Source: Streptosporangium lutulentum
GTDB lineage: Bacteria; Actinomycetota; Actinomycetes; Streptosporangiales; Streptosporangiaceae
Direction: 5' to 3'
NCBI RefSeq assembly: GCF_030811455.1
Contig: NZ_JAUSQU010000001.1
Location: 6,758,001-6,822,000 of the forward strand
Length of the DNA stretch: 64,000 bases
Shown: piece after piece, positions 1-64,000 of the stretch
Numbering within the stretch: the stretch's first letter is position 1
How the letters are laid out: each line of letters opens with the position of its first letter
Made by a program: the position numbers and the translations under genes
Notes under the pieces: model-generated
Told to the model about the DNA's origin: nothing
Database searches by the model: none
What the model saw: only the letters and a program-made list of their open reading frames with translations

Positions 1-144
1 GCGGAGCTTATGCTGGGGGCACTGGACTTGACCGGCGACCGGTCGGCGGCCCTCACCAGGTTCGCCCAGGCCGTCACCGGCACTGAGGCCGAGATCCTGC
101 GCAAGGCCCTGACGGGTCTGGAGACGGAGCTGGAGGACGAGTGA
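1..144 (+). CDS. BlaI/MecI-like repressor, C-terminal end (partial)
   Basis: An open frame enters from the left edge and ends at TGA 142-144, giving 47 residues that finish in an acidic helix (ETELEDE). Its stop overlaps the start of an M56 membrane protease as TGATG. Small BlaI/MecI/CopY repressors are commonly encoded directly upstream of M56 proteases, so I infer this is the C-terminal dimerisation region of such a repressor. The DNA-binding domain lies outside the window, so the family assignment rests on context and on the helical character of the tail. Confidence 0.6.
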   Translation, partial: AELMLGALDLTGDRSAALTRFAQAVTGTEAEILRKALTGLETELEDE

Positions 145-1061
145 TGACCGCTGCGGTCCTGGCGACACTCGCCCTGGTCTGCACGGTCGGAGCCTGGCAA
201 CTCACCCGGGCTCGGTGGCCCTATCGCGCTCCGCATGTGGCCATCGTCCTGTGGCAGGCGCTCGGGGTGACCTGGGGGCTGGCCGGGACCGGCGCGCTGC
301 TCGCTTATGCTCTCTCGCCCTACGGCCAGGGAGTGCTGCACGGACTTCACGCGCTCCTCACCTCCGAGCTCGGCGGCCGGGGTCTGCCCGAGTCGTACGG
401 GGCGCCGAGGGTCGTCGCCCTCATCGCGGGACTGGCCGCGCTCGCCGTACTGATCGTGGTGCTCCTCGCCGCGGGCGCGCAGACGTCCCGCGCCCGGCAC
501 CGCCACCGCGCCCTGCTCGCCCTGATCGCCCGCGAGGACCCCGTGGTCCCCGGCGTGCGAGTGCTCGACCACCCGGGCGCCGCCGCCTACTGCGTGCCCG
601 GCCTCCGCTCCCAGGTCGTGGTCAGCGAGGGCACCTTGAGGCTGCTCTCGTCGGCCGAGCTGACCGCGGTGCTCGCGCACGAGGCCGCCCACGTCCGCGA
701 GCGGCACGATCTGGTGCTGCTGCCGTTCGCCGCGCTGCGCAGGGCACTGCCCTGGTCGAGCGTGGTCAGGGACGCCCAGAGCGAGGTCAGCCTGCTGGTG
801 GAGATGGCCGCCGACGACGTCGCCCGCCGGTTCTGCTCCCCGCGCCGCCTGGCCACCGCCCTCCTCCGCTTCGGTACGGCGGGCGCCGTACCGGCTCCGC
901 ACGGAGCCCTGGGCGCCACCGGCTCCGCCGCGGTGATGGCCAGGGTCGAGCGCCTCGTCACTCCCGGACCCGCCCTGTCCGCCGGCATCCGCTACAGCAT
1001 CGTCGTCTTCTCCATCACGCTGACCTCCTCCGCCCCGTTGCTCTGGTTGATCCCTCATTAA
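144..1061 (+). CDS. M56-family (BlaR1/HtpX-like) membrane metalloprotease
   Basis: The protein is about 305 residues. It has an N-terminal membrane segment, two further hydrophobic segments (near residues 35-55 and 90-115), a zinc-protease motif HEAAH around residue 180 followed by a conserved downstream acidic stretch, and a last membrane segment at the C-terminus. This is the layout of M56 peptidases. Such proteins cleave a cognate BlaI-type repressor or a membrane substrate. No penicillin-binding sensor domain is present, so it is not a classical BlaR1. ATG 144 overlaps the upstream stop (translational coupling); GTG 141 is an alternative start. Confidence 0.85.
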   Translation: MTAAVLATLALVCTVGAWQLTRARWPYRAPHVAIVLWQALGVTWGLAGTGALLAYALSPYGQGVLHGLHALLTSELGGRGLPESYGAPRVVALIAGLAALAVLIVVLLAAGAQTSRARHRHRALLALIAREDPVVPGVRVLDHPGAAAYCVPGLRSQVVVSEGTLRLLSSAELTAVLAHEAAHVRERHDLVLLPFAALRRALPWSSVVRDAQSEVSLLVEMAADDVARRFCSPRRLATALLRFGTAGAVPAPHGALGATGSAAVMARVERLVTPGPALSAGIRYSIVVFSITLTSSAPLLWLIPH

Positions 1062-1074
1062 TCTCACTTCCAAA

Positions 1075-1114
1075 TGCTTGCAACTGTTAGCCATAGCGTT
1101 TGCAATTGCAAGCA
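1075..1114. promoter_or_regulatory. Inverted repeats, likely operator of the XRE regulator
   Basis: A perfect 9-base inverted repeat (TGCTTGCAA at 1075-1083 and TTGCAAGCA at 1106-1114) surrounds a region 20-60 bases before the regulator start. The right arm overlaps a perfect 12-base palindrome, TTGCAATTGCAA (1100-1111). The position just upstream of an XRE gene suggests autoregulation; this is inference. Confidence 0.45.
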
Positions 1115-1134
1115 GTGCCGTGCAGACTGGTGCC

Positions 1135-1662
1135 ATGGCACTACCCAAGGTCGGCTCGATCGGCGAGTACATCCGCGAGCAGCGCACGGTGGCGAAGATC
1201 TCCCTGCGCCAGCTCGCCGCCTCGGCGGGGGTCTCCAACCCCTACCTCAGCCAGATCGAGCGGGGATTGCGCAAGCCCAGCGCCGAAATCCTGAACCAGA
1301 TCGCCAAGGGCCTGCAGATCTCGTCGCAGGCGCTCTACGTTCAGGCCGGTCTCATCGAAGAGCGTGAGCCGGACAGCGATGTGCTGACCGCGATCAGGGC
1401 CGATCACCTCATCACCGAGCGCCAGCGCCAGGTGCTGATCGACATTTACGAGTCGTTCCGCAAGGAGAACCGGGCCGAGGCTCCGGATGAGGACGCGCAG
1501 ACCTCCCAGAAAGCGCATCCCGCACCGGAGCCCCCGCAGGGTGACCCGGACTCCTCGCCGGCCGGCGAGGAGTCACTGCCCAAGGGATATCTCAGCGCGC
1601 TGAAGCCCTACGAGACTCCCCCGAGCAACGGTCACGTCACACAGGAAGCCAAGGAAGGTTAA
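1135..1662 (+). CDS. XRE-family transcriptional regulator (Rv0474-like)
   Basis: The protein has 175 residues from ATG 1135. A classical helix-turn-helix (residues about 10-65, with [20 protein letters not shown] as the recognition region) is followed by an acidic, Pro-rich C-terminal half of unknown role. The longer in-frame start at 1078 would place the palindromic repeats inside the gene and add a poorly supported leader. The gene is 3 bases from the HBHA-like gene downstream. In Mycobacterium the regulator Rv0474 precedes hbhA (Rv0475) in the same order, so it probably controls that operon. Confidence 0.85.
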   Translation: MALPKVGSIGEYIREQRTVAKISLRQLAASAGVSNPYLSQIERGLRKPSAEILNQIAKGLQISSQALYVQAGLIEEREPDSDVLTAIRADHLITERQRQVLIDIYESFRKENRAEAPDEDAQTSQKAHPAPEPPQGDPDSSPAGEESLPKGYLSALKPYETPPSNGHVTQEAKEG

Positions 1663-1665
1663 CCC

Positions 1666-2115
1666 ATGCCCATCGCCACCGAGATCGCCACCGAGGTCGA
1701 GAAGCTCGTCAAGTCCAAGCCGTTCTACGCCGTCGCCGGCGCCGGCGACCTGGCCGTCAAGGAGCTCCGCAAGCTTCCCCAGCGGATCCAGAGGCTGCAG
1801 GGCCGCAGCGAGGAGATCCGCGAGGTCGCCAAGGACCTCCCGGAGAAGGCCAAGGAGCTCGCCGGCAAGGCCGAGGTGTACGCCCAGCACTTCCCGGAGA
1901 AGGCGCGCGTCTACGCCGACCACGTCGCCGACAGAGCCACCAAGATCTACGACGAGTTCGCCACCCACGGCCGCAAGGTCGTCTCCAAGGCGAGCGGGGA
2001 GGCCGCCCGCGAGCTGGAGGAGGTCTCCGAGGCCTCCGCGCCTCCGCGCGCCTCCGCGCCCAAGAAGAACGGCCGCGCCCGCGCCCCGAAGTCCACCGCC
2101 GCTCCGAAGTCCTGA
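1666..2115 (+). CDS. HBHA-like coiled-coil protein
   Basis: This 149-residue protein is rich in Glu, Lys and Ala. Residues about 10-115 are heptad-like helix with repeated K-A/E patterns (for example LPEKAKELAGKAEVYAQ). The C-terminus is a short Lys/Ala/Pro/Arg tail. Heparin-binding hemagglutinin of mycobacteria has the same plan (N-terminal segment, long coiled coil, Lys/Ala/Pro tail) and the same neighbours (XRE gene before, DUF2516 after). The tail here is much shorter than in HBHA, so heparin binding cannot be assumed; a role in membrane or lipid association is equally possible. Confidence 0.7.
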   Translation: MPIATEIATEVEKLVKSKPFYAVAGAGDLAVKELRKLPQRIQRLQGRSEEIREVAKDLPEKAKELAGKAEVYAQHFPEKARVYADHVADRATKIYDEFATHGRKVVSKASGEAARELEEVSEASAPPRASAPKKNGRARAPKSTAAPKS

Positions 2116-2206
2116 TCCAGGCCGTCGAACGCGCGCGACACGATTCCGGGCATCGGGGTCTCGGGGTCCCGGGATCGGATCCGCGCGCCCGCCTGATCCA
2201 GGCCGT
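2111..2206. repeat. Stop-codon-spanning direct repeat after the HBHA-like gene
   Basis: CCTGATCCAGGCCGT occurs at 2111-2125, where TGA is the gene's stop codon, and again perfectly at 2192-2206. The flanks remain similar (GAACGCG versus GGACGCG). A further GAGAGGTCTTC repeat pair follows near 2250-2280. Confidence 0.7.
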
Positions 2207-2314
2207 TCGGACGCGGGCGATCCCGGCGAGCGGCGCGCTCGCTCCGGTGAGGTCGCGTGAGAGGTCTTCGCGAGAGGTCTTCATGAGGCGCGACGGGGCG
2301 GACCCCCGGCGCAG

Positions 2315-2346
2315 AAGACCCGTCCCGGCATGCCGGGACGGGTCTT
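2315..2346 (+). terminator. Intrinsic terminator after the HBHA-like gene
   Basis: A 32-base perfect palindrome starts AAGACCCGTCCCGG and ends in GGTCTT followed by TT. It forms a stem of up to 14 pairs. Confidence 0.85.
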
Positions 2347-2501
2347 TCACCTCCGGCGCCCACGCCTCGATGACCGCTATGTCCCAAAGACACGCTCCTC
2401 GGCCCCTATCGGATTGAGCACGCCGGACCGAGGACGCCACGAATGGGATTTTCAGCATTAGGCTGATGAGAATTACCTGAGGCAAGCGGTTGGGAGAGAC
2501 G

Positions 2502-2828
2502 ATGTTCCAGGTGTACGGCGTTCTGGGCCTGATCTTCACGGCTCTGGCCATCGGCGTGTTCGTCATGGCGGCCTGGGCCCTCATCCACGCCGTGAAGACC
2601 CCGGCTCGCGCGTTCGCGGTCACCGGCAAGCAGACCAAGAACCTGTGGTTGATCATCCTGAGCCTGGCCGCGCTCTTCGGGTTCTCCGCCGCCGTGGGGT
2701 TCATTCAGCCTCTGAGCATCTTCACCATCGCGGCCGTCATCGCCGCGGGCATCTACCTCGCCGACGTCCGCCCCGCCGTGAAGGAGATCGGCAAGGGCGG
2801 GAACCAGGGCCCCTACGGCCCCTGGTGA
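2502..2828 (+). CDS. DUF2516 family membrane protein (Rv0476-like)
   Basis: The protein has 108 residues from ATG 2502, preceded by GGGAGAG. Three hydrophobic segments are visible (about residues 8-28, 48-66 and 70-88), and the C-terminus is Gly/Pro-rich. It matches DUF2516 in size and topology; function is unknown. Rv0476 of M. tuberculosis is the positional counterpart after hbhA, so the XRE-HBHA-DUF2516 trio is a conserved actinobacterial neighbourhood. A terminator separates it from the HBHA-like gene here, so it is probably transcribed from its own promoter. Confidence 0.8.
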   Translation: MFQVYGVLGLIFTALAIGVFVMAAWALIHAVKTPARAFAVTGKQTKNLWLIILSLAALFGFSAAVGFIQPLSIFTIAAVIAAGIYLADVRPAVKEIGKGGNQGPYGPW

Positions 2829-3035
2829 TTCACCCGGTGAATCACCGGCGAATCAACCCGGCGAACGCACCGGCGGATTCGGCCGGCGAGCGAACGGATG
2901 AATCGGCTGACAACAAAACGGCGAATCGGCTGGGAAAAACCGGTGAATCGGTCGGTGAACGAGTTCGCGAATCGCGCCGGTGAATGATCCGGTGAACGAC
3001 TCGGCGAACCGGCCGCCGGACGCACCGGCGGATCA
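2821..3035. repeat. Degenerate 12-13 base tandem repeat beginning at the DUF2516 stop codon
   Basis: The first units are CCTGGTGATTCA (2821-2832, containing the TGA stop), CCCGGTGAATCA (2833-2844) and CCGGCGAATCAA (2845-2856). Degenerate CCGGYGAAYSR units then continue to about 3035. No convincing gene lies in this stretch. Confidence 0.75.
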
Positions 3036-3076
3036 ATCCACTTGCCCTGGGAGACCTGGGCCGATAGACACGCCGG

Positions 3077-3631
3077 ATGATGTTCGCGAACAAACCCACC
3101 CTGGCCGGCGAGCGTGTGATCCTCCGGCCCGTCGGCCCCGAGCACGTCGACGGCCTCTGGGAGCTGATCAACGACCCGGAGACCGTACGGCTGACAGGGT
3201 CGCACGGACAGCCCGACTATGAGACGACCAAGCTGTGGTACGGCTCGCGGGGCGACCACGACGACCGGCTGGACCTGGCGATCTGCAGGGCCGAGGACGA
3301 CTCCTACGTCGGCGAGATCGTGCTCAACGATCTCGACGTCCACAACTTCTCCTGCAACCTGCGCATCGCCCTGGTCGGGCCTCGCGTGTTCGGCAAGGGG
3401 TACGGCAGCGAGGCGATCAGGCTCATGGTCGACCACGCCTTCACCACCACCCCGCTGCACCGCATCGGCCTTGAGGTCTTCGACTTCAACGACCGGGCCG
3501 CCCATGTTTATCGCAAGGCGGGTTTCGTCAAGGAAGGCGTGTGCCGTGACGCCCTTTTCCAGGGAGGCGAGTGGCATGACTCGATCATCATGTCGGCACT
3601 TGCGCCTGACTGGGGTGTCAAGGAAGTCTGA
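3077..3631 (+). CDS. GNAT-family N-acetyltransferase (RimJ/RimL type)
   Basis: The 184-residue protein has the RimJ/RimL layout: an N-terminal LxGERVILRP strand, a central region with GRG/A-like acetyl-CoA loop (FGKGYGSEAIRLMVDHAF), and a C-terminal LEVFDFNDRAAHVYRKAGF segment typical of the family. The substrate is unknown; such enzymes acetylate ribosomal protein N-termini, amino acids or antibiotics. It is monocistronic, between a repeat tract and the LacI-family gene. ATG 3077 or ATG 3080 can serve as start. Confidence 0.85.
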   Translation: MMFANKPTLAGERVILRPVGPEHVDGLWELINDPETVRLTGSHGQPDYETTKLWYGSRGDHDDRLDLAICRAEDDSYVGEIVLNDLDVHNFSCNLRIALVGPRVFGKGYGSEAIRLMVDHAFTTTPLHRIGLEVFDFNDRAAHVYRKAGFVKEGVCRDALFQGGEWHDSIIMSALAPDWGVKEV

Positions 3632-3692
3632 CACACATATGGTGATTTTCCGGAAACATCTTTTGACACTCTCGAAACAATGCTACGTTCAT

Positions 3693-3706
3693 TGGGAGCG
3701 CTCCCA
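3693..3706. promoter_or_regulatory. CelR/CebR-type operator before the LacI-family gene
   Basis: TGGGAGCGCTCCCA is a perfect 14-base palindrome. It is identical to the operator established for cellulose-responsive LacI regulators CelR (Thermobifida) and CebR (Streptomyces). It lies 31 bases before the start of a LacI-family gene, implying autoregulation. Confidence 0.85.
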
Positions 3707-3736
3707 CCTGTGCGGAATCTTGGTGTGGAGGAAGTT

Positions 3737-4727
3737 ATGGCCGATCTACCCACACTTGCCCATGTCGCCGCGGAAGCAGGGGTCTCCCCCGCTACCGCGT
3801 CCCGGGTAATCACCGGTTCAGTCAGAGTCAGCACATCGACTCGTAGGCAGGTGCATGACGCAATCTCGCGTCTAGGTTACGTACGACACCGCGCTCCCCG
3901 AGGCGGAGCCGGGCGGCGATCCGACCAAGTCGTGGCGATAGTGGTCTGTGAGCCCGCGCACCGGCTGTTCACCGAGCCCTTCTACGCCAGAATGATCACC
4001 GCGGCGGAGGAGGTGCTCACCGGTCACGGCGTGCCCCTCGCCGTGATGACCGCCACGGCGGCCACGTCCACCATCGCCACGCCACCGCTTGTCGCCGGCG
4101 GGGTCGACGGTGTCCTGCTGATCAGCGCGCGGGACAGGCACCCGCTCGTGGTGACGCTCGCCGCCTCCGGCATTCCCGTGCGGAGCGCGGGCCGCCCACC
4201 GGACGGGATCGATCTCCCCCACGTCGACATGGACAACCGCGACGGCGGCAGGCAGGCGGCGGAACACCTCCTGCTCGGCGGCCGGCGGTCCATCGGTGTC
4301 ATCGCGGGGCCGCCCACCCTGCCCGCGGCGCGGGATCGGCTCGACGGCTTCATGCAGACGCTCACCCTGGCCGGGATGACCGGCGTGCCGGTCGCCTACG
4401 GCGACTTCAGTCACGCGTCGGGCGTGCACGGCATGCAGTGGCTGCTGCGCAGGATGCCGAACGTCGACGCCGTGTTCGCCGCCTCCGACGTGATGGCCGC
4501 GGCGGCCCTGCAGACCCTGCGCCGCACCGGCCGCCGGGTGCCCGAGGACGTGGCCGTCATAGGGTTCGACGACGCCCCCATCGCCCGGCGGACCTCGCCC
4601 GCTCTCACCACCGTGCGCCAGCCGGTGGAGGAGTTCTCGGCGCTCGCCACCCGGTTGCTGCTGCTCTCGATGAGCGCGGACGACGCCCCCCCGAACAACC
4701 CTGTCCTGCCCACAGAGCTGGTAGTCC

Positions 4728-4741
<14 letters not shown>
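3737..4741 (+). CDS. celR: LacI-family regulator, probable cellulase regulator (CelR/CebR-like)
   Basis: The 334-residue protein starts at ATG 3737 behind GGAGGAAG. The N-terminal LacI helix-turn-helix (LAHVAAEAGVSPATASRVI, hinge region to about residue 60) is followed by a periplasmic-binding-protein fold with typical motifs (VDGVLLIS, DNRDGGRQAAEHLL, VAVIGFDDAPIA). The CelR-type operator in its own promoter and two more at the GH48 gene nearby suggest it represses cellulase genes and is released by cello-oligosaccharides. Effector and targets are inferred from the operator match; a cebEFG transporter is not in the window. Its 3' end overlaps the next gene by 14 bases. Confidence 0.8.
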
Positions 4742-6113
<1,372 letters not shown>

Positions 6114-6330
6114 CCTCCGGCCGGGACGCCTTGAGACGCCCCACATGGGGAATAACCCTCTTATCCGAGTCAATCGGAAACGCGAGCGATGAAACTTGTG
6201 CGAATCGTGTGACGGAGCGGGCGCCACGGGCAGTGCGATGACGCCGGCACCGCGGTGACCGATCATCTGCTGATCGCAGACGACCAGGCACGCGACGCCG
6301 TCGCGAAGCTCGACACGAGAGGCATTTCCG

Positions 6331-6996
6331 ATGGATACCGCTCCGAACTCCGCCGCTCCGGCCTCCGCCGTCCCGCTGCTCGTCGTCATGGGCGTGACCG
6401 GGTCGGGCAAGACCACCGTGGGCATCGCCCTCGCCCAGCGGCTACAGGTGCCGTTCGCGGACGCCGACGACTTCCACAGCGAGGCCAACGTCGCCAAGAT
6501 GTCGGCCGGCGTTCCGCTCGACGACGACGACCGGCTGCCGTGGCTGCGGTCGGTCGGCTCCTGGCTCGCGGGGAAGGCCGGCACCGGCGGGGTGATGAGC
6601 TGCTCAGCGCTCAAACGGAGTTACCGCGACCTCCTGCGAGACTCGGCGCCGGAGGTGGTTTTTGTCCATCTCCACGGCGACGCCGAGGTCATACGCCGCC
6701 GGGTCTCCGGCCGGCCAGGGCACTTCATGCCGGTTTCCCTGGTCGACTCGCAGGTGAAAACCCTGGAACCCCTGGAGCCGGACGAGCCCGGGATCGTCCT
6801 CGACTTCGGCAGGCCCGTCGACGAGCTCGTCGACGCCTATCTCGCCGCGGCGCCACTCCCCCGGACGCCGTCGCGGTCCGAATCACCTCCCGGGGCGCCG
6901 TCACGCCCGCGACCGTCCTCAGAAACGCCGTCGCGCCCGGCGCCCTCCGCCGATCCGGGGTCGGGCCCCAGGATTCCAGAGAAGCCGGGAGCGTGA
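6331..6996 (+). CDS. gntK: Gluconokinase
   Basis: The enzyme phosphorylates D-gluconate to 6-phosphogluconate with ATP. Walker A GVTGSGKT (residues 21-28) and the family motifs DADDFHSEANVAKMSAG and DDDDRLPWL are present, followed by SCSALKRSYRDLLR. Gluconokinases are about 165-175 residues. This protein continues as a 45-residue Pro/Ser/Arg-rich tail that looks disordered and may be a 3' extension. The gluconate permease begins 1 base after the stop, so the two form an operon. No gntR gene is adjacent. Confidence 0.92.
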   Translation: MDTAPNSAAPASAVPLLVVMGVTGSGKTTVGIALAQRLQVPFADADDFHSEANVAKMSAGVPLDDDDRLPWLRSVGSWLAGKAGTGGVMSCSALKRSYRDLLRDSAPEVVFVHLHGDAEVIRRRVSGRPGHFMPVSLVDSQVKTLEPLEPDEPGIVLDFGRPVDELVDAYLAAAPLPRTPSRSESPPGAPSRPRPSSETPSRPAPSADPGSGPRIPEKPGA

Positions 6997-6997
6997 C

Positions 6998-8371
6998 ATG
7001 CCGACCGTCCTGATCGCACTCGCCCCGCCCGACGCGGTCTCCCCCGGCCGGCTGATCCCCGCGGCGCTCATCGGCATCGCGCTGATCGTTCTGTTGATCA
7101 CGTACTACAAACTGCATCCCTTCCTGAGCCTGACCCTCGGCTCGCTGGTCGTCGGGGTCGTCGCGGGCCTGTCGATGGCCGACACCATCGACGCCTTCAC
7201 CAGCGGGTTCGGCAGCACGGCGGCCGGCGTCGGCACGCTCATCGCACTCGGCGCGATGTTCGGCAAGCTGCTCGCCGACTCCGGCGGGGCCGACGAGATC
7301 GTCGACACGATCGTCGGACGGTCGAGCCCTCGCTCCCTGCCCTGGGCGATGGCCGCGGTGGGTGCGCTGATCGGCCTGCCGATGTTCTTCGAGATCGGCC
7401 TCGTCCTGCTGATGCCGGTCATCTTCCTGGTCGCCCGCCGTGCGGGACTGTCCCTGGTCCGCGTCGGAATCCCCGCGCTGGCGGGCCTGTCGGTGATGCA
7501 CGGGCTCGTGCCTCCCCACCCGGGACCGCTGGTCGCCATCGACGCGCTGAAGGCCGACCTGGGCGTCACCCTGCTGCTCGGCGTGCTCGTCGCCATTCCC
7601 ACGGTGGCCGTCGCCGGGCCGTTGTTCTCCAAGTACGCCGCCCGGTGGGTGGACGTGCCGGCCCCGGAGCTCTACGACACCCCGCCCCCGGCGCAGGACG
7701 CCCGGCGGCCGTCGTTCGGCGTCACCCTGGCCACCGTGCTGCTGCCGGTCGTCCTGATGATGGGCAAGGCACTCGCCGACATCTTCACCCCCGAGGGACA
7801 CCCCGTCCGCACCGTGCTCGACTTTCTCGGCACCCCGCTGGTGGCGCTGCTGATCGCCGTCATCGTCGCGATGTTCACCCTCGGTCGCGGCGCCGGCATG
7901 GGCAGGAAGGAGATCGCGAAGTCCCTGGAGCAGTCGCTGCCCCCGATCGCGGGCATCCTGCTGATCGTGGCCGCCGGAGGCGGTTTCAAGCAGACCCTGA
8001 TCGACACCGGAATCGGCGGCCTCATCGCCGGCTGGGTGGAGAACAGCGGGCTGTCGGTGTTGCTGCTGGCCTGGCTGGTCGCCGTGCTCATCCGGCTCGC
8101 CACCGGATCGGCGACCGTCGCGACCGTCACGGCCTCCGGAATCCTGGCCCCGCTGGTCGCGGGCCTCGGCACAGGGGAGACCTCGCTGCTCGTCCTGGCC
8201 ATCGGCGCCGGTTCGCTGTTCTTCTCCCACGTCAACGACGCCGGGTTCTGGCTGGTCAAGGAGTATTTCGGGCTCACCGTGGGTCAGAACATCAAGACCT
8301 GGTCGACGATGGAGACCATCATCTCGGTGACCGGGCTGGTGCTGGTCCTGGTGCTGGACGTGTTCATATAG
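6998..8371 (+). CDS. gntP: Gluconate:H+ symporter (GntP family permease)
   Basis: The 457-residue polytopic protein has about 12-14 membrane segments. The GntP-family signatures include LGAMFGKLLADSGGADEI, GLPMFFEIGLVLLMP and VPPHPGP. It imports gluconate for the kinase encoded 1 base upstream. The last codons and the stop form the first unit of a 14-base tandem repeat that continues past the gene. Confidence 0.92.
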   Translation: MPTVLIALAPPDAVSPGRLIPAALIGIALIVLLITYYKLHPFLSLTLGSLVVGVVAGLSMADTIDAFTSGFGSTAAGVGTLIALGAMFGKLLADSGGADEIVDTIVGRSSPRSLPWAMAAVGALIGLPMFFEIGLVLLMPVIFLVARRAGLSLVRVGIPALAGLSVMHGLVPPHPGPLVAIDALKADLGVTLLLGVLVAIPTVAVAGPLFSKYAARWVDVPAPELYDTPPPAQDARRPSFGVTLATVLLPVVLMMGKALADIFTPEGHPVRTVLDFLGTPLVALLIAVIVAMFTLGRGAGMGRKEIAKSLEQSLPPIAGILLIVAAGGGFKQTLIDTGIGGLIAGWVENSGLSVLLLAWLVAVLIRLATGSATVATVTASGILAPLVAGLGTGETSLLVLAIGAGSLFFSHVNDAGFWLVKEYFGLTVGQNIKTWSTMETIISVTGLVLVLVLDVFI

Positions 8372-8486
8372 GCCGGTTCGTATGAGCCACCCCATGCGGG
8401 CCGCTGCGGGTAGGCCGCCTCATGCGGGCCGGTTCGCGTAGGTCGGTTCGCGTAGGCCGCTTTGTACAGGCCGCTTTGTACAGGCC
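8361..8486. repeat. Nine phased 14-base tandem repeats starting inside the gntP stop region
   Basis: Exactly phased 14-base units run from 8361 to 8486. Examples are TGTTCATATAGGCC (contains the TAG stop), GGTTCGTATGAGCC, GGTTCGCGTAGGCC and two identical GCTTTGTACAGGCC units. The 3' end AGGCC/GGGCC is conserved. The rest of the 8372-8766 gap holds only the palindrome at 8516 and the promoter of the next gene. Confidence 0.9.
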
Positions 8487-8515
8487 GCGAACGGCCACGG
8501 CCGCCTCCGGGTCCA

Positions 8516-8526
8516 TGAAACTTTCA
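8516..8526. promoter_or_regulatory. TGAAACTTTCA palindrome upstream of the GH5 endoglucanase
   Basis: An 11-base inverted repeat with a C centre lies 240 bases before the GH5 start. The same core (GAAA, one base, TTTC) recurs before the GH48 and GH10 genes. It resembles GAAA/TTTC palindromes reported upstream of Streptomyces xylanase genes, which suggests a second regulator besides CelR. Confidence 0.55.
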
Positions 8527-8646
8527 CGACCCGGACCTTCGCGGGGGAGCCGTGCAGGGCGAGCTAGAGGGGGTCGTGCGTACGCGGGGAGGCGGAAGAC
8601 GGCCCGGTGGGCGGTTGACGGGCGACGGGCGAGCGCCGAAGCATGA

Positions 8647-10350
<1,704 letters not shown>

Positions 10351-10397
10351 GGGGCGCCGAAGATCACCCGGCTCCGAAACAAAGCAAGCGCTCGGCT

Positions 10398-10408
10398 TGA
10401 AAGTTTCA
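10398..10408. promoter_or_regulatory. TGAAAGTTTCA palindrome upstream of GH48
   Basis: This is the reverse complement of the box at 8516-8526. It lies 213 bases before the GH48 start, upstream of the CelR-type box, so the GH48 gene may respond to two regulators. Confidence 0.55.
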
Positions 10409-10525
10409 GAACCGGTGAAATCATCCGTTCGGATCACAGCAGCCTGGTGGCGTGACACATGAAACATCGGCGTAACCGGGGACGCCCGCCATTGACATCC
10501 CGTCCGCTGTCTCCAGAATCCCTTA

Positions 10526-10539
10526 TGGGAGCGCTCCCA
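10526..10539. promoter_or_regulatory. CelR/CebR-type operator in the GH48 promoter
   Basis: A perfect TGGGAGCGCTCCCA palindrome lies 82 bases before the GH48 start codon and is identical to the box at 3693-3706. Confidence 0.88.
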
Positions 10540-10620
10540 CCCCCTCTCTCCCTTGCTCGATCCGGCGTGAGGTCGCTACCAGCGGTTTCACCTCGGGCCC
10601 ACCCATGGAGGCCATTCTCA

Positions 10621-13566
10621 ATGCATCTGTTACCTATCAAAGCGGGAGCGCTCCCACGCTTCCGGAGGCGAATCGCCGTGCTGGCGCTGTTCAGCATGGC
10701 GGCCGGCACGGCCACCGCGCTGGCAGCCTCGCCCGCGATGGCGGCCGTCGCCTGCGACGTGACCTACACGACCAACGACTGGCAGGGCGGGTTCACCGCC
10801 AGCGTGTCGGTCAAGAACCTGGGTGACCCGCTGAACGGCTGGACGCTCGGATTCACCTTCCCGACGACCACCCAGCAGGTCACGCAGGGCTGGAGCGCCA
10901 CCTGGGCGCAGAGCGGCCAGGCGGTCACCGCCAGGAACCTCGCCTGGAACGGCAGCCTCGCCACCGGCGCCTCGACCAGCATCGGCTTCAACGGCTCCTG
11001 GTCCGGGACCAACCCCAAGCCGACCGCCTTCACGATCAACGGAACCACCTGCGGCGGGACCACCCCTCCCGTCAACCAGCCGCCCACGGCGGCGATCACC
11101 AGCCCGTCGGCGGGCGCCACCTTCACCGCCCCCGCCACGGTGGCGATCGCCGCCAACGCGGCCGACGGCGACGGCACCGTCGCCAAGGTCGACTTCCTCA
11201 ACGGCACCACCCTGCTGGGCAGCGACACCACCGCGCCCTACGCCTACAACTGGACCGGCGTCGCCGCCGGCAGCTACTCCCTCACCGCGAGGGCGACCGA
11301 CAACCAGGGAGCGGTCACGACCTCCGCCCCCGTCGGGATCAGCGTCACGGGCACCTCCACCACTCCCGCGGTGGTCGTCACCCCGGCCACCCTCACCGTC
11401 GCCGAGGGCTCGAACGCGAACCTGGCGGTCAGGCTCTCCAGGGCTCCGACCGCGAACGTCACCGTGGCGACCACCAGGACGAGCGGCGACGCCGACCTGA
11501 CGGCCTCCCTCGGCGGGTCGCTGACCTTCACCCCGGCGAACTGGAACACCGCGCAGACGGTGAGGATCTCCGCCGCCGAGGACGCCGACCAGACCTCCGG
11601 CAGCGCCGTGTTCACCTCGACCGCCACCGGCCACACCTCGGCCACGGCGACCGCGACCGAGGTGGACAACGACGGCACCGGCGGCGACAACGAGTACATC
11701 CGGCGGTTCACCACGCTGTACAACAAGCTCAAGGACCCGGCCAACGGCTACTTCTCGCCGCAGGGCGTGCCGTACCACTCCGTCGAGACCTTCCTGGTCG
11801 AGGCGCCGGACCACGGGCACGAGACCACCTCCGAGGCCTACAGCTACTACCTCTGGCTGGAGGCCGCCTACGGCAAGGTGACCGGCGACTGGAGCAAGTT
11901 CAACGCCGCCTGGGCCTCGATGGAGAGATACATCATCCCGGCCACCGCGGACCAGCCGACCAACTCCTTCTACAACCCGGCCAAGCCCGCCACCTACGCC
12001 GGCGAGTGGGACGACATCAGGCAGTACCCGTCCACCCTGGACGGGGGCGTGAGCGTCGGCGTCGACCCGATCGCGAACGAGCTGAAGACCGCGTACGGCA
12101 CCAGCGACGTCTACGGCATGCACTGGCTGCTCGACGTCGACAACACCTACGGCTTCGGCCGCTGCGGCGACGGCACCACCAAGCCCGCCTACATCAACAC
12201 CTACCAGCGCGGCCCCGAGGAGTCGGTCTTCGAGACCATCCCCCAGCCGTCCTGTGACACCTTCGCCCACGGCGGCCCGAACGGCTACCTGGACCTGTTC
12301 ACCAAGGACAGCAGCTACGCCAAGCAGTGGAAGTACACCAACGCCCCCGACGCCGACGCCCGCGCCGTCCAGGTCGCCTACTGGGCGCACACCTGGGCCA
12401 CGGAGCAGGGCAAGGCGTCCGACGTCGCGACCACGGTCGGCAAGGCCGCCAAGATGGGCGACTACCTGCGCTACTCGATGTACGACAAGTACTTCAAGAA
12501 GCAGGGCTGCACCAGCACCTCGTGCGCGGCGGGCACCGGCAAGGACAGCTCCGCCTACCTGATGAGCTGGTACTACGCCTGGGGCGGCGCCAGCGACAGC
12601 TCCGCCGGCTGGGCCTGGCGGATCGGCTCCAGCCACAACCACTCCGGCTACCAGAACCCGATGGCCGCCTGGGCCCTGTCCAGCGTGGACGCGCTCAAGC
12701 CCAAGGGTGCGACGGCCGTACAGGACTGGACCACCAGCACGAAGCGGCAGCTGGAGTTCTACCGCTGGCTGCAGTCGTCCGAGGGCGCGATCGCCGGTGG
12801 CGCCACCAACAGCTGGCAGGGTCACTACGCGGCCCCGCCGTCCACGCTGCCCACCTTCTACGGCATGGCCTACGACTGGCAGCCGGTCTACCACGACCCG
12901 CCGTCCAACCAGTGGTTCGGCTTCCAGGCCTGGTCGATGGAGCGGGTCGCGGAGCTCTACTACGCGACCGGCAACGCCGAGGCCAAGGTCGTGCTGGACA
13001 AGTGGGTCAAGTGGGCCACCGACAACACCACGATCAACGCCAACGGGACCTACCAGATCCCCTCGACGCTGGTGTGGACCGGCCAGCCCGACACCTGGAA
13101 CGCGTCCAACCCCGGCTCCAACGCCGGACTGCACGTGAGCATCAGGGACTACACGACCGACGTCGGCGTGGCGGGCTCCTACGCCAAGGTGCTGATGTAC
13201 TACGCGGCCAAGTCCGGTGACGCCACGGCCAAGGCCGTCGCCAAGGGCCTGCTCGACGGCATCTGGCAGAACAACCAGGACGCCAAGGGCGTCTCGGTCT
13301 CCGAGACCAAGGCCGACTACAGCCGCCTCAACGACCCGGTCTACGTTCCCCCGGGCTGGACCGGCGAGATGCCCAACGGCGACGTCATCAACTCCGACTC
13401 GACCTTCATGTCCATCCGGTCCTTCTACAAGAACGACCCGGACTGGCCGAAGGTCGACGCGTACCTGAAGGGCACCGGCCCCGCGCCGTCCTTCAACTAC
13501 CACCGGTTCTGGGCCCAGGTCGATGTGGCCGTCGCCCTGGCCGAGTACGGCCGGCTCTTCCCCTAA
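10621..13566 (+). CDS. Secreted GH48 reducing-end exocellulase with CBM2
   Basis: The start chosen is ATG 10621, behind GGAGG at 10606-10610; an upstream in-frame ATG (10459) would run through the operator and lacks a signal peptide at its end. The 981-residue protein has an Arg-rich signal peptide (about 1-43), an N-terminal CBM2 (about 45-140), an Ig-like module (about 150-240), a Calx-beta-like module (about 245-345) and the GH48 catalytic domain (about 355-981) with [20 protein letters not shown], which contains the proton donor. GH48 enzymes cut cellobiose processively from reducing ends. The CBM-Ig-Calx order before the catalytic domain differs from many Streptomyces GH48 enzymes, which carry Fn3. 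Confidence 0.93.
10643..10656. promoter_or_regulatory. Second CelR-type operator inside the GH48 signal-peptide codons
   Basis: CGGGAGCGCTCCCA has one mismatch from the consensus palindrome and falls in codons 8-12 of the gene. It lies 117 bases downstream of the first box, a spacing close to 11 helical turns. A repressor bound here would block the elongating polymerase or loop to the upstream box. Confidence 0.65.
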
Positions 13567-16425
<2,859 letters not shown>

Positions 16426-16439
16426 CGCCTCCCTCCGCC

Positions 16440-16473
16440 CCGGCCGGGTGTGATGACCCCTCCACCCGGCCGG
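16440..16473 (+). terminator. Terminator after GH9
   Basis: CCGGCCGGGTG and CACCCGGCCGG form a perfect 11-base stem with a 12-base loop, 15 bases after the GH9 stop. Confidence 0.8.
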
Positions 16474-16523
16474 CCACATCCCCTCAAGACCGCCGACCAC
16501 ACACTCCCCCACAGAGGTGGGTC

Positions 16524-18101
16524 ATGCGAATCCGAATCGCGATGCTCATCGCGCTCCTCCTGTCGTTCCTCGTCCCGATGGCACCCGCCCACGCCGCCGT
16601 CGGCCTCCACGTCAGCGGAACGAGGATCCTCGAATCGGACGGCAGCGCGTTCGTCATGCGCGGCACCACCCACGCGCACGCCTGGTACACGACCCAGACC
16701 GGCTCCTTCGCCGCCATCAAGGCCCTCGGCGCGAACACCGTGCGCGTGGTGCTCAGCGGCGGCCGCTGGCCCGCCAACAACACCGCCGACGTGGCGAACG
16801 TCGTCTCGCTGTGCAAGCAGAACAAGCTCATCTGCGTGCTGGAGAACCACGACACCACCGGATACGGCGAGCAGAGCGGCGCCTACACCCTGGACCAGGC
16901 CGTCGACTACTGGATCAGCGTGAAGAGCGCGATCACCGGCCAGGAGGACTACGTCGTCCTCAACATCGGCAACGAGCCCTTCGGCAACAACGCGACCACC
17001 CCCGGCTGGGTCCAGGCCACCTCCGCCGCGATCACCAGGCTGCGCGGGAACGGATTCCAGCACCTGATCATGGCGGACGCGCCCAACTGGGGCCAGGACT
17101 GGGGCTTCACCATGCGCGACAACGCGGCCACGGTCTTCGCCGCCGACCCGCAGCGCAACACGGTCTTCTCCGTCCACATGTACGGCGTGTACGACACGGC
17201 GGCCGAGGTCACCGACTACATGCAGCGCTTCCAGACCGCCGGGCTTCCGCTGGTGATCGGCGAGTTCGGGTTCAACCACTCCGACGGCGACCCCGACGAG
17301 GACACGATCATGGCCCAGGCCCAGGCCAGGGGCATCGGCTACCTCGGCTGGTCCTGGAGCGGCAACGGCGGCGGCGTCGAATACCTCGACCAGGTGACCA
17401 ACTTCAACCCCGCCGGCCTCACCAGCTGGGGGCAGCGGCTCTTCAACGGCCCGAACGGCATCGCGCAGACCTCCGTCCAGGCCAAGATCTACGGTGGGAC
17501 GAATCCTCCGGATCCGGCGGACACCACCGCACCCAGCAGGCCCGGCACTCCCACCGCATCAACCGTCACCGCCACCGGCGCCACCCTCACCTGGACCGCC
17601 TCCACCGACAACCGCGCCGTCACCGGCTACACCGTCTACCGAGGCACCACCCAACTCGCCACCTCCACCACCAACACCGTCACCCTGACCGGCCTCACCC
17701 CCGCAACCGCCTACACCGTCAACGTCGTCGCCCGCGACGCCGCCGGAAACACCTCCACCGCCTCACCCACCACCACCTTCACCACCCCCGCCGGACCCAC
17801 CAACCCCGGCACCGGCTGCACCCCCACCTACCGCACCACCAACACCTGGCAAGGCGGCTTCCAAGGCGAAGTCACCATCCGCTGCACCAGCGCCGCCACC
17901 ACCTGGCGAACCACCCTGACCTACCCCACAGGCGTCAACGTCACCCAAAACTGGAGCTCCACCCTCACCACCAACGGCACCGCCTTCACCTTCGCCAACG
18001 CCCCCTGGAACGGCACGATCCCCGTCGGCGGAACCACCACCTTCGGCTTCATCGGCTCCTGGAACGGCACCGGCACCCCACCCACCCCCACCCTCTCCTG
18101 A
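16524..18101 (+). CDS. Secreted GH5 beta-mannanase with Fn3 and CBM2-like modules
   Basis: The 525-residue protein starts at ATG 16524 behind GAGGTGG. It has a signal peptide (1-24, AHA), a GH5 subfamily-8 type mannanase domain (about 25-320; acid/base Glu151 in NIGNEPFG, nucleophile Glu247 in VIGEFGF), Fn3 (about 330-420) and a CBM2-type module (about 432-525). The catalytic domain closely follows the Streptomyces ManA pattern (NHDTTGYGEQSGA, DAPNWGQDW, SGNGGGVEYLD). The final 610 bases are almost identical to the end of the GH10 gene, with a codon choice unlike the catalytic part. Confidence 0.92.
   Translation: MRIRIAMLIALLLSFLVPMAPAHAAVGLHVSGTRILESDGSAFVMRGTTHAHAWYTTQTGSFAAIKALGANTVRVVLSGGRWPANNTADVANVVSLCKQNKLICVLENHDTTGYGEQSGAYTLDQAVDYWISVKSAITGQEDYVVLNIGNEPFGNNATTPGWVQATSAAITRLRGNGFQHLIMADAPNWGQDWGFTMRDNAATVFAADPQRNTVFSVHMYGVYDTAAEVTDYMQRFQTAGLPLVIGEFGFNHSDGDPDEDTIMAQAQARGIGYLGWSWSGNGGGVEYLDQVTNFNPAGLTSWGQRLFNGPNGIAQTSVQAKIYGGTNPPDPADTTAPSRPGTPTASTVTATGATLTWTASTDNRAVTGYTVYRGTTQLATSTTNTVTLTGLTPATAYTVNVVARDAAGNTSTASPTTTFTTPAGPTNPGTGCTPTYRTTNTWQGGFQGEVTIRCTSAATTWRTTLTYPTGVNVTQNWSSTLTTNGTAFTFANAPWNGTIPVGGTTTFGFIGSWNGTGTPPTPTLS
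17492..18101 (+). repeat. Duplicated Fn3-CBM2 module, copy A (mannanase)
   Basis: This 610-base stretch matches 19272-19881 with 7 substitutions and no gaps, in the same reading frame, from the linker through the stop codon. Gln is always CAA, and GGA, CGA and GAA appear, unlike the adjacent catalytic codons. Confidence 0.95.
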
Positions 18102-18107
18102 CACCCC

Positions 18108-18143
18108 GGAAGGGGGTACGGCCCGCGTGCCGTACCCCCTTCC
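18108..18143 (+). terminator. Terminator after the mannanase gene
   Basis: GGAAGGGGGTACGGC and GCCGTACCCCCTTCC form a perfect 15-base stem with a 6-base loop, 6 bases after the stop. Confidence 0.88.
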
Positions 18144-18155
18144 CTTGGCATCTCA

Positions 18156-18168
18156 CCGAAAGTTTCGG
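18156..18168. promoter_or_regulatory. CCGAAAGTTTCGG palindrome before the xylanase gene
   Basis: A perfect 13-base inverted repeat with a single-base centre lies 66 bases before the GH10 start. It is the best member of the GAAA/TTTC box family in the window and resembles boxes described for Streptomyces xylanase genes. Confidence 0.65.
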
Positions 18169-18234
18169 AGAATGTCCATAAGTTTCCATCCCCTCGGACC
18201 CCCACAGGTTCCCGCACCCCCAGGAAGGAATCCC

Positions 18235-19881
18235 ATGCCCAGTCTCCGCAGAGCGATCTCGATCGGGGCGCTCGCCGTCCTCCCGATCCTCGCGGCCGTT
18301 CTTCCGGCGCTTCCCGCTCACGCCGATCAACCCCTGCGCGCGCACGCCGAGGCGCGCGGCAAGTTCATCGGCACCGCGCTCTCCACCTCCCCCCTGGCGA
18401 ACGAGACGGCCTACCGCAACATCGCGGCCACCGAGTTCAACCAGATCACCCCCGAGAACGCGATGAAGTGGGATGCCACCGAACCAAACCAGAACCAGTT
18501 CAACTGGTCGGGGGCGGACGCGATCGTCAACTTCGCCACGCAGAACAACCAGCAGATCCACGGGCACACGCTGGTCTGGCACAGCCAGACACCGGCCTGG
18601 GTGCAGAACCTCGGCGCCGACGCCATGCGTACGGCGATGCGCAACCACATCGCCCAGGTCGCCGGCCGCTACGCCTCCAACCCCACCCTCGTGTCCTGGG
18701 ACGTCGTGAACGAGGTCTTCGACGACAACGGAAACATGCGCAACTCGTTCTGGTACCAGAGGCTGGGCGACACCTACATCGCCGACGCCTTCAGGGCCGC
18801 GAAGGCCGCCGACCCCGACGCCAGGCTCTGCATCAACGACTACAACGTCGAGGGCATCAACGCCAAGAGCACGGCGATGTACAACCTGGTGAGGTCACTG
18901 CGGGCGCAGAACGTGCCGGTCGACTGCGTGGGCTTCCAGGGCCACCTGTCCACCCAGTACGGCTTCCCCAGCCAGGTCCAGCAGAACGTGCAGCGCTTCG
19001 CCGACCTCGGCGTCCAGGTCAGGTTCACCGAGATCGACATCCGGATGCTGACCCCGAGGACCGCGGCCAAGGACACCCAGCAGGCCACCTACTACAGAGA
19101 CATCGTCAACGCCTGCCTCGCGGTGACCCAGTGCGCCGGCATCACGATCTGGGGCTTCACCGACAAATACTCCTGGGTTCCCGAGACCTTCCCCAGTGAG
19201 GGCGCGGCCCTGATCTACGACGAGAACTACGCCCAGAAACCGTCCTACACGGCGGTGCACAACGCCCTGGCCGGTGGGACGAATCCTCCGGATCCGACGG
19301 ACACCACCGCACCCAGCAGGCCCGGCACTCCCACCGCCTCAGCCATCACCGCCACCGGCGCCACCCTCACCTGGACCGCCTCCACCGACAACCGCGCCGT
19401 CACCGGCTACACCCTCTACCGAGGCACCACCCAACTCGCCACCTCCACCACCAACACCGTCACCCTGACCGGCCTCACCCCCGCAACCGCCTACACCGTC
19501 AACGTCGTCGCCCGCGACGCCGCCGGAAACACCTCCACCGCCTCACCCACCACCACCTTCACCACCCCCGCCGGACCCACCAACCCCGGCACCGGCTGCA
19601 CCCCCACCTACCGCACCACCAACACCTGGCAAGGCGGCTTCCAAGGCGAAGTCACCATCCGCTGCACCAGCGCCGCCACCACCTGGCGAACCACCCTGAC
19701 CTACCCCACAGGCGTCAACGTCACCCAAAACTGGAGCTCCACCCTCACCACCAACGGCACCGCCTTCACCTTCGCCAACGCCCCCTGGAACGGCACCATC
19801 CCCGCCGGCGGAACCACCACCTTCGGCTTCATCGGCTCCTGGAACGGCACCGGCACCCCACCCACCCCCACCCTCTCCTGA
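18235..19881 (+). CDS. Secreted GH10 endo-beta-1,4-xylanase with Fn3 and CBM2-like modules
   Basis: The 548-residue protein starts at ATG 18235 behind AGGAAGG. It has a signal peptide (1-30, AHA), a GH10 barrel (about 31-345; acid/base Glu160 in WDVVNEVF, nucleophile Glu266 in RFTEIDIR), Fn3 (about 355-440) and a CBM2-type module (about 455-548). It cuts internal xylan bonds. A private palindrome at 18156 and a strong terminator upstream indicate its own promoter, separate from the cellulases. The C-terminal modules are shared almost base for base with the mannanase. Confidence 0.94.
   Translation: MPSLRRAISIGALAVLPILAAVLPALPAHADQPLRAHAEARGKFIGTALSTSPLANETAYRNIAATEFNQITPENAMKWDATEPNQNQFNWSGADAIVNFATQNNQQIHGHTLVWHSQTPAWVQNLGADAMRTAMRNHIAQVAGRYASNPTLVSWDVVNEVFDDNGNMRNSFWYQRLGDTYIADAFRAAKAADPDARLCINDYNVEGINAKSTAMYNLVRSLRAQNVPVDCVGFQGHLSTQYGFPSQVQQNVQRFADLGVQVRFTEIDIRMLTPRTAAKDTQQATYYRDIVNACLAVTQCAGITIWGFTDKYSWVPETFPSEGAALIYDENYAQKPSYTAVHNALAGGTNPPDPTDTTAPSRPGTPTASAITATGATLTWTASTDNRAVTGYTLYRGTTQLATSTTNTVTLTGLTPATAYTVNVVARDAAGNTSTASPTTTFTTPAGPTNPGTGCTPTYRTTNTWQGGFQGEVTIRCTSAATTWRTTLTYPTGVNVTQNWSSTLTTNGTAFTFANAPWNGTIPAGGTTTFGFIGSWNGTGTPPTPTLS
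19272..19881 (+). repeat. Duplicated Fn3-CBM2 module, copy B (xylanase)
   Basis: This is the partner of 17492-18101, offset by exactly 1780 bases. The seven base differences cause five amino-acid changes (Ala/Thr, Thr/Ala, Val/Ile, Val/Leu, Val/Ala). Confidence 0.95.
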
Positions 19882-19919
19882 CATCGAACGTCCTCTGACA
19901 CCCGCACGTGGGGGTGCGG

Positions 19920-19945
19920 CCGCCGGCGATCTCTCCGGCCGGCGG
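19920..19945 (+). terminator. Terminator after the xylanase gene
   Basis: CCGCCGGC and GCCGGCGG form an 8-base perfect stem. A second weaker GC-rich hairpin (CCGCAC/GTGCGG) lies just before it. Confidence 0.65.
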
Positions 19946-20086
19946 ATCGTCAGAGGCGAACGGCGGGCGGTGGCACGATCACACCGCCCGCCTCCGGGGG
20001 CGGCGATGCGGCGATCGCCGCCCCCGGGTCACCTCGGTGTGCGCCCGGGACAGCCCAGGCGTCCCCGGCGGTCATCCGGCCCACGC

Positions 20087-20815
20087 TCAGGCGCTCGGAC
20101 CGAACCCGTACTTGCGCAACCCGCCGACCAGCCACTGCGCGATCTTCGTATGGCCCTCGTAGGTGGGGTGGACGCCGTCGGACAGGGTCGCCCCACTGCC
20201 CCAGCTCCGGCCGAGCGGATCCAGGAAGGGCGTCTTCGCCTCCTCGGCCGCGACCGCGATGGCATCCCTCACCTGGTAACTCCACTCGGGGGCCTTCGCC
20301 ATCCAGATGGGACCGATCACCACGACCCTGGTCCGCGGCCATCGGCGGCCGACCAGCTCCAGCAGGCGCTCGACCGCCTGATGAACCGTCCCGGGGCTGA
20401 CCTCCCGGTCGTTGTGCCCACCGGAAATGATCAGCAGACTGGGGGGCGGACGCCAGGAGAGCTCCTTGTCGAAGGACGTCTCGAAGGTCCGGCCCACCGA
20501 GCCGGGGTTGACGAAGCCCGTTCCGGACGCGCCCGCCGTGACCAGCTGCCAGCCCATCGCCCGCGCGGCCTGCGCGGCGTAGCTGTCCCACCCCCCGACC
20601 GGGCCCGACCCGACCGTGAAGCTGTCACCGATGATCATGACCAGTGGAGCCGCCGACCGGTGCAACGCGAACGAGGGAGTGGAGGACAGGGGCACCCGGG
20701 CCCCGGTCTCATCCGTCGGCGATGCGAACCCACTACATCCCGATATAAGGCAAGAAATCGCCGTAAAAGAAGCGATGGTGAGCACCGGGAGTCGCCTGCG
20801 CACCTGCCCGTGCAT
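20087..20815 (-). CDS. SGNH/GDSL-family hydrolase lipoprotein
   Basis: The 242-residue protein starts at ATG 20815, preceded on its strand by GAGGTGG. The N-terminus has Arg residues, a hydrophobic core and a lipobox-like LISGC, so it is predicted to be a lipoprotein outside the membrane. SGNH motifs are clear: GDSFTVGSG (Ser nucleophile), GASGTGF (Gly), GGHNDRE (Asn) and DGVHPTYEGH (Asp/His pair). The substrate is unknown; acyl or acetyl esters on polysaccharides are plausible next to hemicellulases, but it is oriented against them. It diverges from alaX with 29 bases between starts. Confidence 0.88.
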   Translation of the reverse strand: MHGQVRRRLPVLTIASFTAISCLISGCSGFASPTDETGARVPLSSTPSFALHRSAAPLVMIIGDSFTVGSGPVGGWDSYAAQAARAMGWQLVTAGASGTGFVNPGSVGRTFETSFDKELSWRPPPSLLIISGGHNDREVSPGTVHQAVERLLELVGRRWPRTRVVVIGPIWMAKAPEWSYQVRDAIAVAAEEAKTPFLDPLGRSWGSGATLSDGVHPTYEGHTKIAQWLVGGLRKYGFGPSA

Positions 20816-20844
20816 GCCACCTCGGTGAGCTTTAGGCTGCCGAC

Positions 20845-21579
20845 ATGAGTAGTGACCTCTACGGGCGCACGCGGCGACTCGAACTCGCCGACCAGAACCT
20901 GCGCTCCTTCGAAGCTGTGGTCCTGGCGTCGTCGCCCGACGGGATCGTTCTGAGCACGTCGGCATTCTACCCAGGCGGAGGAGGCCAGCCCGCGGATCGC
21001 GGAGTTCTCCTCTGGCAGGGAGTGGAGACCCGCATCGCCGGTGTGCGCAAGGGCGACGACCTCTATCTGATTCCGGTCGAGGACGACCCGATCCCCCCGC
21101 CGGGGACGACCGTGCGGGCGGCGGTCGAGGACGAGAGACGCTCCGCCCTGATGCGCACCCACTCGGCCCTGCACGTGCTGTGCGGGGTGGTCTTCCGCGA
21201 CTTCGGCGCCCTCGTCACGGGCGGCAACATGGAAGAGCTGACCGCTCGCATGGACTTCAACCTGCCCGAGGTGCCGCCCGGCTTCAAGGAGACCGTGGAG
21301 GAGGCCTGCAACGCGGAGGTCACCGCCGACCGCCGGATCGACGTCCGGGTCGTCCCCCGCGCGGAGGCCTTCGCGATCCCCGACATCATCAGGACCGCCA
21401 CGAACCTGGTGCCCGAGACGGTGGAGGAGGTACGGATCATCGACATCGTCGGTCTCGACTGCCAGGCCGACGGCGGCACCCACGTCGCCTCCACCAAGCA
21501 GATCGGCCGCATCCGGGTCGCCAAGATCGAGAGCAAGGGCAAGGGCTTCCGCCGCCTCCGCATCGAGGTGACGGACTAG
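20845..21579 (+). CDS. alaX: Alanyl-tRNA editing protein (AlaX, AlaXM type)
   Basis: The 244-residue stand-alone editing domain hydrolyses Ser- or Gly-tRNA(Ala). It has the N-terminal FYPGGGGQPADRG segment characteristic of AlaX-M and AlaRS, the zinc motif HxxxH in RTHSALHVL, and the second zinc pair in CQADGGTH. The conserved SKGKGFRRLRI near the end also fits. Its stop TAG overlaps the stop of the convergent histidine kinase gene as CTAG. Confidence 0.9.
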   Translation: MSSDLYGRTRRLELADQNLRSFEAVVLASSPDGIVLSTSAFYPGGGGQPADRGVLLWQGVETRIAGVRKGDDLYLIPVEDDPIPPPGTTVRAAVEDERRSALMRTHSALHVLCGVVFRDFGALVTGGNMEELTARMDFNLPEVPPGFKETVEEACNAEVTADRRIDVRVVPRAEAFAIPDIIRTATNLVPETVEEVRIIDIVGLDCQADGGTHVASTKQIGRIRVAKIESKGKGFRRLRIEVTD

Positions 21580-23147
21580 CCGTCCGCCTCCCCCGCGCCG
21601 TCACCCGGTTTCACCGAGCAGAGGTCCCGGCCGAACAGGGCGGCTCGTTCACGTCGATTCAGGCGGTTCATCCCCCGCGTAAAAGGACGAATCAATCCCA
21701 CCTGCTCGGAGGGGACCGCTCCTTGCCCGGCAGGGCGGCTCGTGCCCGCCGGCTTCGGGCGATCCGTTCCCGTCAGCTCCTCCGAGGAATCGGGTTCCAC
21801 GGGCTGGTTCCCGGCCGTTCGTCCGGCGTGCAGCAGAGGGAGCCGCAGGACGAAGCGGGCGCCCCGGGTGGAATCCTCGATCCGCAGGGTGCCGTGGTGG
21901 GCCTCGGCGATGTCACGGGAGATGGCCAGACCGAGCCCGCTGCCGCCCGAGTCGCGGCGACGCCCGTCGGCCAGGCGGGTGAAACGCTCGAAGACCCGCT
22001 CCCGGTCTCCCGGGGCGATCCCGGCGCCGTCATCGAGCACCGTCACCACGGCATGATCGCCGACCGCGCCCACCGAGATCTCCACACCGGTGGCGGCGTG
22101 CCGGCGCGCGTTGCTCAGCAGGTTTCCGATCACCCGGATCAGCCGGATCTGCGAGCCGGAGACCCACACCCCGGAGGCCGCGTGAACATGCACCGGTACC
22201 CCGGTGCCCTGCGTGGCCTCCTCGGTCACGAGCCTGCCCAGATCGATCAGCTCCCGGGCCGCGGGCTCGGCCACCCGCAACCGCGCCAGCAGCAACAGAT
22301 CGTTGACGATCGCCTCCAGCCGGCCGGTCGCCGTCAACGCCCCCTGGATGCTCTCCATCGGATCGACCTCGCCGGGGTACAGCAACGCCTCCTCAAGTTG
22401 CATGCGCAACCCGGTGATCGGAGTCCGCAGTTCGTGGGAGGTGGTGGAGGCGAACTGCCGCTGCTGCTCCACCGCCCCTTCCAGCCGCTCCAGGCTCTGG
22501 TTGGCGGTACGCGCCAGCAGCGCGAACTCGTCCTCTCCCTGCGGCACCGGCACCCGCAGGCTCGCATCACCCACCGTGATCTCCGCCATCCGCGCCCGGA
22601 TCGCCGCCACCGGACGCAGCGTCCGGCCGACCGTCCACCACGTCATCCACCCCGCCAGGCCCAGCAGGGCGAGAGCGCCCGCGGCGAGGTAGAACTCCAG
22701 GAGGTGCCCGCCCAGGAGAGGCGGCTCCGCGATGCCCGCGTAGACGACCGGAGCGTCCGCCGCGGGAGAGATCCGGATGGCCATCAGCATGAGACCGTTC
22801 CCGGTCAGCCGCTGGAAACGATCGTCGGCCGGCGGCCGGATCGTGCTCAGGGGCGGCCTACCCCACGCATGCCTGCTCGCCCCCAGCACCGTGCCCCGGG
22901 CGTCCACCAACTGGACGAGATCGGCGCCGGCCGAGGCCGGGATCGGAGCCGGCACGGTGCGGTCACGCGCCGCCGCGCTCCACTGGCCGGCCACCCGCTC
23001 GGCGTTCTTGAACACGTCGTCCTGAATCCGGTACCGGATCGCCAGGTCGGAACTCACGCTCACCACGACCAGCACCACCAGCAGCAGCGCCGTCACGATC
23101 GTCGTGTAACGCGCCTGGATCGAACGCGGGCGCGGTGGCAACCTCAC
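21576..23147 (-). CDS. HAMP-domain sensor histidine kinase (orphan)
   Basis: The 523-residue protein has membrane segments at about 13-35 and 152-175 around an external sensor of about 115 residues, a HAMP linker (VGRTLRPVAAIRARMAEI), a dimerisation/phosphoacceptor helix with SHELRTPI, and an ATPase domain with N (NLLSNARRHA), G1 (DDGAGI), F (FERFTR) and G2 (GSGLGLAI) boxes. A 75-residue disordered, charged tail follows the ATPase domain. No response regulator gene is adjacent, so the partner is elsewhere. The signal is unknown. Confidence 0.93.
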   Translation of the reverse strand: MRLPPRPRSIQARYTTIVTALLLVVLVVVSVSSDLAIRYRIQDDVFKNAERVAGQWSAAARDRTVPAPIPASAGADLVQLVDARGTVLGASRHAWGRPPLSTIRPPADDRFQRLTGNGLMLMAIRISPAADAPVVYAGIAEPPLLGGHLLEFYLAAGALALLGLAGWMTWWTVGRTLRPVAAIRARMAEITVGDASLRVPVPQGEDEFALLARTANQSLERLEGAVEQQRQFASTTSHELRTPITGLRMQLEEALLYPGEVDPMESIQGALTATGRLEAIVNDLLLLARLRVAEPAARELIDLGRLVTEEATQGTGVPVHVHAASGVWVSGSQIRLIRVIGNLLSNARRHAATGVEISVGAVGDHAVVTVLDDGAGIAPGDRERVFERFTRLADGRRRDSGGSGLGLAISRDIAEAHHGTLRIEDSTRGARFVLRLPLLHAGRTAGNQPVEPDSSEELTGTDRPKPAGTSRPAGQGAVPSEQVGLIRPFTRGMNRLNRRERAALFGRDLCSVKPGDGAGEADG

Positions 23148-23273
23148 CGGGTCCTCGTCCCGGGAAGAGCGCCGCTCACGAGCAGGCCGTCACGCGGCAG
23201 AGGCCCGAGGAGGCCATGCCGTCGTCCTCGCACGCCGGCGGGGGCCGAAGGCACATGGACCGCCGAACTCGGT

Positions 23274-23308
23274 GACTCCCGCCGAACGGCACATCGGGAC
23301 CGGGAGTC
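23274..23308 (-). terminator. Stem-loop after the MmyB-like regulator gene
   Basis: GACTCCCG and CGGGAGTC form an 8-base stem around a 19-base loop in the gap downstream of the minus-strand regulator. Confidence 0.5.
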
Positions 23309-23331
23309 GTGGCGGGTCGGGAGGCACGCCG

Positions 23332-24159
23332 TCATGGCGTCATGATGGCGAGGCTGCCCAGCAGGGCCAGGGCGTGCTCGGAGGGGCTGGCGGGCTCGGC
23401 CTGGAAGACGTGCAGTTGCTGGCCGGGAGCGCTGCCGACGTTGAACAGCTCGCAGGTGAGGGTCAGGTCGCCGACCTCGTGATGGTGGAGGCGCTTGGCC
23501 TCGTGGGTCTTGCCGACGACGTCATGACGCGCCCACATCCGGCGGAAGTCATCGCTTTCGCCGGAGAGCTCGTCGACCAGTTCGGTCAGATAGGGGTGGT
23601 CGAGGTCCGCTCCCGTGGCCGCGCGCAGGTGTGCCACCTTGGAACGGGCGACCTTCTCCCAGTCCCGGTAGAACGTGCGTGCGGCGGAGTCCAGGAAGAC
23701 CGCCCGGACCAGGTTGTCTCCGTGCTCCAGTCCGGAGAAGAGAGCATCGGCCAGCATGTTCGTGGCCAGTACGTCCATCCAGCGGTTGCAGACGAACGCC
23801 GGGGTGTACGCCCAGCCCCGCATCAGCCGCAGCAGGTCCGGGCCCACCCGCTCCGCTTCGTCGACCGCACGGCGCGGCCGTGTCCTCGGGTGGGCGAGTT
23901 CGTACAGGTGCGCCGCGGCGTCAGGTCCGAGATCCAGCACCCGCACCAGGGCGCAGAGCACCCGCTCGGACGGATGGCGTTCGCGTCCCTGCTCCAGACG
24001 GATGTAGTAGTCGGTGCTGACATCCGCCAGCATCGCCACCTCCTCCCGGCGCAGTCCCGGCGTCCGGCGAGGACCGACGTGCAACAGCCCTACCTGTCTG
24101 GGAGTGGTGACCTCGCGTCGAGCACGCAGGAATTCACCAAGAAGATTCTCGCTGTCCAT
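23332..24159 (-). CDS. XRE-family regulator with MmyB-like ligand-binding domain
   Basis: The 275-residue protein has an N-terminal helix-turn-helix with the family signature RRTPGLRREEVAMLADVSTDYYIRLEQGR (split here by length: recognition part VSTDYYIRLEQGR). The C-terminal domain (about 100-270) carries the MmyB pattern NRWMDVLATN, FLDSAARTFYRDWE and HHHEVGDLTL. MmyB-like regulators bind small fatty-acid-like molecules and usually control a divergent redox gene. The divergent neighbour here is a small monooxygenase-fold gene, so that is the likely target. Confidence 0.9.
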   Translation of the reverse strand: MDSENLLGEFLRARREVTTPRQVGLLHVGPRRTPGLRREEVAMLADVSTDYYIRLEQGRERHPSERVLCALVRVLDLGPDAAAHLYELAHPRTRPRRAVDEAERVGPDLLRLMRGWAYTPAFVCNRWMDVLATNMLADALFSGLEHGDNLVRAVFLDSAARTFYRDWEKVARSKVAHLRAATGADLDHPYLTELVDELSGESDDFRRMWARHDVVGKTHEAKRLHHHEVGDLTLTCELFNVGSAPGQQLHVFQAEPASPSEHALALLGSLAIMTP

Positions 24160-24356
24160 TTCGTCACCGTATGTCGGAAGTCTCTCGACAAGGGGGCCGC
24201 GTTACACCCAGGAACACCCCTCGGCGTCGGCCGGAGTCCCGGATCGCGCGCCGGGCGCGGCCGTCCGTGCGAGCGAGCGTCCCGTGGCCGTCCGGGATCT
24301 GTCGGTGCGGGGATCTAATGTGTCGGGTGTCGTCCGCTCGATGCCATCTCGATGCC

Positions 24357-24653
24357 ATGGAGACCCTTTTGATCATCGTGTCAGGGAAGCTTTATGTGAA
24401 CCCGGATGTCCGCGACAAATATCTTGTCGGGTGCCTCGACGTCATGGAGCGGGCCCGCGCCACCCCCGGCTGCCTCGACTTCGTGCTGACAGCCGACCCG
24501 CTCGAACCGGATCGGATCAACGTCTACGAACGCTGGGAGTCGGACGCGCACCTTCACCGGTTCCGCGACACCGGCCCGGAGCCCGAACAGACGGCCGAGA
24601 TCCGCGAGGCGCAGGTCGCGAAGTACCGCATCTCCTCCTCCGAGGCCCCGTAG
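24357..24653 (+). CDS. Antibiotic biosynthesis monooxygenase (ABM) domain protein
   Basis: This 98-residue protein begins at ATG 24357 (an upstream frame continues but codes for an Arg-rich, unlikely leader). It shows the ABM dimeric alpha-beta barrel pattern: LLIIVSGKLYV strand, YLVGCLDVMERARATPGCLDF helix and turn, then VYERWESDAHLHRFR. ABM proteins are quinol or polyketide oxygenases or, often, of unknown function. It diverges from the MmyB-like regulator, which may control it. Confidence 0.8.
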   Translation: METLLIIVSGKLYVNPDVRDKYLVGCLDVMERARATPGCLDFVLTADPLEPDRINVYERWESDAHLHRFRDTGPEPEQTAEIREAQVAKYRISSSEAP

Positions 24654-25188
24654 CCCTTCACCGCGCCCCCGGCGGCACGGCAGGTGGCCGACTCGCCGGA
24701 GCCCTGCGGACTCCGGACCGGAGTCGCGCCGCCACCCCGGAAAGGGCGTCCCCGCGGGCGCGGGAGGCCCCTCGGGTCTCATAAGTTCACACCCGCCCCA
24801 CCCGTCTCCCACCAGGAGAAAATCGGAGCTTTGTGCAGGTAAAGCCTTGCCAACGATGCATGGCATGGGCATTATCTGGCATTACGGGTCGTCTTATCTC
24901 AGCCTTGCGCAGCCGCTCCCTCAAAACTCGGGTAGGACGACCCGTCCACTTCCAGAACCGCGTCATCACATGATCATCGGATGACGCGGTGTCACAACAG
25001 ACCACGCATCCGGCAGAGGGCTCTCCTGTGAGCGCACCGAATCCGAACCGGGCACCCGTACCGCCCCAGCAAGGACGAGGGCCCCATGTGTCTCTGGCAG
25101 ATGTCCTGCCGGACGGCCCCCGTCCCTACATCCCGGGAACCAGGCGGGGGCCGCGTCTCCCCGATCTCTCAGGGGTGAGGGCCGTGTC
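24654..25188. other. Intergenic region without a supported gene
   Basis: This holds a short symmetrical element, GACTCCGG-A-CCGGAGTC (24709-24725), plausible as the end of the ABM transcript, and the terminator-like structure at 25073. The frames here lack coding character and a start site. Nothing else was recognised. Confidence 0.6.
25073..25125 (-). terminator. Two-part stem-loop after the zinc metallopeptidase gene
   Basis: The outer stem is GGACGAGGGCC with GGCCCCCGTCC (10 of 11 pairs). The inner stem is GGCAG-ATGTC-CTGCC. It lies about 65 bases beyond the minus-strand stop. Confidence 0.6.
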
Positions 25189-26229
25189 TCAGCTGACCTG
25201 CGAGGCGGCGACGGACCAGGTGTTGCAGTAGCCGATCCGGGCGTACTTCCAGCCCTGCTGGAGCCAGCCGGCGTAGTGCTCGCCGCTGCCGTGGTCGCGC
25301 AGTCCCAGGCCGTTCTGGTCGTCGCCGCGACGGTACTCCGTCTGCAGCACGGCCTGCCAGCGGGCGGCGGTGACGCCGAGCGGAACCCGGACCGCGCGGG
25401 TGAAGACCCCGGCGAGACACTGGGCCTGGAGCTCGGACCTGCGCGAATGGGCGTCCTGCGCGGCCTTGGACTTGTTGGAGACCTCCCACCACCACGCGCC
25501 GCCGATGCCGGCCATGGACTGCACGTGGTGACCGTACTCATGGGCGAGCACGGACAGGTAGGGCACGTGATTCTCGGCGGGATCGATCCGGTCGGTCTGC
25601 TGGATGAGGTGGGTCAGGCCGATGTACATGCCCCGGTTGGACGGGCAGTAGTAGGCCGCGGCGCCGGAGGCCGGGTAGCTGCCGCAGGGGCCGCGGCCCG
25701 GACGGGACCAGTAGACCCGGCGCGGCGCCAGGAAGACCGCTCCCGCCTGGGAGAACTTCCCCGCCCACGCCCGGTCCAGGCAGCCGGTGACGGCGTTGAG
25801 ATAGCTGAGCATGGCGCGCGGCTGCGTCGAGGGCCGGGGGGCGCGGCAGGACACGGGGCTCATCTGGCTGGTGGCGTACAGCGGGTTGCGCTTGAGCCGG
25901 GCGCCGGTGTCCGAGCGCTGCATGTAGCGGAGGTCGACGACCATCTTCCCCTGCGCGGCGCTCTCCTGCGCGGCCAACGCGATCTTGGCGTCACCCAGCC
26001 CGTTGAGGTTCAGCTTCTGCGGAGGGGCGAAGGTAGGCGGCGTGACCTCGGTCTCGCCGGTCTGCGTGGGCTCGGCGTTGCCGGTCGCCACCGGACCGGT
26101 CTCGGGGCCGGCCGGAACCTCGGCCTCCTCGCCACCGGCCAGACCGGAGACCACCACGATCACGGCGAACGTCATGGCGACAACACCGAAGACACCGAGG
26201 GCCAAGGGGTTCGGCCCGCGTGAGCGCAT
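25189..26229 (-). CDS. Neutral zinc metallopeptidase (YpfJ-type)
   Basis: The 346-residue protein has one N-terminal membrane segment (about 10-30), a Pro/Thr/Glu-rich linker and an external peptidase domain. The zinc motif HEYGHH (about residue 235) is followed by the family pattern SRRSELQAQCLAGVF, and the domain has several paired Cys (CGSY, YYCPSNRGMYIGL). This is the putative neutral zinc metallopeptidase family; its substrates are unknown. GGAGAGG precedes ATG 26229. Confidence 0.88.
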   Translation of the reverse strand: MRSRGPNPLALGVFGVVAMTFAVIVVVSGLAGGEEAEVPAGPETGPVATGNAEPTQTGETEVTPPTFAPPQKLNLNGLGDAKIALAAQESAAQGKMVVDLRYMQRSDTGARLKRNPLYATSQMSPVSCRAPRPSTQPRAMLSYLNAVTGCLDRAWAGKFSQAGAVFLAPRRVYWSRPGRGPCGSYPASGAAAYYCPSNRGMYIGLTHLIQQTDRIDPAENHVPYLSVLAHEYGHHVQSMAGIGGAWWWEVSNKSKAAQDAHSRRSELQAQCLAGVFTRAVRVPLGVTAARWQAVLQTEYRRGDDQNGLGLRDHGSGEHYAGWLQQGWKYARIGYCNTWSVAASQVS

Positions 26230-26360
26230 GCGACCGCCTCTCCGGAAGAGAATCTTCGGGCGGCAATCTAGCGGATATCTATCTATAGGTGCTTGTAGAC
26301 GGAAAAATATGGAAGAAAGCGCTCTTCGAGGGGCGCCGGTTCTCGCTAAGCTCCCCAGCC

Positions 26361-28109
26361 ATGGCGGGATCTTCCTTATACCGGGCAGCCGGGCGCGCGA
26401 CCGTGACGGTCGCCCTCGCGGTGACGTTGAGTGCTCTCTCGACCCTGGCGGCCGGTACGGCGAACGCGGCCGGTATCACGGACGCGGCCGGTATCGCGGA
26501 CGCCGCGAACACGCCGGGCCTCCCGGAGGCGGCCGGTCCCGCGAACGCGGCGCTCGCCCAGGCCGGAAAGATCACGAACGACACGGTCCAGCTCGAACTG
26601 CGGCAGGACGGCGTGCTGCACGTCAAGGAGACCGTCACCTTCGAAGGCGGCGCGCCGACGCGGAGCCTGGTCGACCGCACGCGTTACGACGACGGCAACG
26701 ACCGGCTCTACCAGGTCACCGGCCTCAAGGGCGACGCCACGCTGGCCGACGCCTCGATCACCCTGAAGGGCTCGGGCACCGCCGAACTCGAATACGACGT
26801 CAAGGGCGCGGTGACCCCGCTGGCCGGCGCCCAGGAACTGCGGTGGTACGCCGTGGGAGGCTGGTCCGTCCCGGTCGAGCAGGCCAGGGTCACGCTGAAG
26901 GGCCCCGCCCAGCTCCAGAACCTCTCCTGCTTCGCGGGCCCGCTGAGTTCGGCGATCGCCTGCACCGAGGCCTCGATGGATCACACGGGCGTCACCGCCG
27001 AGTTCGGCCAGCAGGCCCTCGGCACCGGCGAGGTGTTCACGGTGGTCGTCGGCTACCCGACGGGGGCCACGAAGGGCACGCCGATCCTGGAGCGCCGCTT
27101 CGAGTTGTCCAACGCCTTCGCCCTGAACGCCGTCACCGGCGGCGCGCTGGCCGGTCTGATGCTCCTGCTGCTCGGCGGCATCGGCATCCTCTACTGGACG
27201 CGAGGCCGCGACGAACGCGTGGTCGGTCACGAGTCCGGCGCGCAGAGCGGCGTCGAGAACGGCCACTTCGCCCCGCCGGACGGCGTGCGTCCCGGCCAGA
27301 TCGGCACGCTCATGGACGAGCAGGCCGACGTGATCGATGTGACCGCCACGATCGTGGACCTGGCCGTCCGAGGCTACCTCAGGATCGACGAGCAGCCCCG
27401 GCAGACCTACGACGCGCCCGACTGGACGCTGGTCCAGATGCCCAACGCACCGGTCAACTCCCTGATGTCCTACGAGCGGGCGCTCTACGACGCCATCTTC
27501 GACGGCCGCGACGCGGTGCTGCTGTCGCAGCTCAAGGGGTCGTTCGGCCACAAGCTCGGCAAGGTCCGCGACGCCCTCTACCGCGACGTGGTCACGCAGG
27601 GCTGGTTCGCCCGCCGTCCCGACAGTGTCCGCACCCGCTGGACGACCCTCGGCGTGGTGCTCACCGTGGCCGGGGTCGTCGCCACCGTCGCGCTGGCCTG
27701 GTTCACCTCGTACGGCCTGCTCGGCCTGGCCCTGATCATCGCGGGTGCCGCCCTGTCCGTCGGCGGCCAGCACATGCCGGCCAAGACCTCCAAGGGCGCG
27801 GGAGCCCTCGCCCACACCCTGGGCTTCCGGGAGTATCTGGCCGGCGGCGACCTCGGCGGCGACGTTCCCGTGGCCCAGCGGGTGGAGCTGTTCTCCCGCT
27901 ACCTGCCCTACGCCGTGATCTTCGACAGCGTGGACCGCTGGGCCCGGGTGGTCTCCTCCGTGAACGGCAACGGCCGGCAGGTCGACCATCTGTACTGGTA
28001 TCACGGCCCGGCCGAGTGGGACCTGTCCAAGTTCGCCGACTCGATGCGGACGTTCACCATGACGACCTCGGGTGCGATCTCCTCCACCCGCCAGTTCCGC
28101 TCCTTCTGA
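26361..28109 (+). CDS. DUF2207 domain membrane protein
   Basis: The 582-residue protein starts at ATG 26361. A signal-like segment is followed by an Ala/Gly repeat stretch (AGITDAAGIADAANT), an external DUF2207 beta domain (about 65-255), a membrane segment (about 258-280), a cytoplasmic winged-helix-like region (about 305-420) and two further hydrophobic segments (about 432-475) before the C-terminal domain. DUF2207 proteins are membrane proteins of unknown function. The gene is transcribed away from the zinc protease. Confidence 0.85.
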   Translation: MAGSSLYRAAGRATVTVALAVTLSALSTLAAGTANAAGITDAAGIADAANTPGLPEAAGPANAALAQAGKITNDTVQLELRQDGVLHVKETVTFEGGAPTRSLVDRTRYDDGNDRLYQVTGLKGDATLADASITLKGSGTAELEYDVKGAVTPLAGAQELRWYAVGGWSVPVEQARVTLKGPAQLQNLSCFAGPLSSAIACTEASMDHTGVTAEFGQQALGTGEVFTVVVGYPTGATKGTPILERRFELSNAFALNAVTGGALAGLMLLLLGGIGILYWTRGRDERVVGHESGAQSGVENGHFAPPDGVRPGQIGTLMDEQADVIDVTATIVDLAVRGYLRIDEQPRQTYDAPDWTLVQMPNAPVNSLMSYERALYDAIFDGRDAVLLSQLKGSFGHKLGKVRDALYRDVVTQGWFARRPDSVRTRWTTLGVVLTVAGVVATVALAWFTSYGLLGLALIIAGAALSVGGQHMPAKTSKGAGALAHTLGFREYLAGGDLGGDVPVAQRVELFSRYLPYAVIFDSVDRWARVVSSVNGNGRQVDHLYWYHGPAEWDLSKFADSMRTFTMTTSGAISSTRQFRSF

Positions 28110-28144
28110 CCCCGGAGGCCGGGCACGGGGAGGCCGCTCCGCCG

Positions 28145-29086
28145 CTACCGCACGCGGACCTCGCCGACCGGACGGCCGCCGCCGAGCAGCACACCGGTCG
28201 CGAGCTCGTCGAGTTCGGCTCCCCCGAAACCGAGGGCGACCAGGGCCGCGACGGTGACCGGGGTCCGGGCCCGCTGCCCGCCGTCCTCGATCTTGACCGC
28301 GCCCGCGCGGCCGTCCTCGAAGGCGAAGGCGTCGAAGGCCTCGGCCCCCGCCTTGATCATCAATCCCGGGATCGCGCGCATCAGCCGGGCCTCGGGACGG
28401 GTCGTGCCGGAGGTCCACTCGGGGTGGGCGCGGAAGGCGTCGGCGACGCGGCGCTCGGGGGTGCCGGGCTCGGCCTGGACGAGGGCGCGGAACGCGCGTG
28501 CCACACCCGTCATCGACACGAAGAACAGCGGGGCACCGCAACCGTCCACTCCCGTGGCGGCGACGCGCTCACAGGTCAGCTCCTCGACCGTGGCCCGGAT
28601 GGCCTTCTGCAGCGGGTGGGCCGGGTCGAGGTAGGTCTCCAGCGGCCAGCCGTTGGCCGCGCAGGTGGCGAGCATCGCCGAGTGCTTTCCCGAGCAGTTC
28701 ATGTAGATCCTGGCCGGGCCTCCGCCCGAACGCAGCACCTCGTCGCGGGAGGCGACGTCCCCGGGCAGGTCCTCGGGGCAGCGCAGCGCGTCCTCGTCCA
28801 GCCCCGCCCCGGAAAGGATCTTCCTGGCCCCGTCCACGTGGAACGGCTCTCCCGCGTGACTCCCGCACGACAGCGCGAGCAGCTCCCCCTCCAGGGCGAG
28901 CCCCGCGCGCACCATGGCGAGCGCCTGCAGGGGCTTCATCGCCGAACGAGGCGAGACCAGGGCGTCCACCGCCCCGTGCGCCCTCACGATGGAACCGTCG
29001 GAGGCGACGGCCAGCATCCGCGCCCGATGCGTGGACTCCACGAAACCAGAACGGACAACCTCGACAACCAATGACTCAATAGACAC
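28145..29086 (-). CDS. Asparaginase (L-asparaginase II family)
   Basis: The 313-residue protein belongs to the bacterial asparaginase II-like family (PF06089 type), which hydrolyses Asn to Asp and ammonia. Family motifs include VEVVRSGFVES near the N-terminus, SPRSAMKPLQA (putative nucleophile region), LSCGSHAGEPFHV, MNCSGKHSAMLATC and VDGCGAPLF. No signal peptide is seen, so it is cytoplasmic. It stands alone and diverges from dtd. Confidence 0.88.
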   Translation of the reverse strand: MSIESLVVEVVRSGFVESTHRARMLAVASDGSIVRAHGAVDALVSPRSAMKPLQALAMVRAGLALEGELLALSCGSHAGEPFHVDGARKILSGAGLDEDALRCPEDLPGDVASRDEVLRSGGGPARIYMNCSGKHSAMLATCAANGWPLETYLDPAHPLQKAIRATVEELTCERVAATGVDGCGAPLFFVSMTGVARAFRALVQAEPGTPERRVADAFRAHPEWTSGTTRPEARLMRAIPGLMIKAGAEAFDAFAFEDGRAGAVKIEDGGQRARTPVTVAALVALGFGGAELDELATGVLLGGGRPVGEVRVR

Positions 29087-29143
29087 TTTTATCCCCTTTC
29101 ATCCAGAGTCTAGGGATACCGGCGAACACGAGATGATGGGGCC

Positions 29144-29569
29144 ATGCGTGCGGTCGTACAGCGGGTGAGTTCCGCTTCTGTGGTGGTGGACGGCGTGACG
29201 GTCGGAGCGATCGACGAGCCCGGACTGCTGGTCCTGGTCGGCGTGACCCACACCGACACCCCGGCGGAGGCGGCCAGGCTCGCCGCCAAACTCTGGGGCC
29301 TGAGAATCCTGTCGGGCGAGAAATCCTGCTCCGACATCGGCGCGCCGCTGCTCGTGGTCAGCCAGTTCACCCTGTACGGCGACGCGCGCAAGGGCCGCCG
29401 CCCCACCTGGCAGGCCGCGGCTCCGGGGCCGGTGGCCGAGCCGCTCGTGGAGGCCGTCTGCACCGGACTACGCGAGCTGGGCGCCCAGGTGGAAACCGGG
29501 GTGTTCGGCGCGGACATGAAGGTCACGCTGACCAACGACGGACCCATCACTTTGGTCCTGGAGATCTAA
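29144..29569 (+). CDS. dtd: D-aminoacyl-tRNA deacylase
   Basis: The 141-residue protein removes D-amino acids from mischarged tRNA. It is full length for DTD. The start [13 protein letters not shown], the [17 protein letters not shown] motif and the C-terminal cross-subunit Gly-Pro motif region ([11 protein letters not shown]) are typical. Confidence 0.95.
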
Positions 29570-29619
29570 AAGGGCTACAAAGAAGCGGGGTGCATCCAAG
29601 ATCTGACTCGTAGGGTCGC

Positions 29620-29638
29620 GACTTGTTCGCAACAAGTC
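29620..29638. promoter_or_regulatory. Inverted repeat before the tandem-repeat protein gene
   Basis: GACTTGTT-CGC-AACAAGTC is a perfect 8-base inverted repeat ending 24 bases before the next start codon. It could be an operator or a 5' leader hairpin. Confidence 0.4.
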
Positions 29639-29662
29639 CGCCATCACCCACGGGGAGGGTCA

Positions 29663-30547
29663 ATGCGCATCTTCGTCAAGGCATGCGTCGCCGCCGCCGC
29701 GCTGGTCACCGCACTAGCGCCCATCGCACACGCACAGACGAAAACCGCCAACGCCACCAACGCACCGAGCGCACAGAGCGCACCGGCCGCCGCCGCGCCG
29801 AGGCAGGCACCGGTTTTCTCCGCCTACCACGGCGTCACACCCGGTAAGCAGACCGAGCGCCTCAACACCCTGCGCAACCAGGGCTACCGGCCGATCACCC
29901 TCACCGTGGACAACGCCGCCGCACCGCGTTACGGCGCGGTGTGGGTGCAGACCCCCGGGGCTCCGTGGGTGATGTACCAGGGCATGACGTCGAACGGGTA
30001 CCAGAACCGCTTCAACGCTCGCGTCGCCGACGGCTACCGTCCGACCTCCGTGAGCGCCAGCGGCTCCGGGAACGCCGCGGTCTTCGCCGCGATCTTCGAG
30101 AAGGTCCCGGGGAGGTTCACCGCCAGGCACGACCTCAACGCCGACCAGTTCGCCAAGGCCAACGCGAACAACGCCCGGCGCGGATACATGCTCACGGCGC
30201 TGAACGCCTACGGCACCGCCAACGACCCGCGCTACGTCGCGGTCTGGGCGCAGGCTCCGGGAAGCTGGACCGTCACCACGGCCCTCAGCCCGCAGGAGCA
30301 CCACCAGGAGTTCCTCACCCGCACCAGCAACGGTGAGAAGCCCTCGCTGATCACCGTCGGCCCCGGCAACACCTACACCGCCGTGTGGGTCAAGGATGAC
30401 GGAGAGAAGTGGCACGAGTTCACGGACATGAGCTCTGCCGGCTACCAGAACCGGTTCAACAACCTGAAGGAGAGGGGATTCCTCCCCGTCAAGCTGGACG
30501 CCGAGGATGGTCGCTACGGGGCCATCTGGGCCCCGGCCGCTTCCTGA
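29663..30547 (+). CDS. Secreted protein of BTRD1-like tandem repeats
   Basis: The 294-residue protein has a signal peptide (1-25, AHA) and then four to five repeats of about 45-50 residues with the pattern YQNRFNxxxxxGYRP...L...RYGAIW (examples near residues 55-100, 112-150, 160-200 and 255-292). This matches the bacterial tandem repeat domain 1 found in secreted actinobacterial proteins and next to serine-hydrolase domains. No catalytic domain is fused here, so it may act as a binding protein. GGGGAGGGTC precedes the ATG. Confidence 0.75.
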   Translation: MRIFVKACVAAAALVTALAPIAHAQTKTANATNAPSAQSAPAAAAPRQAPVFSAYHGVTPGKQTERLNTLRNQGYRPITLTVDNAAAPRYGAVWVQTPGAPWVMYQGMTSNGYQNRFNARVADGYRPTSVSASGSGNAAVFAAIFEKVPGRFTARHDLNADQFAKANANNARRGYMLTALNAYGTANDPRYVAVWAQAPGSWTVTTALSPQEHHQEFLTRTSNGEKPSLITVGPGNTYTAVWVKDDGEKWHEFTDMSSAGYQNRFNNLKERGFLPVKLDAEDGRYGAIWAPAAS

Positions 30548-30564
30548 GTGAACCGCTCCCGGTC

Positions 30565-30595
30565 GCGCCGCCGTACCGTCCCGGTACGGCGGCGC
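30565..30595. terminator. Bidirectional terminator between the repeat-protein gene and ygfZ
   Basis: GCGCCGCCGTACCG and CGGTACGGCGGCGC form a perfect 14-base stem with a 3-base loop between convergent genes. Confidence 0.9.
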
Positions 30596-30608
30596 AGACC
30601 CGGGACCG

Positions 30609-31592
30609 TCAGCGGATGCGACGGCGCAGCGCGGGGTCGATCTGGACGTTGCGGCCCGCGTCCGGCGGCACGATGACCTCCTGGGTCGCCGCCACCTCAC
30701 CGGCCGTCAGCGTGGCGTCCACCGGCACGGTCCGCTTGACCACGGCCAGCGCGATCGGGCCGAGCTCGTGGTGCCGGGCGGCGCTGCCGACGAAACCGAC
30801 CTCCCCCTCGTCGAGGACGACGGGGGTGCCGTGCTTCGGCAGCGTGTCCACGCTGCCGTCCAGGTGGAGGAAGACCAGGCGGCGCGGCGGGTGGCCGAGA
30901 TTGTGCACGCGGGCCACGGTCTCCTGGCCCTTGTAGCAGCCCTTGTTCAGGTGAAGGGCCGAGCCGATCCAGCCCACCTCGTGCGGAATCGTCTTGTGGT
31001 CGGTCTCGAAGCCCAGGCGGGGACGGTGGTCCTCGATCCGCAGCGCCTCGTAGGCCCAGAGCCCGGCGAGCTTCAGCCCGAGCCGTCCGGCCAGCAGGTC
31101 GCGGGGAAGCAGCACGTCGTCGCCGACGAGAACGGCCCCCTCCGGCAGGGCGAGCCTCCCGGCCTCGACCACGGACACCACCGCGTAGTCGTCCGTCACC
31201 TCGGCGACCTCGACCCTGAGCATGAACCGCATCCTGTCGAGGAACGCGGTGAGCCCGGCCGCCGTGCCCGGCTCCACGTGCGCCCACACCGCCTCGCCGT
31301 CGTCGACGAGCGTGAGGTGGTGCTCCACCCGGCCCTGAGCGTCCAGAAGCAGCGTCTGGGTGGCCTCGCCGGGTTTCAGGATGTCGAGTTTCTGCGAGCT
31401 CAGATTGTTGAGCCAGCTCAACCGGTCGGGCCCGGAGATCCGGACGACCTCACGGTTGCTCCGGTCGACCATCGCCTCACCGGCGATCAGCGCGCGCTGC
31501 TCGGCGAAAGGATCACCGTAGTGTCCGGCGACGTCGGCGTCAGGGGTCTCGGCCGCGACCGCGCCGGGAGTGTCCAGCAAAGGGCTTCGCAT
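30609..31592 (-). CDS. ygfZ: Folate-binding YgfZ/GcvT-like protein
   Basis: The 327-residue protein has the COG0354 signature KGCYKGQETVARVHNLG (about residues 240-256). YgfZ proteins bind folate and help in repair or assembly of iron-sulfur clusters. The N-terminal half carries GcvT-like motifs (RISGPDRLSWLNNLSSQ). A fur-type gene lies directly upstream on the same strand, 19 bases away, so the two may be co-transcribed. Confidence 0.9.
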   Translation of the reverse strand: MRSPLLDTPGAVAAETPDADVAGHYGDPFAEQRALIAGEAMVDRSNREVVRISGPDRLSWLNNLSSQKLDILKPGEATQTLLLDAQGRVEHHLTLVDDGEAVWAHVEPGTAAGLTAFLDRMRFMLRVEVAEVTDDYAVVSVVEAGRLALPEGAVLVGDDVLLPRDLLAGRLGLKLAGLWAYEALRIEDHRPRLGFETDHKTIPHEVGWIGSALHLNKGCYKGQETVARVHNLGHPPRRLVFLHLDGSVDTLPKHGTPVVLDEGEVGFVGSAARHHELGPIALAVVKRTVPVDATLTAGEVAATQEVIVPPDAGRNVQIDPALRRRIR

Positions 31593-31611
31593 GCTCCCAG
31601 ACTACGAGGCC

Positions 31612-32025
31612 TCAGCGGCACTTTCGGCAGCGGCCGAAGACCGTCAGGTGATGCACGTCGGTGGCGAACCCGAGCTCGGTGTCGAGGCTGTCGACGAAGG
31701 CCCGCACCAGCTCCGGGCGGGCCTCGCTGATCTCCCCGCAGTTGCCGCAGACCAGGTGCACGTGATTGGCCTCGGCGGCCAGGTGATAGGTGGGCGCGCC
31801 GTGCCCGAGATGGGTATGGGTGACCATGCCGAGCTCCTCGAGCAGTTCGAGGGTCCGGTAGACGGTCGAGATGTTCACTCCGCGAGCGGTCTCCCGCACC
31901 CGGGCGCAGATCTCCTCAGGGGTGGCGTGGTCCACCGCCTTGACCGCCTCAAGCACCAGCTGGCGTTGCGGAGTGACCCGGTAACCGCGCGCCCGCAGTT
32001 TCTCGTGCCACGACGTCTCGGTCAT
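31612..32025 (-). CDS. Fur-family metalloregulator
   Basis: The 137-residue protein has the Fur winged helix (RGYRVTPQRQLVLEAVK; NISTVYRTLELLEELGMV) and the C-terminal dimerisation domain with HVHLVCGNCGE and a final CRKC, which together form a structural zinc site. The regulated metal (iron, zinc or other) cannot be decided from sequence. Neighbouring genes for haem or iron-sulfur metabolism (ygfZ, DUF2470, nitrobindin-like) fit an iron theme. Confidence 0.92.
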   Translation of the reverse strand: MTETSWHEKLRARGYRVTPQRQLVLEAVKAVDHATPEEICARVRETARGVNISTVYRTLELLEELGMVTHTHLGHGAPTYHLAAEANHVHLVCGNCGEISEARPELVRAFVDSLDTELGFATDVHHLTVFGRCRKCR

Positions 32026-32390
32026 GCCCAGAGTCTAAGAGCATCGGAGCACGATCGGGATTACGTCCTCCTGCACCGGAAGACGTGCCTTGGCCGGCGG
32101 GCCCCGGGAGACCTTTCCCACCTGTGAAAACTTGATCACGAATATTCGTTTTTTCCTGACCGAAATCACCGGACCGAAATCGCGTCCGACGCCGGTCCGG
32201 GAGCCCCGCCAGTGGTGACGAGGCCCGCGACCGCCCGCGGGGCGTCCCCCCTCGCCGGACCCGATCCGGGATCCGTTCAGGGCCCTGACCTGGGGCGGGA
32301 CGGAGATCGAGGCCGACCGCGAATATTCATTTGCCCTGGCCCCGCGAATTTCATACGGTACAGACACGCTGAAAGGAGGTGGTCCGAACG
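32026..32390. other. Intergenic region with AT-rich palindromes
   Basis: ACGAATATTCGT (32138-32149) is a 12-base palindrome followed by a T run. CGCGAATATTCAT (32318-32330) and CGCGAATTTCAT (32343-32354) form a direct repeat 25 bases apart, just before the small ORF. The elements look like a promoter/operator region in otherwise GC-rich DNA. No gene was supported. Confidence 0.5.
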
Positions 32391-32432
32391 ATGGTTAGTC
32401 ATAGTTGGGCTAGCGAGGTGGCTGTCCGCTAG
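32391..32432 (+). CDS. 13-residue small ORF with an extended Shine-Dalgarno
   Basis: ATG 32391 to TAG 32432 encodes MVSHSWASEVAVR. GAAAGGAGGTGGTCC (32371-32385) lies 5 bases before it and is complementary, with one G-U-type change, to nearly the whole 3' tail of 16S rRNA. Such a match is rarely accidental and implies heavy translation. Its codons (GTT, AGT, GCT) are unusual for this genome. Two hairpins follow the stop. No same-strand gene starts within 1.2 kb, so it is not an obvious attenuator leader. I do not recognise the peptide. Confidence 0.6.
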   Translation: MVSHSWASEVAVR

Positions 32433-32443
32433 GACGCCGCAGC

Positions 32444-32474
32444 TCCGGACTTCTGTCCGGACGTCTTGCGACGT
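32444..32474 (+). other. Twin hairpins after the small ORF
   Basis: TCCGGAC-TTCT-GTCCGGA (32444-32461) is followed at once by ACGTC-TTGC-GACGT (32461-32474). Both have perfect stems and tetraloops and begin 11 bases after the TAG. They could terminate or stabilise a short RNA. Confidence 0.6.
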
Positions 32475-32559
32475 TCGGCGAATCCATGACAATCACCGGA
32501 ACCCCGGGTTGCCGGAAGGCGGTTCATCCCGTCTTTGGTCCATCCGGCCCTTCTGCCGA

Positions 32560-32758
32560 GCAGGAGGAGCAGGCCCGGGGTTCTTCCTTTTCCCGACTTC
32601 CCGACCGTCTTCACGGTCGTTCCCGGCCGCCTTCACGGTCGCCTCTCGTATCGCCTCTCCGAACCTCTCTCGTGTCGCCTCTCCGAGACGGGCGGTGGCG
32701 AGGTCGCCTCAGTGCTCACCGAGGACGGGAAGCTCAGTGCTCGCCGCGGGCGGGAAGC
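32560..32758. repeat. Degenerate repeats leading into and covering the DUF2470 stop codon
   Basis: Exact 25-base neighbours TCAGTGCTC...GGGAAGC lie at 32709-32733 and 32734-32758 with 3 differences; the second one contains the gene's stop (complement of TCA 32734-32736). Further out, CCGCCTTCACGGTCG-type and TCGCCTCTCCGA-type units repeat from about 32600. Confidence 0.8.
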
Positions 32759-33039
32759 CCGAGCGCGGCGCAGGCCTCCCGGTAGAGGCGGACGACCTCC
32801 CCGCGAACCTGGGAGCGCTCGGTCAGCGTGGTGCCCCACGGCACCCGGACCGTGACGTCCTCGCCGTCGACCACCGCGACGAACTCGATCGCCTCGGAGT
32901 CCACCCCCGTCGTCGTCGCGCCGGTGGCCTCGGACTGTCCGCCGAGGCCCCGGCAGATCAGCAGCGCGTCGTCACCGTGGTCGTCGTTCATGTGACGCTT
33001 GATGGCCTCGACCGCTTCGGGGGTGAAAGGAGTGCTCAT
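32734..33039 (-). CDS. DUF2470 domain protein (haem-utilisation type)
   Basis: The 101-residue protein starts at ATG 33039. It shows the DUF2470 pattern HMNDDHGDDALLICRGLGG followed by a beta-strand region. This domain forms the C-terminal part of HugZ/HutZ-like haem proteins and occurs alone in actinobacteria. The His/Asp-rich start suggests ligand binding, but activity is unproven. A Fur-type gene and a haem-binding-type protein are nearby. The last 24 coding bases are duplicated past the stop. Confidence 0.8.
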   Translation of the reverse strand: MSTPFTPEAVEAIKRHMNDDHGDDALLICRGLGGQSEATGATTTGVDSEAIEFVAVVDGEDVTVRVPWGTTLTERSQVRGEVVRLYREACAALGLPARGEH

Positions 33040-33077
33040 CCTCCAGAGCGTATCCAGGCGGGCCCCCGGACGGCTCG

Positions 33078-33587
33078 CTAGACGGTGTCCGGCACGAAGT
33101 CGCCGACCTTCTTGAGCTCGGCCGAGAGGTGCGACTGCAGCGACTGACCCATGGCCGCCATGTCGTAGGCCCACATGAGGTTGCCGTTGACCAGGCCGTA
33201 GAGCCGGTGGGCGGCGGTGTACTCCTTCGCGGTGGAGGTGCGGGCCACCACGTCGGTGTGAAGCTCGATCTTGTTGAAGACCACCTCGCCGAGATAGATC
33301 TCCACGATGCCCGTCGGGTGCGCCAGGCACACCTCCAGCCGGCGGTTGGGCAACTGGCGCCAGAAACCGGTCTCGGTGCCCAGGGGGCGAACCTTGTCAC
33401 CCGCCTCGTCGAGCAGCCAGGTGCGGCTGGTGTAGCTCAGGAACGGCTTGCCGTTGTGGCCGAAGACGACCTCCTGGCCGAAATTGAAGCTCTCGATGGT
33501 CGGATATCCCCCGACTCCGGCTCCCTCCCACCTGCCCACGAGGAAGGCGATCGGCTCAAGATCAGGATGCAGTTCGGGAACGTCCAT
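33078..33587 (-). CDS. Nitrobindin-like FABP-family haem-binding protein
   Basis: The 169-residue beta-barrel protein starts at ATG 33587. The nitrobindin signature GRWEGAGVGGYP (about residues 18-29) is present, with later strands GKPFLSYTSRTW and RLEVCLAHPTGIVEIYLGE. Such proteins bind haem b and react with nitric oxide or peroxynitrite. It lies 38 bases from the DUF2470 gene, probably in one unit. Confidence 0.88.
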   Translation of the reverse strand: MDVPELHPDLEPIAFLVGRWEGAGVGGYPTIESFNFGQEVVFGHNGKPFLSYTSRTWLLDEAGDKVRPLGTETGFWRQLPNRRLEVCLAHPTGIVEIYLGEVVFNKIELHTDVVARTSTAKEYTAAHRLYGLVNGNLMWAYDMAAMGQSLQSHLSAELKKVGDFVPDTV

Positions 33588-33655
33588 GAAAACGAGCCTA
33601 AAGGCGTCCCGATGCGGTTCGCGCCCGTGACACGGACCCGCATAGGCTTCAGGGC

Positions 33656-34018
33656 ATGGCACGATCACTGGTGATCAAAGTGACCGCCGGCATGGAGTCA
33701 CCCGAGCGCTGCAACCAGGCGTTCACGGTGGCCGCGGCGGCGTTGGCGAGCGGGGTTCCCGTCTCGCTCTGGCTGACAGGCGAGTCGGCGTGGTTCGCCC
33801 TGCCCGGACGGGCCAAGGAGTTCACGCTGCCGCACGCGGCCCAGCTCGGCGACCTGCTCGACGCGGTTCTGGCGACCGGCAAGGTGACCCTGTGCACGCA
33901 GTGCGCGGCCCGGCGGGACATCACGGTGGACGACGTGATCGAGGGCGTGCGCATCGCGGGCGCCTCCACCTTCGTCGAGGAGATCCTCGGCGAAGGTGTT
34001 CAGGCACTCGTCTACTGA
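33656..34018 (+). CDS. DsrE-like family protein
   Basis: The 120-residue alpha/beta protein follows the DsrE/DsrF pattern: VIKVTAGMESPERCNQAFTV strand-helix, a second strand VSLWLTGESAW and a C-terminal IAGASTFVEEIL. Two Cys in CTQCAARRDI (about residue 82) could carry sulfur as in Tus/Dsr proteins, or bind metal. Function is unproven. It diverges from the nitrobindin-like gene. Confidence 0.8.
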   Translation: MARSLVIKVTAGMESPERCNQAFTVAAAALASGVPVSLWLTGESAWFALPGRAKEFTLPHAAQLGDLLDAVLATGKVTLCTQCAARRDITVDDVIEGVRIAGASTFVEEILGEGVQALVY

Positions 34019-34142
34019 CCGGCGCGGTCCTGCTCCCCCGGCCGGCGGGGTACGGCCTCTCCGTGCGGCGCCGGCCCGGGTCCTGAGCCCGGCCCGGCCC
34101 TCTCCGGCCGCCGCCGGGAGCCCGTCCCGAGCCCGGCCGCGG

Positions 34143-34172
34143 GTCGCTCCACGGTCACGCCCGCGGAGCGAC
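34143..34172. terminator. Stem-loop between dsrE-like and gatD genes
   Basis: GTCGCTCC and GGAGCGAC form an 8-base perfect stem with a 14-base loop between convergent genes, in very GC-rich DNA. Confidence 0.5.
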
Positions 34173-34199
34173 GATCTCAGGCCGCTCCGCGAGGATCCG

Positions 34200-34916
34200 T
34201 CAGTGGGGCAGCACCGCGTTCAGCCGCTCCTCGCGAAGCCGCTCGAACCAGGAGTCGTCGATCGGCGGGAGCTGGGCGCCCACCGCCCAGGTGAGCAGCA
34301 GGTCCGCCAGGCCGGGGTTTCGGGCGAGCGCGGGACCGTGCAGGTAGGTGCCGACGATCCTGCCCGTGTAGCAGCCCTCGGTGCCGTCGCCGTTGCCGAC
34401 GCCGACCGTCGTCCGGGCCAGCGGCCGGACGCCGGGGCCCAGCCGGGTGACGCCCATGTGGTTCTCGAAGCCGGTGAGCGTCGGAAGACCGAGCGCCGCG
34501 TCCGTCTCGCCGGCCAGCTCGCCGACGGCGCGGCCCTCGCCGCGGCCACTGGCGATGTCGATCAGTCCGATGCCGTCCACCGGCTGGCCTTCCTCACCGC
34601 CGAACGTGGTGCCCATGATCTGGTACCCCGCGCAGACGGCCAGCAGGGACGCGCCCCGGGCGATGGCCCGATGCAGGCCGCCGTCCCGCCGGAGGCGCTC
34701 GGCGGCGAGGATCTGCGGCCGGTCCTCTCCGCCGCCGATCAGGTAGATGTCACCGCCCTCAGGCACCGGGTCGGCCGAACGCACGTGGACGGTCTCGACC
34801 GGGATTCCGCGACGCCGGGCCCGCTGTTCCAGGATCAGGACGTTGCCCTGGTCTCCGTAGGTGCTCAACAAATCCGGATAAATCCAGACGAGGCGCAGGG
34901 CGCTGTCAGACTGCAC
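34200..34916 (-). CDS. gatD: Lipid II isoglutaminyl synthase, glutaminase subunit GatD
   Basis: The 238-residue class-I-type amidotransferase has the nucleophile Cys in LAVCAGYQIMG (about residue 94) and the catalytic His in GTYLHGP (about 190). GatD makes ammonia from glutamine, which MurT uses to amidate D-Glu of lipid II to D-isoglutamine. It overlaps the murT gene by 11 bases, the usual arrangement of this pair. Confidence 0.93.
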   Translation of the reverse strand: MQSDSALRLVWIYPDLLSTYGDQGNVLILEQRARRRGIPVETVHVRSADPVPEGGDIYLIGGGEDRPQILAAERLRRDGGLHRAIARGASLLAVCAGYQIMGTTFGGEEGQPVDGIGLIDIASGRGEGRAVGELAGETDAALGLPTLTGFENHMGVTRLGPGVRPLARTTVGVGNGDGTEGCYTGRIVGTYLHGPALARNPGLADLLLTWAVGAQLPPIDDSWFERLREERLNAVLPH

Positions 34917-36192
34917 GACCGAACTCCGATCGAATGTTCTGGAAGGCGGTGTAGTTGGCGATCACATCGACCTTGCCCGGCGGCTGCGCGGCGAGCGCCT
35001 GCCCGAAGGATCCGGCCAGCTGGAACGGCACGCCCGCCACGTCGAGCCGGAGCGCGAGGTCCAGCCGCCGTTCCCCGGCCACGAAGACCGGTCTGCCGCG
35101 CAGCACGCGGTAGTCGACGTCCCACAGCCAGGAGGTGTCGCGACCGTCGGGACCCTGGGCGTTCACCGAGAGGATCACCGGCAGCGAGGGGTCGAGCACG
35201 TCGAAGGCCTCCAGCCAGCCGGCCGGGTTCTTGGCCAGCAGCAGGCGGGCGTGCCGGCCGTCGCGCTCCACCGTGGTGTAGCGGCCGGCGACCGAGGTCA
35301 CCTCGCGCAGCCGGGGCAGCGCCCGCTCGACCGGCAGGCCGAACACCTCGGCGGTGGCCAGCGCGATCGCGGCGTTGGCCCGGTTGGCCCGGCCGGGGAG
35401 CCGGAGGTCCAGCACCCAGCGCCGGCCGCGCGGGTCGATCACCGCGTCGTCGTCGAGGACCCAGGCCGGCACGGGCCGCCGGAAGGTGCACTCCCGGCAG
35501 GCCCAGTCGTTCTCCGTCGTGCCGGGTTTCGACCCCGACCCGGCGCTGCCGGGCGGGACGTACTCCATCCCCTTGCGGTCCAGCGGACCACCGCACTGGG
35601 GGCAGCACCAGGAGTCTTCCTTCCACGGCTGCCCGGCCGACACCCAGGTCACCGAGGCGGCCGTGGAGGCGCCCCAGGTCACCAGCGGGTCGTCGGCGTT
35701 GGCGATCACGTGGGTGTTCCTGCCCGCCAGGGCCCGCCGCCACTTCTGGGCCAGCAGCCAGATCTCACCGGCCCGGTCCATCTGGTCGCGGCTGAGGTTC
35801 ATCAGGCAGACGACCCCCGCGTCGGTGGCGTCGATCACCTCGGGCAGGTATTTCTCGTCGACCTCCAGGACTCCGTAGGGGGCGTCCTTGGCCGACGACA
35901 GCGCCGAGACGTGCCCGGCGGGCATGTTGGCGCCGAAGGCGTTGGTGGCGACCTCGCCGAGCTCCTGCAACGCGGAGGTGATCAGCCGGGTCGTGGTGGT
36001 CTTGCCGTTGGTGGCGCTCACCAGCGCCAGTTTGCGGTCATGCGCGAGCTGGCGCAGCAGATCGGGCTCCAGGACCAGGCTGACCCGGCCACCGATCACT
36101 GATCCGTCGCCGCGCCCGGTCGCTCGGGACAGGGTCGCGGCCGTCCGGCCGAGAGCACTTGCGAGCTGCGCCCGCAGCGGAAGCTGGGTCAT
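34906..36192 (-). CDS. murT: Lipid II isoglutaminyl synthase, Mur-ligase-like subunit MurT
   Basis: The 428-residue protein has the Mur ligase ATP motif SATNGKTTTTRL (about 58-69), the catalytic EVDEKYLPEV, NLSRDQMDRAGE, and a Cys4 ribbon (CCPQCGG about 195, CRECTF about 225) in the insert typical of MurT. The DUF1727 C-terminal domain follows. With GatD it amidates the peptidoglycan stem peptide, which is essential in many actinobacteria. Confidence 0.94.
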   Translation of the reverse strand: MTQLPLRAQLASALGRTAATLSRATGRGDGSVIGGRVSLVLEPDLLRQLAHDRKLALVSATNGKTTTTRLITSALQELGEVATNAFGANMPAGHVSALSSAKDAPYGVLEVDEKYLPEVIDATDAGVVCLMNLSRDQMDRAGEIWLLAQKWRRALAGRNTHVIANADDPLVTWGASTAASVTWVSAGQPWKEDSWCCPQCGGPLDRKGMEYVPPGSAGSGSKPGTTENDWACRECTFRRPVPAWVLDDDAVIDPRGRRWVLDLRLPGRANRANAAIALATAEVFGLPVERALPRLREVTSVAGRYTTVERDGRHARLLLAKNPAGWLEAFDVLDPSLPVILSVNAQGPDGRDTSWLWDVDYRVLRGRPVFVAGERRLDLALRLDVAGVPFQLAGSFGQALAAQPPGKVDVIANYTAFQNIRSEFGRAV

Positions 36193-36299
36193 GTCAGGGA
36201 TCCTAGCCGCGGATGGGCATGGTCACCGACCACCGGGAGACCGCGGCACGCATGCGCGGACGGTTCCGCGGACGATGATCCACCGTGGTCCCCGTGGTC

Positions 36300-39272
36300 T
36301 CACTGCTCGGCGAAGGCGAGCTCCGCGGTCTCCGGCGACCCGGCGTCGAACGGCAGCACGAACCGGTGCGGCCAGGACAGCACGCTCTCCATCCACCCCG
36401 CCCCCATCGTCTGGGCCACGTGCCGGAGCCGCTCGGCCGGATCGATGCCGATCGTGACCGTGAGGATGTCGCGCTGCACGCCCTCGTGCTCGTCGTCGCC
36501 GAGGATCACCCGCCAGGCCAGTGCCCGGTTGCGGTCCACCTCCATGGACAGCGGGTGGTGGCGGAGCGCCTTGGCCCGGTGGCCGAGCAGCTCGGGACCA
36601 CCCGCCGGGCGGTTGAACAGCGCGTAGTCCATGACCGGCGCGGGACTGCGCGGGTTGGGCGCGGGCTGCCCGTAGGGGAAGAGCCGGTCCACCTCGTGCA
36701 GCCACCGGATCTGCGGGATGACCCAGGCGGGACCGGCCCGCTCGCCGGCGTCCCGGTCGGGCCCCAGCAGCCGGGTGGAGATCTTGGCGACCTGCTCGGT
36801 CAGTTTCCCCGGATCGCTGACGGTCCGCAGCGACCACGCCCGGCGGCCCACGCTCCGCTCCACCGCCGTGGCCAGCAGGCATTCGCGCCTGCGCAGCGGG
36901 AGCTCCGCCCACAGATCGGCCAGCGCCCTCGGCACCCCCGGCATCGGCCGGTCGGTGCAGTGCGCCAGCACCACGGTGTCGGTCCAGATCCGCAGCCAGG
37001 CCCACTCGGGCGAGGCGACGAGCAGGTCGGCCTCCCGCAGCTCGACCAGCGTGCACGCCCGTCCGCTCCGGCACTCCTGCCCGCACGCCGCCGAACGGCG
37101 TCCGCAGATCGGCGGCATGTGGCCGGGGATCAGCCGCTCGCGGTCCTCGCCCAGCGGCACCTGGATGCGCAGCGGCCGGTCCATCCCGTCGGCGAAGACC
37201 GCCGCGACACCCGGCGGCAGCGAGACGACCTGCCGGGACTGCTCCTCGTTCAGGTTCATCGCGGCCCCGACCAGCTGGCGGTCGTCCTCCGCCGGAAGCC
37301 GGTGCACGACCTTCAGCGCGGTGTTCTTCACGACGTCGGAGACCAGCTTGGTGGGGATCTGCTCGGCCACCACGATGCCCTCGCCGTACGCGCGGATCTC
37401 CGCCAGCATGCCCGCCAGGAGCTCGACGGCGTGGGTGCTGGCCCGTCCGGCGCCGCGGTCGCGGAGCAGCCGGTGCGCCTCCTCGATCACGATGACGTGC
37501 CGGAGCCCGGTGCTCCGTTCCTTCCTGGCCCGCATCCGCAGGTGCTCCACGATCCGGATGATCAGCGTGCCCATCAGGAACGCCTTGTCCTCGTCGTTGG
37601 CCACGTCCTCGATCGCGAACACCACGTTGCGCTGGAGCAGGTCGCCGATGTCGGCGGGGTGGCCGCCCTCGAAGAACCGGCCCGCGGAGCCGACCCGCAA
37701 CGATCGCAGCCGCAGCGAGATGAAGCCCTCGACGTCGGCCTGGACCTCCCTGCCGTAGCCGATCTCCTTGATCACGTCCATCGCGTGCTGCTGCAACTGC
37801 TCAAGGGTCGGTACGGCGGGCCGCACGGCCGCCCCGGGCGCCGCCCAGCCGGTGACCACGTCCCAGCCGTTGGCCTCGTACACCCGCTGCAGGGCGAGCG
37901 ACATGATCTGCGGGAACGGCTCCTCGGCGTCGAAGGCCGCCATGAACAGCGCCCGGACCATGTCGATGTGGGCCTGGACCGGATAGCCGGGCTCGGGAGC
38001 GAGCGGGTTGACGCTGAACGGCACGCTGTCGGGGGCGGAAGGATTGATCACGGTCACCGGGGCGAGGTGCTCGATCCGGCCGCCCATCGCGGCGTATTCG
38101 GACTTGGCCGGCTCGATGGCGAGCCACGGGATGCCCGCCCCGGTGAGCTGCTCCAGCAGGTGCCTGACGGTCTGGGACTTTCCGGAGCCGGTGGCGCCGG
38201 TGATGAACGCGTGCCGGTTCAGGGTGGCGAGGGGAACCTTGAACGAGCCGACCGCCCTGTCCTGTCCGTCCAGGATCGACCCGAGATCGATGGTCAGCGC
38301 GCCGGGGACGACGTCGGCCTCGCTGGTCACGTCGAAGAAACCCGCCTCCAGCACCCGGACCCCCGGCACCTCCCTGCGGGGCAGCCCGGCGAGCGCGGCG
38401 AGCGCCCCGGCGGTGGCCGCGAACGGGGCCGCGGTGCCGTCCGCCGGATCCTGGAGCGTCGTGGACAGCGCCTCGGCGAAGCCGTACACCGGCCCGGACA
38501 GCGCGCTGCGCAGGCGGTAGGGGTGGTGGCTCATCTCGGCGGAGCCGACCAGCACGGGGGCGATCTGGCGTAACTCCTCGGGACTCGCGGCCCCGGCCAG
38601 CACCCGGACGCTCCAGAGCCCGGCCTCGCGGAAGGCGTCCAGCTCCTGCATGCGCCGCTCGGCCCGCTCGGCGTCGTAGCGCGAGCGCTCGGAGGCGTCG
38701 CCGTACTGCCTGAGCACGTTGAGCTGGGTCCGCAGGTGCGCGACCTCGGCGTCCAGGAGATCGGTCTGCTCGGCCACCACCAGCCAGGCGAACGGCCGGG
38801 ACATGAGCGTGACCAGCGTGGACTCGAAGAGTGTGGGCCGCTTGGTCTCGTCGGCGTCCGGCTCGCGGCGACCGCCGAGCGGCGGGGCCTGACGTCCCGG
38901 GCAGATGGTCCAGGCCAGGTCCGACAGGTCACGGAGCCATTCGTCGCCGATCCGCACGCCTCGGGCGCCGCTGGGGAAGAGCAGCGGCTCGGGACCGATG
39001 GGGGGCGGCTCCGGCTCGTTGGCGGACCGGCGGGGCGGGCGCGGCGGGGTCAGCGGCCCGGCGTTGGTGACGAGCTCCAGCGGCGCGCCGGACCCCCGGG
39101 ATAGCCAGCCGACCACGAAGGGCCGGTTACGCTGTGCCGCGGAGAGCACGGCGGGCAGGACCGTGACGAAGTCCCACTCGGCGGAGGAACTGCGCGAGGG
39201 AGCCGTGATCGCCTGGATTCTGTACCAGGGACCGGTCAGGGCATGGGGCGGACGGGACACGCTTGGCTGCAT
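36300..39272 (-). CDS. HerA/FtsK-superfamily ATPase of the envelope cluster
   Basis: The 990-residue protein starts at ATG 39272, with GGAG 5 bases upstream; ATG 39323 is the longer alternative. The N-terminal 340 residues are unassigned, with a Pro-rich stretch and a helical region near 190-220. The HerA-type ATPase domain has Walker A GATGSGKSQT (about 365), an EEAH Walker B (VIVIEEAHRLL about 600), and the arginine-rich IPTKLVSDVVKNTALKVVHRL that typifies HerA hexamers. A Cys cluster, CGRRSAACGQECRSGRAC (about 715), suggests a zinc site. No NurA nuclease gene is adjacent, so a DNA-repair role is doubtful. It neighbours a membrane-bound pseudo-ATPase on the same strand. Confidence 0.75.
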   Translation of the reverse strand: MQPSVSRPPHALTGPWYRIQAITAPSRSSSAEWDFVTVLPAVLSAAQRNRPFVVGWLSRGSGAPLELVTNAGPLTPPRPPRRSANEPEPPPIGPEPLLFPSGARGVRIGDEWLRDLSDLAWTICPGRQAPPLGGRREPDADETKRPTLFESTLVTLMSRPFAWLVVAEQTDLLDAEVAHLRTQLNVLRQYGDASERSRYDAERAERRMQELDAFREAGLWSVRVLAGAASPEELRQIAPVLVGSAEMSHHPYRLRSALSGPVYGFAEALSTTLQDPADGTAAPFAATAGALAALAGLPRREVPGVRVLEAGFFDVTSEADVVPGALTIDLGSILDGQDRAVGSFKVPLATLNRHAFITGATGSGKSQTVRHLLEQLTGAGIPWLAIEPAKSEYAAMGGRIEHLAPVTVINPSAPDSVPFSVNPLAPEPGYPVQAHIDMVRALFMAAFDAEEPFPQIMSLALQRVYEANGWDVVTGWAAPGAAVRPAVPTLEQLQQHAMDVIKEIGYGREVQADVEGFISLRLRSLRVGSAGRFFEGGHPADIGDLLQRNVVFAIEDVANDEDKAFLMGTLIIRIVEHLRMRARKERSTGLRHVIVIEEAHRLLRDRGAGRASTHAVELLAGMLAEIRAYGEGIVVAEQIPTKLVSDVVKNTALKVVHRLPAEDDRQLVGAAMNLNEEQSRQVVSLPPGVAAVFADGMDRPLRIQVPLGEDRERLIPGHMPPICGRRSAACGQECRSGRACTLVELREADLLVASPEWAWLRIWTDTVVLAHCTDRPMPGVPRALADLWAELPLRRRECLLATAVERSVGRRAWSLRTVSDPGKLTEQVAKISTRLLGPDRDAGERAGPAWVIPQIRWLHEVDRLFPYGQPAPNPRSPAPVMDYALFNRPAGGPELLGHRAKALRHHPLSMEVDRNRALAWRVILGDDEHEGVQRDILTVTIGIDPAERLRHVAQTMGAGWMESVLSWPHRFVLPFDAGSPETAELAFAEQ

Positions 39273-39444
39273 TTGGTCTCCACCCGGGGGACCCGGCTCC
39301 AGGCCGGGGGGTTGACGCTTCACGGATCGCTCCGTCGTACCGGCCGACGGGGAACCGGGGGCGGGTCACCCCCACCACCAAGGTCGAACCTCACTCGGGG
39401 ATCGCACCTCCGCATTGACCATGCCATTACCGCAAACAGACGCT

Positions 39445-41508
39445 TCATTGACGCTTGCGCCAGTCCAGCCGCGCCGGAGGCGGCCCGAGGTTGGGTGGGG
39501 CGTCCTCGAAGGGGTTCGGTTCGCGGGTCTCCGCGGCCGTCTCCTCCTCCGCCCGGTCCAGCACGGCTTCCTTGATCGCGTCGAACTCGCCCAGCGTCGT
39601 CTTGGGGAAGGTCAGTATCGCCGGGTTGGCGTCGGCGAGGCGAACCCGGCGCCCCTGCGCGGTGGCGTCGGTGACGATCACCGAGGTGGTGGGGAGCTGC
39701 TGGAGCTGGTGGGGCTCGACGAGGAACTCCCTGGAGCGGTGCAGGACCCGCTCGGTCTCCCCCATCGCCTTGGTCGCGCGGCGGCCCCACTCGGTGGATT
39801 CGGTGATGTCCTCCTTCAGGTCCTGACGGCTCACGTCGCGCTCGTCCTCGCCCTCCTCGGTCTGGCCCACGGTGGAGACGTAACCGCCGTCCAGCCCGGC
39901 CCCGGCGGCGCTGATCGTCTCGGTGAGCTGGGCGAGCTCCAGCCGGTGCTCGGTGCCGACGTGCTCGCTCGCCACCCGGGCGTCCTCGGCGTTGCCAAGC
40001 CGCATGAACGTCACCGCCGCGTGCCCCCGGCCGAGCCGCTCCCGCACGGTCGGGGTGAGCGACCTGTAGGTCAGCACCAGCCCGGTCCTGGAGGTCTCGC
40101 AGGCGTCCATCAGCCGGTCGAGCACGTCGCCCCGGAGCTTGTCCGCGCCCGCGACGATGATCGTGTGATACCAGGGCCGCTCGGAGGCGGGCGACTGGCG
40201 CAGGATGTGGGTGAGCGCGGTGGTCACGTAGGTGCCGAGGACGCGGTTGCCGAACACCCCGGCCTGCCGGTCCATCGACACGACCCGCAGGCGCGCGGGC
40301 GGCAGCCGTACCGCCTCGGAGCCGAGGGTCTCCAGCTTGCGCAGCTGCGACTCCAGCGCCCACGCCCGCTCGATCACCACGCGGTCGCTGACCCCGCGGC
40401 CGAACAGCGTGCCGATCCGCTCCAGCTGAGTGGCGGTGATCAGGCCGAACCTGAGGTCTTCTCGTGGATCCCCGACCTGGGCCAGGGCTCGCAGGGCGGC
40501 GGTGACCTGATTGATCGTGGCGCTCTCGCCGAGGACCTCCAGGACCCGCTCCAGGATCGCGTTGTCGAACGACAGATCCCTGGTCGTGCGGTGCTCCTCG
40601 CTGACGCTCACGACGTGGGCGAGGACGTCGGCGAACGCCTCGGGGGCCAGCGTGGCCCCCAGGTCGAGCCGGGGAAGGTCCACCGGCAGCACCCAGACCA
40701 GCGGCTCGTCGCCGCCCCTGCGCGCCAGCTCGATCAGGTCCTTGGCGATCGCGCCCTCGGACAGGTCGAGCACGGTCAGGTGGCCGCCGCTGTAGAGGCG
40801 GGTCGCGCCGAGCAGGGTGATCAGCGCCGACCAGCCGGGCAGGGTGCCTCCGGCCACGTCTATCCGGTCGATCTCGTCGGGCACCGCCACGGCGTACCAG
40901 GTCAGCTGACGGTCGTGGCGCTCCTTCTTCTCCGCCCACTCCCGGTATCTGGCGGCGTGCTCCTCCTGGGCGCGGAAGAGCTCCCTGTCGCGTTCCTCCC
41001 GCTGCCGGTCGCCGACCGCCTGGTGCTCCCGGATCCGGTGGCGGACCGCCCTGTCGCCCTGGTGGACCGCGTAGGTGCAGAACGCCGCGATCCCGCCGGT
41101 GGCGATCAGGCCGGCGGCGACGAAGGACCAGCTCAGCATCTGGGTGAGACCGAGCCCGAGGATGAGTGCGGCGAGCGCGAGCATGAACACTCGGACGATC
41201 TTCACCGGCCGGTTCAGCAGGTCTTCGTTGAGCCGCTCCCGGCGCACCCACTCGTTGTCGACGGGGTCGGCGGGGTTCTCGACGGGAGAGGGTCGCTTCG
41301 GAGCCGGACCCGGATCAGGGTGCAACAAGGCATACTGCCAGCCCAGGTAGATCCGGTCCGCCTGGAGCTGCGCATGCTCGGGATGCACGTCCGCCACGGA
41401 ACCTCCGCCATCGGGCTCATCGGAAGCCTCGATGACAGCGTAAGAGTTGGACCTCCTATTCGGGCAGCGTTCCCGCCAATCCGCTCCATATTTCCCCGCA
41501 TTCGCCAT
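39445..41508 (-). CDS. Membrane-anchored coupling-protein-like pseudo-ATPase
   Basis: The 687-residue protein has two adjacent membrane segments (about 108-150), a charged coiled coil (about 155-205), then a RecA/TraD-like domain. The position of the P-loop reads GGTLPGWSALITLLGA and has no GK(S/T), so ATP hydrolysis is unlikely. A later segment, IIVAGADKLRGDVLDRLMDAC plus FMRLGNAEDARVASEHVG (given in parts), resembles the C-terminal lobe of type IV coupling proteins of actinobacteria. The start is uncertain: ATG 41508 lacks a ribosome site, while GTG 41397 has GGAGG 4 bases before it. It probably works with the HerA-type ATPase encoded 172 bases downstream. Confidence 0.6.
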   Translation of the reverse strand: MANAGKYGADWRERCPNRRSNSYAVIEASDEPDGGGSVADVHPEHAQLQADRIYLGWQYALLHPDPGPAPKRPSPVENPADPVDNEWVRRERLNEDLLNRPVKIVRVFMLALAALILGLGLTQMLSWSFVAAGLIATGGIAAFCTYAVHQGDRAVRHRIREHQAVGDRQREERDRELFRAQEEHAARYREWAEKKERHDRQLTWYAVAVPDEIDRIDVAGGTLPGWSALITLLGATRLYSGGHLTVLDLSEGAIAKDLIELARRGGDEPLVWVLPVDLPRLDLGATLAPEAFADVLAHVVSVSEEHRTTRDLSFDNAILERVLEVLGESATINQVTAALRALAQVGDPREDLRFGLITATQLERIGTLFGRGVSDRVVIERAWALESQLRKLETLGSEAVRLPPARLRVVSMDRQAGVFGNRVLGTYVTTALTHILRQSPASERPWYHTIIVAGADKLRGDVLDRLMDACETSRTGLVLTYRSLTPTVRERLGRGHAAVTFMRLGNAEDARVASEHVGTEHRLELAQLTETISAAGAGLDGGYVSTVGQTEEGEDERDVSRQDLKEDITESTEWGRRATKAMGETERVLHRSREFLVEPHQLQQLPTTSVIVTDATAQGRRVRLADANPAILTFPKTTLGEFDAIKEAVLDRAEEETAAETREPNPFEDAPPNLGPPPARLDWRKRQ

Positions 41509-41565
41509 TACTTAGGGGACAAATGAGGCGGAGGGGGCGGACGCCAGCGATTACCATCCTTTGTC

Positions 41566-42231
41566 ATGACGTCTGCCCCCGGTGACGGTCCCAGAGGTAC
41601 CCGGCGACGGCGCGCGGTCGCAGTACCCGTCGCGGCTCTGGTCGTTTTCACCGGTCTGGGCGTCGTCACGGCCTTCGGCGGACTCGGCGACGCCCCGGAC
41701 AGGCCTCCCAAACAGCTCGGTCCGGGTTCGATCCTGGATCAGGAACAGTTTCTCACCACATTCGTGGGGTCGCGCGCTACCGTCGAGCCTGGAACGTTCG
41801 ATGCTCCGGACAAACACGTCGTGGAGATCGAGATGGAGGTCACCAACAAGGGTGACACGACCACTCTCGTGGGGCGGCCCAACGACAAGGGCTACAACAG
41901 CCCGTTCTTCGCCGGATCCCTGCTCAAACTGACCCCCGAGATCAAGATGGAGTACGGCCCGGACGCCTTCGCCTCGGCCGACGGCGTCCAGAGCGGCCAG
42001 CTACAGCCCGGCATGCCGACCAAAGTCGTGATCAAATACGAGCTACCGAACGGGCAACGGGTGCCTGAGCGGGTGAGAATGGACGTCGGCACATTCGAGT
42101 TCTCGGAGGGGATCACCCTGACTCCGGGCTGGCACCTGGTGACGGAGGACGCGGTCGACGAGACCAGGCCCTCCCTCACGGTCGCGGCCCAGGTGACCCT
42201 CCCCGTCCAGTCGGAAGGAGCGTCCGGATGA
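41566..42231 (+). CDS. Single-pass membrane protein with external domain (envelope cluster)
   Basis: The 221-residue protein has a basic start, one membrane segment (about 18-40) and an external domain of about 175 residues with alternating strands (KHVVEIEMEVTNKGDTTTLVG; TPGWHLVTED). I recognise no family; the strand pattern resembles DUF4352-like immunoglobulin folds. It diverges from the pseudo-ATPase gene and overlaps the next gene by ATGA, forming a three-gene operon of similar proteins. Confidence 0.65.
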   Translation: MTSAPGDGPRGTRRRRAVAVPVAALVVFTGLGVVTAFGGLGDAPDRPPKQLGPGSILDQEQFLTTFVGSRATVEPGTFDAPDKHVVEIEMEVTNKGDTTTLVGRPNDKGYNSPFFAGSLLKLTPEIKMEYGPDAFASADGVQSGQLQPGMPTKVVIKYELPNGQRVPERVRMDVGTFEFSEGITLTPGWHLVTEDAVDETRPSLTVAAQVTLPVQSEGASG

Positions 42232-42884
42232 GCGCGGTCACCCGATCCCGGCCCGAGCCGGTCGCCCCTCCGCCTGCTCCGGCGCCGCCCGGCCGGTGGC
42301 GCAGGGCGGGCGCCGTCCTCGTCGGAGTCGCCCTGGCGGCGGCGGCCGTGAGCCTGCAGGCGTTCGGATCCGACGCCGCGGATCACAACTCCCCCCTCAC
42401 CTGGACCGGAGGCGTCGGCGACGAGGTCGTCGCCTCCCGGTTCTCCGCGCGGGTGAAGGCGGTGCAGGCCGCCAAGGCCCTCGAGACGAAGGGCTTCTCG
42501 GACGAGGTGAAGCGGGTGACCACGAAGGGGATCTTCGTCATCGTGCAGGTGGGCGCCATGTCGGCCCGCGAGCCTCTGAAACTGGGGACGCCCGTGCTTC
42601 TGACGGACAGCGGGCACGGCTACGAGGCGACGGACAAGGTGGACGCCTCGCTGACCGTCACCGAGCTCTACATCCAGCCCGGCTGGTGGGGCGAGGGCAT
42701 CACCGTGTTCGAACTCCCCACCGGCGAGCTACCGGGCTCCCGGATCGTGCTCAGTCCCTTGTCCTCGGCCCTCGTCGAACCCAGCGGCCCCGAGATCGAG
42801 ATCGACCTGGGCCTGGACGAGGCGGCCGCGCGGCGCCTCGTCTCCACCGCCAAGGACGTCTACACGGTGGCGGGCAGGACCTGA
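42228..42884 (+). CDS. Single-pass membrane protein with external domain (envelope cluster)
   Basis: The 218-residue protein has a Pro-rich cytoplasmic start, one membrane segment (about 27-46) and a predicted external beta domain (VTTKGIFVIVQVGAMS, then a conserved-looking WWGEGITVFELP). The VQVGA strand and the GxxxT pattern again resemble DUF4352-like domains. It overlaps both neighbours (ATGA, TGATG), so translation is coupled. Function is unknown. Confidence 0.65.
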   Translation: MSAVTRSRPEPVAPPPAPAPPGRWRRAGAVLVGVALAAAAVSLQAFGSDAADHNSPLTWTGGVGDEVVASRFSARVKAVQAAKALETKGFSDEVKRVTTKGIFVIVQVGAMSAREPLKLGTPVLLTDSGHGYEATDKVDASLTVTELYIQPGWWGEGITVFELPTGELPGSRIVLSPLSSALVEPSGPEIEIDLGLDEAAARRLVSTAKDVYTVAGRT

Positions 42885-44110
42885 TGGAAAGCACCCCACC
42901 CACCGGAGCGCCGGAGGACGAGCAGCACCGCGACTGGTTCACCCCGCAGGAGAAGCGGCCTCCCGCGCCCCTGCGTCGTCCGCGAAGGTTCAGGCAGGCC
43001 TCACCCGAGGAGCCCGACGGGCCCTCGTCCCTGTTCCCCCCGCAGGACGACAGGCCTCCGACCATGTTCCCCCCGCCGCCCGCACCGCGCGGCTCGGCCG
43101 CCCCCGGCGCTCCGGGCCCTCAGCGAGCGGCCTCCGGTCCGGCGGGCCCTCCCGGCACGGCTCCGACCGGCAGGCGGTGGGCGCCCCGCCCCCAGCGGGT
43201 GTTCGGCGACGAGCAGGTCTGGCCGCCGCGTCCGCAGCGGCCGGCGGAAGAGGCGGGGATCTCGACCCAGCCGTTCCCCGCCGTCACGGCGACCCCGTTG
43301 CCCAGACGCGCCACCGCCGCTCCCACACCGTCTCCCGCCGCTCCCACACCGTCTCCCGCCGCTCCCACACCGTCTCCCGCCGCTCCCTCGCCGTCTCCCG
43401 TCGTTCCTTCGCCGTCTCCCACCGCTCCCGAGACCCCTCTCGCCGCTCCCGCGCCGGCTTCCGCACCGCCCCTCGCCGCTCCCGAGCCCCCTCCCGTCTC
43501 CCCCACGGAGAAGCTCGCTCCGGCATCCGAGGAGCGGGCCCCGCGCCGGCGGGGCCGTACGGCGCTCAAGGTCGGCGTGACGATCGTGACCGTGGTGCTG
43601 GCGGCGGCGTTCCCCGCCTGGAACAACTACGACGTCTACAAGGCGAGAAACCCCGATGACAGGATCTACACGGTGGCCGCCGGCGGCAGTGCGACGCTGA
43701 TGCAGGTGTCCTGGAAGGCGGCGATCGAGCCGGCGGACGGCACGCCCGGCCTGAACGACGTCCCGGCCGACCGCCAGTGGCTGAAGGTCAGGCTGACCCG
43801 GACCTTCCTGGACGCCGACGGAGCGCTCAGGCGCGGCGCCCCCCAGGTCGAGTTCAGGGACGCCGACGGCCGTAGCTGGCAGACCCAGGTCACCAAGGAC
43901 GACCTTCCGACCGAACCCGGGGAGCAGCGGATCGGCACCGGCTACGACTACGAGGTGGTCGGCCTGGTGCCCAAGGCCCTGGCCTCGAAGGTCGAGGTCT
44001 ACGTCCGTCCCGCCCTGGCCCGCATCATCCCGGACCAGCCCGTCGAAGACCTCTTCAAGCCGTCCGAGGAGGAGGTCCCCGCCGACCAGGTGCTGCGCTT
44101 CAGGCGGTGA
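42884..44110 (+). CDS. Pro-rich single-pass membrane protein (envelope cluster)
   Basis: The 408-residue protein starts at ATG 42884, overlapping the previous stop. Residues 1-215 are Pro/Ala/Ser-rich and disordered, with seven-residue APTPSPA repeats; the membrane segment is at about 230-248 (VGVTIVTVVLAAAFPAW), followed by an external domain of about 155 residues (LMQVSWKAAIEP, LKVRLTRTFLDADG). A long cytoplasmic Pro-rich arm is suited to binding partners such as the ATPases encoded nearby. No family recognised. Confidence 0.65.
   Translation: MESTPPTGAPEDEQHRDWFTPQEKRPPAPLRRPRRFRQASPEEPDGPSSLFPPQDDRPPTMFPPPPAPRGSAAPGAPGPQRAASGPAGPPGTAPTGRRWAPRPQRVFGDEQVWPPRPQRPAEEAGISTQPFPAVTATPLPRRATAAPTPSPAAPTPSPAAPTPSPAAPSPSPVVPSPSPTAPETPLAAPAPASAPPLAAPEPPPVSPTEKLAPASEERAPRRRGRTALKVGVTIVTVVLAAAFPAWNNYDVYKARNPDDRIYTVAAGGSATLMQVSWKAAIEPADGTPGLNDVPADRQWLKVRLTRTFLDADGALRRGAPQVEFRDADGRSWQTQVTKDDLPTEPGEQRIGTGYDYEVVGLVPKALASKVEVYVRPALARIIPDQPVEDLFKPSEEEVPADQVLRFRR
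43319..43423 (+). repeat. In-frame 21-base repeat coding for APTPSPA
   Basis: Three perfect 21-base copies (43319-43381, each starting GCTCCCACACCG) and two degenerate ones (to 43423) encode the Pro-rich arm. Confidence 0.9.
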
Positions 44111-44221
44111 GAGTCTCTCCGGCCGCCCCGGTTACGGGTGGCCGCGATTCGAGAAGGAGGAGGTCCTCGCGCTTCAGGCGGTGAGCGTCTCCCCTGCCAC
44201 GCGACTGCGGGTGGCCGCGAT
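44095..44221. repeat. Duplicated convergent 3' ends of two cluster genes
   Basis: 44095-44148 and 44169-44221 are about 80% identical, both starting GCGCTTCAGGCGGTGA and ending GGGTGGCCGCGAT. The first holds the stop of the plus-strand Pro-rich gene; the second holds the stop of the minus-strand polytopic gene. Confidence 0.85.
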
Positions 44222-45472
44222 GTCGAAGGTGGCCGCCAGCACGGCGACCGTCAGCACCATGATCACCAGATCTCCGACGAACTCCACCGGGCCTCCGATG
44301 ACCACCCAGCCGAACGGCTGCTCGCTGCCGATCAGCATCTGCACGCCCCGGGTGGCGTAGTCGGTCGCCACGCGAATCGCGACGTAGCAGAGGCAGAACA
44401 TGCCGAACAGCGCGGCACCGCCGCGGGTGGTAAGCCGGAAGGCGTTCGCCGGGGGGACCCAGCGCTCCTGGAACCCGCCCGTCGCCTGGGTCACGGTGTT
44501 CCGGGTGAGGGAGTGCGTGCGCTCCATGCGGTCGGCGACGGTGTCCAGCCGGGTGCCGCGGACGACCGCGCGGGTGTCCTCGGCGAACGCGCCGTAGACG
44601 AGCGAGGCGACCGTGAGCCAGACGAGCGGGAGGATCAGCCCGTCCGAGAAGTACGGCCAGACCTCCCCGACGGCCTTCCAGAAGTCCTTCCACCACGGGA
44701 CGGCGTCGCTCACCCGCTCAAGCCAGTCGGCGACCGCCGCCACGGCGACCCGGTGTTCCAGCCAGTCCGCCCGCGCGGTGGTGAAGACGAACAGCGCGTT
44801 GAGGCTGTAGAAGGCGAAAGCCAGCTCGAAGAAGGTGGTGAGCACGCCACTGCCCCTGACCTTGCCGTTCGCGTACCACCAGCCGAACAGCGCCTTGAGG
44901 AGATAGGCCGCCACCGCGACCCCGAGGGAGACCCATGGGTCCAGCCCGACGAGCCCGGTACCGCCTTCCGGCGCGCCCCCGCCGGCGAGGACCGCCGCGT
45001 CCGCGTCGATCTGCCTGTTGAAGTCCAGCGCGATGAACTCCTGGGCGTCCTGGTTGTGGAAGCTCCAGGCGAGGTAGATGGTGGCGAAGACGAGCGTGGC
45101 GCGGTTGAGCGCGCCGAGCATGCTCTCGTCGGCCTCGCCGTCCTCCCGTCTCGCCTGGATCTCCCTGAGCGCGCCGCGCGCCGAGTGCAGCATGCCGACC
45201 ATGACGACGAGTTCGTTCAGCACGATCAGGGTGAAGACGAACATCGTGATGACGAGCCGCACCTGGCGGTGGTCGCCGTGGGAGAGCTCGCTGCCCATCA
45301 ACATCAGAGCCGCGCGGACCGCCCGGCCCGCGGAGAACCAGAGCACCAGCGACAGACCGCAGGAGCCGAGGATCCTGAGCGCGTGCGCCGGAAGCCCGTA
45401 CGCCGAGAGCGCCCGGACAGCGACGGGGGGTGGCGGGGGTGGCGTGACAGTCGTTCCGGACACCCGAGGCAT
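44174..45472 (-). CDS. Polytopic membrane protein of the envelope cluster
   Basis: The 432-residue protein starts at ATG 45472 (MPRVSGTTV), which is preceded by a longer, unlikely frame. A Pro run (positions about 10-15) leads into roughly seven to eight hydrophobic segments (about 35-50, 70-95, 120-140, 180-205, 215-240, 285-310, 355-375, 395-420). Between them is a stretch with GTRLDTVADRMERTH. No family recognised. It converges on the Pro-rich membrane-protein gene and likely forms the membrane platform of the cluster, but this is inferred from position only. Confidence 0.65.
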   Translation of the reverse strand: MPRVSGTTVTPPPPPPVAVRALSAYGLPAHALRILGSCGLSLVLWFSAGRAVRAALMLMGSELSHGDHRQVRLVITMFVFTLIVLNELVVMVGMLHSARGALREIQARREDGEADESMLGALNRATLVFATIYLAWSFHNQDAQEFIALDFNRQIDADAAVLAGGGAPEGGTGLVGLDPWVSLGVAVAAYLLKALFGWWYANGKVRGSGVLTTFFELAFAFYSLNALFVFTTARADWLEHRVAVAAVADWLERVSDAVPWWKDFWKAVGEVWPYFSDGLILPLVWLTVASLVYGAFAEDTRAVVRGTRLDTVADRMERTHSLTRNTVTQATGGFQERWVPPANAFRLTTRGGAALFGMFCLCYVAIRVATDYATRGVQMLIGSEQPFGWVVIGGPVEFVGDLVIMVLTVAVLAATFDIAATRSRVAGETLTA

Positions 45473-45569
45473 GGTAGCGCCCCACCGTGACGAATCATGG
45501 TCAAACACCGCATGGTCTCGCGGAACGCTCCGGCGGTATGGAAATGACACATATTTTGTTACACCGGTC

Positions 45570-46421
45570 ATGAAGCGCATCGAAGTCTGGGCCGACGTGG
45601 TCTGCTCGTGGGCTCACATCGGCAAGCGGCGTCTGGAGAAGGCCGAATTCGGCGAGGACGTGGAGGTCGTCTGGCGTCCGTACCTCCTCGACCCTGCCGC
45701 GCCCGCCCCCTCCGGCACGTTCGACGCCCACCGGGTGCTCGCCCTCGCCCTCGAACGAGGCGGTCCCGAACTGCAGAACACGCTCGTCGAGCGGATCATG
45801 AACGCGTACTTCGTCGACGGCGCGGACATCGGCGATCGGGCCGTCCTGGCGGCGCTCGCCGCCGAGTCCGGCCTGGACGGCATGGCCGAGGCACTCGACG
45901 CCGGAGAGGGAACGGACGAGGTCCACGACCAGCTCCTGCGCGGCAAGGCCATCGGCGTGACCACCTCACCCACCTTCGTGGTGGGCGAGTCGGCGATCGC
46001 CGGGGCGCAGCCGCCCGAGGTCCTGGCCGATCTGGTACGGCATGCCGTCCCGGCGCGCGAGCTCCCCGACGAGGTCACGCGTCTGCGTCACGCCGAATCA
46101 CTGCTGGAGGCCCGGGACCCCCTCGGCGCCCTGCGGCTCATGGGACCGTTGCTGGCCGAGCACGGCGACGACCCCTCCGTCCGTCTGCTGGCCGCCCGCG
46201 CCTACTTCGGCTCGGCCCAGCTCGGCCGGGCGAGGGAGACGCTGGAGTCTCTGCTGGAGCGCACCCCCGGCGACCACTACGTCAGGTTCCTGCTCGGCAG
46301 GACCCTCCAGCGGTCCAACCGCCTCCCCGAGGCCCTGCCTCATCTGAGGATGGCGGCGGCCATGTCCTCCGACCCCGACTACGCCGACGCGCTCCGGCGC
46401 GCCGAGAGCGAGGTCTCCTGA
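45570..46421 (+). CDS. DsbA-family (FrnE-like) protein fused to TPR repeats
   Basis: The 283-residue protein starts at ATG 45570. Residues 1-165 are a FrnE/DsbA-like thioredoxin fold (KRIEVWADVV; GVTTSPTFVVGESAIAGAQP holds the cis-Pro). The redox motif expected as CPWC reads CSWA, so only one Cys remains. Residues about 185-283 are TPR-like helical repeats (RLLAARAYFGSAQLGRARETLESLLERTP in parts). FrnE proteins act as disulfide isomerases or in stress response; the loss of the second Cys suggests a glutaredoxin-like or non-redox role. No signal peptide. Confidence 0.85.
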   Translation: MKRIEVWADVVCSWAHIGKRRLEKAEFGEDVEVVWRPYLLDPAAPAPSGTFDAHRVLALALERGGPELQNTLVERIMNAYFVDGADIGDRAVLAALAAESGLDGMAEALDAGEGTDEVHDQLLRGKAIGVTTSPTFVVGESAIAGAQPPEVLADLVRHAVPARELPDEVTRLRHAESLLEARDPLGALRLMGPLLAEHGDDPSVRLLAARAYFGSAQLGRARETLESLLERTPGDHYVRFLLGRTLQRSNRLPEALPHLRMAAAMSSDPDYADALRRAESEVS

Positions 46422-46442
46422 CCGGCCGCGAGCCGGGCACGC

Positions 46443-46482
46443 GAAAGGACCGGCACCCCGCGAACGGGATACCGGTCCTTTC
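46443..46482. terminator. Bidirectional terminator between dsbA-like and sseC genes
   Basis: GAAAGGACCGG and CCGGTCCTTTC form an 11-base perfect stem with a further CCCCG/CGGG pairing inside, between convergent genes. Confidence 0.88.
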
Positions 46483-46495
46483 GGTGAATCACAGG

Positions 46496-46792
46496 TCAGA
46501 CGGCCACGGCGAGCTGGGTGACCTCGCCCAGGCGGGCCTGGGCGGGGATGTCCTTGGTGATGCCGCCGCCCGCGATGATACGGACGGTCCAGTCACCGGG
46601 AGCGGCGAAGAAGCGGAAGATGCCCTCGTCGGACACCACGACCTCGCCGGTGAACTCGCCGGCGTGGTCCAGCAGGCGGGCGTAGGCCGTGCCCGTGCCG
46701 GAGACCACACCCTGGATGACGGCCTGGCTCGAAAGATCGATCCCGGCCGGAATGGCAACCGTCTGCTCTGGAGCAGCGCATCCGTCAGTCAT
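46496..46792 (-). CDS. sseC: SseC-like DUF1416 protein
   Basis: The 98-residue protein starts at ATG 46792, overlapping the stop of cysA (TAATG). The DUF1416 pattern is clear: VIQGVVSGTGTAYARLLD, FTGEVVVSDEGIFRFFAAPG, WTVRIIAG. In mycobacteria SseC is encoded with the sulfurtransferase CysA in the same order (Rv0814c/Rv0815c). It has a beta-sandwich character; its exact role in sulfur metabolism is unknown. Confidence 0.9.
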   Translation of the reverse strand: MTDGCAAPEQTVAIPAGIDLSSQAVIQGVVSGTGTAYARLLDHAGEFTGEVVVSDEGIFRFFAAPGDWTVRIIAGGGITKDIPAQARLGEVTQLAVAV

Positions 46793-47631
46793 TATCGTGC
46801 CTCTCCAAGTTCGATCGGCACGCCGACGAGCGAGCCGTATTCGGTCCATGAACCGTCGTAGTTCTTGACGCTTGCCTGGTCGAGAATCTCGTGCAGCACG
46901 AACCATGAGTGCGCCGAGCGCTCGCCGATGCGGCAGTAGGCGATGGTGTCCTTGGCGAAGTCGATGCCCTCGGACTCGTAAAGGGCCTTCAGGTCCTCGT
47001 CGGACTTGAAGGTGCCGTCGTCGTTGGCGGTCTTGGACCACGGGATGTTGCGGGCCGTGGGCACGTGACCGCCGCGCTGTGCCGCCTCCTGCGGAAGGTG
47101 GGCGGGGGCGAGCAGCTTGCCGGTGAACTCGTCGGGCGAGCGCACGTCGACCAGGTTGAGCTTGCCGATCGCGGCGACGACGTCGTCGCGGAAGGCGCGG
47201 ATGGACAGGTCCTGGTCCTTGGCCTTGTAACTCGTCGCGGGCCGGTCGGCGATCTCCTTGACCAGCTCGCGGGACTCGAGCTCCCACTTCTTGCGGCCAC
47301 CGTCGAGCAGCTTGACGTTGTCGTGGCCGTAGAGCTTGAAGTACCAGTACGCGTAGGCGGCGAACCAGTTGTTGTTGCCACCGTAGAGGACCACGGTGTC
47401 GTCGTTGCCGATGCCCCGGGCGGACAGCAACGCCTGGAAGCCCTCGCGGTCCACGAAGTCACGGCGGACCGGGTCTTGAAGGTCCTGCTTCCAGTCAATC
47501 TTCACGGCGCCACGGATGTGGCCCTTGTCGTAGGCACTGGCGTCCTCGTCCACTTCGACGAGAACGACACCAGGGGTGTCGAGGTTCGCCTCGACCCAGT
47601 CAGCGTCGACCAGGACGGCAGAGCGGCTCAT
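46792..47631 (-). CDS. cysA: Thiosulfate sulfurtransferase (rhodanese) CysA/SseA type
   Basis: The 279-residue protein has two rhodanese domains. The active C-terminal domain contains the persulfide Cys in YCRIGERSAHSWF (about residue 233). The N-terminal domain lacks a Cys at its loop (LYGGNNNWFAAYAYW). It transfers sulfane sulfur from thiosulfate to acceptors. Despite the name it is not the sulfate ABC ATPase. It is co-transcribed with sseC and follows a DUF4395 gene. Confidence 0.93.
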   Translation of the reverse strand: MSRSAVLVDADWVEANLDTPGVVLVEVDEDASAYDKGHIRGAVKIDWKQDLQDPVRRDFVDREGFQALLSARGIGNDDTVVLYGGNNNWFAAYAYWYFKLYGHDNVKLLDGGRKKWELESRELVKEIADRPATSYKAKDQDLSIRAFRDDVVAAIGKLNLVDVRSPDEFTGKLLAPAHLPQEAAQRGGHVPTARNIPWSKTANDDGTFKSDEDLKALYESEGIDFAKDTIAYCRIGERSAHSWFVLHEILDQASVKNYDGSWTEYGSLVGVPIELGEAR

Positions 47632-47646
47632 GTAGATCCTCCGGAA

Positions 47647-48045
47647 TTATCTTGCGGCGGGCAATAGGCGGCGAATGATCAAGTACATCTCGCAGCCGAG
47701 GCAGAAACCGAAAGCGGCGTTGAGAAAGGCGGCGAAGAGGGCCGCGGCGGTGGCTCCGTAAGCCAGCGGCGCGATTTGTGCGACATATCCGACCAAACCC
47801 ACCAGGGCGAAGGCGAGTCCGACCCCCTGCGCGAAGCGCGGCGGGGCGGCGTCCTCTAATTCCCGGGGAGGGCTCTTCACTATCCCTTTGAAGATCATCC
47901 CGTACGGCGAGGCACCCAGAAGGCCCAGTGCGAACACCACGGCCTGAACGGCGAGCAGCCACGCGCTGCCTGTGATCAGGACGAGCGCGAGGACGACAGT
48001 CGTGACGACCGCGGCGAAACGGAGAGCCCGGGGATCAGCTTGCAT
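47647..48045 (-). CDS. DUF4395 membrane protein
   Basis: The 132-residue protein has four hydrophobic segments and the family end GFCLGCEMYLIIRRL with a CxxC motif. DUF4395 proteins occur beside thioredoxin-like and sulfurtransferase genes; a redox or sulfur-related membrane role is suspected. It is 15 bases from cysA on the same strand. Confidence 0.85.
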   Translation of the reverse strand: MQADPRALRFAAVVTTVVLALVLITGSAWLLAVQAVVFALGLLGASPYGMIFKGIVKSPPRELEDAAPPRFAQGVGLAFALVGLVGYVAQIAPLAYGATAAALFAAFLNAAFGFCLGCEMYLIIRRLLPAAR

Positions 48046-48316
48046 CGCTTGATGCTCCTGCAGGGTTGTGCAGATCGGTGCGGCTCGACGGCCGCTTGAG
48101 ATCGCCCTTTAGGAAGTGCGACAGAGCGCGGTGGCCACGCGGCAGAAATCAACCGCGCGCCGCTTCGTCAGCAGCTCTGTCCCGGAGTTCATGCTCATGA
48201 CATTACCCCGACGCTCCGCCGCCTGTCACATCTCTGTCCAATTTCTGAGACAGAATTGTTCATTCAACGGTAGGGTGCCTCGCGCTCGCCCGCTGAACAC
48301 CCTATTCATTCTCGGC

Positions 48317-48766
48317 TCATTCGCCGATCGCCAGGCCCAGGGCGCCGATCACGTCGGCCTTCCGCGGCTGGCCGGAGGCACGTTTCACCACACGTCCCGA
48401 CGCGTCGAGGACGAGGACCGTCGGAGTCCGGAGAATGTTCAGCGACCGGACCAGATCCAGGCGGGACTCCGCGTCGATCTCCACGTGCGCCACCCCGGGC
48501 ACCAGCCTCGTCACCTCGTCGAGGACCCGCCGGGTCGCCCGGCACGGCTGGCAGAAGGCGCTGGAGAACTGCACGAGCGTGGCCCGTTCCCCGAGCTCGG
48601 CGTGGATGTCGCCGGACGTCAGCAGCTCCACGTCACCCCTCACCTCGCGTGGCACGCCGCTACGGCGCCGCATCACCACGCCCACGAGCGTGGCCACGAC
48701 GAGCGTGACGACCACCACGATCAAACCGGTCACAGAGCACGACAACACGCCGCCCCCGCCGGCCAT
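48317..48766 (-). CDS. Membrane-anchored thioredoxin-like protein (ThiX-like)
   Basis: The 149-residue protein has one membrane segment (about 12-30) and a thioredoxin fold with FCQPC (about 70-74) and the cis-Pro in LRTPTVLVL. In M. tuberculosis, ThiX (Rv0816c) sits between cysA2 and lmeA, matching this position. It probably reduces or senses thiols facing outside or near the membrane. The start is uncertain; GTG starts inside the first 15 codons are possible. Confidence 0.85.
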   Translation of the reverse strand: MAGGGGVLSCSVTGLIVVVVTLVVATLVGVVMRRRSGVPREVRGDVELLTSGDIHAELGERATLVQFSSAFCQPCRATRRVLDEVTRLVPGVAHVEIDAESRLDLVRSLNILRTPTVLVLDASGRVVKRASGQPRKADVIGALGLAIGE

Positions 48767-48793
48767 TCCCCGTGCGGGTCCGCGAGCGGCCCC

Positions 48794-49018
48794 GCACCCA
48801 CGCGCGCCGCCCGCGTTCGGGGCCGTCGGTCCGCCGTGTTCGCGAACGCCCCGTGTGCGTGGGCGGCCCGCGTTCGGGCCGTTTGGTCCGCAGTGCCCGC
48901 GGACGCCCCATGTGCGTGGGCGGCCCGTGTTCGGGGCCGTCGGTCCGCCGCGCTCACGGACGGCCCGTGTTCGCGGACGGCCCCGTGTTCACGGACGGCC
49001 TCGTATATGCGGACGGCC
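48794..49018. repeat. Nested tandem repeats (3 x 57 and 3-4 x 18 bases) after the anti-sigma gene
   Basis: Three 57-base units lie at 48794-48850, 48851-48907 and 48908-48964 (core GTGCGTGGGCGGCCCG and GTTCGGG). They grade into 18-base units ending CGGACGGCC at 48947-49018. The array stops 6 bases before the stop codon (complement) of the anti-sigma gene. No gene is supported here. Confidence 0.85.
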
Positions 49019-49024
49019 TCTCGA

Positions 49025-49882
49025 TCAATGCCCGGAACGGGCGGGAACCGAGAGCAGCACCCGGCCTCCGGCGGTGGCGATCTCGAACCTGGAGATGTCC
49101 CGCGGCCGCATCGTGGTGGTGGCGAAGCCGTCCGACTCGTCGTAGGCGGCCTTGTCGACGATCCAGTTTCCGGCCCTCTCCCTGCTCCCGTCGATTCCGA
49201 TCACGTCCAGCCGGCAGCGGGTGCCCTTGGCCACCCCGGAGAGCATGACCTTGATCTTGGTCCCTCCCTCTCCGGCCAGGGCGGTCACCGTGGCGCGGAC
49301 GGAGCCGTCCGCGCTCCCGCCCTCGACCCTCAGATCCCCCGGCCTCAGCTCGCCGGGCTTCTGGTCGCCGAACCCCTGCGCGGCATCGGACTCCGGCCCC
49401 TCCGGAGCGCCCATCAGGGTCTCCGCGTCGGAGGTGGACGATCCGGAGGGGCTGGGTGGCGCGGCGAGGTCGGACTTGCGCTGCGCCGCGAAGGGTTCGC
49501 CGGCGCTCGCGGCGGCCGACTGGGACGCGGACGCCGTCGTGGCCTCGTGCGTGGGCCGGTTCACGGCCCAGATGCCCCCGCCGAGCCCGACCACCAGGAC
49601 CGAGGCCGCGAGAGAGAGCATCACCCGGGTCATCCGGCGTCGCTTGACCGTGGCGCCGAGCAGCCGGTCGAGCACCACCTGGGGCGGGCTGGCCACCTGC
49701 GCCACGTCGCCCTCGGACACCTTGCCGAGGAACGCGGACACCCCGGTCAGCTCGTCGAACTCCGCCCGGCAGTCGGCGCACTCGGCGAGATGCGCCTCGA
49801 CCAGGACGCACTCGTCCGGCTCCAGCGCGCCGAGCACGTACACCCCGAGCGACATCCGTACTTCTTCACAGGTCATCATCAT
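49025..49882 (-). CDS. Anti-sigma factor with zinc-finger (zf-HC2) domain
   Basis: The 285-residue protein begins at ATG 49882, overlapping the sigma-factor stop (ATGA). The N-terminus has the ZAS-type HLAECADCRAEFDEL (His-x3-Cys-x2-Cys). One membrane segment lies at about 100-118. The long external part is Ser/Ala-rich, then ends in a beta domain (GTKIKVMLSGVAKGTRCRLDVIG). It likely holds the ECF sigma factor at the membrane until an envelope signal arrives. Confidence 0.92.
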   Translation of the reverse strand: MMMTCEEVRMSLGVYVLGALEPDECVLVEAHLAECADCRAEFDELTGVSAFLGKVSEGDVAQVASPPQVVLDRLLGATVKRRRMTRVMLSLAASVLVVGLGGGIWAVNRPTHEATTASASQSAAASAGEPFAAQRKSDLAAPPSPSGSSTSDAETLMGAPEGPESDAAQGFGDQKPGELRPGDLRVEGGSADGSVRATVTALAGEGGTKIKVMLSGVAKGTRCRLDVIGIDGSRERAGNWIVDKAAYDESDGFATTTMRPRDISRFEIATAGGRVLLSVPARSGH

Positions 49883-50430
49883 GGCGCGAGCCCCCGCTCC
49901 TCCAGCGCCAGCTTGAGCGCCCGAAGCGCGTAATACGTGCGCGATTTCACCGTTCCGGCGGGGATGCCGAGTGCCTCGGCGGCTTCCTTGACCGACTTCC
50001 CCTGGTAGTAGACCTCGGCGAGCACCTCGCGATGCTCGGTCCGCAGGGTGGCCAGCGCCTCGGCGACCGCCCACGACTCCACGGCGCGGTCCAGCTCGTC
50101 GTCGGCGGGCACCACGGCGAGCGCCTCGTCTCCCGTCTCCGGGGGACGCGACCTTCGCGCCCGATGCTGGTCGACGACAAGGTTGCGGGCCACTGTGAAC
50201 AGCCATGCGCGGATGGAGCCGCCGCCGATCGCGTCGGGATGCCGCCAGGCCCGCAGCAGCGTCTCCTGCACGACATCCTCCGCTCTCCCCGGGTCCCCCG
50301 TCAGCCGCAGGACATAGCCGTAGAGTGGCCCGCCGTGTTCGTCGAAGAGCGCTCTCACGAGCTGCTCGTCGGCGGTTCCGGCCTGGCTCACATCCTCACG
50401 ACGTACGGTGAAGCGCCTCGGTTCATCCAC
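49879..50430 (-). CDS. ECF-type RNA polymerase sigma factor
   Basis: The 183-residue protein has region 2 (YVLRLTGDPGRAEDVVQETLLRAWRHP) and region 4 (LAEVYYQGKSVKEAAEALG, PAGTVKSRTYYALRALK) given here in parts. GTG 50430 has GAGG 6 bases before it; GTG 50391 is an alternative. It sits 8 bases after lmeA and is coupled to its anti-sigma gene. Targets are unknown; the link with an envelope lipoprotein-like gene suggests an envelope-stress role. Confidence 0.93.
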   Translation of the reverse strand: MDEPRRFTVRREDVSQAGTADEQLVRALFDEHGGPLYGYVLRLTGDPGRAEDVVQETLLRAWRHPDAIGGGSIRAWLFTVARNLVVDQHRARRSRPPETGDEALAVVPADDELDRAVESWAVAEALATLRTEHREVLAEVYYQGKSVKEAAEALGIPAGTVKSRTYYALRALKLALEERGLAP

Positions 50431-50438
50431 GGGCCGCC

Positions 50439-51119
50439 TCAGTTGTGAAGCGGGACATCGGTGGCCTCGCCCGAGACCTCGATGCCCTCCGGAACGACCT
50501 TCACCCCGGTGACCTTGAGATCGAAGGGCAGGTTCTTGATCGGGATCGTGTAGGCGATGAACCGCTCCGGCTGCGGCACGGGGATGCCCTCGCCCAGCGT
50601 CACCTTCTCCGGGGTGAACCGCAGCTCGTCCTTGACCAGCTCGATCTTCATGGTGGCCTTCGCCGACACCTTCTGACCCAGCACGGTGATCTCTCCGTCG
50701 ACGTTGAGCCCGTCGCCGGCGACCGCGACCTTGATCCCCTGCGGCGCCTTCTGGTTCAGCGTCGCCACGGGAATCACCACGGTGCCCGCCACGCGCTCGG
50801 CGCGCATGTCCAGCTGGTCGGCGCGGAGCACCAGGTCCTCCAGCGGCGCGGTGATCCCGTACAGCGTGAAGTCGACGCTGGACAGGCGGACCCCGGCGAC
50901 GCTCATCGCGCCCGCGTCGACCTTGACCTCGTCGTACCGTCCGGCGATCGCCTGGGTCAGGAAGGGGACGCCGACGATGGTCACCTCGGGCGGGGTGTCG
51001 AGGTCGTACACGGCCATCGCCCTCGTGGCGATCTCCCGCTGCGCTCCGGCGACCGCCACCCTGTCCAGGATCACACCGAGAACGAGCAGCAGGATCAGGA
51101 AAGCGACCAGCTTGCGCAT
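50439..51119 (-). CDS. lmeA: LmeA-type DUF2993 phospholipid-binding protein
   Basis: The 226-residue protein has an N-terminal membrane anchor or signal (RKLVAFLILLLVLGVIL) and a DUF2993 domain (about 30-226). Mycobacterial LmeA (Rv0817c) binds phospholipids outside the membrane and aids lipomannan elongation; this gene keeps that position between thiX-like and glnR-like genes. It is the first gene of the lmeA-sigma-anti-sigma unit. Confidence 0.85.
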   Translation of the reverse strand: MRKLVAFLILLLVLGVILDRVAVAGAQREIATRAMAVYDLDTPPEVTIVGVPFLTQAIAGRYDEVKVDAGAMSVAGVRLSSVDFTLYGITAPLEDLVLRADQLDMRAERVAGTVVIPVATLNQKAPQGIKVAVAGDGLNVDGEITVLGQKVSAKATMKIELVKDELRFTPEKVTLGEGIPVPQPERFIAYTIPIKNLPFDLKVTGVKVVPEGIEVSGEATDVPLHN

Positions 51120-51473
51120 CTGACTCCCTGTTCATTCTGCGGATTCAGCCTGGGTGCCACCGCAGCACATCCCCTGGCAATCTTGTCTGAAACGCCGCGC
51201 CGCCGGTAGCACTTGCCCGCATATGAGGGGTCTGATCTATCGACTTTCTCCTCGCTTTTCCCCCGATAGTCCCCCGCCTTTCCCCCCAATGGTCTCCCGC
51301 CCGCCTCTCCCCGCGCGCCGATTTCCCGCGATGATCTTCCCGTCCGGGTCTCACGGCGCACCGGCTCCCCGTCGATCTCCCGCCAGGCTTCCCCGGTGAT
51401 CTCCCGTCCGGGTCCTCGGTGATCTCCCGTCCGGGCCTCGCGGCGTGCCGCCCCGCAGGGAGGGCGCCAGCGG
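51120..51473. other. Intergenic region with degenerate 23-24 base repeats
   Basis: GATCTCCCGTCCGGG occurs at 51398-51412 and 51421-51435, with weaker copies from about 51240. The array lies just beyond the stop of the moaD-like gene (complement), like the other 3'-end repeat tracts. No gene supported. Confidence 0.65.
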
Positions 51474-51731
51474 TCAGCCGCCCGCGAAGGGGGGAAGCAC
51501 CTCGACCGTCGCGCCGTCCGCGAAGACGATCGTGTCGTGGGCCCGCGTGCCCACCGGATCACCGTTCACGAGGAACGACGCCCGCCGCATCACCCGGGCG
51601 AGCTCGTCGCGGCCCAGCGTGACCTTGCCTGTCAGCTCGGCCAGCGTCGCCGCCTCGAAGGACTCCTCCGCGACACCCGCCGCGTCCTTCGCCGCCGCCC
51701 AGTAACGGATCAGGCCCGTCGCCATACGCAC
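51474..51731 (-). CDS. MoaD/ThiS-family sulfur carrier protein
   Basis: The 85-residue ubiquitin-like protein ends in GG, the residue pair activated for sulfur transfer. It has the beta-grasp pattern [15 protein letters not shown]...[10 protein letters not shown]. It may serve molybdopterin or another sulfur-dependent pathway. GTG 51731 has AAGGAG 5 bases before it; ATG 51725 is an alternative. Confidence 0.85.
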
Positions 51732-51929
51732 ACCAACTCCTTACGAACACATACAGTTACCACATCATTACGGCGAATCCGCCGGGGAAACATGTTCACC
51801 AGGTGGACGCTTCATGGACGCTTCCTCCTCGTGGGCTATCCTCACCTACTACGGGACCTGGGCGACGTAGCCCCCGGGTCCTTACGTGTTTGTACGGCTC
51901 TCGCCGACATAACGCGGGAAGGAGGCATC

Positions 51930-52643
51930 GTGAGCAATCTCCTGCTGCTCACCAACGCCCTGGAGCCCTCGACTGAGGTACTCCCGGCGTTGGGGCTGCT
52001 ACTGCACTCGGTACGGGTCGCGCCGGCGGAGGCGTCCGCGCTGATCGACGCTCCGCCCGCCGACGCCATTCTGGTGGACGCGCGACGCGAACTCGCTCAG
52101 GCGAAGAGCCTGTGCCGCCTGCTGCGCACCACGGGCGTCGCCTGTCCCCTGGTGGTGATCGTCACCGAGGGCGGCCTGGCCGGGCTGACCGCCGAATGGG
52201 GTGTCGACGACGTCATCCTCGACAGCGCCGGGCCCGCGGAGGTCGAGGCGCGACTCCGGATGGCCGTGGGCCGCCTCAACCTGTCCGCCGCCGAGGAGGT
52301 CCCCGACGAGATCCGCAACGGCGACCTGTCGATCGACGAGGCCACCTACACCGCCCGGCTCCGCGGACGCGCGCTGGATCTGACCTTCAAGGAGTTCGAG
52401 CTCCTGAAGTATCTGGCGCAGCACCCCGGCCGGGTCTTCACCCGGGCCCAGCTCCTCCAGGAGGTCTGGGGCTACGACTACTTCGGCGGCACCCGGACCG
52501 TGGACGTCCACGTCCGGCGGCTCCGTGCCAAGCTCGGCGCCGAGTACGAAGCGCTGATCGGCACCGTCCGCAACGTCGGCTACCGGTTCGTTCCCGAGCG
52601 CGGCAACGAGGCCGCCGAGGAGCGCGAGCCCGTCCGGCGCTAG
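51930..52643 (+). CDS. glnR: Nitrogen regulator GlnR (OmpR-family)
   Basis: The 237-residue protein starts at GTG 51930 behind AAGGAGG. It follows Streptomyces GlnR almost throughout: N-terminal [20 protein letters not shown], Asp50 in AILVDARR, then the winged helix with [19 protein letters not shown] and [16 protein letters not shown]. GlnR is an orphan regulator of nitrogen genes that does not rely on a partner kinase. Its neighbour mshD and the convergent nucleotidase match the Rv0818-Rv0819 arrangement. Confidence 0.95.
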
Positions 52644-52724
52644 CCGTACCCCCAAAGTCGTTCAGATTTGCGCAAAATCATGTGCAGCAAATTTCGCGCA
52701 GGAGATGGTTCGCGCAAAAAACGG

Positions 52725-52760
52725 CGTAAGGCCCACCGGAGGAATCCGGTGGGCCTTACG
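52725..52760. terminator. Bidirectional terminator between glnR and nucleotidase genes
   Basis: CGTAAGGCCCACCGG and CCGGTGGGCCTTACG form a perfect 15-base stem with a 6-base loop. Confidence 0.93.
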
Positions 52761-52778
52761 TGTTCGGCTACGAGGTGA

Positions 52779-54593
52779 CTACGGGACGACGGTGATGTGG
52801 TTGGGGACCGGGGGCGTGATCAACGGGTTCGCGGCGAAGTAGGCGGCGAAGGCGTCGATGTCGAGCGGTCCGCTCCACAGGTCGGTGCCGCCCTGGAAGG
52901 CCAGGAAAGCGTCACCGCCGCCGACGAGGAAGTTGTTGGCGGCGACCCTGATGCTCTGGGTGTCCGTCACGGCGACACCGTCGATCTTCATGTTGGAGAT
53001 CTTCGAACCCCACGGCGCACTCGTGCTGTAGGTGTAGGTGAAGTTCGACGACGGCTGAAGGATCTTGGTGAAGGCCTGGTTGTTGGGCCCGCCGGTGAAC
53101 TGCTGCTCCAGAACGGTCTTGAGCTGCGCACCGGTCAGCGTGACGGCCTGCATGAGGTTGTTGAACGGCTGCACGGTGAAGGCCTCGCCGTAGGTCACCA
53201 CGCCGTCGCCTTCGAGGGCAGGCGAACCCGCGTAGGTGAGAGGGGCACGCACGCCGCCCGGGTTCATCAGGGCGATCTGGGCGTTGCCGCCGGTCCTGGT
53301 GGCCGCGAGCTGGCCGTCGGCGATGAGGTTGCCCAGGGAGGACTCGCCGGACGCGCCGCCGCTGCTGGTGATGTCAGCGGTGATCTTGCCGAGCGGCTTG
53401 TTGGCCACCGACGCGACCTTGCCCTTCCAGTAGTCGACGAAGTCGGAGATCTCCTTGTCCGGGGTGACGGTCCGGGTCACGACCTGGTTGTCGGCCACGA
53501 CCGAGGAGCGCACGACGTCGCGGGTCTTGACGTCCACCTGGAAGTCGACCTTGGTGATCACTCGGCCGAACGAGCCGCCCTGGCTGTACAGGCGCGTGCC
53601 GCCCTTGGGGTCGGACACCTTGCACAGGTAGGCCTGGTGGGAGTGGCCGCTGAGGACCATGTCGATCTCGGCGTCGACCTGCGTGGCGATCCGGTTGCCC
53701 GCGCCCGGCTGGGCGGCGCAGGCGTCGGGCGACTGGCCCGCGGCGACCTGGTCGCCCTCGTGCACCAGCACGACCTGGGCCTTGACGCCGACGATCTGGA
53801 GGAGCTTGGAGGCGACGTTCGCGGCCTTGACCTCGTCGGTGAACTCCAGGTCCTTGATGCCCTCGGAGGTGACGATGTTCGGGGTGGTCTGGGTGACCAG
53901 GCCGATGAAGCCGATCGGCACGCCGTTCATCCAGCGGATGGCGACCGGGGGCAGGGCCGGGATGCCGTAGCCCTTCAGCAGCTTGCGCAGCTGGCCGGTG
54001 TGGCCGCCGCCGAGCGCGTCGAGCGCCTCCTTCTCGGCGGTGTTGTTCGGCCGCTTCAGGAGCACGTTCGCGCCGAGGTAGCTGTACTGCGCGCCCTTCC
54101 ACTTGCCGGCGGGCGAGCAGCCGTCCACCGGGTGGCAGCCGCCGTTCATGATGCGCTTCAGCTCGGTGTAGCCCTCGTCGAACTCGTGGTTGCCCACGGC
54201 CGAGGCGGTGACGCCGACCTTGCCGAGGAACTCCACCGACGGCTCGTCGTGGTAGGCCGCGGAGATCAGCGGGGAGGCGCCGATCAGGTCGCCCTGGGCG
54301 ACCTTCAGCGTGTTCTTGTCCGACATCTGCTTGAGGTGCGTGGCGACGTAGGCGGCGCCGCCCGCGTCCACGGTGGTACCGGTCTCATCGACCATACGGC
54401 CGGACGAACCCGTCGGCGGCTCCAGGTTGCCGTGGAAGTCGTTGAGGGAGAGCAGCCGGACCGGCACCGTCTTGGCGGGCTTGGAAGGCTTGGAGGGCTT
54501 GTTACCCGCTTCGGCCGTCCCGATGAGGAGCATCGAGCAGGCCCCGGCGAGAACGCCGGCCATAGCCAACCGCTGGAAGGAACGAGACATCAT
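52779..54593 (-). CDS. Secreted bifunctional metallophosphatase/5'-nucleotidase
   Basis: The 604-residue protein has a signal peptide (about 1-30), a Lys/Pro/Ser linker and the two-domain nucleotidase fold. The metal-binding N-domain shows LNDFHGN, GDLIGASP, GNHEFDEG and SGHSHQAYLC; the C-domain shows MNPGGVRAPL and the substrate loop VGGGDAFLAF. It releases phosphate or nucleosides from extracellular nucleotides. ATG 54593 (MMSRSF) is preferred; no clear ribosome site is seen. Confidence 0.93.
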   Translation of the reverse strand: MMSRSFQRLAMAGVLAGACSMLLIGTAEAGNKPSKPSKPAKTVPVRLLSLNDFHGNLEPPTGSSGRMVDETGTTVDAGGAAYVATHLKQMSDKNTLKVAQGDLIGASPLISAAYHDEPSVEFLGKVGVTASAVGNHEFDEGYTELKRIMNGGCHPVDGCSPAGKWKGAQYSYLGANVLLKRPNNTAEKEALDALGGGHTGQLRKLLKGYGIPALPPVAIRWMNGVPIGFIGLVTQTTPNIVTSEGIKDLEFTDEVKAANVASKLLQIVGVKAQVVLVHEGDQVAAGQSPDACAAQPGAGNRIATQVDAEIDMVLSGHSHQAYLCKVSDPKGGTRLYSQGGSFGRVITKVDFQVDVKTRDVVRSSVVADNQVVTRTVTPDKEISDFVDYWKGKVASVANKPLGKITADITSSGGASGESSLGNLIADGQLAATRTGGNAQIALMNPGGVRAPLTYAGSPALEGDGVVTYGEAFTVQPFNNLMQAVTLTGAQLKTVLEQQFTGGPNNQAFTKILQPSSNFTYTYSTSAPWGSKISNMKIDGVAVTDTQSIRVAANNFLVGGGDAFLAFQGGTDLWSGPLDIDAFAAYFAANPLITPPVPNHITVVP

Positions 54594-54724
54594 GAACCAT
54601 GACACTAGGGTCACTATCTATGCAGAGAGTGTCTTAGAGATAACGATTCATCCGCCCAGAAGCTGGCGGATTTTGCCAGTCCCCGGTGATTCGCCGAACC
54701 GAAAGTCCCCTTAGAGTCCAGAAC

Positions 54725-55714
54725 ATGAACGTGCGTGTGGAACACAGAGGACGACTCGGCGAACAAGAGGTGACCGCCGTCCTCGCGGTGGTCGAGGCCG
54801 CCACGGAAGCCGACGGGGTCCGGCCACTCAACGAACACGTGATGCTCCACCTACGTTACGGCGGCGACGAGCGGGCGGGCGCCGTACTCCTGTACTCCGG
54901 GGAGGACCTCGTGGGCTACGCGCACGTGGACCCGACCGACCCGGTCGAGGGCCCGAGCGGGGAACTGGTGATCCACCCCGCCTTCCGCGGACGGGGTCAC
55001 GGGCGCGACCTGCTGCGGGCCGTACTGGATCGGACGGGCGGGCACCTGCGCCTCTGGGCGCACGGCGGACACGCCGGCGCCGAGGCGCTCGCCGCGTCGG
55101 CGGGGTTCGCCAAGGTCAGGTCGCTCTGGCAGATGCGCCGTTCGCTGTTCTCCCCGATTCCCGACTTCACCCTCCCCGAGGGGGTACGGCTGCGCACGTT
55201 CGAGCCCGGATCCTCCGACGAGGAGGCCTGGGTCGCGCTCAACGCCAAGGCCTTCGCCCATCACCCGGAGCAGGGCGCGTGGACGCTGGAGGATCTGAAG
55301 CGGCGCGAGCAGGAGCCGTGGTTCGACCCGGCGGGGTTCTTCCTCGCCGATCGGCAGGCCCTCGCCGATCTGCGGGCCGGATCCGACGGCGACGGCCCGC
55401 CGGGAGCACCCGGCGCGGACGGCGGCACGGCGACGGCCGGGAGCCGGCTGGTCGGTTTCCACTGGACCAAGGTTCACGGGAACGGCGACCACGGGCACGA
55501 GCCGATCGGCGAGGTCTACGTGGTCGGCGTGGATCCCGCGGAGCAGGGAGGCGGGCTGGGCAAGTCGCTCACCCTCGCGGGCCTGGCCCACCTGCGTTCG
55601 CGGGGCCTGGCCCAGGTGATGCTGTACGTGGACGAGAGCAACACCGCGGCGATCCGCCTCTACGAGGGGCTGGGCTTCACCCAGTGGGACGTCGACATCA
55701 TGTATCGCAAGTAG
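54725..55714 (+). CDS. mshD: Mycothiol synthase
   Basis: The 329-residue protein has two tandem GNAT domains (about 1-150 and 165-329) and the acetyl-CoA loop RGRGHGRDLLRAVL in the first. It acetylates Cys-GlcN-Ins to mycothiol, the main actinobacterial thiol. GLGKSLTLAGLAHLRSRGL and YVDESNTAAIRLYEGLGF in the second domain are family hallmarks. An extra Gly/Asp-rich insert (about 220-240) is longer than usual. Confidence 0.95.
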   Translation: MNVRVEHRGRLGEQEVTAVLAVVEAATEADGVRPLNEHVMLHLRYGGDERAGAVLLYSGEDLVGYAHVDPTDPVEGPSGELVIHPAFRGRGHGRDLLRAVLDRTGGHLRLWAHGGHAGAEALAASAGFAKVRSLWQMRRSLFSPIPDFTLPEGVRLRTFEPGSSDEEAWVALNAKAFAHHPEQGAWTLEDLKRREQEPWFDPAGFFLADRQALADLRAGSDGDGPPGAPGADGGTATAGSRLVGFHWTKVHGNGDHGHEPIGEVYVVGVDPAEQGGGLGKSLTLAGLAHLRSRGLAQVMLYVDESNTAAIRLYEGLGFTQWDVDIMYRK

Positions 55715-55732
55715 AGGTCTGCCGTCGATGGG

Positions 55733-55767
55733 AGAACGCCGGTCGGAACGGTCCCGACCGGCGTTCT
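55733..55767. terminator. Bidirectional terminator between mshD and pit
   Basis: AGAACGCCGGTCGG and CCGACCGGCGTTCT form a perfect 14-base stem with a 7-base loop. Confidence 0.9.
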
Positions 55768-55830
55768 TCGATCATTCGGCCGAACGCGGGTTCCCGGCGG
55801 CCCGATGGAACGCCGTGGATCCCGCGACGG

Positions 55831-56835
55831 TTACTCGACCATCCAGTGGAGCGCGTAGTAGGACAGCGCGGCGACCAGCGCGGCGGCCGGGATCGTGAGG
55901 ATCCAGGCGGTCACGATGTTGCCCGCGACACCCCAGCGCACGGCCGACAGACGCTTGGTCGCGCCTACGCCCATGATCGCGCTGGTGATCGTGTGGGTGG
56001 TGGAGATGGGTGCGCCGAAGCCGATGGCCGCGGTGTAGAGCACGGTCGCCGCGGCGGCCTCCGCGGCGAACCCCTGCGGAGGCGTGAGCGCGATGATCCG
56101 GCGGCCGAGGGTCCGCATGATCCGCCAGCCACCCGCGTAGGTGCCCAGCGAGATCGCCGTCGCGGCCGAGAGGATGACCCACTGCGGAATCGGATCGCCG
56201 TCGTTCTGGTACCCCCCGACCACGAGCGCCAGGAAGATCACACCCATGGTCTTCTGCGCGTCCTGCAGGCCGTGACCGAGGGCCATGGCCGCGGCGGAGA
56301 TCGTCTGCGCGTGACGGAATCCGCGGTTGGTCTTCGACGGCTGGGACCGGCGGAAGCCCCACAGGATGCCGATCATGATGACCGCGGCCAGGGTGAAGCC
56401 GATCAGCGGGGACAGGATCATCGGGATGACGACCTTGTCCAGCACACCGTCCCAGTGGACGGCACTCGACGAGGCCAGCGCCGCCCCGACCAGGCCGCCG
56501 ATCAGCGCGTGGCTGCTTGAGGACGGAAGGCCGAAGTACCAGGTGACGAGGTTCCAGACGATCGCCCCGATGAGGCTGGCACCGACGATCACCAGACCGT
56601 GGGTGCCCTGCGGGGCGTCGATGATGCCCTTGCCGACGGTCGCCGCCACCTGCGTACCCAGATGGGCACCCAGGAAGTTCATCGCCGCGGCCATGAAGAG
56701 CGCGGCCCTGGGCGTCAGCGCGCGCGTCGAGACGGAGGTCGCGATCGCGTTCGCGGCGTCATGGAAACCGTTGGTGTAGTCGAAGACCAGCGCCACGACC
56801 ACCACGCCGATGACAAGTGCAAGTGAAAGATCCAC
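55831..56835 (-). CDS. pit: Low-affinity inorganic phosphate transporter (PiT family)
   Basis: The 334-residue polytopic protein has the duplicated PiT signature, GFHDAANAIATSVSTRAL near the start and GAPISTTHTITSAIMGVG near the end. It starts at GTG 56835, directly after the stop of the PhoU-like gene, so the two form an operon. It imports metal-phosphate with protons. Confidence 0.95.
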   Translation of the reverse strand: MDLSLALVIGVVVVALVFDYTNGFHDAANAIATSVSTRALTPRAALFMAAAMNFLGAHLGTQVAATVGKGIIDAPQGTHGLVIVGASLIGAIVWNLVTWYFGLPSSSSHALIGGLVGAALASSSAVHWDGVLDKVVIPMILSPLIGFTLAAVIMIGILWGFRRSQPSKTNRGFRHAQTISAAAMALGHGLQDAQKTMGVIFLALVVGGYQNDGDPIPQWVILSAATAISLGTYAGGWRIMRTLGRRIIALTPPQGFAAEAAAATVLYTAAIGFGAPISTTHTITSAIMGVGATKRLSAVRWGVAGNIVTAWILTIPAAALVAALSYYALHWMVE

Positions 56836-57453
56836 TTAACTTTCCTTGACCGCGATCGACTCGATCGTGTTGGCCACGTGCTCGAAGGCGTCGGCGGCCA
56901 TCTCCAGCTGATCGATGACCTCCTTCATCTTGAGCACGGTCAACGCGTCGTACTCCCCGCCGAAGAGCTTGGCGAGAAGGCGGCGGTAGACCTGGTCGGC
57001 CTGGTTCTCCAGTCGATTGATCTCGATCCAGTACTCGTTCAGGTTCTTCATCGAGCGCAGCCGGGGCATGGCCTCGGCGGTCAGCTCGGCGGCGCGTTCC
57101 AGCACCTCGACCTGTCGGATGACCTCCTTGGGAAGGTGGTCGATCTGGTACAGGACGATGAGGTCGGCGGCCGCCTCCATGTAATCCATCACGTCGTCGA
57201 GGTTCGACGCGAGACGGTAGATGTCTTCGCGGTCGAAAGGCGTGATGAAGCTCTCGTTGAGCCGGTTCATGATCGCGTGAGTGCGTTCGTCGCCGGTGTG
57301 CTCACAAGCGCGCATCTTCTCGGCCAGGGCTTCCCTGTCCGATCCGTCACTGATGATCTCGACCAGCAGACGGGACGCTGTGACGAGGTTGTTCGCCGAA
57401 TCAGCGAACAAGTCGTAGTAGCTGTCCTCACTAGGCGTGAGACGCAGGCGCAC
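56836..57453 (-). CDS. PhoU-like DUF47 protein
   Basis: The 205-residue helical protein begins at GTG 57453 behind GGAG. It has the DUF47/PhoU-like pattern (LTPSEDSYYDLFADSANNLV; FITPFDREDIYRLASNLDDVMDYMEAAADL in parts; IDQLEMAADAFEHVANTIE). Such proteins partner PiT transporters and likely gate them. Confidence 0.93.
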   Translation of the reverse strand: MRLRLTPSEDSYYDLFADSANNLVTASRLLVEIISDGSDREALAEKMRACEHTGDERTHAIMNRLNESFITPFDREDIYRLASNLDDVMDYMEAAADLIVLYQIDHLPKEVIRQVEVLERAAELTAEAMPRLRSMKNLNEYWIEINRLENQADQVYRRLLAKLFGGEYDALTVLKMKEVIDQLEMAADAFEHVANTIESIAVKES

Positions 57454-58080
57454 GTCGTTCTCCAGATGTGCGGGGATGGTCCGCAGAGAAGGGTACGGGT
57501 TACCAGCGGAAATGCGAACTTCACCCGCTCGACACACACTCTTCCACTAGTCGCCACCTGGCGTATACCCAGCGACCTTCGGTTTGAGGGAGTCTTGAGG
57601 GCATCTTCCCGATGACCGTTTTTGCTCGTTTTCGGCCACATTATGCCGAAGACAGGTCACGTATGGGACTCTCCCCCCGGGGGGACGTCCGGGTCGAGGC
57701 ACTCGCCCCGCCCTCAAGCTCCGGCGCCGTCGACCGTACCGCCCGAAATCCATTGACGTGAGATCACGGACGGATTCGGAATCCGGGGACGGTCACGGTG
57801 ACATCCGCCATGACGATCCACCGAATCGGCGCGGAGGCCGTCGCTCGCGATCGTCCTGAGGCGGGGTCACCCTGAGGCGTGCCCCGAGGTGTCTCCTTCC
57901 CGAGGTGGCTCCTTGAGGTGTCTCCCGCCTCGGGGGCTTGCGTCGGGTCCCGTCCGGCGCCGGGGTGTCAATGGTCGATCCGGGGATGTCTCGCCGGTCC
58001 ACCTCGGAGTGAGCCTGTCCGCCTCGGAGTGAGCCTGTCCGCCTCGGAGTGAGGCGGCCTCGTTCACCCGATGAGCGGCC
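57454..58080. repeat. Intergenic region with 20-base tandem repeats
   Basis: CCTCGGAGTGAGCCTGTCCG repeats 2.7 times at 58002-58054, and a CGAGGTGTCTCC-type repeat lies at about 57888-57930. These lie just beyond the dcd stop (complement). The part from 57454 to 57640 is the promoter region of the phosphate-transport operon; no gene was supported. Confidence 0.75.
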
Positions 58081-58656
58081 TCAGATCCGGGTCTGGTGAA
58101 AGTTCAGATAGGAACGGCTCGGCGTCGGCCCCCGCTGCCCCTGGTAGCGCGAGCCGTACTTCTCGGAGCCGTAGGGATGCTCGGCGGGCGAGCTGAGCCT
58201 GAACATGCAGAGCTGCCCGATCTTCATGCCGGGCCAGAGCTTGATCGGCAGTGTCGCGACGTTGGAGAGTTCGAGAGTCACATGCCCGTTGAAGCCCGGG
58301 TCGATGAAGCCTGCCGTGGAGTGGGTGAGCAGACCGAGCCTGCCGAGCGAACTCTTCCCCTCCAGCCTCGACGCGATGTCATCGGGAAGGCCGACCACCT
58401 CGTACGTGCTGGCCAGGACGAACTCTCCCGGGTGGAGGATGAACGGCTCGTCCTTCTCCGGCTCGACCAGCCGCGTGAGATCAGGCTGCTCGATCGCCGG
58501 ATCGATGTGCGGGTATCGATGGTTCTCGAAGACCCTGAAGTAGCGGTCCAGGCGGATATCGATGCTGGACGGTTGCACCATCTCCGGTTGAAAAGGATCA
58601 ATTTTGACCCTCCCGGATTCGATCTCGGCAAGGATGTCACGATCGGAAAGCAGCAC
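58081..58656 (-). CDS. dcd: dCTP deaminase
   Basis: The 191-residue enzyme starts at GTG 58656 (VLLSDRDI), the standard length. It deaminates dCTP to dUTP (possibly also to dUMP in the bifunctional type). Motifs [39 protein letters not shown] (catalytic Glu, in parts) and [10 protein letters not shown] are typical. Confidence 0.95.
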
Positions 58657-58789
58657 GTGAAGCAACCTACCAACCAACGCCACATCCCCGGGCAGCCGCC
58701 GGCGCCCCTGCTCGGCAGGTTGCCGATCTTCGGCCCCGTGGACGACGAGGGGCTCGGTTTCCGCTACAGTGGTGTCGCGACATAACGCT

Positions 58790-58863
58790 GCGGGTGTAGT
58801 TCAATGGCAGAACATCAGCTTCCCAAGCTGACAGCGCGGGTTCGATTCCCGTCACCCGCTCCA
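58790..58863 (+). tRNA. tRNA-Gly(CCC)
   Basis: The 74-base gene folds as a cloverleaf. The acceptor arms are GCGGGTG (58790) and CACCCGC, the anticodon loop is TTCCCAA within TCAGC/GCTGA, the T arm is GCGGGTTCGATTCCCGT, and CCA is encoded. Its 3' end is the likely integration site of the adjacent element. Confidence 0.95.
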
Positions 58864-58867
58864 ATCT

Positions 58868-58909
58868 TTAAGGCCCAGGTCACGGATAACTTCCGGAGCC
58901 GGGCCTTAA
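58868..58909. terminator. Terminator after the tRNA gene
   Basis: TTAAGGCCC and GGGCCTTAA form a 9-base perfect stem flanked by T/A runs, ending the tRNA and integrase transcripts. Confidence 0.7.
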
Positions 58910-58936
58910 TCGTTTCTCGGACTGTTCGATCTTCTC

Positions 58937-58958
58937 GGGCCATTAGCGGGCCATTAGC
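58937..58958. repeat. Two perfect 11-base direct repeats beside the integrase gene
   Basis: GGGCCATTAGC occurs twice in direct tandem, between the tRNA 3' end and the integrase stop. The position and form suit arm-type integrase binding sites. Confidence 0.6.
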
Positions 58959-58965
58959 TCCGCGA

Positions 58966-60282
58966 TCATCCTGCGGGCACCTCATCGGCGTCGCCGTCGT
59001 TCCGCTTCGTCAGCTGCCTGTCGATCGCGTCTGTGATCGCCCGGTCGGCACCCCGTACGGCGTGCTGATAGATCATCGCGGCGCGCACGTTGTCGTGCCC
59101 CATCCTGGCCATCAGGTCCTTGAGCCCTGCGCCCGACTCGGCGGCGAGCATGTTGCCTGTGTGCCGAAGGTCGTGAAAGTGCAGACCTGGCATGCCCATC
59201 TCCTTAACCACGTCCACCCACCGCGTGCGGGTGTTGAAGCCACTCCGTCGTAGTGGCCCGCCCTTGGCACCGGGGAACAGCAACGCGCCCGGCTCGTCCT
59301 GAACGTAGGTGGCGATGTGCTCGCGCAGCGCCGAAACGATGTCCTTGGGAATGCCGACCACGCGCCGACCGGCTTTGGACTTGAGCGGACCAAGAACCAG
59401 ACCACCGGTCGAGCGTTCAACGTAGGCAACTCGGATACGTACTGTTCCCGCATCAAGGTCGACGTCTGTACGGCGCAGCGCACTCACCTCACCCCATCGC
59501 AGACTGGCGAAGGTGGCCAGCAACACCAGGGCGCGGAAGCGCCGGTCATGGGTGCAGTCGGCCCGCCCGTCCGTCCCCATCTTCCACAGCGCCCTTTCGG
59601 CGTCGGCACGACCAGTGAAGACCTCGGGATGGGTGCGCATCTCGCCGTACCGCTGAAAGCGCAGCCGGTAGGCGTTGTCTTTGAGCTTGCGGACGTTGCC
59701 GACCGGACGACGGCCCACCAGGTCGGCCAGCTCGAAGACCTGAGCCACGGTGAGCACCGGGCGCTCCTGGGCGTGCTCGTCGCCGGCCCCGCGGATCCGG
59801 CACGGGTTGCGCGAGATGATGTGATCCTCTTCGACCGCCGTCATCAGCACGGCCCGCAGCAGGCGATACGCCTTAGACGCCACGCTGACTGAAACCCCGT
59901 TGCCGAGCAGGTCGGCTCGCCACTGCCGAACCATCGCGGTGGAAATCTTCCCGACTGCGGTGTTGCCGAGATACGGGGTGATGTGTTTCTTAAGGAGCCA
60001 GCGATAGAGATCGACCGTGCGCGGCCGGAGGCCGGGACGCTGGGAGATCCACGTCTCGGCATAGTCCTTGAACTTGACCTTGCCGCGTTCCGGGTCGGTC
60101 CACTCGCCCCGGATGATCTGCGCCTCGATCAACAACAGCGCCCGCTCTGCGTCGGACTTGCGTTCGTAGGTCTCGGTACCGCTGCGCATCAGCCCATCTG
60201 GACCGGGATAGCGGATCTGGTAGCGGCCGGACTCGCGCTTGCGGATGTTGCCGAAACGTCGGTGACCGTCTCTGTTGGCCAT
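58966..60282 (-). CDS. int: Tyrosine-recombinase integrase
   Basis: The 438-residue protein has an N-terminal arm-binding domain (about 10-60), SAM-like core-binding domain (about 65-165) and a catalytic domain with Arg in ASLRWGEVS, HDLRHTGN, GHDNVRAAM and the nucleophile Tyr in IYQHAV. Between core-binding and catalytic parts (about 190-240) there is an extra copy-like segment (YRLRFQRYGEMRTHPEVFTG) resembling the N-terminal arm-binding domain. It integrates the element at the tRNA-Gly 3' end. Confidence 0.93.
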   Translation of the reverse strand: MANRDGHRRFGNIRKRESGRYQIRYPGPDGLMRSGTETYERKSDAERALLLIEAQIIRGEWTDPERGKVKFKDYAETWISQRPGLRPRTVDLYRWLLKKHITPYLGNTAVGKISTAMVRQWRADLLGNGVSVSVASKAYRLLRAVLMTAVEEDHIISRNPCRIRGAGDEHAQERPVLTVAQVFELADLVGRRPVGNVRKLKDNAYRLRFQRYGEMRTHPEVFTGRADAERALWKMGTDGRADCTHDRRFRALVLLATFASLRWGEVSALRRTDVDLDAGTVRIRVAYVERSTGGLVLGPLKSKAGRRVVGIPKDIVSALREHIATYVQDEPGALLFPGAKGGPLRRSGFNTRTRWVDVVKEMGMPGLHFHDLRHTGNMLAAESGAGLKDLMARMGHDNVRAAMIYQHAVRGADRAITDAIDRQLTKRNDGDADEVPAG

Positions 60283-60488
60283 CAGGCCGCCCTCCCAGTG
60301 ATGTCGGAAGCCGCCAGGGGTTCGACCGTCCCTGCGGCGACGAAAGCGAGTAGTGCGGACTCCCGGATGCGGACGTGACGGCCGATCTTCACGAACTCGA
60401 TCCGGCGTTCCGCGATCAGTCGGCGGATGAAGCGCTCCGAGGTGTGGAGCAGTGCGGCGGCCTCATGGGCCTTGAGTAGTTCGTCCAT
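60282..60488 (-). CDS. xis: Excisionase (helix-turn-helix, MerR-like)
   Basis: The 68-residue protein has the AlpA/Xis-type winged helix pattern (LLKAHEAAALLHTSERFIRRL; VKIGRHVRIRESALLAFV). It overlaps the integrase start by TGATG. It directs excision with the integrase. Confidence 0.9.
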   Translation of the reverse strand: MDELLKAHEAAALLHTSERFIRRLIAERRIEFVKIGRHVRIRESALLAFVAAGTVEPLAASDITGRAA

Positions 60489-60499
60489 GCGTTCTCCTG

Positions 60500-62227
60500 T
60501 CAGGCGGCCAGTGACGTTGCCGAAAGATCTGGGGTGGGTCTTCCGTCTGCTCTGGCTTGGAGTTCGGCCAGTCGCGCACGGGTGCGGTGGCGGTTGGCGA
60601 CGCCGCGCAGCAGGCGTTTGGCCAGCGGGGTCCGAGTCGGGTCGGAAGTGGAGACCGGCCGCCAGAGGTAACGGTGTGGGTCAGTGGCCGTCTCATCGGG
60701 CAGGCCGAGCATGTCGAGCACCCAGGCACGGCGATCTTGCTTGTGCTCGCGCAAGGTCTTGTTCGACCACTTGCGCGAGACCAGGACGCGGCGTCCGGCG
60801 TAGCCGAGGTGCTCGGGCTTGTGCGCCTTGCCCTTGCACCGGCCCGGCATCATCCCGGCTTTGGCGCCCTTGGGCTGCACCCCGTAGCGCAGCCAGTTGG
60901 CACACGTCGGCGAGCACGGTTCGTAGCGCAGCGCCTCCACCATCCGGGCGGCATGGTCGCGGCGAACACGGTCATCAGCGTCGAGGGTGTCGCCGAGGGA
61001 CTTGGTCAGGTACTTGGTCAGGTAGCTGACGCGCTTGTGAGCATCCGGGGACCCGGCGACGATGCCCTGAACATCGACCTGGGCGCCGAAGCGCAGCACG
61101 TGCAGCGGTTCGGCCGTCTCGTCGGCGTCGAGCTGGTCGAGCGCCTCATCCCAGGTGGCCAGGAGTTCACCGGTGGCCGGGTCGAGGTAGTCACCGCTCT
61201 GCCCATCCAGGTAAGCGGCCCCATCGCCGAGGTCGGCCCGTTCGGCCCAGACCGGCAGGTGATCGCCGTCGAAGCGGACCTCATCCACGGCAGGCCACCA
61301 CACCTGGTGGTAGGTCGCGGCGGCGATGGCCTTGATCTCCGCACGGGGCAGCGTCCCGCGGATCGCCATGTGCAGATGCGGCGCGAACCTCTTCTGTGGT
61401 TCCACGGTGGCGAAGTACTGCACGTCGTAGCCGGCCACCCGCCGGAGGTTTTGCACGAACCGGTCGACGAGCTTGGAGAAGTGCAGCGCGTCCCGAGCCG
61501 CCGCCGCGTAGTCATAGGTGCTCGGATCGACCGGCACCCCCTGACCGGAGCGGATCCGGCCGTAGGAGGGAAGGGTGAGGGTGACGAACAGCGACGGCCG
61601 ATACACCCTGCCATCAGGAGCGCTGAACGTGCGCCCGAGGGTGGTGTCCTGCTTGGCGCGCTTGGGCAGGTCCGGGGCATCTTGGCGACGCCGGGTGGAG
61701 CGCGAGCGCTTGGGAGCACTCCGGCCGCCCAGGACGTTGCCGCGTATCCCGGAGGCGTTGATCTCCGCATCGATGCCCACGATCGCCTCGTCCCAGTCGG
61801 CGACCTCTTCGCCGTGACCGTCGCGTTCGGCCTCATCGCGCTTGGCCTGCACGTCGGCGCGGAACTCGATCAGCCACTGTTGCTCTTCGGTGGAGGGGTT
61901 CGGTTCGGCGACGGGTTCGGCTTCCAGGTGCCAGCCCTCGCGGCATTGGGCCATCCGGAGTTGCCGGTTGCGCTTGGCGCACGGCGGGCACTTGGCTTCT
62001 TGGGTGGCCCCGCATGGGACGTCGAATGACTCGCTCTGGCCGGTGTGGACGTCGAGGCGCCGTAGTTCGATGGGGCGGATGCAGACGCCGTTGAGTTTGG
62101 CGACCTCGATCGCCACATCCAGCGCCAGGGGCAGGGTGTCACGGACCAGGCGGGGAAGCGTGCGGTCGGAGGCGTCTGCCGGGATCTCGGCCGCGGGGGT
62201 GGATGGGTGGGTGGGGATGTCGGTCAC
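60500..62227 (-). CDS. repSA: Replication initiator (RepSA family)
   Basis: The 575-residue protein has the RepSA/pSAM2-type features: Cys pairs near residue 80 (CGATQEAKCPPCAKRN), FVTLTLPSYGRI, HLHMAIRGT (His-U-His rolling-circle motif), CSPTCANWLRYGVQPK and a C-terminal Arg-rich end. It starts rolling-circle replication of the excised element. It begins at GTG 62227 overlapping the small gene upstream. Confidence 0.93.
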   Translation of the reverse strand: MTDIPTHPSTPAAEIPADASDRTLPRLVRDTLPLALDVAIEVAKLNGVCIRPIELRRLDVHTGQSESFDVPCGATQEAKCPPCAKRNRQLRMAQCREGWHLEAEPVAEPNPSTEEQQWLIEFRADVQAKRDEAERDGHGEEVADWDEAIVGIDAEINASGIRGNVLGGRSAPKRSRSTRRRQDAPDLPKRAKQDTTLGRTFSAPDGRVYRPSLFVTLTLPSYGRIRSGQGVPVDPSTYDYAAAARDALHFSKLVDRFVQNLRRVAGYDVQYFATVEPQKRFAPHLHMAIRGTLPRAEIKAIAAATYHQVWWPAVDEVRFDGDHLPVWAERADLGDGAAYLDGQSGDYLDPATGELLATWDEALDQLDADETAEPLHVLRFGAQVDVQGIVAGSPDAHKRVSYLTKYLTKSLGDTLDADDRVRRDHAARMVEALRYEPCSPTCANWLRYGVQPKGAKAGMMPGRCKGKAHKPEHLGYAGRRVLVSRKWSNKTLREHKQDRRAWVLDMLGLPDETATDPHRYLWRPVSTSDPTRTPLAKRLLRGVANRHRTRARLAELQARADGRPTPDLSATSLAA

Positions 62228-62418
62228 ATGGCCTCCTCTGCGGTGAGCACGTCGGCGGTGAATCGGTAGGAGGGGCTGTAGGGGTCGCGGCGGAGCCGGA
62301 TGTTGACCAGGTTGGAGAGCACCAGCTCAAAGCGCGCCGGGGAGTCGGACAGGGTGTCGAGCAGGCGGAAGGGGATCGCGTCGATCTCGGCGAGGGTGCC
62401 CTGAATGATGATCTTCAT
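62224..62418 (-). CDS. Small AICE protein of unknown function
   Basis: The 64-residue protein overlaps both neighbours by four bases (ATGA and GTGA), so it is surely translated. It has alternating strands and one helix (MKIIIQGTLAEIDAIPFRLLD). Proteins of this size commonly lie between repSA and the traSA-type gene; function is unknown. Confidence 0.75.
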   Translation of the reverse strand: MKIIIQGTLAEIDAIPFRLLDTLSDSPARFELVLSNLVNIRLRRDPYSPSYRFTADVLTAEEAM

Positions 62419-63863
62419 CGGGCCACCTCACCCGTCAGCGGTAAGGGCAGGGTGTTCGCGGTGAAGGCGGCGGCCATGGCGCGGATGTCGGCGTCGGAGA
62501 CGTAGCTGGCACGGGCGCGCATCGGCTCCGGCGAGGTCTCCAACCGGGCGTAGGCGATGCCCGCGCCGAGGTCCGGCTGAGGGGAGATCAGGTCGGCCAG
62601 CGCTCCCCTATCGCGTGCGCCGTCGCCGAGGACCATGTCCACCTGTTCGGACTCATCCAGCCGTAGCGCGATCTTGTCGGGGAACAGGTTGCGGATGCTC
62701 AGCACGTCTTTTCGCGGGTCCTGGAGAGCGGCCAGCACGCCGACCCCGACCGCGCGCCCTTGGGTGGTGAGCGTGGCCAACGCGGCCGAGATACGGACCT
62801 TGAGGCCCTTGTCGGATTGGTAGGCGGTTAGGAACGCCACCTCGTCGACCACCACCAGGACGAACGGATCATCCACGGTGGGGATGTGGTTGCGTTGGAT
62901 GCCGGCGAAGCGGCCCGCCCGCTCTTGCATGACCTTGACCGCGTCTTCCAGAAGGTCGGCGCAGGCGGCCGGATCGGCGGCGTAGCGGTCGAACAGGTCA
63001 CGGCCGAAGGACAGCTCCATCAGCTTGGGATCCAGTGCCCAGATCTGGACCAGGCCCGCGCGCATCGCAGGCAGCAGGCCCCGGATGGCCGACCAGATGA
63101 TTGAGCCCTTGCCCGCCCCGGTAGCCCCGGCGACCAGAACGTGCGTGCCGTGGACTTTGAGCCGCCACGGGGTGCCGTCCTCGCGCTTGCCGATCTCGAC
63201 CGGCCCGACCGAGGCCACCGCGGGAATCGGCAGGGCCGGTAAGGGGACGGCCAGCGGATCACGCCGGGGAAAGGCCAGCAGCAGGCGGCCCGGCCGAGCG
63301 ACGGTGACCCGGCAGGAGGTCGCGCCGAACCCGTGGGCGAGGTTCTCGATGCGGTCGGACCAGTCGGTGACTGATTGGCCGGTGAGCATCTTCACCGTGA
63401 CCAGGTCGGCCCAGGAGGTGCACCGGACACCGACGAGGTGGGGCAGGTAGTCGCGGCCCTTGAGGTGGCGGCCGAGGCCGGAGATGAACATCACCGGTTG
63501 CCAGTGCCGCCGGTAGATCCAGGTGAGCCGCCACCAGGCCAGCAGCCGCCAGCCGACCAGCCGCAGGAATGAGGGACGGTCGGCCACGCGCCAGGCGGTG
63601 AGGCCGACGAGCGCCAGGACGACCAGAGCCACGCCCCATTGCCAGCCGACCAGCCAGGCCAGCGCGCAGGGGGCGGCGATGGCGGCCGAGGCGATCGGGT
63701 GGCGCCAGAGTAGCCGTACGAGGCCGGCCAGCAGTCGCCAGGCGAAGATGACGATGGTGATGATCGCCGGGGTCTGGACCACGGCCGGGCGAAACACCAC
63801 AGCGGTGTCGGGGGTGGTGGAGACGAGGTGTTGCGCCTCGTCTCCAGGCAGTTTTTTGAACAT
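62415..63863 (-). CDS. traSA: FtsK/SpoIIIE-type DNA transfer protein (TraSA)
   Basis: The 482-residue protein has two to three N-terminal membrane segments (about 35-105), then an FtsK-type motor domain with Walker A GATGAGKGSI (about 245), Walker B VLVVVDEVAFL and the sensor DPRKDVLSIRNLFPDKIALRL. It pumps double-stranded DNA between hyphae in AICE conjugation. It is 64 residues away from the replication gene by one small overlapping gene. Confidence 0.93.
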   Translation of the reverse strand: MFKKLPGDEAQHLVSTTPDTAVVFRPAVVQTPAIITIVIFAWRLLAGLVRLLWRHPIASAAIAAPCALAWLVGWQWGVALVVLALVGLTAWRVADRPSFLRLVGWRLLAWWRLTWIYRRHWQPVMFISGLGRHLKGRDYLPHLVGVRCTSWADLVTVKMLTGQSVTDWSDRIENLAHGFGATSCRVTVARPGRLLLAFPRRDPLAVPLPALPIPAVASVGPVEIGKREDGTPWRLKVHGTHVLVAGATGAGKGSIIWSAIRGLLPAMRAGLVQIWALDPKLMELSFGRDLFDRYAADPAACADLLEDAVKVMQERAGRFAGIQRNHIPTVDDPFVLVVVDEVAFLTAYQSDKGLKVRISAALATLTTQGRAVGVGVLAALQDPRKDVLSIRNLFPDKIALRLDESEQVDMVLGDGARDRGALADLISPQPDLGAGIAYARLETSPEPMRARASYVSDADIRAMAAAFTANTLPLPLTGEVAR

Positions 63864-63909
63864 TAGGCTTGAGCCTTCTTCCTTGGATTTGCGTGTGAGG
63901 GAGAACTGA

Positions 63910-63941
63910 GGGGCCGCCGGAATGCCAGTTCCAGCGGCCCC
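63910..63941 (-). terminator. Terminator between the last partial gene and traSA
   Basis: GGGGCCGC-c-GGAA and TTCC-a-GCGGCCCC form a stem of 12 pairs with one symmetric mismatch and a 6-base loop. Confidence 0.8.
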
Positions 63942-63950
63942 GCTTGCTTG

Positions 63951-64000
63951 TCAGGCCGCTTTGCCCTGGTCGGGCTTGCTGGTCTGGGGCGAGGTAGTGA
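63951..64000 (-). CDS. Partial AICE gene, C-terminal end
   Basis: A frame on the minus strand ends at TGA 63953-63951 and runs off the window. It codes for about 16 residues ending TSKPDQGKAA. The frame is open in context, has a terminator after it and fits the direction of the element. Identity is unknown. Confidence 0.45.
   Translation of the reverse strand, partial: TTSPQTSKPDQGKAA

Follow-up and report, generated by a model that had tools for sequence, protein, structure and literature searches.

The window, by which we mean the whole stretch of 64,000 nucleotides analysed here, lies in a 10.6 Mb Streptosporangium genome, at positions 6758001-6822000 of contig C1, and raises the question of what a row of two ATPase-like genes and four genes for membrane proteins might do together. 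A first-pass annotation had placed six adjacent genes between 36300 and 45472 and likened their plan to a DNA- or protein-translocating complex; all six reading frames are indeed open at these positions, and a pair of neighbouring genes completes the local picture:

36300..39272, minus strand: HerA, a motor ATPase of the HerA/VirB4 superfamily, about 990 aa (the open frame extends to 39323, giving 1007 aa)
39445..41397, minus strand: psA, a membrane-anchored pseudo-ATPase with predicted coupling-protein fold, about 650 aa (the open frame extends to 41508)
41566..42231, plus strand: M1, a predicted single-pass protein with an external domain
42228..42884, plus strand: M2, a predicted single-pass protein with a beta sandwich
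42884..44110, plus strand: M3, with a proline-rich N-terminus, one predicted transmembrane segment near residue 227 and an external domain
44174..45472, minus strand: PT, a predicted polytopic membrane protein, facing M3
34200..36192, minus strand: genes for proteins of 428 and 238 aa, which we take to be MurT-like and GatD-like respectively; a fixed neighbour outside the proposed machine

The likely start of HerA is the ATG at 39272, since Streptosporangium homologues are mostly 985-991 aa long, and that of psA the GTG at 41397, since its homologues run to about 650 aa. Two points of the annotation needed correction: the start codons, and the layout of the ‘two facing units’, in which psA and M1 diverge and M3 and PT converge. 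Our own GC3-based gene caller picked five of the six genes and missed M3 (GC per codon position 0.73/0.63/0.87); the genes of relatives were called with the same tool, and further ones may be missed there. The MurT-like gene is the next gene after HerA in the window, and the six-gene loci described below have a homologue of the 428-aa protein near HerA; in one of these (L130) a single 184-aa gene separates HerA from the MurT-like gene.

HerA carries the canonical motor ascribed to it. Its Pfam matches above cut-off are HerA_C (8.8e-10), DUF87, P-loop_TraG, AAA_22 and TrwB_AAD_bind; a RecA-type motor domain with a Walker A motif places it in the HerA/FtsK/VirB4 ATPase superfamily. Pfam shows one motor region in it; Type VII secretion is marked by an EccC of several FtsK domains and by WXG100 substrates. 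Two sites can be located within it:

38175..38198, minus strand: Walker A motif GATGSGKS in the sequence, residues 376-383 of the 1007-aa frame
37053..37085, minus strand: cysteine cluster C747/C751/C757, a possible metal site, invariant together with C815 in alignment A1

Residues G376, G381, K382 and S383 are invariant in the same alignment (11 rows); across a set of 114 HerA rows the Walker A motif is kept in all 114, and a looser CxxxC...C pattern, accepted anywhere in the sequence, is found in 106. The genome itself holds a single HerA copy at E<=0.001, the nearest homologue among the matches listed is that of Streptosporangium subroseum (96%), and of the candidates scored 1,630 were homologues at E<=1e-3.

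psA was described at the outset as a membrane-anchored, coupling-protein-like ATPase with a dead P-loop, and each part of that description finds support. A simple hydropathy scan predicts two adjacent transmembrane segments, and the Walker A site is degenerate:

40807..40851, minus strand: degenerate P-loop of psA, GGTLPGWSALITLLG, from alignment A2; the site reads GGTLPGWSALI

The functional pattern GxxxxGK[ST] is absent from 98 of 99 psA rows, the sole match (L055) lying inside a hydrophobic stretch outside the P-loop site, and GG[TSAD]xxG[WR] is found in 57 of the 99. Searches by sequence gave no match in Pfam or PADLOC, a single NCBIfam match far under its cut-off, and no convincing match among solved structures. 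By predicted fold the picture is clearer: the 19 best Foldseek matches of the psA model are all TrwB chains (top E 5.5e-8), and in VIA-align the model scores similarly against TrwB, VirB4 and DndH-C. Judged as a Type IV coupling protein (VirD4/TrwB), psA has the fold, by its model, and the N-terminal transmembrane helices, by hydropathy, but its sequence lacks an active ATP-binding P-loop. Of the candidates scored, 2,074 qualify as psA homologues (E<=1e-3); some psA relatives carry the UniRef label EccE.

HerA and psA are a conserved pair, together in most loci. Of 80 HerA loci taken from actinomycete genomes, 64 have psA within the DNA fetched, a count to be read with the fact that some of the genomes counted had also contributed to alignments A1 and A2 and that several A2 rows were found beside HerA. 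The open segments of the two genes lie less than 300 bp apart in 48 loci, less than 2.5 kb in 15 and farther in 1; true gaps are somewhat larger, because distances run between stop-bounded segments. Among the 16 loci where psA was not seen, 5 have a contig end nearby, and a soil-MAG/Trebonia clade accounts for 7 of the other 11. The set contains near-duplicate loci; L078 and L144, for example, have identical HerA rows. In a 197-genome sample (handles up to G196), all 19 genomes with HerA at E<=1e-60 also have psA, and psA occurs in 9 of the remaining 178, which have no HerA at this limit; one genome (G180) has a strong psA copy on a different contig from HerA. In four genomes of the window's family that have no HerA, psA still adjoins the MurT-like gene.

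A phylum-wide sample gave HerA at E<=1e-60 in 3 of 198 genomes, two of them class members known already, and a collection with a single genome for each GTDB species yielded 499 candidate HerA relatives at a loose tblastn limit (E<=1e-3). Among 72,556 plasmid records, 42 have a HerA match (E<=1e-20) and 19 a psA match (E<=1e-5), many being copies from S. clavuligerus. A phage origin was considered and set aside: 50,697 records gave two partial matches, at about 30% identity and covering 38-39% of the query.

The four membrane proteins behave differently. M1 and M2 overlap by 4 bases and M2 and M3 by 1 base, so the three are rightly called coupled; a hydropathy scan predicts one transmembrane segment in each, in keeping with the single-pass proteins originally proposed, and the external ‘beta-type’ domains of that proposal find a counterpart in M2, the sole one modelled. 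The M2 model (AF2, mean pLDDT 77) is a beta sandwich like those of YxkC, YjhA, YcdA and MPT63 in fold searches, which point to sandwiches other than the NTF2-like fold of VirB8, a kinship we had considered for M2. Nor do M1, M2 and M3 look like triplicates, weak profile similarity being seen between M2 and M3 only (probability 29). PT, with about five transmembrane segments by hydropathy, is the polytopic protein that had been anticipated. Neither it nor M1, M2 or M3 has a Pfam match above cut-off, M3 having been run against the profile libraries in the form of a longer frame starting at 42296; M1 gives DUF4352/DUF5067-like matches below cut-off (E 0.13-0.14).

The idea of a conserved six-part machine, with which the annotation began, does not survive comparison: profiles of M1, M2, M3 and PT match the same 15 of 119 loci, all in the window's family, and none of the other 104; HerA-psA persists elsewhere without them. 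Independent scatter of the genes, which the annotation had named as a refutation, is thus half borne out: the pair is mostly kept together (64/80), and the other four do not accompany it class-wide (15/119). This distribution suggests that M1-M3 and PT were added in one lineage. Within that family the six-gene block recurs in 15 genomes (15 of the 20 that are HerA-positive, spanning seven genus codes), which, with the numbers of HerA and psA homologues given above, is more than a chance arrangement. The five other HerA-positive genomes are G131, in which the four genes cannot be judged because the contig ends inside psA; G180, whose HerA is divergent; and L135, L141 and L143, which keep HerA-psA near the MurT-like gene with different membrane genes there. 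It is possible, if somewhat doubtful, that M1-M3 and PT are mere neighbours, forming a separate envelope function while HerA-psA works alone; the last three loci and the wide spread of the pair speak for this, whereas the fact that all four genes adjoin the pair in 15 of the 15 loci that have them, across seven genus codes, speaks for a shared role. Either way, the reading of the pair as an export motor, to which we now turn, would stand.

The main clue to function lies outside the window: in other actinomycetes, HerA often has polymorphic-toxin-like genes beside it. Directly 3' of HerA, on the same strand and within 400 bp, an acidic, disordered gene free of transmembrane segments is found in 21 of 42 cases; the other 21 are not flagged. 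Among the remaining genes of these 89 loci the flag falls on 12 of 1032 (Fisher p 2e-24, the loci not being independent), and among genes upstream of HerA on 3 of 22. This flag (long, acidic, disordered, without transmembrane segments) was set after examples had been seen, as were the hand-picked choices of 36 candidate effectors from 86 flagged rows, of which 26 were scanned with Pfam. Nine of the 26 have a toxin-type domain above cut-off at their C-terminal end, in four classes:

ADPrib_exo_Tox: L078 (3.5e-28)
Zeta_toxin: L055 and L062 (2.8e-18 and 3.2e-15)
XOO_2897-deam: L076 (4.2e-20)
Peptidase_C2: five cases, L043, L073, L081, L083 and L084

Eight of these nine genes come directly after HerA, and that of L055 lies between psA and HerA. 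Three more of the 26 give sub-threshold toxin-type matches (Ribonuclease in L042, Peptidase_C70 in L048 and, just under cut-off, RelA_SpoT in L125), and in 14 Pfam finds no known domain; L152 has a RelA/SpoT-type effector after HerA, judged by the likeness of its end. Candidates on the other side of HerA come from L052, L054, L055, L056, L072 and L089, two of those in L055 lying beyond psA. Among ten neighbouring proteins scanned for immunity families, one is SUKH-4 (7.4e-12), after the deaminase of L076, and one is Imm49 (5e-47), in L108, where it comes after a 499-aa gene of no assigned domain that itself follows HerA; of the other eight, one matches DUF4253 and seven have no match. A DUF6406 gene also follows the calpain-like gene of L043. 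The effector leaders share a pattern in places, SRADSRA occurring in 14 of 1131 proteins, seven of them candidate effectors from Actinomadura and Actinoallomurus. A membrane protein family in 16 Streptomyces and Actinomadura loci proved to be an M48 peptidase in two examples scanned singly.

The relatives therefore show the hallmarks of polymorphic toxins: toxin domains that vary at the C-terminus while the N-terminus stays of one kind, and immunity genes next door (Imm49, SUKH-4). At the window locus no toxin gene is seen beside HerA-psA: of the 284 genes called across the window and the 14 other loci with the six-gene block, none is flagged as an effector.

Because its relatives so often stand beside exchangeable toxin and immunity genes, HerA-psA may lie at the heart of a toxin-export machine not yet described, and we propose, with a probability of roughly 0.55, that the two are the motor and docking ring of such an apparatus in actinomycetes. 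Of the plans open to it, the translocating complex first suggested remains the best reading, given a linked HerA and psA of which the latter has a coupling-protein fold. HerA and psA would form the energised cytoplasmic and inner-membrane core of a protein-export apparatus of type-IV-coupling ancestry, with psA held in the membrane by its paired transmembrane helices and, having lost its ATP-binding loop, acting as a docking ring or adaptor, while HerA supplies the ATPase motor. The usual cargo elsewhere would be the polymorphic toxin encoded next to HerA, with its immunity gene beside it; we infer both this substrate and the outward direction of transport. The long acidic or proline-rich disordered N-terminus would be the likely recognition and threading region, and the C-terminal toxin domain the exchangeable part. 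In Streptosporangium and its near relatives the pair may have become a fixed chromosomal locus free of an adjacent cargo gene, and may there have acquired M1-M3 and PT, probably as envelope-side partners. Our best reading of the window is an inherited version of the system, no cargo gene being seen beside its HerA-psA; were it to export protein, the cargo would be encoded at a distance.

A tree of HerA bears on this history. In a FastTree of 114 HerA rows, which has long branches and does not settle the root among its groups, the 19 rows of the window lineage (the 15 six-gene loci with L129, L135, L141 and L143) form one clade with support 100 on a long branch, and a hand-made toxin-linked label (34 rows) changes 25 times against a shuffled mean of 29.4. 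It therefore seems that gain, loss or exchange of cargo is frequent, the window lineage being one stable branch.

More tentatively, we would extend the proposal to a two-ATPase-fold secretion system of filamentous actinomycetes, so far undescribed, that uses an acidic disordered leader to thread its toxins and was domesticated by Streptosporangiaceae into an envelope machine that is cargo-less or separately loaded. If this is right, a working HerA motor and an inactive coupling protein together give filamentous actinomycetes a route for delivering toxins, with no recognised channel; it could account for the exit of toxins that have no known trafficking domain, and would mean that a coupling protein's loss of ATP binding is compatible with transport.

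A close parallel is the TrwB-TrwK pair of Type IV coupling protein and VirB4, which likewise joins an active VirB4/HerA-type motor to a membrane partner of coupling fold, the psA model resembling both TrwB and VirB4. Unlike TrwB, psA has no P-loop; the M2 beta sandwich is of another kind, and no Type IV channel set is seen at HerA-psA loci, nor was a channel component common to all of them found. Among the 25 of 106 Pfam families listed for 140 neighbour genes, there is no VirB6/VirB10, relaxase or integrase. We also tried to file the pair by profile under a known defence system or Type IV secretion system, and rejected this, HerA falling far under the curated NCBIfam cut-offs and psA matching nothing in Pfam or PADLOC. 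Polymorphic toxin systems (WXG/LXG, T6 and others) resemble the relatives of HerA-psA in swapping C-terminal toxin domains and in having immunity genes alongside; here, by contrast, the candidate effectors have an acidic, disordered N-terminus with no Pfam trafficking domain, and the linked genes are HerA and psA.

The same superfamily invites a DNA-based explanation, in which the pair would transport DNA, chromosomal or plasmid, across a septum or between hyphae, as suggested for Streptomyces Cmd, or in conjugation. Motor and adaptor both belong to the FtsK/HerA/VirD4 superfamily, and the best NCBIfam match is the DNA translocase CedD, at 67 bits far under its 600-bit cut-off. The Cmd cluster of Streptomyces coelicolor (SCO4126-4131) is, like the window locus, a chromosomal set encoding a membrane-bound ATPase (one, of FtsK/VirB4 kind) with membrane proteins (five, in one operon), and its cmdB and cmdA-F mutants mis-segregate chromosomes (PMC2782261, excerpts). 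On the published description, by which we compare it here, Cmd is set apart by its single ATPase and its one-operon layout with the five membrane proteins, and by the conserved lysine of CmdB, at residue 90 as against 382 in HerA; the excerpts describe no toxin link. Toxin and immunity genes beside HerA would have no ready meaning in DNA transfer, and the 25 families listed, mentioned above, include no relaxase or integrase; we regard DNA as an unlikely cargo, and prefer toxin export.

Intracellular conflict, in which HerA and psA would keep a toxic effector in check within the producer cell, or set it free there, as in abortive infection, seems to us more improbable still. HerA ATPases are indeed anti-phage components, PADLOC returning mad8 (2e-18) and 14 HerA models among the matches listed, and the predicted psA fold resembles HerA defence proteins as well as DndH-C. 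The anti-phage and archaeal systems Sir2-HerA, DUF4297-HerA, MADS and CedD share the HerA-type ATPase; what distinguishes the present pair is the psA partner, the immunity genes and a HerA that reaches at most 43 bits with the curated anti-phage NCBIfam models, against a cut-off of 800. PADLOC gave nothing at E<=0.01 for five effectors or for the one psA searched. The membrane anchor predicted for psA also speaks against this reading, and immunity genes of their own (Imm49, SUKH-4) are easier to explain if the toxins go to neighbours.

Toxin export by HerA-psA may already have been glimpsed. A 2025 study of exported alarmone synthetases describes a Streptomyces homologue of its cluster A whose neighbours are TrwB-, TrwK- and TrwI-like, and proposes a Type IV system (PMC12691689, in extract); the RelA/SpoT-type effectors after HerA in L125 and L152 are of similar kind, and that locus is perhaps one example of the arrangement described here, the extract giving no account of the pair, of P-loop loss or of the toxin series. 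In a literature search of partial coverage we found no description of a cassette of HerA, coupling protein and toxin.

On the annotated S. clavuligerus plasmid pSCL4 the genes run in the order psA, HerA, ADP-ribosyltransferase, small protein, each of the last two overlapping the preceding gene; with psA, HerA, toxin and putative immunity gene so arranged, this plasmid would provide a simple genetic handle. Plasmids of Nocardia and S. antimycoticus carry psA and HerA followed by other genes.

The motor ATPase gene HerA (HerA/VirB4 superfamily) carries a cysteine cluster that is conserved together with C815 (residues numbered on the 1007-aa open reading frame), is unusual among ATPases of this type, and possibly forms a metal site.

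37053-37085, minus strand: Cys cluster C747/C751/C757 of HerA

HerA and its conserved partner psA, a membrane-anchored pseudo-ATPase, are not found together at every locus. psA was not found in the fetched flanks, some of them short, of a HerA clade from soil MAGs and Trebonia (L065, L075, L090, L091, L093, L096, L100, L101 and L124), whose loci partly share their neighbouring genes. psA without HerA adjoins the putative MurT-like gene at L033-L036 (genomes G110, G099, G037 and G071), all within the family of the window organism (genus codes g3 and g5). At one Streptomyces locus, HerA is spread over two open segments.

L087 9686-12718: HerA in two segments

After HerA, relatives with the genus codes g80 and g86 encode a 600-aa membrane protein.

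L135 5878-8062: 600-aa membrane protein
L143 6447-8616: the same
L141 6431-8293: the same

A GGSISGSQIAVGG-like motif forms its C-terminal end in L135 and L141, with L143 similar, and a stretch resembling this motif is seen in the small protein adjoining it in L135 (118 aa, with DUF5955) and L143 (117 aa).

In Streptomyces and Actinomadura, the neighbourhood of psA-HerA includes another membrane protein (at 16 cluster 0 loci, L112 among them, and also at L144); both examples scanned proved to be M48 peptidases, that of L112 bearing an N-terminal DUF2510 domain.

L112 5894-7531: membrane M48 peptidase
L144 15277-16746: membrane M48 peptidase

Elsewhere in the window, one stretch matches the Rfam model of an actinobacterial sRNA (62.7 bits, cut-off 45).

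32364-32590, plus strand: match to sRNA Ms_IGR-5
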